Source: Thermomucor indicae-seudaticae
Lineage: Eukaryota; Mucoromycota; Mucoromycetes; Mucorales; Lichtheimiaceae
Length of the DNA: 64,000 bases
Direction of reading: 5' to 3'
Assembly (NCBI GenBank): GCA_000787465.1
Contig: JSYX01000124.1
Location: 1 to 64,000 of the forward strand
The position numbers were made by a program, and so were the translations under genes. The notes beneath the pieces were generated by a model. That model ran no database searches. It was not told the DNA's origin and was given only the letters and a program-made list of their open reading frames with translations. Position 1 is the first letter of the stretch. Each line of letters begins with the position of its first letter. Below are positions 1 through 64,000 of this stretch, one piece after another.

Positions 1-1051
1 GCTACAGAACATAGAGTGATTGGTCTTGTCTCAGATTAATGTACTTCTTGTACCTGTCATTGGTAGCATTGAGAGAACTACTTTATGTGACCAGGAAAAA
101 GTCTTTCACTATGCTAACAAGAGCACATCCAATCCCAATAAAGCAAGCTTTTATTCAGTCTCGCTGACATCTGGTCTACTTTCTATTGTTTCTCTATTGT
201 GCTCCATCTCACTAGGGCCCGTTATCGATACGATCGATACGATATGTGCTCGTGTCCCACCGTATCGTATCGTGTCGGTATCGATCGTAAACTTACAGTA
301 CACGCGGACCTGCCGAGATTCCCCAGCTATTAAGCAACTGATGCTTACTGACTCATGGTCAACATACTTAGAAAAAGCACTAGAAGAAAAAGATATGCGA
401 TCAGAACTACCCATTTTTCTTGTTGTACAATGGGAAAGCAATGGGAAAAGGAACTACTTACACAGGGGGCAAGAGTTTTAAGTAAAGCGGACCAGTGTTG
501 CTTATAAACAGTATCAGGACACGTAATAGCTTACGCAAAGAACGAAAACGAATTATAGAGTGCCGCGTAGTCTTGAAAGGTCCTTATGTCCGCCAAATTT
601 GAGGATTCAAAGTCAGCCATAATTTTTTGGGCGGAAGCTGAAACGTAAAACGCCTGATAGCAATACCAGTTAGGAACGAATCGACAATAAAAATGTGAAA
701 AATACCAACCGAGTGTATAGAATCGGCGTTTACAGTAATCAGAAAGAAAAGGGAGAATATTGGTAACAAGGGTAAAGATATACTAATATCCATATAAACG
801 ACGATAAGTGAATATGGCCTACCACAATCGATAGCCCCAAAGATCAAAGCTTACCCAAATTCAAGATGTAATGGGTGTAAATCAGAAAAAGTAAATAAGG
901 CAGAATAGACAATGTAAATAGTTGATACAGGACAAGAAGGGTCAAAAGAGAGAAGATGAAAAGTGGAATACCCGAAGTTCTTATTAAAACCGCTGAGTTC
1001 AACAGAAGTCGGAAAAGCAAAAGACCTTCGTTCCACATCATCCTCCACCGC
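1..1051. other. No gene recognised; left flank of retrotransposon remnant
   Basis: I see no coding region with recognisable domains or convincing splice structure here. The only notable structure is the CGATA-rich palindromic stretch listed separately. The sequence abuts the 3' end of the minus-strand Ty3/gypsy remnant, so part of it may be LTR or 3' flank, but no matching LTR copy was found on the other side. Confidence 0.5.
222..290. repeat. CGATA-type imperfect palindrome
   Basis: A run of overlapping ATCGATACG units is followed, after a short GC-richer spacer, by the reverse-complementary series GTATCGTATCG and GGTATCGATCG. The two arms can pair imperfectly into a hairpin. No gene is attached to it. 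It may be a short satellite or part of a decayed element. Confidence 0.6.
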
Positions 1052-2275
1052 CTAAACATGTCGAAAGTGGGCGATGACAGGCGCACGCTCGCAGAAGACA
1101 CGCAAACATTGACCGTTAACTCGCATTTTGAGCAATCTTCCGTGAATGTCTGCTAACGGACCGGTACCATTGTTGAATCCTGCGATGACCATATACTGTT
1201 CAGGGTGATAATGTATGTCCAACTTTCCAGAGCGCTTGCGCTTGACACCCAAACCAATTGGCCAGGGCTGGAATTCGACTGTCGAGCTTTCTCCTGGGAT
1301 CGAGATACCAGGCAGACCGGCATGTTCTGTCACCAACCCTTTCCTTTGGGTCGCATCGGTGGCCGCGATATTCCTGGATTGTAATTTCATAAATCGCTCA
1401 AAACCAACTTTTTTGCCACGAGCCTCCAGTACGTCACGGTCGTGGTGTCGAGGTGTCTGTCTAAAGAGTAACTCGTACGGGGATATCCCCAATTTCTCAA
1501 GCGCTTTTGTTCGATAGGCGTAGAGGACCGAGGGAAGGTACAGATCCCAGCTCGAAGGATGTTCTCTAGTCATTTTCTTCAGCGTCTTCACTATCGTTCC
1601 GTAAAGGCTTTCCACCATGCCATTAGCTTGCGGGTGGTACGGTGATGTGTACCGATGGTGTGTATTCACGCGCTCGATGAACTGGTCCAATCATTCCGCA
1701 ACCAAATGCGATCCATTGCCCGTTAGCAGATGCGTCGGTGGTTCAAAGACGCAGAATATGTGTTCGTACAAAAAGGGGGCCACCGTGTCAGCATCTGCCT
1801 CGACAACTGTTTGCGCTACGGGCCAACGTCTAAAATGCTCAACTGCCACTAGCATATATCGCTTTCCAGTATTCGACGGTGGATTGATCGGGCCCACAAA
1901 GTCAAGGGCAAATTGTTCAAATAAGTGCGAAGCCGGTACATTATGAGGTGCTGATTTTGGTGAAATATCAGAGAATAGTTGGCATTCACGACAAGTTCCA
2001 ATATAAGCCTTCATTTCTTCGTAGGGACGAGGCCATCAATAATATGCATATAGTATAGCCCACGTGGCATGGATTCTGAAGTGCCCATGGCCGTCGTGCA
2101 CTTCCTCGAGAGCCTTCTGTCTTTCTTGACCCATATGCAGTACCTTCACCATTCGGTTACCAATTATGTGGTAAAGATGGTTCCCACGGAGACGAAACCT
2201 GGCAGCCTTGGACTTGATTTCACAACCAACGTTCTGATTCTCAGGATTTTCCAGGTAATCAAAGATGTGCTGCAA
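1052..2275 (-). pseudogene. Ty3/gypsy integrase (broken, altered catalytic residue)
   Basis: Three pieces separated by stops: an H2C2-type zinc-binding region (2275-2036, with HDGHGHFRIHATW; its Cys pair, CRECQ, lies in the next piece), an integrase core start (2014-1691, with ALDFVGPI holding the first Asp), and the core end plus C-terminal part (1690-1052, with YHPQANGMVES holding the Glu). At the second catalytic Asp, usually in a TDNGSHF-type motif, this copy reads TGNGSH: a GGC codon where GAC is expected. With the stops, this makes the integrase inactive. The remainder down to about 1052 resembles the basic, chromatin-binding C-terminal part of such integrases. Confidence 0.9.
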
Positions 2276-3743
2276 AGGCTTCTCATAGTACGATTCGCCT
2301 GTAAGGAAATGGTCTTAAAGACCTTCAAGATCGTCTTCATCATCCGATTCGTTTTTCTGCTCCGGACGTGGATACCTGGAAAGTGCATCGGCTACACAGT
2401 TCTGTTTGCCCGTTTTGTGTTTCACTCGGAACCTAATTCCTGTGTTGCCAGGACCCATCGCTGCAACCGCATGTTTGGATCACTCTTGGAAAAGATAGCG
2501 CACAGCAGAATTATCAGTGTACAAGACAAATTCCTTATCCGGTAAGTATTTGCGAAGTTTCTTCAATGCATACATGACCGCCAGGAGCCCCTTTCACACA
2601 GTAGGGTAACGCATTACTGCAGGTTGCAATTTTCGCGAAAGGAAACATATCGGTCGCTCATCTTCATTCGTCTTCTGTGTAAGGACAGCCCCAATGCCTA
2701 TTTCCGATGGGTCCGTATACACAGAATATGTCAAGTTTGGGTCAGGGAAAGCCAGTATTGCGCAATTTGCCAATGCTTCCTTGAGTTGGTTAAATGAGCG
2801 CTCCTCAATATCCGTCCAGATAAATGGTTTTGACTTGCTCGTGAGTGCTGACAAAGGTGCCGAGATTTCTGAGAATAACTGCACATGACGCCTGTAGAAC
2901 CCAGCAAGCCCCAGAAACGCACGAACTGCAGTGGCATTCATATGCCTTGGGAAACTCTTTATCTTCTCTATACGGCTTTCCATGGGTTTGATACCGTCCG
3001 ACGAAATGACGAAGCCCAAGAAAGTGATTGAATCCTTGACCAAATCGCATATAAGAGAATTCAATTTCATATTAACCGCGCCCAGGCGTTCGAAGACTTG
3101 GCGAAGGTGGTCAAAATGGCTTGGTAAGTCCTTAGAATAGACAGTGATATCGTCTATGTAAGCAACAGCGAACTTTCCCAAGAAAGGGTCCATGGCCATG
3201 CTAATTGCACGTGAATGTACTGGGTCCATTTTGAATACCGAATGGCATAACACGGTAGGAGTAGCTACCGAAAGGTGTTGCAATGGTAAGCTTGGGGATA
3301 GATTCTTTTTCAACGGCGATTTGATGGAACCCTTTTAATAAGTCCAGTGTGGAGTATGCACGAGCACCACCGAGCTTTTCAATCAGATCCGTTATATTAT
3401 CAGGCGGCCGAGGGTCTCGGACAGTGACCTTGTTGAGATCCTGGAATTGAGTGACGAGGCGTCGTTCGCCATTTTTCTTCTGAACGTAGCGACAAGGAAA
3501 ACTCCATCCTCGATGCCAGGCGTTGGTCTTATCGTGTGTGGCAGGAATCAGAACACCATTATCAACCATGGTTGTCAATTCTTCCTTAAGATACTTCAGT
3601 TCCGCATGGGACAGGTGCGGGTTCGGACGGCGATAGACAGGCCGCGCGTCACCAGTGTCAATGTGCAGTGTAACTAGGTTCGTCTGAGACAAATGGGAAT
3701 ACGATGAACCAAAGACGTCCTTGTTCTTCGAAACCAAGTTCAC
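2276..3743 (-). pseudogene. Ty3/gypsy reverse transcriptase and RNase H (broken)
   Basis: The first fragment (3743-3201) carries RT palm segments: PVYRRP-like, RLVTQFQDLNKVT, YSTLDLLKGFHQI and FGIQNGPSTF. After a frameshift the second fragment (3313-2594) carries the catalytic YIDD box (AYIDDITVYSK), the LGFVIS thumb region and the connection (FLGLAGFYRR, PLSALT), then VYTDPSEIGIGAVL of RNase H. Downstream, two in-frame stops interrupt the rest of RNase H (a YTDNSAV segment is still readable). The RT active-site aspartates persist although the frame is lost, indicating fairly recent decay. Confidence 0.93.
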
Positions 3744-4270
3744 TATGCTATCTTTTCATCGTCTAACAAAACGGGGTGATCTTGCACACGCTCGCGAAGA
3801 TCTCCCAAGCGATTGCCTTGAGTCTTTGGGTCAATGCTGTCATTGGTGGGATTCGGCACTTCCTCATCATCGGGAGTCGTCAAAAGCAGGAATGCATCTT
3901 CGACGTCTGATTCAACATTTTCGGTTTCTTGTTCGTCATGGTCTTTGGCATCGCGGTTCATGTGCTTCTTGCTGGGTAGAGCCGTATACCGGACATCAAG
4001 AGGCATTATACCATGCGCGGTACAAATCCACCAAAAATGACATTGCCAATCAGTCCCGATATGCATCTCAGGAAAGCAACACGGCCAATAATCAAATCGT
4101 AGTTGAAAAACATCCAAACAGACAGCGGACATTTTATAGGATTCAGATAGAACAATCCGTATAGAGAGACCAGTAGCGAGACCGACTGGATTAACCGTAC
4201 GGCTATCTCCAAGTTGCAGTGGCTTTTCCAATGGTTCACGATACGTGATACCCAACCGCTTGATTGGCAA
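3743..4270 (-). pseudogene. Retrotransposon aspartic protease and linker (broken)
   Basis: The upstream part of pol. The N-terminal half, before about 4080, resembles a retropepsin-type segment (a stretch ending in a DLIIGR-like motif typical of the protease C-terminus), but continuing the protease past that point requires a frame change. The distal part is acidic linker of the kind found before the RT domain. The call rests on position directly upstream of the RT and on the DLIIGR motif; the catalytic DTG/DSG is not visible in this fragment, so the family call is supported mainly by context. Confidence 0.55.
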
Positions 4271-4310
4271 TGATCAAGGCTCACAATACACGGTATACAC
4301 AGGGTCCACC

Positions 4311-4345
4311 ACTTGACTCGACTCGACTCGACTCGACTTGACTCC
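4311..4345. repeat. (GACTC)n microsatellite
   Basis: Six to seven near-perfect pentanucleotide units ACTCG/GACTC lie just outside the protease fragment of the retrotransposon remnant, followed by a related GAGTTCGAGTC sequence. A looser series of GAATC/GACTCG units recurs at about 49,750-49,800. Confidence 0.85.
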
Positions 4346-5689
4346 AAAGTCTCGAGTTCGAGTCAGGGCAAGTGTCTATCCACTTCGGCGAAAAAGACTC
4401 AGTGTTTCCCCAAAAATGTTTGTGCGACAGGTGAAATTAATGAGGAACGTTCGGACTTCAAAAATTGTAGCCAATAACCTTTGTTGATTTCCCTCGCCAC
4501 ACCAGTTTTCGCGCCAGTTTGTGGCAAAACTGGTCTTTTTCCTGGTCCGAAAACCGGTGGAAAAATTGCTGTTTTCTTGAATGGATAACCGTGTAGGCCC
4601 TGCCATTCGACCTAGGAAACTGATGGAGCAACATTACGGGTTGTCCATGGAAAAATCATAATTAATGGGACACGTCTCCATATGTTGGAAAGCATCATGC
4701 CTTTGAAAAATAAACGAACAGAAAAACACATCTAATAGTAGTAATGCGCCCGCACCACGGTGAAAATTGGTCGGGCCAGAGAGCGGGTGGGAGGGCGAAC
4801 AGGAGGGCGAATTTGACCAAATCGCTCAGAAATCCGCCCTACAGGTTCCACAAGTTACGGACTTGCAGCAGTATAGACCTCACGTTGTACAAAGTTTTTG
4901 GCAAAATCCGCCCTTTTTCGCCGCAGTGCCGAGTTTGCTTTCCAACCTGACATGCCATCAGAAAAGCAAAAGCTTGTATCTGTATTGTTTAAAAAGGAAC
5001 GATTCTTGGACAATAGCACAATTGCAGAAAGCAATGCCATTCGTTACTGAGAGCTGATCCAAAGAGCATTCAGCATGGAGCAAGAGCTTGGCGAGATAGC
5101 AACAATAGGACACAACGCTCGCTTCCCTGGCGGCAGCCGCGAACTGTAATAAAGTTATGTTCATTTCTGTACAATCCGGAGCTGCGATTAATACGACAAT
5201 GCGTTTGCTGTTTCATCTTATTTCTAAGCCGGTTTCCTGTCTTTTGGACTTGCGACTTAGGATACCCGCACGCTTTTACGAAAGTCGTCGTTTTACTTTC
5301 TGCAATTTGTCATTAGCGGCCCGAGATTGCGGCCCTTTTCTTTCAAAGTCAAAAGTGATTCATCTTGTCGAATGAGTTTCTAGATCGCGCACTTTTGGTA
5401 GTAAAAGTTAGTAGGAAAAGAATCGTAAGTGTGTGTCTTGAACAAAGGGCAAAGAAAGGTTCTCTGAAAAAAGCTTTTTCTCGCAGTTTCGACATTAGCC
5501 AATCGAGATTGCAACTGTTTGCCTCATTGCAAAGTGAGAGTGCTCTAATAGTGAACACACGTGTCGAATGCGTCTACTGATTGTCGAAATGCGCGACGAG
5601 AACTTATGTTGATGCAAACAGTAACTCTCTGATCCATGAGCTGCTTTTTCCAGCAAAAATGCTCAAATATTTGTGTTGACAGGCGTCAG
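4346..5689. other. No gene recognised between two decayed elements
   Basis: Short open frames on both strands but no domain, no coherent exon chain and no family resemblance. The stretch lies between the Ty3/gypsy remnant and the broken zinc-finger gene and is probably repeat-derived sequence. Confidence 0.5.
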
Positions 5690-7610
5690 ACATTCAGTAA
5701 AAACCGAACGTAAAGAAGACGGCACGGTGGATTGCCCACTTTGCGACCACAACGGCGAATCAGCCAGCGGCATGCGCTCTCACGTGAAGAGGGAGCATGA
5801 TGAAGGTAAAGGGTCATAAGTGCAAGAGGTTCCAGATAAAAAAATCTTACTCAAAAGTAAGCAGAAAACACAAGCACAGTCAGCGACGTTGAGAGCAACG
5901 CAGAGAATGATCCAGCACAAGTGCCGCCTCCGATCAGTGCTGTACAAGTCCCTGCACGGCCTCAGGCCATTGAAAAGGATATGCCTCGCAGAAAACATGT
6001 GAGGCAGTGCTGCAAGCTTGCAACCAATTGCACGAAAGCTCAGAACATCAAGGCAAGACTCTATGGATTGTGGACACCTTAAAGCTACGACCATTTGCAA
6101 TTATTGATGCCCATGGTGTGTAATAAAACGCCCTGGCACATGAAGCCAACGTTTGCAAGATCGTTGGGTACGAGCCGCCGACGACACTTGTCCCCATTGT
6201 ACCGGAAAAGCGCAAGTGGGAATGCATTTGCGAGTACGATCATCAAGCAACCAAGGATCAAGACCCAACCGTATTGAACGCAATACTCAAAGGGACGTAC
6301 CGAGAAAAGTTGCTTGATAGCGAATATGTCGAGCTTTCGGAAGAAATCGCAGGAATGCTAAACGAAGACTGGACCTGTCGCCCTCAGCTGAAGTTTTTCT
6401 GCGCACAACTTTTCGGTGGAAACATCTCACTCAACGAGCGGAAGCACTGTTTATCAATTGCGCTGAAGCGTACGGACGAACAAAACCAGTGAATTCCCAC
6501 AGGGAAAACTTCGTCAACGAAAACGGCATCCCTCTACCGACGTCCCTGCCTCCGCCAACAACACGGTACACAAATGTGTGGCCAAGAATTATTGATGATG
6601 TTGACGGAAAAAACTCATAATCGGAACCAAAAGCTGCAGCGTACTGGTAACGTCAAGCCTGTGCATCGATAAACAGTTGCCACCCAGCATTGGTGCATCA
6701 ACAACCACATTCATTTTGAAGAACAAAAGTGACTCTCTTGCGACAAGAATCTTCCTCGATCTCCAGTCAATCGAAAAAGCATTCGCCCTTGCCAAGAGCG
6801 AAAAAGCGAACAAGCTTCATAACTACGACTTGGCGTACCAGCTGCGACAAGTGAGACCAAAGTTCCACCAGCCATCAACATATTACTTATGTCGATGTTC
6901 GAGCGCATTCACTGACGATCACCGGAGTCGTTCTTACACAGTATTCACTGTGGTGAGCGGGGATATTCCTGCCCATGAGGAACCAGATCCAGCCAAGTTT
7001 TATCCCCGCATAATGCCCCAATTTTCACGAAGTATCCATGTGAAAACAACACGCAGTTGAAAAATATAAACAAGAGAGTTTTCCCTCTTCTTCTACTTCC
7101 ACGTTACGTATCCTGATCCACGATCAGAGACTGGAGTTACAGAGTTAGTTGAGCCTAAAGGTCCCGTCACGTTTCGATCAAAGGACTCAAGCGAGTTGAT
7201 ATAGCTCCAAATACCATCACAACCTCAATCGGCGCGCTGAGTTACACATCCATAGCTTTTTCCAGCCACACTACATCACCTACTGTGACTATGACAACGG
7301 AGACGACAGCGATGGCAAGACTGCTTCTTCCTTGTTAAAAACCATTGCTATGAATGTGATCCACAGCAGCTCGCCAATTTTACCGAAAGAATCTGTACAG
7401 CATTGTCTACAGCGATGTTCTGACGGAAGAGTGAAGAGCATTTGCTCTAGGATTCTCGATCTGTATCCAAAAGAGACAGATGAAATTGGAATTATTGGCA
7501 ACAAACAGCTGAACTCAGAGTTGAAGACTTTCGCCGCACTCCTCCAAAACTATCTCAATGCTGCCAATTTGTCCATCACCGAAACCGTCAAGTCTACATT
7601 CAACAATTAA
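5690..7610 (+). pseudogene. Broken gene with a C2H2 zinc finger
   Basis: Around 5731-5799 the plus strand encodes one clear C2H2 finger (C-x2-C-x12-H-x4-H: DCPLCDH...MRSHVKREH). It is followed in phase by an intron-like GTAAAG...CTTACTC...GCAG (about 60 nt) and an acidic, proline-rich segment. Coding-like sequence continues in other frames: a segment with LWIVDTLKLRPFAIIDA, two adjacent stops near 6120, then a long open segment to 6492, another at 6677-7060 and a last at about 7265-7610. Several frame changes and stops separate the pieces. The whole is best read as one decayed gene, perhaps from a DNA transposon or lineage-specific family; I do not recognise the family. The finger is certain, the unity of the rest is inference. 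Confidence 0.5.
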
Positions 7611-8483
7611 TTCATTTTAATAACATTACCTTTATTATAAGTACAAGACATTTCCCTTTCGCTTCGCTCAAGAGGAAACGTTCTTGCCTTTTTTTTCGCT
7701 TCGCTCGAAAAAAGTGTTTCCCGCCGTGAGTTAAAAGGCTGGATACTCGGTCACTGCATTTCATAGGAATAGCTTGTCATTTTCTGGCAACAGACCATCC
7801 ATTTGCTCCGAAAGCCCTGTCATAAGGTTATTAGCAGGACGTAGATTCCCAAGGGCCAAGAGCAGCTAGAAAAGTTATACTTCCTTTCTGGATTGCAGAA
7901 TGCTTACGCGATTTTCTCGAAAGCCGAAATTAAAGCGACAGTGCTTGATTTAAGACTATCCCGAACGATAAGAACTTGTGTTTGCAATGACCACAACAGA
8001 AATTTCTGCTTGTCGTGTGTTACAAACTTTAGATCAAGCAATGGCACAAGAAACTGTGTTGCCCTCTCAAAAGGAAACATTCATTCCTCGCAAAATCAAT
8101 CGACAGCGCAGTTTTGGCATGACGTTCGAAGGAGTTATATTATTCGCTTTTGACGTTGCACGATACAACGAAGGTTGTGAAGCAGGTGCAAGTATATGTT
8201 TTACATCATAACATCATCCCAAAGTCGTTCCTGAATCGAGTACACTATGCTGCAGACCAATTGCCGTGCTTAAACATGCGGCATCGTTCTTTGTCTGGCT
8301 TCTTTACGCATTGAGAAGGAAAAAAATTTTTTCGGACGGCGCCTTTTGAGCGGAAGCTTTCGAAGAGACTTGAATGTCCGAAACTATTTTTTCGTGGGTC
8401 TTGCACGGGAAGCGTATAAATACGGCCAGTTTTTTCCCGACGCGGCGCAAGACCAAAAGTTTTCTTCTTCCCACGAAGACATC
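7611..8483. other. Intergenic; cyclophilin promoter with TATA box
   Basis: Two copies of TTTCGCTTCGCTC lie close together near 7655-7710, possibly the edge of a repeat or a hairpin terminator. Near the right end TATAAATA at 8415-8422 lies about 60-70 bp before the cyclophilin ATG and is a good core promoter candidate. Nothing else recognisable. Confidence 0.5.
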
Positions 8484-9214
8484 ATGGTTAACCCTAAGGT
8501 AAGGCTCAAATGTCCGTTAACTTTGAAGGACGGTCTGTTGAATGGATGGGCGTAGTGTTACTTCGACGTTTCTGCCGACGGTCAGCCTCTTGGCGTAAGT
8601 ATCTGGAACTGAAATCTTTCTTTTTCTTGTTCCCTTAATTGACACGTCATCCTGCCAGCGCATCACTTTCGAGCTCTTTGCCGACGTTGTCCCCAAAACT
8701 GCTGAGAACTTCCGCGCTCTCTGCACTGGTGAAAAGGGCTTTGGCTATAAGGGCAGCATTTTCCACCGTGTTATTCCCCAATTCATGCTTCAGGGTGGTG
8801 ACTTTACCAACTTTAACGGCACTGGTGGCAAGTCGATCTATGGTATGCTTGCAAGAAAAGGTGTAAAGTGTGGCTGGTTTTGACGTTCAGGGTAGGTGCG
8901 CGATTCAATGATGAAAACTTCGAATTGAAGCACACCGGCCCTGGTCTGTTATCTATGGCCAACGCTGGTCCCAACACCAACGGTTCGCAATTCTTCATTA
9001 CTACCGTCCCCTGCCCCTGGTTGGATGGCAAGCACGTTGTCTTTGGCAAGGTCACTGATGGGTAAGTTGTCTCAGAAAGGCAGTGGGTTCATCGATCTGA
9101 CCTGATCTGACCTCTCCCTACAGTATGGACGTTGTCAAGGCCATCGAGAAGCTTGGCACTCAGAGCGGTCGCACCACCAAGCGCGTCACCATCGACAACT
9201 GCGGTCAACTGTAA
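8484..9214 (+). CDS. CPR1: Cyclophilin A-type peptidyl-prolyl cis-trans isomerase
   Basis: Catalyses cis-trans isomerisation of Xaa-Pro bonds in the cytosol and is the usual cyclosporin target. Five exons: 8484-8498, 8556-8594, 8659-8842, 8896-9061 and 9124-9214, giving 164 aa, the normal length of single-domain cyclophilin A. Diagnostic segments: [15 protein letters not shown] (catalytic Arg, Phe, Gln), [16 protein letters not shown] and the Trp-containing [15 protein letters not shown] (Trp binds cyclosporin). The first exon codes for only five residues (MVNPK), typical of fungal cyclophilins. No signal peptide or organelle tail, so cytosolic. The start is fixed by phase with exon 2 and a TATA box about 60 bp upstream. 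Confidence 0.97.
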
Positions 9215-10160
9215 ACAACCCCTTTCCCCACACGGAAAAACACATTTTCTATTTGTTTGATGTCGCATAAAAAGGACAACACAATAAAAATGATTAAGCC
9301 TGAGCAAGACGCGGGCTTCATTTTGTTCTGCTAAGAAGGAAGTTCAAACCAATTTTCTCATTACAGCGTCGAAACCATGAAAGTCTTACTTATAGACCTT
9401 TAGCGATATCATTCATACAAAGCTCGAAACACATAATTCCTGAAGAGATTGCCCTCGTCAAGTTTCTATCCACGCTTATGACATGCTTCTGTGTCTGCGC
9501 TGAGGACCGCAACGTTTTGTGCTAAAAGTAAAGATGGCTTAACTGTGGCGTCAGATACCTGTTGGCATCATGTCCTCGTTGTCCATCTGTAGCTTCAGCG
9601 TCTATTCCACAGAAAGACTGGGTTAATACCACTTTACTGTATTCGGATGCAGTAAGGACAGAAGAATTGGCGCGCGAACAACTAAAATGTCGATGCACGC
9701 TCCATTTGTAAAGATCAGTGCATATCAAAATTACACATGGTGTAAACAGTTTTGATATTCGCTCAATTCATTGACTCAAACTTTACGTCTGAAGACCCAA
9801 AGTCGCATTAAGCCTCAATGGGAAATAGAGGCTGGCTGTCGCCAATAACAAGCAAAAAGCATAGCTTAAAATGAAACCCCCACGGTATTCTTGACATAGG
9901 CGATAATTTACCTGCATGTAACCTATTTCGCCTAGCATTTATCTCAAAGCTCGTTCTAGACGATATCTGCCAAAGTTGTTACCGTGATTGGCTCCCAACG
10001 GCGCGGTATAGCCGTGGCATGAAAGAAAAGTCTGCCTTTCAAAGAAGGACTCTAGCGAATTTGCCCTTTTTGTCAGACTTGTACGTCGTTTCTCTTCACG
10101 ATTAACTTCAGGGCGACACTGCTTCAACATAAAAAAGGTCAAATCTCACTTCAGGCATCG
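9215..10160. other. Intergenic; no gene recognised
   Basis: AT-rich sequence between cyclophilin and dynactin. Short open frames on both strands lack splice logic or domains. A single TGACTCA occurs at 9772-9778, about 390 bp before the dynactin start; one such heptamer is expected by chance at this length scale. No TATA or RNA gene identified. Confidence 0.5.
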
Positions 10161-13100
10161 ATGGCCTCACTCGAGCGTTATAGACGGTCTTCCGTCCTGG
10201 ACTCATCTCGAAACATTAGCCCTCAGGGGAGCAGCACAAGCACAACAAGCAGCGGAAGAAGCGGTGCAGGAATGACGACCAACGACAGCTCAGAACTTCG
10301 CATTGGAATGCGTGTACTAGTACAGGGGAAAGTAGGCACCATACGATATGTAGGAACAACGAGCTTTCAGACTGGCAAATGGATCGGCATTGAGCTTGAT
10401 GAGCCATCAGGCAAGAACAGTGGTGTGGTTCAGGGCAAGCGGTATTTTGACTGTCGCCTGAACCACGGCGTCTTTGTACGGCCTAGTCAGGTCAGACCTC
10501 TACCGTCCGGAAGTGCCAGCGAGGTAAGAAAAAGAAAAACGAGAGTGAGAAAACGATCGCTTTTTACGCAAAAGCACACTCTGTCCAGGACGATGTATCA
10601 CCGAGATCGAGCACGAGCAGTAGCAACGCAGATCGCTTTGCGCCACCACAAGATCCCGGTTTGGCAGCTGCTCGATCCGCACAACAACGGACACCATCGC
10701 CTTCATCTACGCTTTTACCATCTCGTATTTCGGGACCACGTGTAAGCCGGTTACAACAACCACAGCAACCACAGGCGGCCGCGGCCCCAACAGCACTTCG
10801 AAGGCCCGGTAGTATGATCGCCTCGCCGCGGACTAGTGCAGTTCCCACGGCTAGCGTCACAATCACACCAAGCCATCGTAAAAGCATATCGGGCAAGTCG
10901 CAGTTGCAGCGGCCACGTTCAGGCACACAGGGCTCAACTAGCCCGACCCAAAAGGAAGCTCGAGAAAAGCAACTTCAGATTCTACGCGAACAACAGAGCG
11001 AGCGTCTCAAAAGATTACGGGAGCGTCAGAAACAGAATGAATCTGTATCCCGGCAGGAGACTACTACTGAGCCAGCACAAGAACCGGTGCAAAATGATGA
11101 ACTTGTTGAAAACGATATACAAGAAAACCATGACGAAAGGGAAGAAGCAAAAGATGATGAAATAGACGAGTCAGCCGAGGAAGAGGAAGAGGAAGAGGAG
11201 GAAGAAGAAGAAGGAGAAGAAGAAGAGGCTGGCGGTGACAGCGATCCAAAAGAGGAAGAGGTGGTGGAGAAGCACCACGTTCAGCAACCAGTTAAAGAAA
11301 CACCTACAGCAGTCTACGGTACGCTTGCGCCTAGTATGCCAGTTAGTAAATCCGAACAGGTAAAGGGAAAGAATTATGGAATCACGAACCCCGGATTGCT
11401 TATAAACCAGTGATTCATAGATGGTTCCTATGAAAGACTATGAAGAATTACGTCTCAAACTGAAAATATTGGAAGCGAAGCGACAAGAAGATCGGGAGCG
11501 GCAACGGGAACATGAGAAGATAAAAGAGGAAGCCGAACAGTTTTTGACTTTGCGCAATAAACTTCAAGGTAACACCTTAGAGTCAGCGTGATAACTGAAG
11601 AGGCGCTGATGATCTATAACTATAGACAAGATTGGCGAACTGCAACGAGACTTGCGAGAAACCAAGAGGCAGCTCAAGGAATCTAACGCAGAGAAGGAAG
11701 CATACGAGGCAAAGTATAATGATGTGATCGAATCGCTGGAGATGATGACTCTGGATAAAGAAGTTGCCGAGGAGCGAGCAGAAAACCTGCAACAAGAGGT
11801 TAATATGTTAAAGGACAAGATTGAGGAGATCAGTGTGGATTTGGATGTGCTCCGAAAAGAAGCTGGTAAGCTAAAATAGTTAGTTAGCTCAACGTCAGAT
11901 TTATCACCCTAACGGCAACTCGGGAAAGACATTCTTAACCGTGCACCTGAAAAGACGGGAGAAGAAAGGACGCCTTTGGAAGTTATTCAGCTTGAGAGAC
12001 ACAACGAACGGCTAAAGGAAGCTTTGATGCGGTATTGTACAATCTGATTATGAGTCGCGTAAGCGTTGGGTTTTAACAGATACACCATCGCCAGGTTACG
12101 TGATGCGACGACCGAGCACGAGGCCGAACTGAACCGTCAAATCAAAGACCTTGAGAGAGAGAACTATGAACTGGAAGAAGTGAAAGGTGCGTTGAAGAAG
12201 GACATATGGTATTTGGATGCCTTTTCCTAAATTCTTATCACTTTAGTACAATATGAACGAACCAAGGAGAAACTCGAAAATGCTGAAATGCAAATTGAAG
12301 ACCTAAAGCAACGACTAGATGATGCTCTTGGCGCGGAAGACTTGGTAGAGCAGTTAACCGAAAAGAACTTGAGCCTGACTGAAAAGCTGGAAGAGATGCG
12401 GATGGCAGTCGAAGACTTGGAAGCACTCAAAGAACTGGCAGATGAACTGGAAGAGAACCATGTTGAAACTGAGAAACAGCTGCAGGCAGAAATTGGTAAA
12501 GGATACAGCGTGCATAGTGTTGAGCATCGTATTCATCCTCGTCTTTCCAGATCATCGAGATATGCTTTTGCGAGAACAACTTCAGAGACTTCGATCCGCT
12601 GAAGAAACCAATGCGGATTATGAGGCAACTATCCAGCAGTTCAGAGAACTTGTGATGAATCTCCAAAGGTTTGTTATTAAAGAGTGCTGCGATGGAAAAA
12701 ACGGGATAAGGGATTGATTGTTATTACAGCGACCTGGAGCATCTTCGACGCAAGGAAGAAGCTCAACTTTCTGAAAAGAGCTCACTTAGCAGTCAATCTC
12801 AAGCCATGATGTCACTAAACATGCAGCTTCAATCGACTGTAATGAAGGCAAGGGCCAAGGCCATCGATCTTGAGCTACGTAAACTGGATGCTGCTCAAGC
12901 CAACGACCGACTGACATACATTCAAGTATGTTCTTTTGGACGGGATTACAAGCATTCGACTAATTCATGCTACATATATAGCCTTACCTGCCAGACTCGT
13001 TCTTTAAGACCGAAAACGACCCTATCTCGTGCCTTCTACTCTTTCAGCGACTTGTTTTTAAAGCTGAGCTCATCATTAAGCAACTTGACCAGAGCCATCC

Positions 13101-15515
13101 CATTAGTGAGAAAATTATGGACACTGTAAGCGAAAATTTGATCTCGGTCTGTGAGGTGAGTGTGATATGGATGCATACCAAGGGCTCCTGGATTTGACAG
13201 TTTGATAGATGCGACAACGTGCAGGCTGGTTAAGCGACCTCGCCAAACGTTTTGTGACATTCATCAAACATTGTTCGCCAGAAGTTTTTGTTAAAATGGG
13301 CCAAGTGCTTCATGATTTGGTTGGCACTGAGAGAAGGCAAGTTTATATTCCGTGTCGCGAAGAATATATCATCTAAGACATGTCGCTTAGATTGAATGGG
13401 ATTGTGGAGCTCTTGCGTACCGACGAACTGAACGAAGCTGAATGCATCCAGGACCTTCAGAGGTACTAGATCAGATTGACAGGGACTGCTAACTACAGGG
13501 CACTAAAGATCTAGCTATACAGGATGATAGCACAGCTCGAACATTTGACAGAAATTTATCTCGTTCAGCACGGTGAAACGATTCTCGCAGATCAGTTCTT
13601 TGGTTTGACCAGGGCGTTAGACTTGAATGCAGATAGAATGACGGTTGAACTGACGTTCATGAAGCAAGTTGTTGAAAATGCTGTAAACAAGGAAAACATT
13701 GGCATCGTCGAAGGCCAAGAGAGGCTCGAATATGACTATGTTGAGCCACTGACACGCCTCGTGAGCCACGCAAAGAATAGCAAAATACAAGCGAAGTAAG
13801 TACGTTTGTGGTATCATTGCCCAACTCCTGAACTTGGAGCTAACATGCGCTGTACCAGAAAATTGCTTCGACAATTGGAAGACTTGTCCGAGCAAGCGTT
13901 GATGCTTAAGCCAGAACACCTTCATCGGTTCAAGACTCTGTATGCAATTAGCTCCAAGCTGAGCCACTTTTGCTTTGAGGTAACATAAGAAGGTGACCGG
14001 ATGTCAAACCATATTGTGCTAAGACAGTGTAGACATACCGCCAAATTGCTGCCTATGTGGACGCTAAACGCGGAAGCAAAGAGGAAATAAGCCTCGGAAT
14101 CATACAACAGATTGTACACAACAAGGCAGACGAAATCCTCGAGATTGCGGAGAGCACTCTATGGGAAGGATGCCTTCGGACGCTCAAGTCTTTAACAAAT
14201 GAACTAAACAATACCGTGACACGCCTGGACAACGATAACAAGAAGGATAAGAGTAAGCACACGAGTATTCAATTCGATTAAGCCGTGGTTCCAACGCGTA
14301 TCCATTTCGTGATAGTTCCAACTGGTGTTGCTCCTTGGATACAGCGGGCGTCAGACATGAAGGCAGAGGTTGTTGTGAGTCACGATATGGAACGCAAGTT
14401 GCAGCAGCATAGCGAAGAAATATTGAAGCTTATCAAGGACATCAAGATGAAGGTAACCCTTAATATCGCTGTTACGTACGCGTTACAGAGTTATTGAGAC
14501 GTGGATTTGTGCTAGGATCAAGCGCTTCAGGAGTCCAATGTCAAAGTGGAACTTCTTGAAAAACGAATGGCCATCGTAAAGAAGCAGACAGAGCAGATTG
14601 CCAGTCTGGAAGAAAGCCTACAGAAGTCTCAAGCTCAGGAGCATATGTATGCCGAAGCTATCGAAAATCTGCAAGCTGAATATGACGCTCTTGAGCAAGA
14701 AAACGCCAGACTAAAGAAAGCGGCTGCACAGAAAGAAGAGCAACGACAAGCCGCGCCGCCCAAACAGCCAGAGTACGAAGCACCTGAGGACGGAGCGACA
14801 AAGACTGCAGAAGCGGTCGGCAATTACAATGAAGTGGCGGGTCAGGTAAATGAAATATGAACAGCAGAAATTGGCAGCAATTAAGCAGAGTTTCTTTCTT
14901 TTCTTGTCGCAGTTGGAGACGTTGAAGGCCGCTATACGTTACTTGAAAGCAGAAAACGCTCACCTAAAGAGTTTGGATATATCACGTTCGTTGCAGCTCG
15001 ATGAGCTCCAGAAACCAATTGTCGAACCAGAACAAGAAAAAGAGAAAGAATTCTTGAAATCGATGGCAAGAGAGACACGAGTCTTAATGAAGGACATGCG
15101 AACAGCTAGTGCCACACCCAAGGTCGTCTCGCTAGATGCCAGCCACCGTGGCGGAAAATGGCAGAGCCGCAGAAAGGCACCAGATTATCAATACCAGACG
15201 CAACAATCAGTCTTGTATACCCTCAAACAACGAAGTGAACAGCTTCGAAACCGGCTTTACGAGCTAGATAAGCAACCATCTAGTACATCCGAAATTGCCC
15301 ATGTTCCCGTCACAGTAAGCACAATATGGAAATCAACTGTTGAATTCATCCATTCTAAAGCTTTTTTGCAGATGCTTCAACAGGTGTCACGGTCTTTGGC
15401 CAAAGTTCGCATTCCAGCTCCTTCATCATCTCCTCCAATAACAAACAGTTGTCGCCGTATACATCTCAAGAGTGCTGCAGAGTTCGAAAGGATTCACAGC
15501 GTTTTCCTCCGTTAG
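10161..15515 (+). CDS. NIP100: Dynactin large subunit (p150-Glued/NIP100)
   Basis: Largest subunit of dynactin; it links cytoplasmic dynein to microtubule plus ends and cargo. About 18 exons (first 10161-10523, then 10589-11359, 11421-11568, 11626-11865 and so on, last 14913-15515) give about 1450 aa. Domains in order: CAP-Gly at residues 45-115 (GKNSGVVQGKRYFDC and HGVFVRPSQV, the EEHY-tail binding groove), a Ser/Pro/Arg-rich basic segment, an acidic poly-Glu stretch, long coiled coils for dynein binding, the dynactin p150 central domain (YLPDSFF, then LVFKAELIIKQL) and a C-terminal coiled coil. One intron (13337-13390) uses a GC donor. A 57-nt in-frame segment in the last exon (15315-15371) has GTAAGC and TTTTTTGCAG ends and may be a facultative intron. 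Tail-to-tail with CPA1, 88 bp apart. Confidence 0.95.
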
Positions 15516-15603
15516 TTCTTATCTACTACTTTATAATGTTTCCTTCTTCCCATAATACAGACGTTTGGTTAGAAAGATCACCAATTTTTATTTGCTTGTG
15601 TCC

Positions 15604-16881
15604 TTATGCCACAACAGCTACAGCGGTATCCTGCTTCACGGATGCAGTGCGTTTCACTTTTTTGGAGATGCCGGAGCGTACGAGGTTCAAGAACTGTTCA
15701 AACAGATACTCTGTATCTTGAGGGCCGCCTTTCGCTTCTGGGTGGAACTGAACAGAAAAGATGGGCAGGCTTTCATGACAGATGCCTTCGTTCGACCCGT
15801 CGTTGGCATTGACGAACATTTTGCGCCAGCCCTTGGGCATGACACGATCATCGAGGGCGTAGCCATGGTTTTGCGAGGTAATGGAGCATCGACCGGACTC
15901 GACATGCAAAGCAGGCTGATTGTGTCCACGGTTGCCAAAGGGCAGCTTGTAAACGCGCAAGCCGGCCGCCATACCGAGCAACAAGTTGCCCATACAGATG
16001 CCAAAGATGGGTTTGTTGAACGTGCTGATGGCGGTCCGTAAAATCTCGACCGTCTTGCCGCAAGTCATTGGGTTTCCAGGACCGTTGGAAACAAAGAGGC
16101 CGTCAAACTGGTCCGCAACCGCATTCACGTCGTAGTCGTACGGCAGCACCGTGACCTTGGCTCCCCGTCGCGTGAGGCACCGCAAAATGTTTTGCTTTAC
16201 GCCGCAATCGATGACTGCAATATGCACGTCACCCTGATTTAGGTTGTAATACAGGGGTACCTTGGTCGACACTTGAGCAACAAGATTTTCTGCATTCGGA
16301 TCTTTGTACGACAACGTTGCAGCAGTGGTATCGCCCTCGACAACGATTTGGGCCAACGTAGAGCCTTGCTCTCGAAGCAAATGCACAATCGCACGCGTGT
16401 CCACCCCGCTAATCGCCGGCACGTTGTGACGAATGCACCACTCTGCCAAGGATTCCACGGCTGTCCAGTGAGAGTATTGCGTAGCATAGTCGGCAACCAC
16501 AATGCCAGCTACTTGGATCTTTTCGGATTCAAAGTACTTGAACAGACCATACTCGTCCTTGACCGGTCCAGGGACACCATAATTGCCTAGTTCTTTATCT
16601 TTAGTATACTCTTAGGGAGGGTTGATAATGACAACAAAGAACATACCAATCAAGGGCTGTGTAAAAACAAGAATCTGTCCCTTGTAAGAAGGATCGGTCA
16701 TCGACTCGGGATACCCAACAAGCGAGGTGGTAAAGACAGCCTCTCCGGAAGTACTGACAGGTGCACCAAAGGATACACCGGTAAAGACTTGACCAGTCTT
16801 GAGCTTAAGAGATGCAGCAATCAATGGCTTCTTGGTAGCAGTAGGAGCCATGTTGGATTGATGAGACAGAGCAGGCGACAT
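15604..16881 (-). CDS. CPA1: Carbamoyl-phosphate synthase, arginine-specific small subunit
   Basis: Glutamine amidotransferase subunit that supplies ammonia for carbamoyl phosphate in arginine synthesis. Two exons (16881-16647 and 16586-15604), 405 aa, close to the 411 aa of yeast Cpa1. The N-terminal small-subunit domain ([21 protein letters not shown]) precedes the class I GATase domain: nucleophile Cys in PIFGICMGN, and His/Glu in FSVQFHPEA. The ATG at 16881 has a strong context (AAAAATG); a second in-frame Met at codon 11 (16851) is an alternative. No clear mitochondrial presequence is visible. Its leader carries the uORF at 17034-16891, whose stop is only 9 nt before this ATG, so translation presumably relies on leaky scanning past the uORF. 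Convergent with dynactin. Confidence 0.96.
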
Positions 16882-16890
16882 TTTTGTTGT

Positions 16891-17034
16891 TTAAAAGTTT
16901 CCAGACGACTTCCAGACTGTGGATTCGACATGTGTGTGTAAGTCATAATGATGAAAAGGTGATGATTATTATTGGGCCTTACTTTGGTCACAGATATAAT
17001 CAGCAGAGCACTTTTCGAAGGCGTGAATGTACAT
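16891..17034 (-). CDS. Arginine attenuator peptide uORF of CPA1, split by an intron
   Basis: A 25-codon upstream ORF in the CPA1 leader. Exon 1 is 17034-16983 and exon 2 is 16916-16891; the intron 16982-16917 (66 nt) has GTAAGG, a CTTAC branch and CCACAG. Spliced, the C-terminal half reads CSADYICDQIWKSS, matching the core of the known fungal arginine attenuator peptide (S. cerevisiae CQDYISDHIWKTSS; N. crassa QDYLSDHLW). The Asp-Tyr and Ile/Leu-x-Asp-x-(Ile/Leu)-Trp pattern and total length (24-25 aa) agree. In other fungi the nascent peptide stalls ribosomes at the uORF stop when arginine is high and lowers CPA1/arg-2 expression. The uORF ATG has a poor context (T at -3), as expected for leaky scanning. 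The match is direct; function here is inferred. Confidence 0.85.
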
Positions 17035-18249
17035 AGACGAGCGGGCACAAGGGTCTAAAGAAACTCGGTTTGTTCAAGGAAAAAACCGCTTTACTTCAAG
17101 AATGAACAAGATAACAAAGAACGAAAAAGATATCGGAATGGATCGCGCAAACGAAAAAAAATATCAAATTGCGCGAGACCAGTCACAAAGATGATTCACT
17201 TGCAGCCAATCAAACTTGCCGCTCAATGACAGCCGAATGCAGTCGTTCATCTCAGGAACTGGTTCCGAAGGCCATCTTTGAGGCCAGTCAACTCGTTCCG
17301 AAAAGTTATACGGCTCTGTAACCAGAAAACAGCAAGTTCCTTTAATGACAACAACGCCGCAAATATTTTACAATTGCTTAATTGGTCTGTGTCCAGCTAA
17401 AGTTGTCAGACAACTGCAGGGGTGAGCCAAAGCCATTAATGCACCACGAAAACGTGGCTCTGATCCCGTATGCGACCGGCTTGATAATTGTGATTTCTGC
17501 ATCATGTCGTTGATCCGTTACAGTAATAAAGCTACTGGATATCATGGAGTTCTACAGTACCACTGAATATATGCAGCAGCTAATCAATCAATGACTCAAC
17601 GTTCATGAAGCAGTTGCTTGCTCCGCTGTTAGACATGAATGTGCACATGCCCGTTTATTGTGTCATATTGAAAGAGCCATTGCCATTGTTCATCACACAA
17701 AATAACCAAACGTTCAGTGTAAGAACATGCGTTAGGTCATTTCCATGGTCCTTGACGCAACCGAGATCCACAGAAGAGGACGCTTAATCTGCAATTCAAT
17801 AAAACTTTGTTGCGGCTGTAAAACTCGAGTCGTCAGGTTTCACCCGACATGGATTGCTTCACGGTTACACCAATAAGCTAAGTGTCATTCTGAGTTCACC
17901 AGACTTGTGGCAAATATTAAGGCTTTCTGTCATTGACGACGGGGGATCTATAACGATGTCCGTTGCAGTAAGGCACGCAGAACGCCTTGTGCAATGAAAT
18001 GGACAAAATAAAAAGGAAATATGTAATCAGAGCTTAGCGGAATTGACGTTTCCAGGGGAAGGAACGGTTATTCTGCTAGTTAATCATCCATTGCTGGCAG
18101 CAAAAGCATGTGGTGACGATGGGGACGATAAAGAGCTATAAAATGGCCCGCACCCGAATCTCATTTTTATCTCTTCATTGTACATACCTTTTCCTCTTTT
18201 TTCTCTCTGTCTTCAGAGCTGGTTATCTCTCTCTCTCTCTCGCCAACCC
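17035..18249. other. Divergent intergenic region, CPA1 and PL14 promoters
   Basis: The stretch separates minus-strand CPA1 from the plus-strand lyase. TGACTCA (Gcn4/AP-1 type) lies at 17592-17598, about 560 bp upstream of the CPA1 uORF. TATAAAA at 18137-18143 lies about 110 bp before the lyase ATG, followed by a CT-rich leader (TCTCTCTCTCTCTC) just upstream of the ATG. A 60-codon open frame at 17605-17787 shows no family resemblance and is not called. Confidence 0.6.
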
Positions 18250-19338
18250 ATGTACACTACTTACATTGTTTTGCTCTTCCTCGTCCTCGCCACGACCCTT
18301 GAGCGCGCCCAAGCTGGCGCTGCGCAATGGAGTTTCAAGAACTGGAACAAGTACAAGAACAGCAAGGCGACATCCGAAAGGGAAGCATGGTGGGGTGCCT
18401 GGGGTATTTCGGCAAAGAACGGATGGGCATGGCCTCACAAATCGTCCGGCATACACAAGAATCATGATATCGTGCCTGATCCAATGCGTGGAACAGACCA
18501 AGTCCTGAGAGTGACCTACCCGGCCGGCAGCTACAATCCAGCTGACAATCCTCAAGGTGGTATCGGCTTTTATGCCGAGCCGTTCACGCTACACAAAGAG
18601 GCCAAGACTGTGGTGCTCGAATATCAAGTCTATTTCCCAAAGAAATTCGACTTTGTCAAAGGTGATTTTACCTATATCAGCTTGGAATTGCAACAAAGAA
18701 GCACTCTTATACAGCTATCTTTTTCATTAGGCGGCAAACTACCAGGCTTGTACGGTGGCCACGAAGGATGCTCGGGCGGCGCGAACGCAAACACATGCTA
18801 TTCAACAAGGTTCGTCCCCTTTTCTTCCAACAATCCGTGAAACGCGATTCGAGGTCTTATCCGAGGTTGTTCCAGATTCATGTGGCGACGCAAGGGTGCC
18901 GGTGAAGTCTACGCTTACATGCCTGAAAGCAAGCAACGAGACGATCTGTGTGACGAGAAGGGCAACGTCTGCAACCCGAATTACGGTTACAGTCTTGGCC
19001 GCGGCTCATGGACCTTCAAGACAGGCCAATGGGTCAAGATACGGCAGACGCTGAAGCTGAATACTCCCGGACAGCAGAATGGTATGGTGCGCGTGGATGT
19101 GAATGGCAAGCAGGTCTACTCGGAAGACAAACTCGTCTTTCTTAACCGGGGCACGAAAAGTCGCGTTGTCGGCATTGGTAAGTGTGCATAACGCGTTTCT
19201 TTGCTCTCTGATTCGTATTTACCCTGCTCTTTTCCTCCAGCTTTTCATACGTTCTTTGGCGGCAATGGACCTGACTGGGCTACGCCGAAAACGCAATATA
19301 CTTACTTTAAGGGATTCTCACTCAAGGCATACTATTAG
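18250..19338 (+). CDS. Secreted polysaccharide lyase, family PL14-like
   Basis: Probably a secreted lyase cleaving a uronate-containing polysaccharide by beta-elimination. Four exons (18250-18661, 18731-18809, 18876-19177, 19241-19338), 296 aa. Residues 1-22 form a signal peptide (hydrophobic VLLFLVLATT, Ala-x-Ala cleavage). The body matches the fungal PL14-type beta-jelly-roll lyases: GGKLPGLYGG, CSGG, CYSTRFMWRRKGAGEVYAY, NPNYGYSLGRGSW and FHTFFGGNGPDWATPK. Paired cysteines suggest disulfides. The ATG chosen is the first in frame after a TATA box and CT-rich leader. Substrate is not determined; glucuronan of the Mucorales wall is one possibility. Family assignment is from motif memory and could be a neighbouring PL family. 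Confidence 0.85.
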
Positions 19339-20948
19339 ATTGGCCATTGTATCATATCTTGCTGGGCAAGGAAATAGCATGTTTCATACCAAAACAATAA
19401 AGCATAAAAACAAAAAGCCTTTAGAAAGTCATATTTCTATTGTCGCTTGATTATTGGATTACGGTTTAATCAACTAAGCATTGCGTTGTGATATAGAAAA
19501 GTTTGCAATAAATGTAAAATCCAAATTGCGTGTAGAAAGAGGTCGAATATGCAGGAAAAGAATGTACCATTTGCGAATGAGTGCAGTAGTTTTTTGCACA
19601 AAGAGGATTTCCTTACCTGTATACATCGACCCATTTTTGTTACGGGAAGGTAGAGCGAGAGTTAGTTGAGGCGAAGGGCAACAGCGGACAGCAGCGGATT
19701 TTTGGCAGAACAAATGCTGAAGCACTAGAAAATTTGTGGCTATATTTTTTGCACAGTCGTACGCATTTCCTGCAGCGTAATAGGAATAACAACATACACT
19801 TACCGCCGTGTACGCCCAAGAGAGAGGCAACCAGGGCACTTTGAAGAAGAAAGTGGACGTCGAAACTGCAGCAATCCGATAAACGCTTAGCATTATGAGC
19901 AGCAGCAACCAAATATACAGAAAAGCTTACCTTTCATTCTGATTAAAGGCGTCCAAAGATAATGGATGCTTCCGCTCTTATATACACATCGGAAGATGTG
20001 ACACGTCATATTGGGGGCTTGCCCAATAACAGGACGCAACATTCCATATACGCTGCAATTGGTTCGATTGATACCCGTGATACGGATGGATTGCAACTTC
20101 TCTATCGGTGAAAGGCACCCGGTCTGTTGCGCTTGCTCTTTGACTGGTTCATATGCATTAGCACGTCATACAAAAAATACGCAAGCTTGCTGTCACCTTA
20201 TCGAAAAACGCTCTGACTAAAGGAGTGAAAAACATGGCAAGTGCTGTCCATCTATGTAAAATGCTCTGTCCAGGTGCTCGGCTACATCAGCAGGTTCCTT
20301 TTGCTTCCTATGGAAAGGCCGCCCTGTTAACGAGCTCATCTGGGAACCAGTCGGGGATCTCGCGTACGCCTCCATGATCTTTTGCGAGTTCGACGCGGCA
20401 CGAAGCCGTATACAAACAACTACACGTAGTCGTGGTGCGAAAAAGCGGTAAAAAGATAATCGAAACTTTTCATTACTCTCCACTTTTCTCTTGACTGATG
20501 AGCATACTGTATGTTGAGAAATTCTATAAAGTGATGGAGCGTATGGCTCGCTTGCGATAGGTTGATCCGTGACTGATCCACGACAACGCGTTCAAGTCCA
20601 TAGACCACGAATTCAAGAGTACGATCCAAGCCGCAAGCTGCACGCAGCAAACAATATTTTAAGGTACACACACTGTGAAGCAAACTCATTTTAAAAGCGC
20701 AAACCATGTAAATCTGTACGCGAAAACACTCTTCCATGACCGCAAATGCTTTGACCAAGTAGCGCATAGCAAATCAAAAAGAATTCGCTAAAAGATTTGC
20801 CACAAATACAAATTACAAGGAGAAATCCATGTACTATACAAATGCATGTTTTCTCGATTTGGCTAGGCAATGCAGGCCATGCCGGAAGAAAAGGCCAAAT
20901 GAGGGCGCGTCTTCTTTCTTTTTTTGTCCTCGTTTAAATTTGGTTAGC
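19339..20948. other. Intergenic; no supported gene
   Basis: About 1.6 kb between the lyase and the PRL phosphatase. A 144-codon open frame on the minus strand (19908-19474) has several hydrophobic stretches but no family resemblance and no promoter or splice support. Nothing else recognisable; no tRNA B-box of adequate quality was seen. Confidence 0.5.
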
Positions 20949-21589
20949 ATGGCGAGACCTTTGTCTTTGATAAATCCGCCCAGTTATATCGAATATAACG
21001 GTGCACGATTTTTGATTGTCGATGCACCCAGCAACAATAATCTCCCGCTCTATATTCAGGTATTCGGGAATTGCGCGCTGCCTTCTTTTTCTTTGTGATC
21101 CCTGAGCATCTGGTGGAATTAGGAATTTAAACGATGGCATGTCACAGATGTCGTTCGGTGCTGCTACGCGACCTACTCAACCAACCCGTTAACCGATGAG
21201 GGGATTGAAGTACATGATTGGGTGTTTGGAGATGGTGAACCACCACCGACTGCCATCGTCGATGCGTGGCTTGATTTGGTAGATCGACGATTTCGACCGG
21301 AAGATCAGGAGCAGACCGCGGCGGCGTGTATAGCGACACACTGCGTAGCTGGATTGGGCAGGTGAATTAGGAGGGAAGGGGACACTCTGGCTGGTGTGTG
21401 TGCTGATAGATTCTATTGGTTGGCAGAGCTCCAGTGCTGGTGGCCATAGCGCTCATAGAAAAAGGAATGCCTGCATTAGATGCAGTGGCCTATATCCGTG
21501 AACGACGGCGAGGGGCCATCAACAAGAAGCAGCTGAAATACATCGAGGCATACCAACCACGATCCAACAGCAAGTGTGTTATCAGTTAG
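20949..21589 (+). CDS. PRL-type protein tyrosine phosphatase (PTP4A family)
   Basis: Small dual-specificity-like phosphatase of the PRL/PTP4A family, normally membrane-attached by a C-terminal prenyl group. Three exons (20949-21059, 21123-21361, 21427-21589) give 170 aa, the standard PRL length. P-loop [14 protein letters not shown] contains the catalytic Cys and Arg, with Ala after Arg as in animal PRLs. Upstream, [13 protein letters not shown] carries the general-acid Asp. The C-terminal half has the PRL-specific [11 protein letters not shown] segment. The protein ends in CVIS, a CAAX box predicted to be farnesylated. The ATG at 20949 aligns with PRL N-termini; the frame is open further upstream but adds no conserved sequence. 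PRLs also bind CNNM magnesium transporters in animals; whether that holds here is unknown. Confidence 0.95.
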
Positions 21590-23598
21590 AACGGACAGTA
21601 TAATCTTCTTTTTGTGTGTATACCTCTTTTAGCAGTATAGAACCAGCTACAGTCTTTCTCCTCTTTCCTTTCATGCTGTTTATTGATTGAATCATTCGAG
21701 CTTTCGTCTTCTCCCACTTCGTACTTTTTTGTTGCTGCGTCGTATAAGCACAGATCCTTTGTTTTTCATTCTCTCCCTGTCAGATCTTCTTCCTTTTCAA
21801 TTTCTCTATTAAAAGAGCTTTCTCTTTTTCAGACCCGGCTAGAGTGATATAGGTAGAGGGACGCGCATACAGTCTGCTATTTTACAGAACACTTTGTAGT
21901 GCTTGCGATACATTTGCGTCGTCCGCGTCGTCTTCTCGGTTAAGGAAGTCTTCGCATACGAAGCAGTAAGCAACACATGCCGTGTCCAACGCAATGCATC
22001 TCGTCGGAATCGACAAATTCGAAACCTCGACAATACGGTAAAGTGCAAGCCGTACACGCCGTCCGATGATGACGGGGACGACATCCAGTCCCTTCACCAG
22101 CAACTTTTACAACATTTACGTAGACTCAAATGGCATTCAGCAATTGGTGAATTACCCGCGACTGTGTTGCCGTTACGGACTATCACGTTTCCTCGGCCGA
22201 GACAAAGGGCATATCAGTAACTCGGGAGGAAACTGGCCATTGATGACGGCGACCAAGGCATTATTGAAGAGCTTTGAGTCATGTCCCGAGCCACCAGAGA
22301 CATTGTAAACGCTCTGCTAGTTCGCTCGGACTCAGATGGCAATGCCCACTGCACAGACCTCGACTCATAGATACAGAAAACATGTGCGTCGGTCTCAGCT
22401 ATCCCAATGCATCACCCCTTCCTGACGTTCCGCCACTGTTAGACGGCGCATGCCCGTCAGCGTCGTCATGATTACCCGGTCCGCTCATTGCGCGTCATGA
22501 ACCTCCACCGTTCCAGTTGCGGTCTCCCCCATCATTGTCCGCTCGTTCTGACGCCAACCAAGGCGACGCTGGCTAGCTCTATGCAAATTAAGCAGCCAGT
22601 CTAACTACGGCGACTTGACACAATCCCCTTACGCGGAGACTTTAGCCTGACGGACTCCATCCCATACGATGTTGTCTTTGGTGGATACAAGCACGGCCGT
22701 CAGGAACGAAGGCGGCAATCACCGCCTGCCAATTTTTACCACATCGAACACTTGGATGATAGTAGAAGCCTTGCCTGGAGGGCAGCCAAATACATATTCT
22801 GCCGTCTCAACACAGGTGAAAAGGTTATTCTTAAACAGGAGATTAAATGATACTTTGAGTCTACCGCTCCGATCAACGTGATAATTTATATGGGATACAT
22901 ATATGAAGTCGAGACAAACAGCAAAAGTAAAAACCACGATGGAGAAAAATCTGGAAGTAGGTAGGTGAATAGACGAAGAAAGGAGTGAGGAGAGAGCAGC
23001 CTAGTCCGTAATGTGTGTTAGGGCGCCACAATACAGTCAGCATGACCGGTCGTCCATTGGTATTCCATCAAGTCCTAACTTTGTTTGCCAGAGTAACACC
23101 GCACTGACCGTTGATAACTGTCATGGCTTCGCCGCAAAGGGATAAAACCAATTCTTGCTACGGTCGAAGCACAGACTGGAAGACGTAAGTTTCCGCAACA
23201 TGTCCATTGTCATAGACGACACAATGGTGGAGAATCTGGACTTGACAAGTTCAGATCGAGTGCAAAGCGGTATTCAGCCTGTTCCACTGCTGTTGTTTGC
23301 GAGACAAGACCAGCGAAATCGCGATGAGCAGACAGCAATGACCCCCATCGTCGACCACATTGCTGAGGTTCACACTCCTAGATGCAGACCTAGGTTAGGA
23401 AATTTACCTCACTGGGAAATTCCAGATTATCTTGAATAAGGTTTTAAGATTCTGCAGATACACCGGGAGAAAGAATGCAACTTTGTTTTGCAACCGGATT
23501 AAACAAGTAAATGACTTTTTGTACATCAAATGCAAAGGGGCGATAGTGAAGAATAGGCGAGAGAAGGCGAAGAGGGGGAGAGGAGAAAGATGAAAAAT
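21590..23598. other. Intergenic with unassigned open-frame fragments
   Basis: About 2 kb without a supported gene. Open fragments at 22066-22308, 22610-22850 and 23155-23439 read as protein-like (for example DTIPLRGDFSLTDSIPYDVVFG near 22,618-22,680, spaced like the end of a retroviral-type protease) but no RT, integrase or transposase follows. CT-rich tracts at 21,640-21,830 look like a promoter or untranslated leader. Likely a heavily decayed element; not resolved. Confidence 0.4.
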
Positions 23599-24986
23599 CT
23601 AGTCTTTGCCAACGTTTTCGGGTCTCAGCTGTCTGACGGTCTTGCCAGCGCGCCACAATTCGGATTCACGAATCTCAGCAAGTTCTTCCTGGAGTCTTTC
23701 ACGGTAGTCAGGCTTGGAGTTGCGCTCCAAGGAGCGGGCGGTTTCGGTACCGTTCTTGACAGATTCGTAGAGCTTTTCAAAGACGGGCTTGGCAGCATCG
23801 TGGAACGGACGCCACCAGTCAAGGGCACCACGCTGGGCAGTGGTCGAGCAGTTGGAGTACATCCAGTCCATACCGCGTTCACCGATCAAGGGGTACAGCG
23901 ACTGGGTGGCTTCTTCGACAGTTTCGTTGAAGGCTTCAGAGGGAGAGTGGCCTGGAAACAACGTCTCTATCAGATTCTATCCGACTTCGCTTTTTCATCC
24001 TTGGAACTTACCGTTGGCTCTCAGGACCTCGTATTGAGCTTGGAACAGACCCTGAATGGCACCCATCAAGACACCACGCTCACCAAAGAGATCAGAGTAG
24101 ACTTCCTTTTCAAAGGTGGTCTCGTACAGGTAACCGGAACCAATACCGATACCCAAGGCAATAGTACGCTCGCGAGCCTTGCCGCTAGCATCTTGGTAGA
24201 CTGCGAAAGAAGAGTTGATACCACGGCCTTCCTGGAACAGACGGCGGACAGTGAAACCGGAGCCCTTGGGAGCAACCAGAATCACATCAATGTCTAGTTA
24301 TCTTTGACATTAGATCCTCTATCGTTTTCGAATCAATGGCAAGATAATACCTTTGGGTGGGACGACGTTGGTCTGATCTTTGTAAACAACCGAGAAACCG
24401 TGCGAAAAGTAGAGCGTCTTGCCAGGAGTCAACAGAGGCTTCATCTGAGGCCAGATCTCCTTCTGGTAGGCATCCGAAAGCAAGTTCATGACAACAGTAC
24501 CCTTCTCGACGGCGTCCAGCACCGGGAACAAGTTCTTGCCAGGAACCCAGCCTTCCTCAACAGCTTGCTGGAAAGTACGACCCTCACGCTGACCAATAAT
24601 GACATTGACGCCATTGTCGCGCAAGTTCAAGGCCTGACCACGACCTTGAGGTCCGTAACCAAGCACAGCAATCGTGTCGTCCTTGAACGTCTCCAAAAGC
24701 TTCTCGCGGGGAACATCCGATCGCTCGTATACGGTTTCTTCGACGCCACCAAAGTTCAGCGTCTTGTAGCCGCGAACCTGAGTAGGAACAGCCTATTAAA
24801 AACGCATCGAGGCAAAGAATCAGTATACATGGAAAGAGAGGCAATAAGAGTTCCAGGTGTAAGCCTTACTTTAACAGCGGTCTGCTTCAAGGCAGAAGAA
24901 ACAGGGCGTGCAATTGAAGGACGAGCAGCAACAATGGCGCGACGAGAAGCAGCGCGAAGGGCGACAGCAAAGACTCTGGAAGACAT
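23599..24986 (-). CDS. ILV5: Ketol-acid reductoisomerase, mitochondrial
   Basis: Second enzyme of valine/isoleucine synthesis: isomerises and reduces acetolactate or acetohydroxybutyrate with NADPH and Mg2+ in mitochondria. Four exons (24986-24870, 24792-24351, 24293-24012, 23951-23599), 397 aa, normal for fungal Ilv5. Residues 1-38 are Arg/Ala/Ser-rich with no acidic residues, a mitochondrial presequence. The Rossmann loop reads VLGYGPQGRGQALNLRDNG; the knotted C-terminal domain contains DVILVAPKGSG, AVYQDASGKARERTIALGIGIG and ETTFEKEVYSDLFGERGVLMG with the metal-binding acidic residues. It is divergent from ILV2 across a 589-bp shared promoter, so co-regulation is likely. Confidence 0.97.
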
Positions 24987-25575
24987 GATAAAAAGTTAAA
25001 GGAAAGAAGAGGAAAAAAAATGTAGACATGGTCCTCTTGATTTAAGGCTTTTCGTGACGGTTTCTACTTTGAGGGGTGTGTGTTGTTGCATGTCGATTCA
25101 TCGTGCGCTGTGGCCAATAAGCAAAGCGCATGGGGTCTATCTTATCAATGTTGTTAAGCTCGGAATTTGATTGGTGTGACTCATTTCGTATGTACAGAAG
25201 ATCCAGTGCCTTCACATGCATTCTCCTTGGATAGCCTAAACTCGCTTTTCCAGCCTCATTTGTTATTCAAGTCCCCAAACTGAAACTGGATTAGTTAGCG
25301 GCTAGTCGAACTAGTCATTGCTACAGCACCACGGCACCCTTTTACCCTGCTTGATCTGGGGCAAATTGAGGATTCTGTCAAAATTTGTGTCGGATTGACT
25401 CACTGATTTGGAGCGCCGATCTAATCGTGTTCCGTTGTACCGTCCGTTGTCCTTTCCTTTTTTTTTTCAAAGCCAGATTTTTATTTTCTTCCTGCATGCC
25501 GAAAACTCCTACTTCTTCCTCTTTGTATTTGTTGTTTGAAAAAAACCGGGGCCGATCCCTCCTTGTCTTTTCATC
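24987..25575. promoter_or_regulatory. Shared ILV5/ILV2 promoter with two Gcn4/AP-1-type sites
   Basis: The 589 bp between the two start codons is the only space for both promoters. Two perfect TGACTCA heptamers lie at 25177-25183 and 25396-25402; this is the binding site of the general amino-acid control bZIP factor (Gcn4/CPC1/CpcA) in other fungi. About 0.07 such sites are expected by chance in this length counting both strands, so two are noteworthy. A T-rich tract (about 25,450-25,470) precedes the ILV2 ATG. Binding is inferred, not shown. Confidence 0.7.
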
Positions 25576-27814
25576 ATGATCACTTCCGCCACACGAATCA
25601 TCCAGTCAAGGCAACTCTTTAGTCGAGCAGCGGCCTTGAACCGCCAGCGAGCAACGACAGCATGCATGATCCATACATCTCGCAAATCCAAGAGTAGTGC
25701 TGCTGCTACACAGTACGTTTGGTGACACTATCCATTGCGATGATTTGGGATTGAAAGGACTGACCCATTGTCACTACTAGCGTGGCACCTAATCCGTCAG
25801 AACGTACAGCTGTCCAAACGAACAAGCCTCTCCGCAAGCCTCAACCCCTCAAGTACAAAAAGTCAACCAATGCCATTGAAATGGACGATTCGTTTGTTGG
25901 CATGTCAGGTGGAGAGATCTTTCACGAAATGATGCTGCGACATAACGTGAAGCATGTGTTTGGTTATCCCGGCGGTGCCATCCTTCCTGTCTTTGATGCC
26001 ATCTACGAATCAAAATACTTTGACTTTATCCTACCGAGACATGAACAGGGTGCTGGCCACATGGCTGAAGGTTACGCACGAGCCACGTAACTATCTCCCT
26101 CCTTCTCTATTTCTATGATATATTGTATAATCTAATTCGTGTGTCTCCTTGACAGTGGTAAACCTGGTGTGGTGCTTGTGACTTCTGGACCTGGCGCAAC
26201 CAACGTTGTTACTGCCATGGCAGATGCCTTGGCTGACGGTACCCCCTTGATTGTATTTACCGGCCAGGTACCGACGACGGCCATCGGCACGGACGCCTTC
26301 CAAGAAGCTGACGTGGTCGGTATCTCTCGCGGATGCACCAAGTGGAACGTCATGGTGAAAGACATTACCGAACTGCCCCGACGCATCAACGAAGCCTTCA
26401 CGATTGCCACGAGCGGCCGCCCCGGTCCTGTCCTGGTCGACTTGCCAAAGGATGTCACCGCTGGTATTCTGCGACGCCCGATTCCGATGCACTCTGTGAT
26501 CCCCTCCCGACCCGCCGCCATTCCGAACACCGCCCTCGGCGCTTTCACCCAAGAAGTCATTGCCGCCGCACAAAAGGAACCCCTCCTGCTCCGCTCTGCC
26601 GAACTCATCAACAACGCCAAACGGCCCGTCATCTATGCTGGTCAAGGTGTCCTGAGCCATCCAGACGGTCACAAGGTCCTGCGCGAGCTCGCCAACCTCG
26701 GTAACATCCCCGTCACAACCACCCTCTGCGGCCTCGGCGCCTTTGACGAAATGGACCCCAAGTCGCTCCACATGCTCGGCATGCACGGCTCTTGCTACGC
26801 CAACCTCGCGATGCAGCACGCCGACTTGATCATTGCCCTCGGTGCCCGCTTCGACGACCGTGTCACAGGCAGCGTCAAGGCCTTTGCGCCCGAAGCTGTC
26901 AAGGCCGCCCGCGAAGGCCGCGGTGGTATCCTGCACTTTGAAATCATGCCCAAAAACATCAACAAGGTCGTCGAGGCTACGGAGGCCATCGAGGGTGACG
27001 TGACCGAGAACGTACAAAAAATGCTGCCTCACATTAAGCGCGCCGAACGTGCTGAATGGTTCGAACAGCTGAACGCCTGGAAGAAACAGTACCCATTCTA
27101 TTACGAGAAGCCGAAAACCGACAATGACACCCTGAAACCCCAGCAGCTGATCGAGGAACTCGACAGACAGACCCAGGATATCAAGGAGAACGTCATTATC
27201 ACCACCGGCGTCGGTCAGCACCAGATGTGGGCCGCTCAGCTCTACCGATGGAGATATCCGCGTACCTTTATCACTTCGGGCGGTCTGGGCACCATGGGCT
27301 TTGGTCTCCCAAGTGCCATTGGTGCCAAGGTGGCACGACCAGACAAGATTGTCATTGACATTGACGGTGATGCATCCTTTTCCATGACTGGTAAGCTTGA
27401 ATAAGGAAGGAGGATTTGTGAAACCTTTAATAATAACAACAACACTCTGTAGCTATGGAACTGGCCACGGCAGCAGAGTTCAAGATCGGCGTCAAGGTGC
27501 TTTTGCTAAACAACTCGTTCCAGGGTATGGTCAAGCAGTGGCAAGATCTGTTCTATGAAGAGCGGTATTCTGGCACCGTCATGAAGAACCCTGATTTCTG
27601 TAAACTGGCCGAAGCCATGGGCGTCAAGGCAATCCGTGTCACCAAGACTTCTGAGATACCAGAAAAGATGGCAGAATTCCTGGCCCACGACGGTCCTGTG
27701 CTCATGGACGCCGTTGTATGCAAACATGAACAACTGTTCCCGATGGTTCCTGCTGGAAAGGCTCTTCATGACTTCATTGTTCATCCTAAACTCAGGTCTC
27801 CATCCAAAAACTAA
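25576..27814 (+). CDS. ILV2: Acetolactate synthase catalytic subunit, mitochondrial
   Basis: Thiamine-diphosphate enzyme that makes acetolactate and acetohydroxybutyrate, first shared step of branched-chain amino-acid synthesis. Four exons (25576-25712, 25781-26086, 26156-27390, 27453-27814), 679 aa (yeast Ilv2 687). The N-terminal 40 residues are Arg/Ser/Ala-rich, a mitochondrial presequence. The catalytic Glu lies in LPRHEQGAGHMAEGYARATG; the ThDP motif starts with DGDASFSMT and ends at LLLNNSFQGMVKQW, spanning the last intron. SGPGATNVVTAMADA and GQVPTTAIGTDAFQE are typical ALS. Exon 3 shows marked C-ending codon bias, suggesting high expression. Divergent partner of ILV5. Confidence 0.97.
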
Positions 27815-28048
27815 AAGTGTATAATCATCCTGGCATACATACTCTCTCTCTCCCTTCCATCCTCGCTCTGCATTTTCCTTTCGTTTGTTATCTTTTTTTT
27901 AATTGTCTACTGTATCTGTAGCTGAAATGAATAAACAAAAAGCTTCATGGCATCTCTCTCTGTCTGTCTTGGCTGAATTTGATACTCCGAGCTTAGTCGC
28001 TTCTGGTTGGGTTGTCGTTCGTCTCGTATAAAGCCCACGTCTACCAAA

Positions 28049-29537
28049 ATGTCGATGGCCGTACGTAATTACTCCTTGGAAAACCAGAAACGCTTTCCTC
28101 GTTTCACTCATTCAACACTAGAGTTTGCTTGGTCTGTCCACACCCGTGGATATCGAAATCAAATTCACCAATGAAGAACAACGAAAGCATCATGAAGTGA
28201 AACTCGATAAGGACCGTCGTGAGAGTTATCCAGTCTATCTGGACGGGGAGACGGTGAGCGGCAAGGTAAGGTTTGGCACTCTGAAACAACCTTTCTGTGT
28301 GTTAAGCACTCGCAAGTTATTAGGTCAACATTCGTCTAAAGAACGGCAAACGAGTTGAGCACAACGGCATCAAGGTAGAATTCATTGGTGCCATAGGCAG
28401 GTGGAATGGAAATTAAACAGACATCGATTTCGGGTAGTAACTGAATTCTATTACAGAACTCTTTTATGACCGAGGCAAACCACACGAGTTCTTGGCACTG
28501 TCGCAGGAACTGGCGGCTCCGGGAGAACTTCGTCAAAACACTTCATTTGACTTTGAGTTCAAGAGAGTCGAGAAACAATATGAATGCTATCACGGTATCA
28601 ATGTCAAGTTAAGGTATGTGCAGCAGCTTATTGTACAGAAGACTTTTTTGTTCAGCGCATTACTGCTTTAGATATTTCGTCCGAGTCACCATTTCCAGAC
28701 GTTTGGCAGATATTTTGAATGAAAGGGATATATGGGTCTATTCGTATAGAATGCCAACCGATATCAATAACTCGATCAAGATGGAAGTCGGTATCGAGGA
28801 CTGTCTGCACATTGAGTTCGAGTACAACAAGTCCAAGTAAGTAAAACATATCTACCGCAACCAGGCGTCAATGTGCTAACAAATGCCTCCGGAAAGATAT
28901 CATTTGAAAGATGTAATTGTAGGAAAGATATACTTTTTGCTAGTACGTATAAAGATCAAGACTATGGAACTCGCGATTATCCGTCGCGAGACAACTGGCG
29001 CACGTAAGTTACCTTTAACTTTCGACTTTGCACAGATCACATAGTTAATCGGAATTCGTATATACGCCAGTGCCAAACTTGTACAATGAGAGTGAGACGG
29101 TGACCAAGTTCGAGATTATGGATGGAGCTCCTGTCAGAGGTTCGTATCTGATATATGGGGTCACTAGCATTAGGCGTTCTGATATATCGCCGTCTTTTAG
29201 GAGAAACGATCCCTATTCGCTTATTCCTTGGTGGATTTGAACTGGCACCCACTTTCCGAGGCAAGATCTATAATTCTTTTTTTGTTAGTGAGCCTACTGT
29301 TGTTAACGATACTGTTTTTTTTATTGTAGACGTGAACAAAAAGTTCTCGACGAGGTACTACTTGAACCTGGTGCTTATTGACGAGGAAAACCGGCGCTAC
29401 TTTAAGCAGCAAGAGATTACCATGTTCAGACGAAAGAGTAAGCATATGCAAATTCATGAGTTGACATGGAGACTGATATTCTGCTACCAGTCGACGATGG
29501 CTACCCTCCAGACGACGAATCGACTCAAAATGCTTAA
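28049..29537 (+). CDS. VPS26: Retromer subunit Vps26
   Basis: Arrestin-fold subunit of the retromer coat that recycles cargo receptors from endosomes to the Golgi. Ten small exons, from 28049-28060 (four codons) to 29491-29537, give 313 aa. Characteristic segments: DIEIKFTNEEQR, VSGKVNIRLKNGKRVEHNGIKVEFIG followed by IELFYDRGKPHEF, VRVTISRRLADI, and LVLIDEENRRYFKQQEITMFRR. Two introns use GC donors (28397-28456 and 29261-29329), needed to keep the frame. The short acidic tail (DDGYPPDDES) is normal. Order and sequence are collinear with animal and yeast Vps26. Confidence 0.96.
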
Positions 29538-29902
29538 ATGGAATACCTCTCTTGATATAGCCCCCAGTTGTATAACATCCCTACAAATGATTATTTACTG
29601 CCATCCGACCCAAGCTTCTCATTTCTCCACCTTGCACCGGAACAATATATATGGTAGCCTTGTACTTTTGCGCAGTAAAACAGCAGTATACCGGTAGATA
29701 GTAACAACTGTTTTTGTGTTGTCGCCAGCTGATAAAGTGGGAACACCCGTCGGCGGCTAATCTTTCGGTCCATATGGATTCGCCAATAAATGAGGCCACG
29801 ACGCGTCATTTCCTTTTTGATACGCACCTAACGGTATAAAATGCCAACATTTTTGATCCCATCAGCTTTTTTTTTCTCAAGGTTTCCTTTGTTTTCTTTA
29901 AA

Positions 29903-30536
29903 ATGGTGGATATTATTGTGCCGTCTGAATACTCATACGTAAATACATATATATTCTTGAGCGTTGCAATGGACGTCCATATATTTAATGACCTCCTTGT
30001 TTAATAGGTTCTTGCAACCGCAGTTGCTTCGGCGCTCCAGTTAGTTTACATGGGTATGCGTGTAGGCCGTGCACGCAAAGCAGCCGGCATACCCTATCCT
30101 TACGGTAATGCTACATGTCCGCCCGCGGAGGAAGCTCTTTGTCATCTTAACCCACAAATATATAAATGTAGCCTATGCTGAAAAGGAAGAAGCAGAAAAG
30201 GACTTTGCCAAGCACGTCTTCAACTGTGCACAACGCGGTCACCAGGTACATCATTGTCTCCTGTTCGTTCCTTCCTTCTATTGATTGACGCACCCGAGCT
30301 AGAATACGCTTGAGAACTTCCCTGTGTTTTCCACGTTGCTCCTTGTCGGTGGCCTGCGCCATCCACTGGTCGCCTCGGGCGCTGGTGCTGTCTATATCCT
30401 GGGCCGTTTCGTCTACATGCATGGCTATATCTCGGGCAACCCTGCCAAGCGTACCCGCGGTGCGTTTGGCTACCTCGGCCTTTTGACGCTCCTCGGAGCT
30501 ACTGGTTCTACTCTGTATCATATGATTGCTAAATAA
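29903..30536 (+). CDS. Microsomal glutathione S-transferase 3-like (MAPEG family)
   Basis: Membrane enzyme of the MAPEG family, with glutathione transferase/peroxidase activity in characterised MGST3 proteins of the ER. Four exons (29903-29938, 30008-30104, 30172-30245, 30303-30536), 146 aa. Four hydrophobic helices are visible. The MAPEG signature FNCAQRGHQNTLENFPVF carries the conserved Arg, Asn, Glu and Pro. A basic GRARKAAGIPYPYAYA loop is typical of MGST3. The start gives a short lumenal N-terminus (VDIIVPSEY) as in homologues. Confidence 0.93.
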
Positions 30537-30939
30537 CATAAATAAAGCCAATGAACGCCAATCAGAGTTGTCTCTATGTAAAAGCTTAAGTTTGTGCAAA
30601 TGACGGATATGTACCAGCAAGTAAAGAATGTCTTGTTCGCAAGCAGCCAGTCAGAGGCAGGATTTTATGCTGGCACCAGCAGTACGCTGTTCTATAAAGT
30701 CGTATTAAAAAGACAGCGCTTTAGGTCCAGGAAAAGGAGGGGGGGACACTTCTTTTTACGGTAGCGGAGTTCCTTGGACCAATTTCATCTTGGTCAGGTT
30801 TGCCGCACCCCGGATTCTCCCTCTTTCTCCCCCTCCCTCCGTTGCATCTGGTATGTAACTGCGATGAATGGATGGACGAATGGATGGATGGATGACTGAT
30901 GGATGCACCTTGTTTTGTAGGGATTAACTTGATTGAACC
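30537..30939. other. Intergenic; GATG microsatellite before RPL9
   Basis: Holds a (GATG)n-type simple repeat at about 30862-30905 (GAATGGATGGACGAATGGATGGATGGATGACTGATGGATG). A TTTTGTAG just before the RPL9 start might end a leader intron but no donor was identified. No gene recognised. Confidence 0.6.
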
Positions 30940-31640
30940 ATGAAGGTACACACACACATTGGCCTGCGTTTGCGTTGACGAATCTCGGAAAGTTCACATT
31001 TCCACGATAGGACATTTACAAAGACGACGAGCTTGTTATTCCCGAGGGCGTTACCGTCGACGTCAAGTCGCGCATCGTCACCGTCAAGGGCCCCCGTGGC
31101 GAACTCACCAAGAACTTGCGCCACCTGAACATTGAAATCAAGTTCGTCGCCAAGAACAAGCTCCGGTTCACCGTCTACCACGGCAGCCGCAAGCACGTGG
31201 CCTCCATTCGCACCGTCCGCTCCTTGGTCAACAACATGATCATTGGCGTCACCAAAGGCTTCCAGTACAAGATGCGCTACGTCTACGCTCACTTTCCCAT
31301 CAACGTCATCGTCAACAGTGAGGGTAACGCCGTCGAGATTCGTAACTTCCTTGGTCAGAAGGTCGTCTTCCACGTCAAGATGCGCGAGGGTGTAAAGTGT
31401 GAGGCTTCCAAGGCTCAGAAGGATGAATTGATCATCACTGGTAACGACCTTGAGGCTGTCTCCCAGTCTGGTATGTTATCGTACCCAGTTGACTGCTTTT
31501 GCTCTACATACTAATTATCTCCCTCTCTCTCTCTCTCTATAGCTGCCGACATTCAGCAGACCTGCCGTGTCCGCAACAAGGATATTCGTAAGTTCTTGGA
31601 TGGTATCTACGTCTCCGAACGCAACGTCCTTGAGCAGTAG
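30940..31640 (+). CDS. RPL9: 60S ribosomal protein L9 (uL6)
   Basis: Component of the large cytosolic ribosomal subunit near the GTPase centre. Three exons: 30940-30945 (only ATG AAG), 31011-31470 and 31543-31640, giving 187 aa (yeast 191). Family segments: [73 protein letters not shown] and a C-terminal [19 protein letters not shown]. Codon use is strongly biased to C-ending codons, as in highly expressed genes. A two-codon first exon followed by an intron is common in fungal ribosomal protein genes. Confidence 0.97.
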
Positions 31641-31777
31641 TAAAAAACCCCTCTTTTGAACAATAAAGACATGCATTGTTTTTGTTGTATATTACAAAAT
31701 GGATGCAGTGTGGTAAAGAAAATGTGTTCTATGTCTATTTACATTCTTTTTTGACGGAGGATGGACAAAAAGTGCTG

Positions 31778-34121
31778 CTAATAACCTAGATAGCTGTATT
31801 CTCCTAGGTATTCGGGTGTGACATAGTCATTGTCAGCATAATATGGCAATGCATTCGCTGTTCGGATTGCTTCAAATGGATGGTCAGGCGTGTGATAGTC
31901 TATCCCAAATGTGAGTGAGAGAATTCCTTTTGAGCCATGTCGTATAGAATCCATACCGTTGGCAAATGTGCCGACAGCCATACATTTGCTGCAGAGGTCG
32001 ATCTCTTCGCTAACATCACATACCGTACATTTGTATCGAACACCAATAATAGGTTCCACACCACAAGCATCGCACTGACAGAAAAGACTTATTAGTTCAT
32101 GATGTAAAGACCTCCACGGTTCTTCTTCAATACTTACTGCATAGCCTTCATGAATCACACTCTCGCTGGGGACATCCGCTTCTTGGGCCTACCGTATGTG
32201 ATTTAGTGATAACCAACCACATCGCCAGCTCTCTCTCTCGTGTGCTTACCGCTGAAGATCCAGCCGCCGGCTTGGTTACCTGGAGCATCAGTTCTTTGAC
32301 GTTATCGTCGTCGTCATCATCCGACATGAGCGCAGACGGTGGACCTTGCGTCGTCAGATAATGAGCGCCGGATATTCTAAAAGAAGCATCAGCCTCTGAT
32401 GCATAACAGAACCTCAATGCTTTTCTTACCTTGTATTTGTAATGCCTCCCGAGACCATGGCATTATAGCCCATTCCCGATGTTCGTACAGCAGATCGGCC
32501 TCCTCCACGCATACCAGCTGCGCCTCTGGACCTAGCTTTGCTTACTTTACCCCGTTTCGTTGATCCGCCACCTCGAGACGATTTTGACATTGATGAAGGC
32601 TGTCATAACAGACATTATCAAAAGAGCTCTATATTCCCACACTTTATATACATACCGGTATCGAAACTCGTCCAGGTACAGGAAGTCCGAGCTTAGCCAG
32701 CTTGATAAAGTATTTCTGGACACGACTAGCAACCTGTCTCGCGGATCGGGTTCCCAGTGCTTTGGAAATCTTGAGGAATCTTTGAGACTGTACCGGCTCA
32801 TCAGGGTATACTTCCAGTAACTCTTCCAAACGTCGCTATGACCCATCATCCGTCAGTAGCTGGGTGCACGCTCCAAAATGTAACGGTTACCTGTTCTTCA
32901 TCCGTCCATGGTTGGTTATATGTCGCTGACCTAGTAGCATCACTCTATTGTATAACAGAGTAAGCATCCAACCTAGCAGCAACCATGTCATGCAAAAACT
33001 ACTCACATCAGCTCCTGTGTCGTATCCAGGCCCGTCATCCGTCATGTCAGGTTCAGCTGGTCTTGTGCGAGACCTCGTCCTACAATCAAACATATATCAT
33101 GAGCCTGACTGAAAAGTATTGCATAGACAGATCAATACCATTCGGGGGTAGGCAACCGGGAGCCATCTTCTGAATGGATACTGCCTCCTCCTGACTGAGC
33201 AACAGATGTCCTCCGATTGCCCTTTCCTTTTCCCAGACCATGCTCCGCTGCCACTGAACTACTTCTTCCTTCATCGTCCGATTCCTTGTCTGACGCATCG
33301 GATACAGCGCCTGACGGTATCTGCTCAAGCACTTTGGTAGCCTTTTCCAGTTCGCGTTGCATCGTCTTGACTGTATCCGAAGGCGGGATCACCTCGCTCT
33401 GAGTAGGATACGGTCCTTCCAAAATGCTCTATCCATGATTAAGCGCTTGTTTCCGTCTTTCCCAATCATATTGCATTTACCCGAAATGCAGAAGGTTGCG
33501 TTCGACTCCGTGCCAATGACGCTAAGTGGATCAGTTCAGTATTCGTATAACATATTGGTTTGATTAGATATACCTGTTTGTTCTGCTATACGACTCTCGG
33601 GTAAGAATCGGTACTTTGTCCAATCAATATCAGGCACCTTGACAATCTTTTGTAAGCGAGGCATCCGCCGTCCAGCTTTCTAAACCCAACCCGTCAGAAG
33701 AACGAAAACTTTTTCACCATTTCACAGCTGTTTAAATACCTTGGATTTCAATTCGGATAGAAATTCATATGGCCTTTCAAGCGCGTCCTTTTTCAACTCT
33801 TGTAATAGTTCCACGTCCTTGTTCGCTTGGGCCAGCTGTCGACGTAGAATATTGAGTACATTGATGGTCGCTTGATAGCTACATTTTTTTCGTCAGTTTC
33901 CTTTCTTTCCTCTTCATTGACGGAATGCTCGCTCACTCTTTGTTGTTCTCGAGAGCATGACTGTTTGACTTGGCGTCCATTTGCTGCTGCTGTTTCGCCG
34001 GATCATTAACGACGGTCTTTGAGCTATTTGAATCGGTAGCGTTATTCGTTTTTTCCGCATGATCCTTATGGGATGGATCAGTTGTAACAGATATTGCGCT
34101 TTGTTCGGCGGTACTCTGCAT
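31778..34121 (-). CDS. ZZZ3-like protein: Myb/SANT plus ZZ zinc finger (ATAC-type subunit)
   Basis: Twelve exons from 34121-33937 to 32074-31778, 570 aa. N-terminus Ser/Asn/Gln-rich with a coiled coil ([21 protein letters not shown]). A Myb/SANT domain ([18 protein letters not shown] ... [20 protein letters not shown], followed by LPVPGR) closely resembles human ZZZ3. After a Gly/Arg-rich segment and an acidic stretch (DDDDDD), a ZZ finger follows (CDACG ... YKCTVCD ... LCSKC). The C-terminal [15 protein letters not shown] parallels the Tyr-rich end of ZZZ3. Human ZZZ3 reads acetylated histone H3 and belongs to the GCN5-containing ATAC complex; here a nuclear chromatin role is inferred. Other SANT-ZZ proteins (Ada2) have the reverse domain order, which excludes them. 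Confidence 0.9.
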
Positions 34122-34989
34122 ATTTAAGCGGGCGCATGAGTATGTGTAAATGTAAATGGCAGGTGGGTTAGGTGGGAGGGAGGGGAGGAATCGCTCTTTC
34201 GATCAATTGAGGAAAAGTGTGCGTCGCATGGAAATTTGAAACATGGACTTCCATCTTTGGGCGCCGCGTCAAAAAAAAAGAAAAAAAGGTAAGTCAAGGT
34301 TACAGGTTAAAGACAAACATTAGGATGGCTCATTTGACAGCTGCATACCTGATAAACGCTGATTCGTTCGAAATATACAGATGATTAAAGAGTAGAGTTG
34401 GATACAAGTCGTAAGGATCCTTGTTATAAGAACAGTCGTAGGACTCTCAAAACACAACGATATTTTCCATTACCGGACGTCAGACACTCACCCGTTATCA
34501 GGATTGATCTGGAAAATAAAGCAAAAAACATCAGTCGACGCCCCGTTCAAAACCTGATGGCGCTATCCTATTAGCTACTTTCAGTCAGTACTTGTCCTAA
34601 TGTGGAGTCAGTCTTTTACAAGGACTAGATAGAGCCTGTTCGGGTATTCTCTTCCGATTACAGGGCCGACGACATTTGAATCGTTCGAGTTACACTGCAC
34701 ACGATACATTTCTTTTACTGATGAGCGCCCATGTACGTACGATACGGATATCTGCCTGTGCTTGTATACATGGAAGCAGCTGTCAGTTCCATGCATTGTA
34801 GGTCAATGAAACCGAAAACGAGGCAAAGAAAGGGGTATGCGCGTGATGATCACACGAGGACAGGTGGGTATTTTGCAGCCAATACTAGAAGCAGTCCTGT
34901 TCTTACTTTAATGCAACGTATAACAATATTAATCGGTAGCCGGGAGATAACAAAACGAAGGGAATTTGGAAAAGATACAGTTATCAGGT
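34122..34989. other. Intergenic; no gene recognised
   Basis: Promoter region of the ZZZ3-like gene (A-rich stretch near 34,270-34,290) and 3' flank of the Kre9-like gene. No supported coding region. Confidence 0.5.
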
Positions 34990-35652
34990 TTAAAAGAGCT
35001 GACCAGCGACAACCAAAGCAACACCAAGGACAGCCAATGCTTGACCACCACCAAGCGATGTAGCACCAGACGTCGACCCATTTGCTGATGGGGCGGAAGA
35101 ACTGCTACTGGATGAACCAGACGCAGCTGGAGTCGCGCCATTCGTATGACCGGACGATGCAGCCGCAGCAGAAGACGCGCTACTGTTGGAAGAAGCACCA
35201 CCTTCAATCGACGCAAAATTGCCACCCGAGCAACCTTCTAATGAGAATGGACCGGCAAATGCAAGCTGAGGTGAGGTACCAAGTTCAAAGGCATCTATCG
35301 AATGCGTTTAGAAAGTCTTCTTAACATATCACCATGACATCTATGACTTACAGTCATTGCCATTCTGACAGTCAGTGCCCATATCAAACTCATAACGACC
35401 AGCCGAGGCATCCACGTTCTTGGCAATGACCGCGATAGGCTGCAACGCGGTTTGTTGACCACGAGCAAGCACAATCTGCGAGATTTCCGGCACTTGAGGA
35501 TTCACCCAGGAAATAATCACCTTTTGCCCAGCCTTGTACACCGTCCCAGAAAGAGGCGATGTGACGCTCACAATTGGTGCGTCCTGGGCGCAGACCACCG
35601 TCAAAAGAGCGGCAAGAAGAGCAGCAGCAGTAGTAGTAGCAAAGAACTTCAT
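34990..35652 (-). CDS. Kre9/Knh1-like GPI-anchored Ser-rich cell-surface protein
   Basis: Two exons (35652-35352, 35294-34990), 201 aa. Residues 1-22 are a signal peptide ending in CAQ. The single Ig-like domain (PIVSVTSPLSGTVYKAGQK, VIISWVNP, IVLARG, GRYEFDMG) matches the N-terminal domain of the Kre9/Knh1 family linked to beta-1,6-glucan assembly and to many fungal Ser-Thr-rich GPI proteins. A Ser/Ala/Gly-rich region follows, then a C-terminal hydrophobic segment (ALAVLGVALVVAG) that fits a GPI-anchor signal. TATAAATA on this strand at 35711-35704 lies about 52 bp before the ATG. Role in wall assembly is inferred from family. Confidence 0.87.
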
Positions 35653-37085
35653 GAGTGAAAAAAAAAGAACAGTTGGGTTTACTCTAGCGAAGAAAAAGAC
35701 GTATATTTATACGTCTGCGCAAGACGCCCAAAGGAGAGAGAGAGAGATAGGAGAGACGTAGATGCACAGAAGTTAGAGATACAGGAGGGTCACAGCATGA
35801 TAGATCGATCTCCTTGCCTTGTCTCTTCTTGCTGATATAGCACTCCTCGTCATCATCTGTCATTTTCATAGTCCCTTTTCTGTCCTCTTCTGTTGATAGA
35901 TCGCATTTCCAAGTAGCCTAGGACACGATAAATCGAAAATTTTCTCCATTGTAACTGCTTTTCCGATAAATCACGAATGTAGTCTGGCGAAAAAAGGGAT
36001 GCATACCGTGCGGCGCAGAAGCTACAGTGCTAGAGCTTTTGGTGTGTCGCCAACTTCTCCAAGGAGCTGCCAGATGGCTAAACTCTCTCCCTCCATCCTG
36101 CTACTTGCATTGATATACGCAGCAGTTGCCTTGCGCGTTGGCGGTACTCCACCCCTTTTTCACGGTCACGCGAGAGCAAAAAACAAGACTATTCGTTATA
36201 CCCGATTTTGCTTATCTCAACACCGAGATACGTGATGCTGATCTATTAGAACCTGTTTTCCATTTCCAACTGTGATTGCATGTAAAAGTCACCTTATATG
36301 CACAGCCCAGCACGGATGGTAGGCATGCAGGTCCTTACAAGATAAAGTTAGCCAGAAACCTTATAGCAGATTGGCCGCTTTTCTGGTCGGCGATGACTTT
36401 GACTCGCCTGGGACGGCTAGTGCTTGGATTGATGCGCGGGGGGCGGTTCAAAACAGCCCAAAAATAAACAACGTTTCCATGTGCGTCTGTCTCTCAAAGG
36501 TGTCCCTGAACCCTGCACAGTTATCCCAGGAGGTACCAGCCCCTCTGGCTGGACAACACCGTACAGTAACGGCCATCGGAATTGCTTCTTTTTCCAGTTG
36601 CTAAACAGCTAAACAAGTGGCAAATCCGGTGATCCATATGGGACTCCACTGCAGACCAGAAAGTCCGACTTCGATCTGTTTCCCCACTTGAAAGAGGAGA
36701 GAGGGGGACAGCTTAAAAGCCGTCGTCACGAGGGATTTTGCGGGGTAAAATGCTGTGCCAGTCGACGGACGGAGTTGGGCAGTACGATGAGCCGGTCTTC
36801 GTAAAGCATGTGACGGATCTAGATGAATCAGATGCATATACGTTTAAGCGGGGCCCCATCTTTTCGTCTTTAGATCTTAGCAACCACCGCCCAAAAAGTC
36901 AAGATCAGGGAAAAGGGTCCATGGCAAACACAAATTCCTAATCGTTTTGCCGACCGCATTGTTTCTGATGTTTCCCACGACTTGGAGAGAGGAAGACCAA
37001 TGTGAACCACGGTTGGTCGGGTATAAAAATAATTTGCCCGGCCTTTTTTCCCCACATTCTCTTTTTCTTTTTTCTTTTTCTTCCA
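35653..37085. other. Intergenic; carnitine acetyltransferase promoter, possible small secreted ORF
   Basis: TATAAAAA at 37022-37029 lies about 60 bp before the next gene and is followed by a CT-rich leader. An ATG at 36074 opens a frame to 36235 whose first 20 residues (KLSPSILLLALIYAAVALRV) look like a signal peptide; a GT donor follows, but no coherent exon chain could be built through the later open pieces (36371-36600). Possibly a small secreted protein gene with unresolved introns. Confidence 0.35.
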
Positions 37086-39625
37086 ATGCTCCAGACAGCC
37101 GTGACAACCGAAGCAACGGGCGGATTGACGTTTAAATACCAGGACAAGCTCTCCAAGCTTCCGATTCCTGAATTGAAGGACACCATTGATCGTTATCTTG
37201 CATCTCTAAAGCCTCTTCAGGTAAAAGTCTGTCTATTCGTTCGTTTTCTCTAGTAAATACTCACGCCCTCTCTTCGTTAGACCGAACAAGAACATGAAAA
37301 GACCAAAGCAGCAGCAGAAAACTTTCTAAAGAATGAAGGACCACGGCTGCACCAAGAACTCCATGAATATGCAAAAGACAAAATGTCCTACATTGAAGAG
37401 TTTTGGTAAGAGAAGGATCAATCCAATGAGTTAGTTAGCGAAATTAACATCGATTGAAATCATAGGTATGATGCCTATTTACAAACCACGGATCCAGTCG
37501 TCTTGAACCTGAACCCATTCTTTGTCTTGGAAGACGACCCGACCCCGCAGCGCAACGACCAAGTCGTCCGTGCCGCATCCCTCATTTACTCTACCTTGAC
37601 TTTCATCGAAGCCCTGCGAACAAAGACCCTCGAACCGGATGTCTTTCGAGGTACTCCCCTCTGCATGTCCCAGTTCACCCGTCTCTTTGCCACCGCCCGC
37701 AAGCCCACCGAGAACGGCTGCTACATTGACACCACGGAGGACTCGCGCCACATTGTCGTCATGGCCCATTCCCAGTTCTACCATTTCGAGGTCTTTGACG
37801 AGGACGGCAACCTGGCCCTCACTGAAAAGGAAATCGCTTCCAACCTGCGCGCCATCGTGCGCGATGCCTCCCAGATACCCGTCACCGAGATCGCAAAGAA
37901 CGCCATTGGCGTCTTGACCACCGAGAACCGCCGCAACTGGGCCAATCTCCGCAAAGAGCTCAAGCGTGATCCCGTGAACAGCGACGCACTGCGTGTCGTC
38001 GACAGCGCCCTCTTTATCGTCTGTCTGGATCACGTCGCTCCCACCAGCATCGAGGACTTGAGCACCAACATGCTTTGTGGCACCTACAAGTTGGATCATG
38101 GTCTGCAGGTCGGAACATGCACCAACCGCTGGTACGACAAGCTGCAGGTAAGGCATTCTTTCTTTATGGACGCAGCACACACTCTAACTAACTGATGAAC
38201 ATGATTCCAGATTATTGTCTGCAAGAACGGAAGTGCTGGCATCAACTTTGAACATACAGGTAACAAGATAAAGGAGCCCCCCTCCTTTCTCCTTACGATT
38301 GGCGATGATGATAATAACACGTGTTGTTGCAGGTGTCGATGGTCATACGGTCCTGCGCTACGTCTCTGATATCTACACAGACACCATTTTACGATTCGCA
38401 AAGACAATCAACAGCCAGACCAAGTCCATCTTCCATTCTCACTCAAAGCAAGCTGATCAAGGCGGCGCTGCTGGTGGTCGTCGGGACAGTGCCACTTCGA
38501 CTTCGTCACACACCTTTGACAGCAACCCTCGTCGTCTGGAATGGAACATGACGGAAAAGATCACCTTGGGCGTCAAGTTTGCCGAAACTCGTCTGAGCGA
38601 CTTGATCTTGCAGAATGAAGTCAAGGTCCTCGAGTTCACAAAGTACGGCAAATACTTTATTACCGACATGAAGATGAGTCCCGATGCCTTTGTTCAGGTC
38701 AGTCAGCCATAAGGCAACATGTTTCAAACTATCTAGCGATATTGACCTCTCCACCACAGATGGCTTTCCAGGCTGCTTACTATGGCCTGTACGGTAAATG
38801 CGAGTGCACCTATGAACCAGGTGAGTTAGCAAACAAATGGCCATACAATCCGCTCTCTCTAACCTAGTCGGTCAAACAGCCATGACCAAGACCTTCTTGC
38901 ACGGTCGTACCGAAGCCATCCGAAGTGTCACGGACGCATCCGTTCAGTTTGTCCAGACATTCTATTCCTCCACCGCCTCCCCCTCTGAGAAACTCGAAGC
39001 GCTCCGGAACGCGTTGAAGAGGCACACAGCGCTAACACGTGACTGTGCCAGGGGTTTGGGCCACGACCGCCACCTGTATGCGATGGAATGCTTGTGGGAC
39101 CGGTTGCACAAGGACGAAAAGAAGCCCTTGATCTTTACTGATAGCGGCTGGAAGACGCTCAATCACACCGTCATCAGTACTTCCAACTGTGGCAACCCGG
39201 CCTTGCGCTTGTTTGGCTTTGGTCCTGTAGTCTCGGATGGCTTTGGTATCGGTTACATTATCAAAGAAGACGGAATTGCTGTAAGTATACCTTACCTTCC
39301 CAGCGTGGAAAAGGGACAAGAAACTCATGTTATGATATAGTTTGCTGCTTCTTCCAAACATCGACAAACCGAACGATTCTTGGCCACACTCGAGAGATAC
39401 CTCTTGGAAGTTCAAGCGATGCTTTTGAAAGAAAAGTATCCTGGCGGATTATCACAGCGCCAACGGTTACTGGCCATGGAGGAAGCCCACGAGTTGTCGA
39501 ACGGTTACAGTTACTTTGACAATGGTCAGGATGATCGTTTCTCGGACACTTCTTCTCAAGGCAGCCATTCTACCAGTAATTACCGCAAGATCGGCAAACG
39601 CTTGATGCTACGTGAATCCGACTAG
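37086..39625 (+). CDS. Carnitine O-acetyltransferase (YAT1/CAT family)
   Basis: Transfers acetyl groups between CoA and carnitine to move acetyl units between compartments. Eight exons (37086-37220, 37281-37405, 37466-38147, 38211-38259, 38333-38697, 38760-38820, 38880-39280, 39341-39625), 700 aa. Family segments: LPIPELKDTIDRYLASLKPL, NLNPFFVLEDDPTP, catalytic His in INFEHTGVDGHTVLRYV, substrate-binding FLHGRTEAIRSVT, and the STSNCGNPALRLFGFGPVVS motif. No N-terminal presequence and no C-terminal peroxisomal SKL-type tail, so a cytosolic or outer-mitochondrial Yat1/Yat2-like form is more likely than Cat2. A Gln/Gly/Ser-rich insert follows FHSHSKQA. TATA box about 60 bp upstream. Needed for growth on acetate or fatty acids in other fungi. 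Confidence 0.95.
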
Positions 39626-39746
39626 TTCTCTTCTTCCCCCTCATGATAGAAGCCTTTTTCCATGTAATGTATATGTTTGTATTCCAACCGCTCCCCAAAC
39701 GTGTAGATATAAATAAAGATGATAACAAGTGGGTACTCTTTTTCTA

Positions 39747-42413
39747 TTACATGATGCGGCAAGTTTTGGATGGTTTCTTGCTGTTGTTGGCTAACTGGGT
39801 CGTAGGCCGATTCAGTTTCTCGGCTGCGGGTCGATAGCCTTTCGACGCGGCTTTGCCAAAACACTCCAACGCTTTTGGATAATCCGGAGATGTTCCAAGT
39901 CCCCGTTCATAGTATGTTCTATATCTCCCTTAGTGATGAAAGAATCATCTCTACGCTGCTGTTATACGTACCCAAGCATATATTCCGCAGCAGCACCAAC
40001 ACAACCGCCGCGCTCAGCAGCTCGCTGGCACCATCGAAAGGCCAACTCAGGCTTTGATTCAAGATACCCTTGGATGCCGTCTGCAAAAGCCTTGGACAAC
40101 GCCAGCATGGCTTCCGGGTGGCCTTCTTCTGCAGCCTTGGCGAAGCATTGATAACCCTGCCATGGATCGGATGTCGCACCTAGCAGACCTTCCATATGTA
40201 CTTGGCCCATGCGATAAATCGCGTCCGTCATCCCAAACTGGACTGCCTTCTTCAGAAACCGAAGCGCCAGCGTCTCGTTTCTTTCTACCAGAGGCACACT
40301 AGCAGAGCCAGTCAGAACAAGTTTGTTTTTTCAAGATCGCCTTTACACATGCACCTGCTCAAAAGGGACGTTTTATAATGAGAATACACGCAGCTCAACA
40401 GGTACGCAGGTTCAGCACTCTCCGGACCTGGACGCTCCGCCGCCTTTTCCAGTTCCCGTAGCCCCTGCTGCACCGTCTCCTGTTGCTGCAATAACAACTT
40501 GGCCATCCTCTATCCATGATACTAAGTTCCTTCTCTTCACGTCACGTAGTAACCAAACAAAACATACATAGTTTGCCTGCGGATGTCTATGCGCCGCCGC
40601 CATCTTGAACCACGCTATCGCCTTGCTCCGCTGTCGTTTCTCGGCCGCATAATACTCTGCCAACGCAAAATGCGCCTCTACCCAACCAGCCTTGGATGCT
40701 CGCTCAAGACACCGCAGCCCCCTTCGTTTCTTGCCTTGCTCCAGATACCGTCGCCCACAAAGAAACAGGGCTTCCGGTTGCTTTTTTGCACCAAGCCTGT
40801 CGATCCAGTACCAAGCTTCGTTCGAGAGTCGCTCTTGCATGTCAGCATCGTGCATGCTCGCGACGTCCAAAAGGTACTTCGCGTACGCGAGCTGAACGTC
40901 CGGCTGGCGCACCAAATCCGCCATCCGTCGGTACACCTTGAGTGCATCCTTGTCGTGCGTCAACGTGTACGACACAATAATACATGTAAATCGCGGTCTC
41001 TCTAGAGGCGTTGGTGAGACGTTCATCGTAGAAGTAGATGAAGGTGACGGCAGTTGCTTTTCTTGTTCTTCCTGGTCTTGTTCTGTTGCTTTGACAACGA
41101 CAGGCTCCGGTTCTCGGTTGACAAGGGATGTCGCAGACGCCCAAGGTGAAGGAATCTTTGACGGCAAAGCTTTCATACTCGGCTGCTGCATTAATGAGGG
41201 CGGCACAAGTTTGGTTTCTGTCACTGTAGTTGGAAGTTCATTCGGTTTGTTCATATCATTACTCAATGACGAAGATTGATAGGCGGAATCAGCAGAAATC
41301 GGGGTATTGGGCGAGTGGTACTCTGCAGAGCTGAGAGAATGATACTCAGCAGAGTTGGGAGAATGGTACTCGATGCTCTGTGCATTGAGTGCTGTCGTCG
41401 AGATACGCATAGGCTCTTTGCCAAGGCTTGGATCGAACGGCTTTTGAAGGTTCCCTGCGTTATGGTTGGTTGCCTCGACCTTGTTGCTTTCGTGTCGCTG
41501 GTGAATGGAAGGTGCTATTCTGTAGTCAGCTGTGACAAAGCTTGTTTGGCTGACGTTACGCATCCTTAGGCCATCCATGGATAATGACCTCTGACCAAGC
41601 ATAGTTGATGTCGGTTGCTCCAGATACCCATGGCCTGCTGCTGTACCTTGTTGTATTGGCTGGGTATTCCCCCTTGACACCCGGTCTTGCTCATGCGCGT
41701 GATAGTAGGCTTGTTGATGGTCTGAACTTGAGTTGAGCATAGGCTGATATCCTAATATTGGCTGATAAACGCCTTGACTTGAACGGTGAGCCGCTTTACC
41801 ACTTTCATCAGGCCCAATTACTTTACCAGTGTTTGCATCATAGTGTCCTGGATAGTAGGTTGCTGTAGGTGGTTCACTGGGTATCTGTGGCAGCGGCTTT
41901 GCCTTTCTCTGGCCAATAGCAGGCTGATTACATGACACGTATCCGCTTGCCGTTGGCACAGCAGTTGCAATCATCTTGGGCGATATCTCAGCGGATAAAG
42001 AGAAAGAAAAGATGACTGGATCCCCTCTCATCTGTTGTATACTGAAGAAGAAAACACCAGGACCAAATTTGTCCATTCGAATGTTTTGGTGCCAATTACC
42101 ATTCTAGGCAATCAGCTACGTTACGTGCTGGTGGATGCTTTCTTGACTGACGTGTTCCCTAGTTCTATACAATAATCATTTTACCCATCTGTCAAGCAGA
42201 GCGTGACAAGGGAGTCTAAGGATACTCATGACGAAAGGAAAGCTCAAACAATGGCAAGAGGAATAAAGGTTGCCTTCCGCTTTCAGAAAGCAAACCGCAG
42301 TACATTTTACCATGGCTTCGCACTTGAAGCATAAGTGATGGTCGCTTAGAGCGGTTTCTGGTCTTTCCATTTCCTTCATTTATTCCTTGCCCGTTTGTAG
42401 CAGATCCCGCCAT
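39747..42413 (-). CDS. SKT5: Skt5/Chs4-type chitin synthase regulator with Sel1 repeats
   Basis: Activator and localiser of class IV chitin synthase in characterised fungi. The main exon ends at 40568, then 40509-40388, 40298-39972 and 39918-39747. A disordered Gln/Pro/Ser-rich region precedes Sel1-like repeats (ALFLCGRRYLEQGKKRRGLR, AHFALAEYYAAEKRQRSKA, AIYRMGQVHMEGLLGATSD, AEYMLG then YYERGLGTSPDYPKALECF). It ends in CRIM, a CAAX box like the CVIM of yeast Skt5, so prenylation is likely. The N-terminus is uncertain. An upstream exon (42413-42226) joins in frame to 42041 by GT-AG splicing, giving about 760 aa; otherwise the ATG at 42076 gives 709 aa. The upstream donor reads GTATCCTT, which also matches the U12-type consensus. 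Confidence 0.9.
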
Positions 42414-43059
42414 CGATTACCTATTGATCTCTAGAGTCACCAACGATATGGTCAATGGATATATAATAGGAAGCGTGCACATATCAATGCACTAACGGGC
42501 ATGTTCCCCTGGTTTCAGATTACGAAAGATTGCTTTTTTAGCATTGCTCACCGGGGAAATGACGCTTGGACCATAAGGGGGAACTCGCTGATGCTCTTTC
42601 CAGGAATATCATATGGTGGCAATGACGTTTATGCTGCGCCTTGGTCCGATGATCTCCCTAGATCCCGGGCAGAAAAAAGCCCAACATGATCTCGTTACTA
42701 CTACTACTATTACCAGGGAGATAAGCTTTTTTTCTACGTTTCTTGGCTGCCGAAAATAGATCATCGAAGATCATGAACACAGATGGGATTGGCACGGCCC
42801 TGTCATTTACCTAAACAGGAACAGCTCCGACCTGCACATTTGTGTATACAGGAAAGCTTTCATGTGGTTTGTTGGCACGTTTCGCACTTACAGCACTGTG
42901 ACACCAACCACTATGAAGAAAAAAAAATTTGGACGACCGCCCTGTCTTCTATAAAGTTAGCAATTCAACTTTTGCACCAGTTTTTTTCTTTGCGGTTTTA
43001 TTAACCTCCAACTCACTCTTCCGCCACCTCTTTTTTATATCTTTTTTAATTGATCTGTT
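42414..43059. other. Divergent intergenic region, SKT5 and ankyrin-DIL promoters
   Basis: The region contains the divergent promoters of two genes. A long T-rich stretch (about 42,980-43,050) precedes the ankyrin-DIL ATG. No gene recognised. Confidence 0.55.
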
Positions 43060-45714
43060 ATGCCATCCAGTCCGCTTATTAGGGACCACAGCGTTGAGCT
43101 AGCTGATAGCCACGCAGTTCATGACATTGAAGAAGACCCAGCCTCGGTCTTAAAGCGTTATGAAAGTATGTCCTTTGACGAAATGGCTCAGCGCATGGCC
43201 GAAAGCTACAGACAGCTCTCTGAGGTCCTCGGTAACCGCGTCAGCACGCCCTCAACCACGTCTTCGTCGTCCGATAAGACCACAACAGACACCACCTTTG
43301 ATGCTGCACTGCCCGACGATGATGACTTTGATGACGAACGACTCATTGACCGCACCGACCTAGATGACGCAGCCAAGCGCCAGAGAATGAACAAGCTCCT
43401 CTCGCGCGCTGCCTCCAGCGGTGATCTCGCCAAAGTCAATCATTTGCTCAAAGATGAACGACTCAGAGCCTACATCGACGTCGACGCCAAAGACGAAGAC
43501 GGTGCGACTCCGCTCATCTATGCAGCTTGCTTTGGCAAAGTCGAAGTTGCTCAGGCTCTGTTGGAAGCCGGTGCCAAGACAGATATTCAAGATTCCTGTA
43601 AGCTACAAGAACATAAAAATTATTTACGAACGGGATATTCTAATCGAATTCTTATCTGTAGCTGGATGGTCAGCACTCATGTGGGCAACGACCAATAGCC
43701 ACGAGAGTTTGGTCAAAATACTCTTGGACCACGGCGCTTCCTCGCAAACCAGATCAGCTAAAGGTCGTACAGTCTTTGATTTCGTTAATAACGAGAACCA
43801 GACCAAAATTGCCGAAATCCTTGCCACCAATCCGCGCGACAGTGTATCGACAACCACCACGAGTTCATTCATGGGTCGTCCTCTCACGGCTAGCGTTTCG
43901 ACTACTTCGTCAAGCGCTGGTGATTGCGACTTTTACTACCAATCAACGCCCGAGAACTTTGATCACTTTATGGCAGAGGACGCAGAACGCCGTCAGAAAC
44001 TCCTGGAAACCGCCATGGCTCTTGTTGGCGGTAACCTCGATGACGATGCACTGGCCGAGTTTAATGGACAGGATAACGATGACCTGGGCGGAGAGAATGA
44101 TGATGACGACGACGATTATCTTGAAACAGATGAGAATGAGTTTCAGTGGGATATGTGCCTGCCTGCACAAATGTTTGTGTTCAGCAGCGATGATCTTGCA
44201 CATATTCTGGACACGGTTATCAACGGCATCGAATTGCCTATTGAGTCCCGTCAAGAGATTTGCGTCCCTGCAAATGTTGTGTTTCTCAGTGCTCGCTTTG
44301 CTCATTACTTTTCGAGCTCGGAACTCCTTGACGAAGTCTTGGATGGTGCTTTGACACGCGTGGGAAAGATCACAAAGGTAAAAAAAAAGCCGCGCACTCT
44401 ATCTCTCTCTCTCTCCAGACCAAAGACGCTGACATGACATTTTGTTACCAGGAGAACGCTCGCAACATTCACACGGTGGCCTTTTGGATGACCAATCTTG
44501 CCCAGCTTCTTTACTATCTCAAGAAGGATTCTGGACTTGTGGTGGCGACAGCCGATTATCAATTACGACTTTCAGAAATGATCTCCGAAACTTATACTAT
44601 GCTTATCAACGAAACCGAACGCAATATGCTCAAGGTCCTCGGCCCTGCTATGTTGGAACATGAACAAATCCCTGGCATGGAAGACGTAGACTTTGTGGAT
44701 GATTGGCAGCGATTCTTCCGTCGCAGCAGCCGTCGTTCGGTTATTATGGAAAGCGGCGGTGTTCAAATGAGACGGCATGCTAGCTCGCCCACTCACTCTG
44801 GCAGAATCGCGCCACAATCCGTCACCAGCATCTTGTCTTCGACCTTTTATGTCTTGCAAACCTATGAAGTCCACCCGACCATCATTATTCAAGCACTGGC
44901 ACAGTTTCTCCATTTCATGTCATGCGAGCTCTTTAACCGGATCTTGACCAACAAGAAACTGTTATCCAGATCCAAGGCGCTCCAGATCCGTATGAACCTG
45001 TCGTATGTGGAGGACTGGATCCGACACAACCGTCTGCCCTCAAGCCTTTTCAGCTATCTCAGCCCATCCACACAGCTCCTGCAGCTGCTCCAGTGTCTCT
45101 CGCAGCTCAGCGATTTTGACAGCTTCATTCAGACAATGAAGAAATTTGACTCACTCAACGCGCTGCAGATCAAGCGATGCGTTCTCAACTACCGCTACGA
45201 AGTCAACGAGCAACGCTTACCGGACGAGATCGTCCAATACATTGTCCAGCTCGCAGACAACACGCTGCGGTACAAACGGGTGCGAAAGCTGCGGAGAAGC
45301 GCTACGTCGGTTTCGACCACCTTCTCGCGTACGCGCTCATTATCGATGCAACGCTCCTTCTCGCGACCCGAAAGCGTATCGAGTTTTGTTGGCTCCATCA
45401 TATCCAGTGTCGGCATCTCGTCTGTTCCATCTACACCCGTCAGCGAAGAACCGCCTGAGCCGTTGCTGAAACTCAAGGAGAATGACGACAGCAACAACGA
45501 GGAGGATGATGATGATGACGACGACACAGATATCAGCGAGACCAAAGATCCCAAGTTCATGCTCCCATTCTCTGTTCCGTCAACAGCCCATATGGTCAGC
45601 ATCAATGGCTGGGCTCCTGATGCATCCAAAGAACGCCTCGTGACACCTGTCATCCCAGAAAAGTGGATGGAGAAACTAGACAGAGAAAAGTCTTCTTCTT
45701 TAGGTGACCTTTAA
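43060..45714 (+). CDS. Ankyrin-repeat and DIL (dilute) domain protein
   Basis: Three exons (43060-43597, 43662-44377, 44452-45714), 838 aa. After an acidic N-terminus come two to three ankyrin repeats (GATPLIYAACFGKVEVAQALLEAGA; GWSALMWATTNSHESLVKILL). A Ser/Thr-rich spacer and an Asp/Glu-rich stretch follow. The DIL domain, known from class V myosin globular tails, starts near residue 400 (NIHTVAFWMTNLAQLLYYL) and continues through TFYVLQTYEVHPTIIIQALAQ, RMNLSYVEDWIRHNRLPSS, and ALQIKRCVLNYRYEVNEQRLP. Ankyrin plus DIL without a motor is a known fungal architecture of poorly defined function, thought to relate to vesicle or actin-based transport. The C-terminus is Ser-rich and acidic. Confidence 0.93.
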
Positions 45715-46122
45715 GCCCTTCTTCCGTTATACCCTCCGAAAATCCCGTCTTCTTCTTTTTTATATCATGTCCTATAGCCCTTCTTCTTCCACTAGCTGTG
45801 CTTGTGTATTGTTTTTTCCCTTCTTTAAGCCCTTCCTTTATGTAAATTTTCTCCTTGTATGCCCTGTCTTTCTCTCTCTCTTCCTCTCTGTTCAAAAATG
45901 AGCATATCGCACAATGAAAAAATAAGCATTCCGGGACTGCAACCCCCCAAAAAAGGGAGTCGTCTTGAGATGTAGTATTGGGTTTTTCTATACTTGCCTT
46001 TTGAATAAAGCTATAGTCCAATACTGAAAGGAGGACACTTTTTCCGTGGATCAACGATTCGGATAAGCACCTCCAGCTCTCTCTCTCACACACTTGCGCG
46101 CAGAACTTTAAGAGAAATGATG
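45715..46122. other. 3' flank of ankyrin-DIL gene; no gene recognised
   Basis: CT-rich untranslated sequence and A-rich stretches, consistent with the transcript end of the ankyrin-DIL gene, leading into the tandem repeat at 46123. A 307-codon minus-strand open frame spans this stretch and the repeat but shows only repeat-derived peptide and is not called. Confidence 0.55.
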
Positions 46123-46525
46123 AAGACTTTTCCGCCCGTAAAACGGCTGTTGCATACTCCTGTCCTTCTGAGTAAAACCCCTGTTTTCCGAGCGTTTGGG
46201 TTGCACGGGTTTGGAAGGTCTTTACAACTGGAGTAAATCTGCGTAGAACGGCTGTAAAACTCCGTTGCTTCATAGCGGTAGGTTGGATACACCCCAAGAC
46301 TTCTCCGCCTGTAAAACGCCAGTAAAACTGGCTTTTTACTCCTGTTGCAACTCCTGTTCTACCGAGTAAAACTCTAGTTTTCCAAGAGTTGGGTGCACGG
46401 ATTTGGAAGGTGACACATGCCGTTACAACTGGAGTAAAACGCCAGTAAAACTGCTTAGAACAGGCGTAGAACTGCGTAGAACTGCTGTAAAAATTCGTTG
46501 CTTCACGGTATTTGGTTGGATAAAG
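46123..46525. repeat. Two diverged tandem copies of a GTAAAAC-rich repeat
   Basis: Copy 1 (46123-46295) and copy 2 (46296-46525) share the same order of landmarks: AAGACTT(T/C)TCCGCC(C/T)GTAAAACG, CGAGTAAAAC-type block, TTTTCC(G/A)AG.GTT, GGGT(T)GCACGG(G/A)TTTGGAAGGT, TTACAACTGGAGTAAA, CTGTAAAA, CGTTGCTTCA and GGTTGGATA. Inside each are many GTAAAAC, AGTAAAACT and GTAGAAC sub-units, and copy 2 is expanded by extra ones. No coding potential beyond the incidental open frame. Confidence 0.85.
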
Positions 46526-46849
46526 TGGGAAGTAAGCGCGTTCCCATTGGGTAAGCAAAACGTTTTCAACCAATCAACGGACGCATCAAGGAGTCCTTTT
46601 CCATAATGCGGATGCCAAATGCGCTCTGTTACTTTCAGGAATTTTCAGAAGAAAATGACCCACAGTCTTTAGAAGAAAAAAATGTATTGGTAACATAGAG
46701 ACAGATTACATTTTATTGTGACCTAGATACAGGAATAGAGAGTGGGAGGCGGGGAGAAATGGAATAACGATATGATACAAAGGGTGTTTGCGTATGATAT
46801 ATATGTTTACAACTACAAAGAGATAGATGGAGAGGAAAAAAAGAGACTT

Positions 46850-48713
46850 TCAGGCCATCTTTTCAGCCACATCACTGCTGGAAGAAGCAGAAGAAGCCTT
46901 GATGTTTTCCGCGGGCAATTTTTTCTCGGCCTCCACGTTATCGGCGTGACTAACATCACCAAACAGAGCATCAATTTCTTCGAGACTTCGGCCCTTGGTC
47001 TCCACAAAGAAGAAGTAGACTAAAGTAGATAGAGTTAGAAAGATCCCCCACCTTCTTGCCTGAATTGTATTGCTTACCAATCAAAAAGGCAATCACGTTG
47101 AACGCCATGTAGAAAATGTAAGTTCCCCAGCCGATAGCCTCAAACATTGGAGGTGTCCACAGACCAACAGCAAAGTTACACAGCTATTGTATATATATAT
47201 ATATATATTAGTTAACCACTCTCATTTACTTGTGGCCATCATAATTAAAAAGCTTACCCAGTTGGAAGAGACAGCCAGCGACATGCCCTTGGCTCTTGCT
47301 CGCAAGGGGAAAATCTCAGCAGGGTCTAGAGTCAAAAAAAGGGATGGGTCAATCAAGACTGAAGGGCGGCATAGGCTTCAATCATATACTCACATAACCA
47401 GTCGACACACGCCCAAGTGGTACCAAAGGTAAAGACGTAAATCATGGTAAAGACGATGACCAGAATAGCAGATTTCAAGCCCATATCGTACTTGTTGAAC
47501 ACTGCCATCAGAATCAGCCAGACCACCATGCAGATACTGCCGCTCATAAACAGTGGACGACGACCCGCGCGATCCACCAGCATCACAGCCACCATGGCGC
47601 CAACAAAGTATGCCAACGCAGTAAAGCCAGCCATCAGAATCGTAATGTTGCCGCTGCCAAGGACTGCTGCATACATTTTCGGTGCATAATACTATATACA
47701 TACATACACATCGTGAGTACGGGTTATTTTTCCAGACATAATGATGGGACAATAAAACCTACCGTCACAATGTTGATACCAGACAGCTGACCCAGGGCTT
47801 GGACGGCAATGGCGATAGCAGAACGACGGCGGTAAGTCGTGAGCATCTCCTTCCAGCTTGTCTGGCCCAGCGTGCGTTCATAGTGGACAGCATTCACGAT
47901 CTCTTGGTATTCCCATTGGACGTTCTCATCCGTACGGTCCTTCGCATACATCTTGCACAAGACAGCTATCGCGTCCTCGTTCTTGTCCTTGCTGACCAGG
48001 AACCGTGGCGATTCGGGCAACGCCATGCAGCCAACAGCAAGCATGCCGGCGAACACACATTGAAGCAGGAGAGGACCACGCCAGCCCCAATCACCATGCA
48101 CGAACGAGAAGCCATAGTCGATGAATTCCGAGCACATGTAGCCAAACATGTTGACTGCCATACCAGCGACGGTGACCGTACCTTTCTGTTTTTCAACAAA
48201 GTCAGTATTCGATCAGTTACATTTCGGAGGATAATAAAGTTGCATTACGTTGTGTGCACGGCTCAGCTCCGCGGTGTAGACTGGCAAGACTGTGCTCAGG
48301 AAACCGATACCGAAACCAGAGATCACTCGGCCAAGCATGATTTGAACCATCGTCCTTGACGCCGTCTGGAGGATACCGCCCACAATAAACACACAGGAAC
48401 CGATCTCGATCGTCCATCGTCGACCCAAGTGGTCCATAAACCAACTGGCTGGGTACGAACTGATCCAAGCACCCAGCAAAAAGACAGACACCACAAGACC
48501 TTGGATGGTTGCACTGGGCTGATTGAATAATGTCAACCAGTCTTCGTTCACAAGGATACCGGATAATACACCCTGGTCGTCTATCGTATCCATGTTAGAC
48601 CATGTATTTGTTGCGTATCATGGCAGCTTTTGCTTACATCCAAAAAGAAATTGTCCTAGAGACGCATAAATGGCAACGATGTAAAGAAACGTATTCCCTT
48701 CAATAAAGCCCAT
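46850..48713 (-). CDS. MFS sugar transporter (hexose transporter family)
   Basis: Plasma-membrane proton or facilitative sugar carrier with 12 predicted helices. Seven exons from 48713-48638 to 47019-46850, 490 aa. Sugar-porter signatures: YDQGVLSG after helix 1, DHLGRRW, GRVISGFGIGFLSTVLPVYTAELS, PESPRFLVSKDKNEDAI at the end of the first half, QLSGINIVTYYAPKMY (QLSGIN helix 7 motif), DRAGRRPLF, LYPAEIFPLRARAKGMSLAVSSNW and FFVETKGRSLEEID. Substrate cannot be told from sequence; the QLSGIN motif favours a hexose. The cytosolic C-tail is Ser/Ala-rich. An AT dinucleotide run lies in the intron near 47,190-47,210. Confidence 0.95.
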
Positions 48714-48902
48714 GGTAGAGGAATAAGAAAGATAACTACCCCACACCAAACTGAGACACAGGTTTCTTATATATTCTTTCGATCTACCTGCGGGGTAACT
48801 TTATTAAGGTTTTCAGTGCGGGGAAAAAATGCTATTGTCCTTTTTCGTCGACAGCTTCCCCATTTGGATCATAAGAGAGGGCAATGGGAAAAAACCAGGT
48901 CA

Positions 48903-49322
48903 TTACAACGTATCATAACGCCGTGCGAACTGTCGATTCAACGCATCCGCAACCTTGTGGATCAAACAATTCCATTCATGTTGCAGCGCTCTTTTGATCC
49001 TGTGTGGTTCTTGGTACCGCCGATGAAAAGATTCGATAAATGCCTATTGCAGAAAAAAAAATTCAGCTTTTTCCCGGCCCACGCCACCCCGGCGCGCTCT
49101 TACCTCATCACGCAAGAGATACGGGACACCCCCTGAAACTTCAAGTCGCTTCCGCATATGAATCACAGCTTCCTGCAATGAGCCCATTTGCCTTGTCATC
49201 GCTTCTCGTAACGCATAATGACCAGTCGCAATTCCAACAATGGCACCTGAGCATCCAAGAACGAACGAAACCCAAATGGTGCCATTCACACTACTGTGTC
49301 GTGTCCAGAGATCACCACCCAT
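48903..49322 (-). CDS. Small single-TM protein, MIC12/AIM5-like
   Basis: Two exons (49322-49104 and 49043-48903), 119 aa, phase-0 intron of 60 nt. A short N-terminus is followed by one membrane helix (TIWVSFVLGCSGAIVGIAT), an amphipathic or coiled segment (HYALREAMTRQMGSLQEAV, then IHMRKRLE) and a C-terminal helix with IKRALQHEWNCLIHKVADAL. Size, single N-terminal TM and the late W-N-x-x-I pattern resemble MICOS subunit Mic12/Aim5 of mitochondrial cristae junctions. Similarity is weak and from memory, so the gene is more certain than the function. An in-frame ATG 17 codons upstream (49373) is possible. It lies 189 bp upstream of the sugar transporter on the same strand. Confidence 0.55.
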
Positions 49323-51237
49323 AACACACACACACAGAGCCTGCCCCGCCCTGCTCTCCCTTTTTCCCCACATCCCTTATGCTTGTTTTGGTGCTGTGAC
49401 TTTGCATGTCGGATCTGAGGATGCTAACCAATAGGATCAGACCAGCCTCCAGCCGATCCGTTGCCCCACTTCAGCCCGGGTACTTCCCCGGACCAACCAA
49501 TAACGACTGCGTGACGACAGTACACTCGAAAAGTTGGATGATGGCAGCTGCATACTGCCGATACCAACATCCTTCTAGCATAACGCCTATTTCTTAACGA
49601 ACGAACGGCTTTCAGACGGTAAAGTGTTATTTAGAGAAACTTTTTCGTCAGTGCATGTTTTCAGGCCCGCTCTGGCAGACTTCAGCTGCCTGGTCAGGAT
49701 CAGAAGAAGAAGCTACGTCTTCTCATTTACAAGCAACAAATTCATCCTCCCTTGGGTTCACCACGAGTCGAATCGGGAGTTGACTCGAATCCCAAGCGAT
49801 TCACGTTCGATCCGAATTTGGAGCCACTCGCTGTAGATGAATCGAGCCATTCTGGGTCGAATCGAATGACGTGGCTATGCTCGTCGACACGCTTTGCGTG
49901 TTCGTACGCTGATGAACTTTTATGATTGTAGCGTTGCGCATTCTTGCAAAGTGAGTATGTGTCTTTCCATTTTCGGGACATTGCGTTACCTGCACTTGGA
50001 GCGTAATGCGCTCAAGAATCGGAGCCAGGTAAAAGCATCTGCAGTACATCGGAGCAAGTTAAATGTAGCCCTTGCTACGACGCAATTGAAAATGGTACGC
50101 GTCATCTTTCGGCCACGTCTCCTGCTCGGTTTCTGCTGCAAATCATACCTCTTGACATAAACTGAATGGATATCCATTGCGAAATACTGACAGGGCCTAT
50201 GATCCGCAAGTGGAACCAGATCCAAACGAGTTGCAATGCTCGGGTTAACGGGGCGCACATACTCGTTCCACCAAGATGTCTGCTGAATCTTTCGGGGTCC
50301 TCTCCTCTTATTCCTTAGTAGTACTTCTCCTGTAGCCGCGTCTGGTATCGATGAGAAGCATCTCGAACCGCTCGTTAGATCGTTTGCGGCGCAAAAGGAG
50401 GGCGATTCCTTCGGTTTGTCAGAGCGTTGAAAAGGCTGCATTACGGCATAGGAAAAAGGAAAACGGTGGTTCACATTTGAGACACAAAACGATTTATACT
50501 GCATTTCGTGCCCCTCAGCAGTGACGTAGCTATAATTTCAACTGAGTACATAATGTAAACTCCAAGACCTTGATGGGCCAGCTGCTGATGCAAAAATTGA
50601 ATTGGTACCATGACAAGAGCATATGTAATTGAAAAGAATTCTAGACAGACTTCCGAATACTCCAGGGAACCTACGAATAAAAGTGCCAAATGATCACTGC
50701 AGCCGTGTTCTAGCATCGCTAGCTGGGCTTTTGTCTCTGTTCTGCCGTGAGAGTTGCAGAAGACCTCAAATTTCCCCGTGGGGTAAATTTTCCTATTGTA
50801 TTCGCCCTCATTGCGTAAAATCTTCCAGAATGCCCTGGGAAGACCCTTCTTTTACGGCGAATTAGTTGGTGTACCTACCACTCAATCCACCGCCATTTCT
50901 TGCAGATAGAAAGACTTTGTAACGACGACTATGAGTTTTACTGTTCTGTAGGAGTGTTATCTTTTAGTTTTTCAGTTGCGTAAGCTAGATAAGATACAAA
51001 CGAATTGTTACAAATCACGAGATATATATTGAGTCTCTTCGTCGATCACTTTTTTCCCCGTTGATCCGGAGAAAAAAAACTGCATCGAGTGTAAGCCAGA
51101 GAAAGTAGAAAAAAGTCTCCCATAGCCATATAAGGGCAAATGTTCCGTGATGAAGCTAGTACGTTTATGAACGTCTTCGTACATGTATATATAAAAGACT
51201 ACCTGCGCGTCTTTTTCTTTTCACACGCCGAACGACC
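49323..51237. other. Intergenic, about 1.9 kb; no supported gene
   Basis: GAATC/GACTCG-rich sequence at about 49,750-49,870 resembles the microsatellite at 4.3 kb in composition. A 172-codon minus-strand open frame (50504-49986) has no recognisable domain. Near the right end TATAAAA at 51190-51196 lies 42-48 bp before the GH127 ATG. Nothing else recognised. Confidence 0.5.
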
Positions 51238-54200
51238 ATGCGTATATTCTTAGGCCTAACCACTTGCGCCGTGCTTGGTCTACTGGCCAGCGCGGCAGTC
51301 GACATCGATACAAACGACACATTTAGAATTGTTGTTGCTGGCGGTCGCAGAGGGTGCAACAATTACCTCAGCGCCCATGAGTATGAATGAGTTGCTCCTT
51401 TTCTACGTCCGTGTTCTAACTCGTGTTTTGCTAGATGCACGTAAGCGACTAATGATACTTTGAGTACGAGCGAAGAAAAGGTGTCTAACGGACAGACCTA
51501 GTATGGAGAAAATCGGTACAAACGCCACGGTTGATTTGCTATGGACAGATATATTCGAGTCCGGTTTGCAGCACTGGCAACTAGAACGCGTTCCAGATAA
51601 AGCGGATGTGTACTATATTCGACCAGTGAACAGACCTGCTTGTGAGACGTACTTGTCTGCTCCCCCTTGTGGCACTGACCAGGTGACGATGGTGAACGCT
51701 CCCGACGGCACGGGCCGCCAGGAGTGGACTCTGGAACCCACAGACACAAACGCATATCGTATTTATCTTGCCAAGGGACGTGAAGGATGCAATGCCTATC
51801 TGGGTGTGCAAACATGGTACGTACCTTCGTTTTCGGATGATACATATGGCATTCACCTCTCTTTTTTGCAGTGACAAGGGTGACTTGACCATCATGAGCG
51901 AAAAGGATGATGGATCAGGACGACAGAACTGGTTGTTGCAGCCAATTAACAAGTTTACAGCCACGGCGCCACGTAAGTTGTACCTACACTTCATCCACAA
52001 CGTTCTGCGCTTCTGAACAGAAGAGCAATATAGTGGAGCCTTTTGCCTTTCAGCCATTAAAGTTGGGAGAGATCAAGCCTTTTGGATGGCTCAAGACTCA
52101 GCTCCAGATCCAGGTTACGCACTGACGTTCCCACTTGGTGATTTCCATCTAACGCTGCCCTTTTTTTTCAACTAGGCTGATGGGTTAGCCGGACACCTTC
52201 AGGACTTTTATGGCAACATCAAGGATAGTCCATGGATTGGTGGTGATACAGACTACTCGGATATGAAGGAATCAGGGCCTTACTGGGTGAACGGCATGCT
52301 CCCGTTGGCGTATCAGTTGGAGGATGAGCGCCTGCTCAAGGATGTGCGACACTTTATGGATTATGTTCTGGCCCACCAACAAGAAGACGGCTGGATAGGT
52401 CCTACGGAACCCAAAATGCTATGGACACGCATGCTGATCTTGCATGCTATCACGGTATCAGACGTTCTTCGACTCGTATCCCATCGAAAAAAGCTAATGT
52501 ATATTCTTAAAGCAATATGCTGAAGCTGAACCCAGCAAGACGGAAGCATGCGTTCAGTTGATGCACAAGTTTTTCAATTACACTAGCAACATGCTCGACA
52601 GCATGCACTGGTCAGACCAATGGACCCGTGTGCGCTGGTTTGAACTGTCGGTATCTGTCATGTGGCTTCTGGACAACTATCCCAATGGCAACGTAAGCAA
52701 CGAAAAGATGCGTGGCTGCAACCGCATGGACTAATATCCAGGTACACAGGAAGCTACACTGCTCAATGTGCTCAGACAGATGCGCAACCAGGGAGACGAT
52801 TGGCGAAACTATTTCTCTGAAGCGCAATTTCCCCATGATGATCCTGGTTATTACACGATGCTCTCTCATGGTGTGAACAATGGCATGGGTATGTTTCTTT
52901 AGTTTGTGTGTCAGGCATAGGAAATATACTAATAATGATCTGGAACAGAACAGCTCTAAAGGCGTATGCGGCCGCCTACCGCTACAGCCACGATCCTGAA
53001 GATCTGAAATGGACCAAGCGCCAAGTAGAGTCACTCGAAAAATACCATGGGCGACCAAGCGGTATCTTTGCGTGCGACGAACATTTGGCTGGGTTGGATC
53101 CAAGTCGTGGTACAGAGCTCTGCACGGTGGTTGACACTGCGTATTCTTACTTTTACGACTATGCTGTGGCCGGCGAGAACGTCTATGCTGACTATGGTGA
53201 ACGACTTATTTATAATGCTCTTCCTGGCGAACTGACGGAAGGTTGTTGTGGAAAAGATGGTTTTATAGCCAAGTACTAACTTAAGCTTTTTGACAGACAT
53301 GTGGGCCCATCAATATTTGGAACAGTTCAATCAGATTTCAGCCAAACACCAAGAACCCTTCATTTGGGCCACGGACGGTCCCAATAGTACTATTTTTGGC
53401 TTGGCACCAAACTATGTAAGATGCTAGCTAGATACAAAATGAAACAAGTACGCTAAAGGAGTTAACCATATGGACATAGCCATGCTGTACAGCGAACCAT
53501 CCTCAAGGGTTCCCGAAATTTGTTTCGCACATGTTCTTCACGATGGATAATAAAACGACATTGGTCGCTGCCCTTCTAGGCCCAGCTACGGTCAATACGA
53601 CGCTTGCTCATGGCAATCGGGTCTCTGTGACAGCCGACACCCTGTATCCTTTCTCAGACACCCTTTCATACGACATCCAAGCTAGCAAACCCTGCGAATT
53701 TGCATTCCGCGTGCCTTTGTGGGCCACCAGCAGCAACATCACCTACTTTGTGAACGGCCAAGAACCAAAACGGGCCGCGCCCGACGCGCGACAGCTGGTG
53801 ACGGTCGCCATCGAGTCTGGCAAGACGATCATCCAGGTGGTTATTCCAATGACAGCAATGGCCGAGCATCGCCGCAACGGTGCCGTAGCCATTCGCCGTG
53901 GCCCTCTTGTTTATGCCATGCCCATTGATTATACAACGAAGATTGTCGGCAGATACTATGTAAGAACCCGATGTTTAATTTTATTTTCTGCCTTTGTTGC
54001 TAAACTCCTGCTCAGGGAAGATCCAGAGATTACGAGTTTACGGCTTCGTCTCCATGGCAAGTAGCCATTGACCCCGATTCGCTCGAGTATCAGGGTGACG
54101 CGACCCATGTCCCTCAAGTGCCGTTCTCCACCGAACATCCTACGGTATCCATGAAAGCCAAGGTGTGCCTGATCGACCAATGGGGCTTGCAGAAAAACAG

Positions 54201-54318
54201 TGCTGCCGCTCCACCGCAGAGCCCAGTACAGTGTGCCAACGAGACACAAACGGTGCGTTTGCTACCATTTGGTTCTACCAGGCTTCGTATTGCAGAGTTT
54301 CCTACCATGAAAAAATAA
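51238..54318 (+). CDS. Secreted GH127-family glycosidase (beta-L-arabinofuranosidase-like, DUF1680)
   Basis: About 12 exons, 810 aa. Signal peptide at residues 1-20. The N-terminal part looks like a duplicated beta-trefoil/ricin-like region (repeats ending GRQEWTLEPTD and GRQNWLLQPIN). The GH127 alpha/alpha barrel starts at FQPLKLGEIKPFGWLKTQL, then WIGPTEPKMLWTRM. The zinc/thiolate catalytic site known from HypBA1 is present: E-x-C in GTELCTVVDT and Cys-Cys in PCCTANHPQGFPKF. The C-terminal beta domain follows. Exon 2 (51435-51440) is a six-nucleotide microexon; skipping it also keeps the frame. Activity on beta-L-arabinofuranosides is inferred; the family also includes other specificities. 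TATA box 42 bp upstream. The next gene, LEU2, starts 116 bp downstream. Confidence 0.92.
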
Positions 54319-54433
54319 AGAGATCATCTGATAATGACAGATCAAAAACGCCGCACAGCTATCATTGGGCCAAACCGGCCTGAATCATTCATTACCACGG
54401 TTTTTTGTTTCTTTTGACTTTTACTTTTACTCC

Positions 54434-55681
54434 ATGGCTCGAAAAATCTCCATTGTTTGCCTTCCTGGTGATGGCGTGGGTCCCGAAGTTGTCGGCGAAG
54501 CCGTCAAGGTTCTGAAACTGGTCGCTGCCAAACGTTCGCAGGCCCTGAATGTCGAGTTTGAACTCAAGAATGAGCTCATTGGCCTTGCCGCTATGGAAAA
54601 GACAGGTACGCAGAGGACAAACCCCCTGTTAGGCAGTGTCCGGTTAACGCCAAGAGAAAACAAAAAGGCGAGCCCCTGCCCGATTCCGCTCTCGAGGCAT
54701 GCAAAGCAGCCGACGCGATTCTGTTGGGTGCCGTCGGTGGTCTTCCGGGCGCGCAGATTGGCAGCGGACCGCGTCCGGAGCAAGGTCTCTTGAAGCTTCG
54801 CAAGTCGCTGGATCTCTACGCCAACCTGCGACCGGTGACGTTTGCTTCCGAGACACTCACGGGACTGTCGCCGCTCAAAGACCATGTTGTGCAAGGCGTC
54901 GAGTTTGTCTTTGTGCGTGAATTGGTGGGCGGCATCTACTTTGGTGACCGCAAAGAAGCTGGTGAAGATGGCAAAGGTAATGTAAGAAAGGAATACGGAC
55001 GGGAAAGAGTACGACATTGAAGGTGAATGGGTTTTAGCCTATGATACCCTGCCTTACTCTCGTGAGGAGATTGAACGTGTCACTCGCCTGGCTGCGTTGT
55101 TGGCACTCAAGCAGAACCCAGTGGGTAAGATCCACTCGATCGACAAGGCCAATGTGCTGGCCACGTCGCGTCTGTGGCGCAAGGTCGTGAGCGAGACATT
55201 GGAGCGAGAGTTTCCTCAACTTGAATACGAGCATCACTTGGTCGATTCGGCTGCGATGGCCATGGTGCAGAACCCCAAGAAACTCAACGGTGTCGTGCTG
55301 ACTGAAAACATGTTTGGTGACATTTTGTCGGACGAAGCCTCGGTGATTGTCGGATCATTGGGTCTCCTGCCCTCGGCATCCCTGAACGGTTTACCCGACG
55401 GAAAGAGCAAATGCGTCGGTCTGTACGAGCCTATTCACGGCTCGGCACCGGACATTGCCGGTCAGAATATCGCCAACCCCATTGCCACTATTCTCAGCGT
55501 GGCTATGCTTTTGCGGTACTCGCTCGGCTTTGAACAGGAAGCTCGCGCTGTGGAGGAAGCTGTTCGCCAGGTGCTGGACAGCGGTTTCAGAACACGAGAC
55601 TTGAAGGGCGACAAGTCAACGACTGAAATCGGCGACAAGGTGACCGAAGTGCTTGGCGGTCTTCTGGACAAACTGAATTAA
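54434..55681 (+). CDS. LEU2: 3-isopropylmalate dehydrogenase
   Basis: NAD+-dependent oxidative decarboxylation of 3-isopropylmalate, third step of leucine synthesis. Three exons (54434-54605, 54668-54976, 55038-55681), 374 aa. Segments: [114 protein letters not shown] and [19 protein letters not shown] (cofactor and substrate loop). The second intron acceptor (AAAAAG) lacks a pyrimidine tract, but frame and alignment require it. Belongs to the same pathway as ILV5/ILV2 elsewhere in the window. No TGACTCA site in its 116-bp upstream gap. Confidence 0.97.
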
Positions 55682-55810
55682 GTAACCGCAATTCGGAACC
55701 GAGTCTTTAAAGGAGCATTTAATCGCAGTCATCTTACACGATCATTGCATTGACAGAAAACAATAAAAAGCTTGTCAAATCCCAAAAATGCTGCTTTTCC
55801 CTGGTTAAAC

Positions 55811-56710
55811 ATGTTTCAACACGGTTATTCATTTTCGCAACCACAAACGCTCTTTCTGACTATCCATTCCGCTTCCCAACTTGTCAACGTCGAGACGTTT
55901 GGCAAACAAGATCCCTATCTGCAGTTTTCATTGGACTTTTCTGACCCAAAGTCGTTCCAGAGAACATACACTCACAGGAACGCAGGCCAGGATGCGACCT
56001 GGAATCAATCCTTTATCGTCCCTATGCAGGCTGGCTCCCAGCACTTGTTTATCGAAGTGATGGACGAGGAAAGCCTGGGCGCCCCTGAACTCATTGGATT
56101 TGCTGCTATCCCGCTGAATCCAGTCTTGGCATCAGGCCATCTGAATGCTGTCTTTGGAATCTTTACAGTCGACGGGAAATCGGCAGGCGAAGTGCATCTC
56201 ACCTTGGCCACGACGCCCCAGGGGCCCCATCAACCGCAACAAGTGGTTCGCGGACACTCTTACGTTCACGAGGACCATCTCAAGCGCTGTAAATCATTGC
56301 GTAAAAAGGCGATCGCGACCGATATTGGTGCAGTCGCTGTTGGTGGCGCGCTTGCCATTGGAGCTGGACTGTTTGGCAAGAAGCTCTTTGACCATCACCG
56401 CCAGCACGAGCAAGAAGAGGGGCGTCGGCATGAAGAACAAGAGCGAATGGAACAGGAGCGTCACCGTATTGAAGAGGAAAGAAAGCATTTGCATCAGCAG
56501 CAGCATCCAACACCCAGTCCTTACTCATCACCCAACCACCATCAGCAGCCGCATCACGCTCACTACTGTTCTCCCTGGAACCCCACGGGTGTCTACGTTG
56601 CGGGAGACCGAGTCGAGTATCAGGGGCGTCATTATGTGTGCACCCAGGGTCACACGTCCAATCCTACTTGGCTCCCATCCGTTGCACACTCACTTTGGCG
56701 ACCATGCTAA
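55811..56710 (+). CDS. C2-domain protein with C-terminal CBM5/12 chitin-binding module
   Basis: Intronless, 299 aa, no signal peptide. Residues 10-150 form a C2 domain (LFLTIHSASQLVNVETFGKQ, then QDATWNQSFIVPM and IEVMDEESLGAPELIGFA), usually a calcium/phospholipid binder. A Gly/Ala-rich hydrophobic helix (GAVAVGGALAIGAGLFGKKL) follows, then a charged Glu/Arg/His coiled coil and a His/Gln/Pro-rich linker. The last 45 residues match carbohydrate-binding module family 5/12 (WNPTGVYVAGDRVEYQGRHY, TWLPSVAHSLW) with the aromatic residues that stack on chitin. Combining a cytosolic membrane-binding fold with a chitin module and no secretion signal is odd. The ATG at 55811 is the first in frame. Convergent with the EFM6-like gene. 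Confidence 0.88.
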   Translation: MFQHGYSFSQPQTLFLTIHSASQLVNVETFGKQDPYLQFSLDFSDPKSFQRTYTHRNAGQDATWNQSFIVPMQAGSQHLFIEVMDEESLGAPELIGFAAIPLNPVLASGHLNAVFGIFTVDGKSAGEVHLTLATTPQGPHQPQQVVRGHSYVHEDHLKRCKSLRKKAIATDIGAVAVGGALAIGAGLFGKKLFDHHRQHEQEEGRRHEEQERMEQERHRIEEERKHLHQQQHPTPSPYSSPNHHQQPHHAHYCSPWNPTGVYVAGDRVEYQGRHYVCTQGHTSNPTWLPSVAHSLWRPC

Positions 56711-56797
56711 ACCCTTCTATTTTATTTCTTTTTCATTAAATAAAGTCGTAGCCCTTCTCGGACATAGGTACTCCGTTTAGGGTCCTCCATTACCTAT

Positions 56798-57608
56798 TCA
56801 TGGAAACTTGTGCATCAGACCAGATCGAACCAAGGGGTGTTTCCCTTTTTCTCTTACCTCGATCAATTGAAACCGTTTCCGTGCCATTTGGAAAAACCGC
56901 TTATCGGCTTTTCTCCGTTTTTTGTAACTCATGTAAATGTCCGTATCTTTATCAGCCAGCATATCAAGGGTATCCAAAAGCGGCTGAAAAGCAACCTCAA
57001 GATAAACACAGTCTGAGGCAAGAATGATGTCCGGACGAGCTTTAATGTACTCTGGCAGAGGCTCACCCCTATTCATTCATGCCGACGACATTAAAGGAAC
57101 TGCCTTTCTCCGTGCGCGAACCCGTTCTTACCAATCAAGGATCTCTGCGCGCACTTTATCCTGTAAACTGTTTAGTTCAATATTTTGCCGCATCAATTTC
57201 AGCATTGGTCTACAGGATTCATTCATCAAACGTTTTCGGCCAATTAAATTTTTGTATTTCTCCTCTTCCTTACATTTGATCTGTGATCACCATGGTGTCT
57301 AACTGTGGGCATCCCTTGGCGATCGCCAAGCCAACGAGCCCAGTCCCGCTACCCAACTCGAGCACCCGTTTGTTGTTTAGAAATTCACCTGCCATTGTCT
57401 TGTCTTTCCACAGGCAATAGTCAACCAGGACATTGGCGGCTTCCCAGATCTTGCCTCCGCAACCACGACTTAGATCTTGAGCCAACTGGACTGGACTGTC
57501 CAAGAGATCAAATGTCGTTTCACCCACGGCGCCATATTCGGGTGGCGTGTTCATCGCCACTAGGTCGAGCCGGCTGAAGGGATCCACTTCATCTTCAGAC
57601 AGGGACAT
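56798..57608 (-). CDS. METTL21-type protein-lysine methyltransferase, EFM6-like
   Basis: Three exons (57608-57274, 57209-57132, 57068-56798), 227 aa. SAM-binding Rossmann motifs: RVLELGSGTGLVGLAIA (motif I) and TDQIPMLKLMRQNIELNS (post-I acidic loop). The family-16 methyltransferase post-motif II reads ASDCVYLEVAF, a variant of the DxxY motif. The N-terminal GGKIWEAANVLVDYCLW segment is typical of the Efm6 branch; yeast Efm6 methylates eEF1A. Target here is inferred. At the 3' end a GTAAGA lies in frame; whether or not the 51-nt segment after it is spliced out, the frame ends at the same stop. Confidence 0.88.
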
Positions 57609-57863
57609 CTTGTAAAGCCGAAAAGGGTACTTCTTGTAAATGAAAGTGACGGTCCCTAAATTTTGCACATCAAATGCCCGCCCCCTGCGTGTCAATTGTA
57701 GATCCTTTTTCTTTCTTTTATTGTGTCCCTATTATGCAAGCTTAATCTCTTTTATCTTACCATTTGCGCGCACGTTTTGATCTCGAATGAGGGTTGCTCC
57801 ACGAAAAAGAAGGGAAATACTACATAAAGGTCATATACATAGGGAATATTCTTTTAGCAAAGT

Positions 57864-58357
57864 TCAATTGGAAGAAGAGGAACGGGGAGGGTTCCAATGG
57901 ATGGGTATACAAAAGAGAGAACGTAGTTTGGACCGAACGCTGGCGAGATGGGTGGATGAAAAGGACTGGATAGAGAAATGATGATTGGGATCATCATTAT
58001 CGGAAGCGTCCGAGGGAGGCGTGGGACTCGGAGGAAGAGGTCGCGGTCGTGGACGGGGATTATTTGGTCTTGGTTTCCTTAGATGCAGGAAGTTTGGGAA
58101 TCGCTTGTATCGATGACCGTGATCGTCCATGGTGATCGACGCAAGTCCGATCAAGACACCAGAATGGATTATCACTGTCGTATAAATGATGGTAAAAGGT
58201 TCACCGCCCTAATATCGAATACTGAGTCCGACCTAGCAGATTATAGTATCACCCATCTCTACTTACCAAGAGCGTGTCATAAAGGAGAATCGAAACCTAG
58301 CAATTGAAACTTGGCATCAAGTCAGTCATGGTTTTGGACCGGATAGAGTGTGTGCAT
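57864..58357 (-). CDS. Hypothetical small membrane protein
   Basis: A tentative three-exon model: 58357-58340, 58296-58267 and 58208-57864, 130 aa. It has one or two hydrophobic segments (PVSILLYDTLLGGEPFTII, TVIIHSGVLIGLASI), then a basic Arg/Pro-rich stretch (RPRPRPLPPSPTPP), an acidic DASDNDD patch and a Ser-rich tail. Splice sites keep phase 0, but the first donor (GTCCAA) is weak and I do not recognise a family. The large exon is open and protein-like; the 5' end is guesswork. Confidence 0.3.
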
Positions 58358-60677
58358 TGAATGTACCCTGTTGCCCGGAAGCACGCGCCAGCAGAACGGT
58401 ATAGGAGAGACAGAGAGAGGGACCGTTGGTGTGTGCGTGCGCTTCTAGAAAAAAAGATCAATATTTGGTAAAAATCCTTGACGATCATTTCGTCGTTATA
58501 TATATAGAGGAGAGCGACGCGTCGAATTAAGCTTAGCCGACAACCCCATCCCCCTTCTCGTCCCGGAATCGCCATTATCAGCGGCATTCCATAATTATGT
58601 CAAGAACACACGAACTGGCCTTGTGCACAGAAAAGTAAAAAGGGCGATAGTTCATGTGTCTTTTGCGTTCAAAGTTTAAGGGGAGCTGGATCGAACGGTG
58701 CTGTTTCTATTCTGATGGCGTACAGGGTGAACCCAACAAAGAGCGTACATGGACGGATACAGGTTCAATCCAGAAAGCCTTAGGTCGTCACAGGAGAAAA
58801 TGTTACCCATTGTCCTTTTGAAGGGGAGAATGAAAAATAAACCGCATGGCCATGTGCAACAAAGCATGTTGTACCTGCGGTGCTCTTATTGAGCATCGTC
58901 TTTCTTTTGCATTGTGTGTCTCGTTTTGCAACCCGTGTCGTCTGCATGCCGGGGGAATCACAAAGGTAGACACGGGAGGGGAACACACAAAATGTCATTG
59001 TTCACGCAGGCAGCGTACTAGCTTCTCGATTGCCCAGCGGCTCGGAAATCTTCTGTCTAATGAGTGGGTTTCCCCTAATTTCAGCACAAGCATAAAATTC
59101 AACAACCAGCAGAAAATCAGAAGATCCCTTTCTTTGTCTCCTAATTGCTGCGTTCTATATATAAAGTGAGAATGGTCCCCTAGTTTCTTTTTTTCTATTA
59201 CGGTCCCCATCCCGTTTGGTTGTTTGAATTGATTGTTGATCATGCTCGTGCGTATCCCAAAAAGCCTTTTCACCGAGTTCTGCCTTTTCAGGATAAATGT
59301 TCTACCAGACATCAGGAGACTGCCATGATGCTTTGCATTTCTGGAGACCCGTCAAATCTCTGTCTTTGCAATGAAAAAGCCTTTCTCGCGATACATATCT
59401 ATTGAATGAAAGATAGAACTCCCTCTTTCATATGACTTAACAAGATTTTACCGTTCAATTATCCACATAATCATGTCAAAGCAAATTCAAGACATCCCGG
59501 AATGGAGAGCACGGCAGAACCTTGTTACGAAGATGTTCACGTTCTTCTGCTACAAATCTTCCTTAGGCAACCCACGGGGCGTCATTCCGGTCAAGTTGAC
59601 TGACAAAATTCTCCACCCATGGTTTCGATAGTGTCGTTCTCGTGATTAGCCGCTCTCTTGCACATAATGATTCCGCGAAAAGGAAGTTCTTTCCGTGGAT
59701 CGCGTTTACACCGCTTAATATAGATGCCTTTCTTGTCAGAAAGCGCAAGATGCCCCAGCATCAGCGGCCGCTTTAACAGATGTCATAAACGGCTCGCCAT
59801 CTTATCAGAGTACCCACTGTTTTTACGCGTAAAGCAGCTGATTGTGGTCGGCAGATATTCGAGATGACAAGTTCAAAGCTTGCAGCATAATCAAGGCTAC
59901 GTACGTAACATCTATTGGTCTTCTTGTAACAAAATATTTTCCACATAGGTCCCTGATTCACAATAGGCGGGATTACTCTTCCCCGAGAACCATTTAAATA
60001 ATGCTAGTCAAGCGCCATGCTTGGACTTGCAATCCAGTCTGATGAAGCACCTCATTCCTGCTCTGCACCGTCAGGCTGGCTTGAAGCATGACAGGGTACC
60101 TCATGCCGCACATGGCATCACCGGAAACTGCGGCCATACCGGCAAGTGAAATGAACATCCATAGGAATACAGGTCGTACATCTGACATGGACAGTAATGT
60201 ACATCGCTGGCCAGAGAGCACCATCGCTTCTGCGGTCAATGCAAGACGATGACGACAACACTTGCCACAATCTGTACCAATCTTATCGGCTGGTGATTTC
60301 GAACTTGGTAGAAGGCAGACAATGTTTGCTATAGTAAGTTTAATTACATTTTCCATCAATGGTCTTTAGCAGCTCAAGTAATTTTAAACAAGGCTTGTAT
60401 CATCCACAGCTGATCCTGCATCAACCCAAGAATTCGCGAGTAAATAGGCACCCTGGTGTTAAATCAACGCTACACGACGGGATACTATAATTTGAAACTT
60501 TTGATACAAGTGAACCGGTGTGGCCATAGGAAGCTGCTTTTATATTAGGAAGCAAATTACCACGGCACTGACGCTTCTTGTGCAGCTGCCGTCCCCGGTC
60601 CAAAAGTCTGGATGCGCGCCACACTCGCAGTTTTGAACTATGCCGAGCAGATGATCCGTGACAAATGAACGCCGCCG
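58358..60677. other. Accessory region; no supported gene
   Basis: Several 60-120-codon open frames on both strands (for example 59312-58995 and 60359-59994, both minus) lack domains and splice support. The region contains the left copy of the inverted repeat listed separately. It probably represents decayed mobile or lineage-specific sequence. Confidence 0.45.
59812..59850 (+). repeat. Inverted repeat, left copy
   Basis: A 39-nt segment starting ACCCACT and ending GATTGTGGTCG. Its reverse complement occurs at 62706-62742 with one 2-nt length difference near the T run; the last 26 nt (from ACGCGTAAAG) are identical. The arms face each other and bracket about 2.9 kb. No target-site duplication was recognised outside the arms. 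Confidence 0.8.
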
Positions 60678-60794
60678 ACAATAAATCGGATATTGACAGT
60701 TGTTTGCGTATTTGGCAACGCGATTTGCGCTTTTACAGAGATTTTCGATTTGCATGAACTCTTCGGCTCGGATGGTGAAGGCTTTGACGGTTAG
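60678..60794 (+). pseudogene. Fragment A of an unrecognised gene family
   Basis: A short open segment reads NRILTVV, then CVFGNAICAFTEIFDLHELFG, then stops at 60792-60794. It aligns with copies B (62183-62513) and C (63940-63509) in this window over the RIL/RVL and FG-x-x-x-C-x-FTE region. Upstream and downstream homologous parts are missing or out of frame, so this is a relic. Confidence 0.6.
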
Positions 60795-61303
60795 TTGCAC
60801 TACCTTCTGTCATCTTACCGTATATTGAGTTCAAGGATGCATGTTGTTTAGCTCGATTTTTACAGACTGTGACCCGTGTGCTTAGTATGTATAACTCCAT
60901 AATTCATGTAAGCGGTTATGGAGTGTCACGCCTTACTTTTTACTATGCACGAGGTTAAAGTTAATCTCGAATATCCGGCTTGCTTCTGATATATTTCAGG
61001 CTTCAATATAGCTTTTCCGCTAAACACGTCAATATCTTTGACATGACAACATTTGCTTCTTGTTTATCAGTGTTTATCAGAGAGATAGACATGTTTTGAA
61101 CCGGTTTAGTATTTCATTCTTTGGATAATATATCACCAGACGAACAGCTCGAGATTCGTTAGCCATCAGACTTTTCAAGGTGATATGGATGAACGAAAGT
61201 GATCTTTTGATATTCACCGAGGTTCTACACAAGCATACAAAGCTATAATCTTGGACTATGACGAGTGAATAAAATACAGTACCCGCGCAATATAATGATC
61301 AAC

Positions 61304-61422
61304 TCGGTGGACCCAAGAAGTGATTAGTATATCGAGCGATCACTATATAGATTTAGTGATATTTTCCCGCGAACAAAGTTGGTGGAACTGACAAGTGATC
61401 ACTATATCGAGCAATCACTGTA
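61304..61422. repeat. Direct repeat with internal GTGATCAC palindromes
   Basis: Two diverged copies about 75 bp apart: TCGGTGGACCCAAGAAGTGATT..., then TATCGAGCGATCACTATA (61304-61348), and TTGGTGGAACTGACAAGTGATC..., then TATCGAGCAATCACTGTA (61379-61422). Each half-site pair GTGATnA/TnATCAC could form a small hairpin. They lie directly upstream of family copy B. Confidence 0.7.
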
Positions 61423-61742
61423 CAATTGTGTTAGTTTATTAAAGTTTAGGCTCTTTATTACACTGATTTCAATTCAAATGGGGCATTCATGCAAGACAGG
61501 CTATAAAAGCATGAGAACCTCAACAGGCGTGCCTCTTTCTCACGGAAAGAGGATGACGTTAAAAGACCAAGAACTTTGGGAAATATCCAGCAACTCAGGT
61601 TCATATAAACTTTCCGTAACAGCAATCCGGTGTCCACGTTTTTTCCTGACCGTGATTCTACGAAGCAGAAACGCCAACAGAATCCGATCCTTGTCAGAAA
61701 TTCAGGTCGAGATTCCAGTTAGGGATCCTGCCAAGCGATATC

Positions 61743-62513
61743 ATGACCGAAAGAATGGAAGACCTAAACAGAAACAAGGAAGAGACGCTCCCTTACGAGC
61801 TGTCCACGAACAGGACGGTAAGCCGAACTGTAGCCATGCGCAAAGGATTGTTCTGTTTCTGACTAAGTCTGACTTTGATTAGGCCGCAGATCTGAAACTT
61901 TTGCAAAAAGAAAGATCTGGACGATAGTATTTGCGAAATCATGCGGCTTAGGAATCCCCATCTAGAATGAGTGCGCGCAACCGATGTAGCTTACTACAAC
62001 TGGCTTTTAGTTGATTTATGCCGGCGCGTAGATCTCTGCAGCATCTACAGACGGGAATACGGACAAGACTGGAACCTCCATTTTAGGAACTTCCTGAACG
62101 AAGTCGGCGGGGTTGTCCCTGGGTACGACAATCGGTATGCGGACCGCCTTTTGATATAAGGCTGACCTCCTCATTTCTATAGACTGAAAAAAGGATCTGT
62201 ATTCACGAAAACTGAAGAAGGAATTTTCTTTGACGAGTTTTGCCCTTTTTCAAGCGAAAAACGGCTTCGTGTTTTGAGTATCAATGAAGAGTTTGGGGAT
62301 GGACTGTGCGCATTTACCGAACTCTTTAACGTCAATAATGTTGCCGAGATGTGGCAAGAAGACTTTCTTGATTACGTACATGACTTGCGAGGATGTAGAG
62401 CTCACCTTCAAAAACGAATGGAAGAAATTTCGCCATATATGACTAATCAAGATCCAACACAACCATACCAGCGTATGCCGATTCTCAACGAGCCATACGA
62501 AGAGACTAATTAG
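61743..62513 (+). pseudogene. Copy B of an unrecognised gene family (frame-disrupted)
   Basis: A first exon may be 61743-61817 (MTERMEDLNRNKEETLPYEL start, good GTAAGC donor, acceptor at 61882). The following exon loses frame and has a TGA just before the conserved VRATDVAYYNWLLVDLCRRV segment. The later part is intact: RRVDLCSIYRREYGQDWNLH, FRNFLNEVGGVVPGYDNR, an intron (62135-62182), then IFFDEFCPFSSEKRLRVL, EEFGDGLCAFTELFNV and a C-terminal EDFLDYVHDLR region. It aligns over most of its length with copy C. Either the N-terminal half is decayed or my splicing there is wrong. Function unknown; no signal peptide or membrane segment. Confidence 0.6.
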
Positions 62514-63508
62514 TTTGGCTTGTTCTTATTTGGTGTAGAACGAAAGTAGCTTTTATTCCAAATTTACTCAAATGGGTTTTATACAGGCGGTAAACAGTGT
62601 GCATGGATATACATAATTACACGTTTAACCTTTCATATTCCTCCTATTCAATGGTAACATGGAAGTTGTTTGGCACATGTATTGTTTCGGGGACTTTATA
62701 TAATTCGACCACAATCAGCTGCTTTACGCGTAAAAAGTGGGTCATCCCACACTAGGCCAATGTCCGCGGCAAAGCCGGTTTCCAAGAGGCCATCTTTAAT
62801 TACCTCCAGTGAGAACGCGCACGGCGCACAACGTCAGAACTGGCTACGCAAATGAACGGATGAACTCCCATCCTTGACTGAACAGCGTAGTGCTTGCTCT
62901 CCCGAATAGCGTCATGCCCACGGACGGCAACGCGCATGTTCAGCTTTCTCTGGCCTTCCTCTTCACTTCAACAGAATCTTGAATATTAGTGACACCGCAT
63001 CAGCAAATCTCGTTTCGCTTATGTCCACTGCTCCATTCTAAGGAATAACTTAGCACTAGGCGAGGGAATGGGTAAATCTTTGGTTCTGTTAACCAAAGTT
63101 TAACACTGAGGTTGCAGGATGGCAAGCAGCTCTGCCATACAAAGTTTACTGTCCTCATCGTTCACTGGTTGTGTTCGCTCACGTTCACTAAACGCTTGGA
63201 CCTTCTGCACAATTGCTAAAGCCCTCTGTCCCCCTATATATCAGTGGTATCACCCTTTACATATCCCGGGCGTCACTCCTTTGTCGCAATCTATAAGTAC
63301 TTCCCTTGAGGAAGACACTAATTGTTGTGTGCAAAATTTGCCATCGACCGAGCTAGGCAAAGACGGTGGCGCCAACAGAAAAGAACAAAGTATTGTAGTA
63401 TGGCCATTTGCGCGACAAGAGCACTTTATTTCATCAAGAAAGCAAGCATATATCCAAAGGCAGAAGCCAAGGCGTAATCCAAGCATATCGCACGGTCGGC
63501 TGGTTAGC
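62514..63508. other. Accessory intergenic region; no supported gene
   Basis: Holds the right copy of the inverted repeat (62706-62742) and otherwise no recognisable gene. The long plus-strand open frame at 63119-63853 overlaps copy C on the opposite strand and looks like its shadow. Confidence 0.5.
62706..62742 (-). repeat. Inverted repeat, right copy
   Basis: Reverse complement of the segment at 59812-59850. Both copies, read in the appropriate frame, encode the same decapeptide RPQSAALRVK, so the repeat may be a remnant of shared coding sequence rather than a transposon end. Confidence 0.8.
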
Positions 63509-64000
63509 TCACACCGGGTTCTGATTAAGCAGCGTTTTACGCTGATAGTTTCCGCACGGGTTGCTATTCGAGAGGCATGGATGAATGATTTCCATTCGTT
63601 GCTCCATCATAGGAATCGACCGCCGGAGATCATGCATAAAGTCTTCAAAGTCATCGTCGTCCAGGTCACAGAGCTCATGCAGATCTACGAATTCCGTGAA
63701 GGAACAAACAGCATCGCCGAACTCTTCACCCAACGCCAGTATACGCGAACGTTTTTCTTCGTCGAATGGAGGAAACCAATCGAAGAACTCTCCATCCTTT
63801 GTCAAAGAATACAAGTGGGAATCCATTTTGACACTGAATGGAACTTTACATAAACTTGCAACGTTGATTATTGGATTGTAGCGTACCCTTGCACTCCCTT
63901 GGCTACAGCGTTCAAGAAGTCGCGGAAGAGTTTCTTCCAATGCCGTGGGGAGGACCGCTTGTATCTCTGCAACAAGATGTCAACTCGTCGCGAAAGATCC
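63509..64000 (-). CDS. Copy C of an unrecognised gene family (partial, runs off window)
   Basis: The gene enters from beyond the right edge. The 5' part (64000 to about 63,885) reads DLSRRVDILLQRYKRSSPRH, WKKLFRDFLNAVAKGVQGYA. A frame change, probably a short intron I could not place, leads to the second part: LYSLTKDGEFFDWFPPFDEE, KRSRILALGEEFGDAVCSFT, EFVDLHELCDLDDDDFEDFM and a stop at 63509. It aligns with copy B (DLCRRVD.../DLSRRVD..., FRNFLNEV/FRDFLNAV, EEFGDGLCAFTEL/EEFGDAVCSFTEF, DFLDYVHDLR/DFEDFMHDLR). Acidic, no TM or signal peptide. The family is not one I recognise. Confidence 0.65.

Follow-up and report, generated by a model that had tools for sequence, protein, structure and literature searches.

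In Dikarya, uORFs that encode arginine attenuator peptides (AAPs) control CPA1 and arg-2. The leader of a CPA1 gene on the minus strand of a Thermomucor indicae-seudaticae contig, within the 64-kb stretch of DNA that was analyzed as a whole (hereafter the window), raises the question of whether a fungus of the Mucorales carries such a peptide, and of what an intron dividing its candidate arrest motif would do to arginine control.

Among the papers listed in a literature search, outside which the survey of Hood et al. 2007 fell, none was seen to describe an AAP in Mucoromycota or an intron within an AAP uORF. To judge from its title and from the way PMC7049704 draws on it, that survey covers the AAPs of several fungi; in the sections of the literature consulted, AAPs are mentioned for ascomycetes and for Cryptococcus (PMC7049704 for Cryptococcus).

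The CPA1 gene and its leader

The uORF starts at ATG 17034 and is read on the minus strand. Its first exon (17034–16983, 52 nt) contains codons 1–17 and base 1 of codon 18 and by direct reading encodes D12, Y13, and D16; its second exon (16916–16891, 26 nt, minus strand) provides the remainder of codon 18 (Ile), W19, K20, the residues S, S, G, N, and F, and the stop codon TAA (16893–16891). The spliced uORF has 25 codons, MYIHAFEKCSADYICDQIWKSSGNF, and is followed on the same strand by a gap of 9 nt (16890–16882, ACAACAAAA) and by the CPA1 ATG (16881–16879). After splicing, uORF and CPA1 lie in one frame, separated by the TAA and three codons. Reading the sequence bears out the original prediction of a 25-codon uORF that stops 9 nt short of the CPA1 ATG, and the spliced ORF does contain the D-Y-I-x-D-x-I-W-K-x-S core that removal of a 66-nt intron had been said to create. 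The unspliced peptide had been given as 20 residues, which is wrong: translation yields 21, MYIHAFEKCSADYICDQSKAQ, with the end at 16969.

No ATG was found in the leader sequence between 17250 and 17034 on the minus strand, and the uORF ATG is therefore the first AUG for any transcript that starts within this interval. It has T at both −3 and +4, which makes a weak start under the general Kozak rule, and it scored lowest of five ATGs (−1.52) in an in-genome start-context model that was trained on 38 long-ORF ATGs and is noisy. The CPA1 ATG scored −0.37 in the same model, which is less than the lower quartile of those long-ORF ATGs (−0.03); a strong CPA1 start finds no support in these in-genome statistics. 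CPA1 has two in-frame ATGs, M1 (16881) and M11 (16851), the latter with G at +4, and the main start could be either of them.

The main ORF begins in CPA1 exon 1 (16881–16647, minus strand), which is followed on that strand by a coding intron of 60 nt (16646–16587, GTATGT...CTAG) and, again from reading the sequence, by exon 2 (16586–15604, through the stop codon). Removal of the coding intron gives a CPS small subunit, a stand-alone protein of 405 aa that matches the corresponding NCBIfam model (TIGR01368) over residues 24–382 with 441.5 bits, against a cut-off of 307.35. In fungi, a stand-alone CPS small subunit is the arginine-specific one.

Among the matches listed, the top named relatives of this protein are stand-alone Mucorales proteins of ~385–430 aa (Halteromyces, 77% identity; Apophysomyces, 75 and 77%; Fennellomyces, 77%), whose source labels vary between CPS small subunit and CAD. 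A tree was built from 42 sequences, the present one and 41 chosen among the 120 matches listed, one of which is a fragment 99% identical to our own. CPA1 clusters there with Dichotomocladium, Fennellomyces, Zychaea, Phascolomyces, and one unnamed protein (support 0.991); Dichotomocladium, Zychaea, and Fennellomyces belong to the family Lichtheimiaceae of the Mucorales. This grouping within the Mucorales supports the earlier claim that the host of the AAP-like uORF is an early-diverging fungus. A scan of viral contigs with our own CPA1 found no relative, and one with a fungal alignment found a single relative (53% identity), not recognizable as fungal. In bacterial and archaeal genomes at least 591 stretches matched, at least 570 of them relatives; the 80 that were kept are bacterial by title, and none is recognizably fungal.

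The genome searched (24.8 Mb, 735 contigs) contains the leader sequence once, with no second copy. Two more loci in it resemble the CPS small subunit (C427:15402–16481 and C114:57946–59076, 50–53% identity) and sit in long open reading frames, 797 and 835 aa in length. One of the two is perhaps the pyrimidine CPS fusion, next to which another CPS-like copy was unexpected.

The N-terminus of CPA1 (window 16881–16810) has 24 residues preceding a conserved LKLKTGQ, with no arginine and no acidic residue among them. The CPA1 proteins of Rhizopus, Choanephora, Fennellomyces, Zychaea, and others also have short, arginine-free N-termini, and those of Cunninghamella, Phycomyces, Apophysomyces sp. BC1034, and Umbelopsis have longer, arginine-bearing, presequence-like ones. 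From the short arginine-free N-termini across the tree, which is one of predicted gene models, it follows that the enzyme may have been relocated to the cytosol repeatedly in Mucorales. When annotated CPA1 proteins were searched for any whose N-terminus includes the leader peptide, two candidates shared words with it, but no match reached E 10 or better. The idea that uORF exon 1 is joined to CPA1 and serves it as a targeting peptide was rejected: by reading, the exon-1 peptide has acidic residues and no arginine.

Other features of the window were recorded alongside. A TGACTCA at 17592–17598, ~560 nt upstream of the uORF, is a Gcn4/CPC1-type site; since TGASTCA occurs 8 times in the window against 10.45 expected and thus shows no excess, the site carries no weight. 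ORFs for a putative thiamine-diphosphate enzyme resembling acetolactate synthase (26136–27404, plus strand) and for a putative isopropylmalate/isocitrate dehydrogenase (54986–55681, plus strand) suggest that branched-chain amino-acid genes may share the 64 kb with CPA1. ORFs at 1052–3755 (minus strand) resemble, by eye, an LTR retroelement integrase and reverse transcriptase.

Likeness of the spliced peptide to arginine attenuator peptides

M1, D12, Y13, D16, and W19 are common to the spliced peptide and the AAPs of N. crassa and S. cerevisiae. The N. crassa arg-2 AAP (24 aa, P0121) likewise stands in the leader of an arginine-specific CPS small subunit, is of similar length, and shares the numbering of D12, Y13, D16, and W19 and the basic residue 20 with the present peptide. 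It differs in having Q, S, and H where the present peptide has A11, C15, and Q17, L instead of I14 and I18, and five residues after W19 rather than six; the present uORF has its predicted intron in codon 18. The S. cerevisiae CPA1 uORF (25 aa, P0123) has the same length and the same D-Y-I-x-D-x-I-W-K-x-S core, with a numbering one higher (its D13 is D12 here). To our knowledge, this uORF contains no intron.

An AAP alignment search of a protein database returned seven proteins, all named and all of ascomycete genera; as the search is confined to peptides that have 5-residue words in common with the three inputs, it implies no absence elsewhere. All four positions of D-Y-x-x-D-x-x-W are identical in these seven AAPs and the present peptide, and three other positions invariant in the seven are changed here (Q11 to A, S15 to C, and H17 to Q).

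Against Pfam, the sole match of the spliced peptide was PF08252 (Leader_CPA1), at 14.0 bits and E 0.034; as this is under the cut-off of 18.5, the peptide is not filed under that family. The alignment places its residues 10–22 on profile positions 10–22. Against the same family, the AAP of N. crassa reaches 56.0 bits and that of S. cerevisiae 58.8, and the unspliced peptide matched no Pfam family at all. A search of NCBIfam with the spliced peptide gave no match, and its matches among solved structures, three entries of one unrelated protein (E 0.22–0.37), were discarded. The score below the PF08252 cut-off does not bear on whether the peptide works in the manner of an AAP.

A score under the Pfam cut-off, together with the substitution of Q11, S15, and H17, could also mark the uORF as a degenerate, arginine-blind relic, in which the changes at 11, 15, and 17 weakened or abolished stalling and left a mild constitutive uORF. 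We consider this unlikely: D12, Y13, D16, W19, and a basic residue 20 are retained where a relic would be expected to lose some of them, and the 25-codon ORF has its start, stop, and intron ends all intact.

The weight of the resemblance was gauged by two tests, both of which left the choice of intron free within set bounds and covered the window rather than the whole genome. The first used a relaxed AAP motif, which we composed so as to cover the present peptide, and scanned both strands of the 64-kb window for an ATG combined with a GT-AG intron of 40–200 nt whose donor lies inside the ORF and at most 150 nt from the ATG. It matched once in 96,477 such combinations (43,932 + 52,545), at the present uORF; as the motif had been written to include this uORF, the weight lies in the absence of any second match. 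The second used a profile of the seven database AAPs, from one of which only the last 24 residues were taken, with the present peptide excluded, and ranked the spliced peptide first among 61,937 distinct candidates from the window, with 16.2 bits versus 9.5 for the runner-up.

It is very improbable, in our estimation, that an unrelated short ORF has come to resemble an AAP by chance once a convenient intron was picked. The intron is indeed a choice, the PF08252 match is weak by itself, and an AAP DNA pattern matched once in a viral collection of 2.9 million contigs, inside an ORF of 173 aa, a match judged to be chance. Yet the intron-varying tests across the window yield the present place alone, this place is the leader of the one gene expected to carry an AAP, and the residue numbering is that of the N. 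crassa peptide. We regard the observation in the sequence as reliable and well beyond what chance would yield.

As far as its sequence tells, the spliced peptide is clearly related to the AAPs, though divergent, and can be recognized as such solely after splicing. The claim of an AAP-like uORF in the CPA1 leader is supported by the PF08252 match, the shared residues, the first rank in the profile test, and the CPS small subunit downstream. We hold it to be quite probable that this is the AAP uORF of a Mucorales fungus, its arrest motif cut by an ordinary spliceosomal intron that is probably removed constitutively.

The predicted uORF intron and the expected fate of unspliced RNA

The predicted uORF intron (16982–16917, 66 nt, minus strand) has the 5′ site GTAAGG and the 3′ end CCACAG and lies in phase 1 of codon 18, which it cuts after the first base (A|TC, Ile). 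It divides the arrest motif, with D12, Y13, and D16 in exon 1 and W19 and K20 in exon 2, and because of the cut in codon 18, I18-W19-K20 would be confined to spliced mRNA. A candidate branch site, CTTAC, is found 22 nt before its 3′ end and an in-frame TAATAA close to its 5′ end; a YTRAY branch site has no match in this intron nor in the CPA1 coding intron.

Donor sites were compared in 246,632 bases of the same genome (the window and 20 regions), using candidate sets that are noisy. In this sample, 388 GTAAG sites gave 30 clusters in which the donor joins long open frames (7.7%), versus 12 from 419, 19 from 560, 28 from 721, and 21 from 515 for four control donors (2.9–4.1%). The intron candidates of the joined ORFs have length quartiles of 61, 66, and 83 nt for GTAAG and medians of 76–83 nt for the control donors. 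On account of this enrichment and these quartiles, GTAAG can be considered a true but modest donor signal and 66 nt a typical length.

A second, consensus-filtered set, in which GTRNGN, YAG, and YTRAY were required, comprised 40 clusters with a median of 68 nt (middle half 61–75). These came from 2,693 GTRNGN sites (1.5%), versus 0.66–0.71% in two control donor classes, a donor enrichment that is partly a product of the filter itself; the comparison suggests that about half of the set is noise. A self-trained splice model without this filter accepted 785 of 794 clusters, drifted to noise, and was dropped. In that drifted model, 6,499 of 29,273 random GT-AG pairs (22%) scored at least as high as the uORF intron, and at least 8 of the 53 GT-AG pairs of the leader outranked it. 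The uORF intron is ordinary in appearance, and is predicted rather than proven.

An ORF that exists only upon retention (16946–16821, minus strand) starts within the intron at ATG 16946 (41 aa), has an in-frame ATG at 16931 (36 aa), and overlaps the CPA1 start. ATG 16946 is offset by 65 nt from the CPA1 ATG, that is, by 2 modulo 3, and is out of the CPA1 frame. The original prediction held that unspliced mRNA would probably not stall ribosomes and that splicing could set arginine sensitivity. The first part stands, as I18-W19-K20 are absent from the unspliced RNA and its peptide has no Pfam match. The sense of the proposed switch is not supported, since the intron ATGs 16946 and 16931 open an ORF over the CPA1 start: retention would lower CPA1 output and offer no escape from arginine control. 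On retained RNA, ribosomes would either terminate at 16969, after 21 residues, or move into the overlapping ORF, and few would begin CPA1. The unspliced RNA should thus be off rather than arginine-blind and on. How strong this block would be depends on the start contexts, which the in-genome model ranks poorly. A splicing switch is a fair hypothesis, opposite in sense to the one first proposed.

Such a switch would go beyond constitutive removal of the intron, with retention regulated by growth state or stress diverting ribosomes into the overlapping ORF, atop arginine stalling of the spliced form. A single intron divides the arrest motif and also brings in the ATGs 16946 and 16931 with their ORF over the CPA1 start, and PMC5640933 describes two related couplings: fungal TPP riboswitches link splicing to uORFs, and in the N. 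crassa SAM decarboxylase leader alternative splicing produces forms with and without uORFs. As would hold for the present leader, splicing determines there the presence of uORFs, with no AAP among them; two isoforms were seen by RT-PCR, and the regulation of splicing is left open in that paper (PMC5640933). Nevertheless, ATGs commonly occur in introns by chance, and of the two here 16946 has a weak context score (−1.35) and 16931 does not (0.51), as ranked by the noisy 38-ORF model. Structured RNA in the leader was rejected: the window has no Rfam match at gathering thresholds, and the unspliced leader folds no better than its 200 shuffles (z 0.92), 168 of which equal or surpass it. We regard regulated retention of this kind as doubtful. 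Quite unlikely, too, is a two-layer gate, in which the intron would have been kept in the arrest motif since its splicing builds the arginine sensor and also removes a poison ORF over the CPA1 start, with regulated retention as a third, arginine-independent off state.

We know of no ligand-dependent stalling by the peptide of the 'group 8' small ORF/uORF. This conserved peptide uORF is also cut by introns, at two conserved positions, and differs from the present one in encoding a CHCH-domain peptide and in being a uORF in some lineages only (PMC2075485).

Predicted arginine control and its meaning

In the reading that we prefer, an AAP uORF whose ordinary intron is probably removed constitutively, the uORF ATG, which looks weak, would capture part of the ribosomes scanning the spliced mRNA. 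With ample arginine, the nascent peptide would arrest the ribosome at TAA 16893. From general footprint geometry, a stalled ribosome with this TAA in its A site should reach to about the CPA1 ATG; because the gap is only 9 nt, it would block scanning with its front edge at about the CPA1 start codon. At low arginine, ribosomes would either translate the uORF to its end or bypass it, with leaky scanning as the main route to CPA1. If the intron were kept, there would be no arrest motif, and the intron ATGs would carry ribosomes out of frame across the CPA1 start, so the unspliced RNA would be silent at high and at low arginine. The 9-nt gap, probably too short for reinitiation, would favor leaky scanning; on this point the original prediction is supported by the length of the gap.

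This sequence of events follows what is reported for other AAPs. According to PMC7969011, high arginine makes ribosomes stall at the uORF stop and lowers translation of the main ORF, and AAPs operate with a poor start context via leaky scanning. The same paper states that D13 of S. cerevisiae, the equivalent of D12, is required for the arginine response, which an Asp to Asn change abolishes (PMC7969011). AAP stalling also exposes the mRNA to NMD, according to the same source and, for Cryptococcus, to PMC7049704. CND01050, the CPA1 homolog of Cryptococcus, a basidiomycete, has an AAP-type uORF with strong ribosome occupancy, and the 5-fold increase of its mRNA in the absence of Upf1 suggests NMD; the sections of PMC7049704 consulted do not mention an intron in this uORF. 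Residues 11, 15, and 17 aside, the features needed for the AAP mechanism are present in the Thermomucor leader at the level of sequence.

An exon-by-exon search of the present genome with PF08252 gave no matches, in a setting with no positive control (1 of 14 control genomes matched, below the cut-off). Since that search found none, searches of unspliced genome sequence may miss uORFs of this kind; the spliced peptide, too, is under the cut-off. The intron within the arrest motif offers a clean test of coupling between splicing and nascent-peptide sensing. If the AAP works in Mucorales, this suggests that the arginine sensor would predate the split between Dikarya and Mucoromycota; the AAP would then be a very old regulatory nascent peptide, with convergence or transfer as the alternatives.
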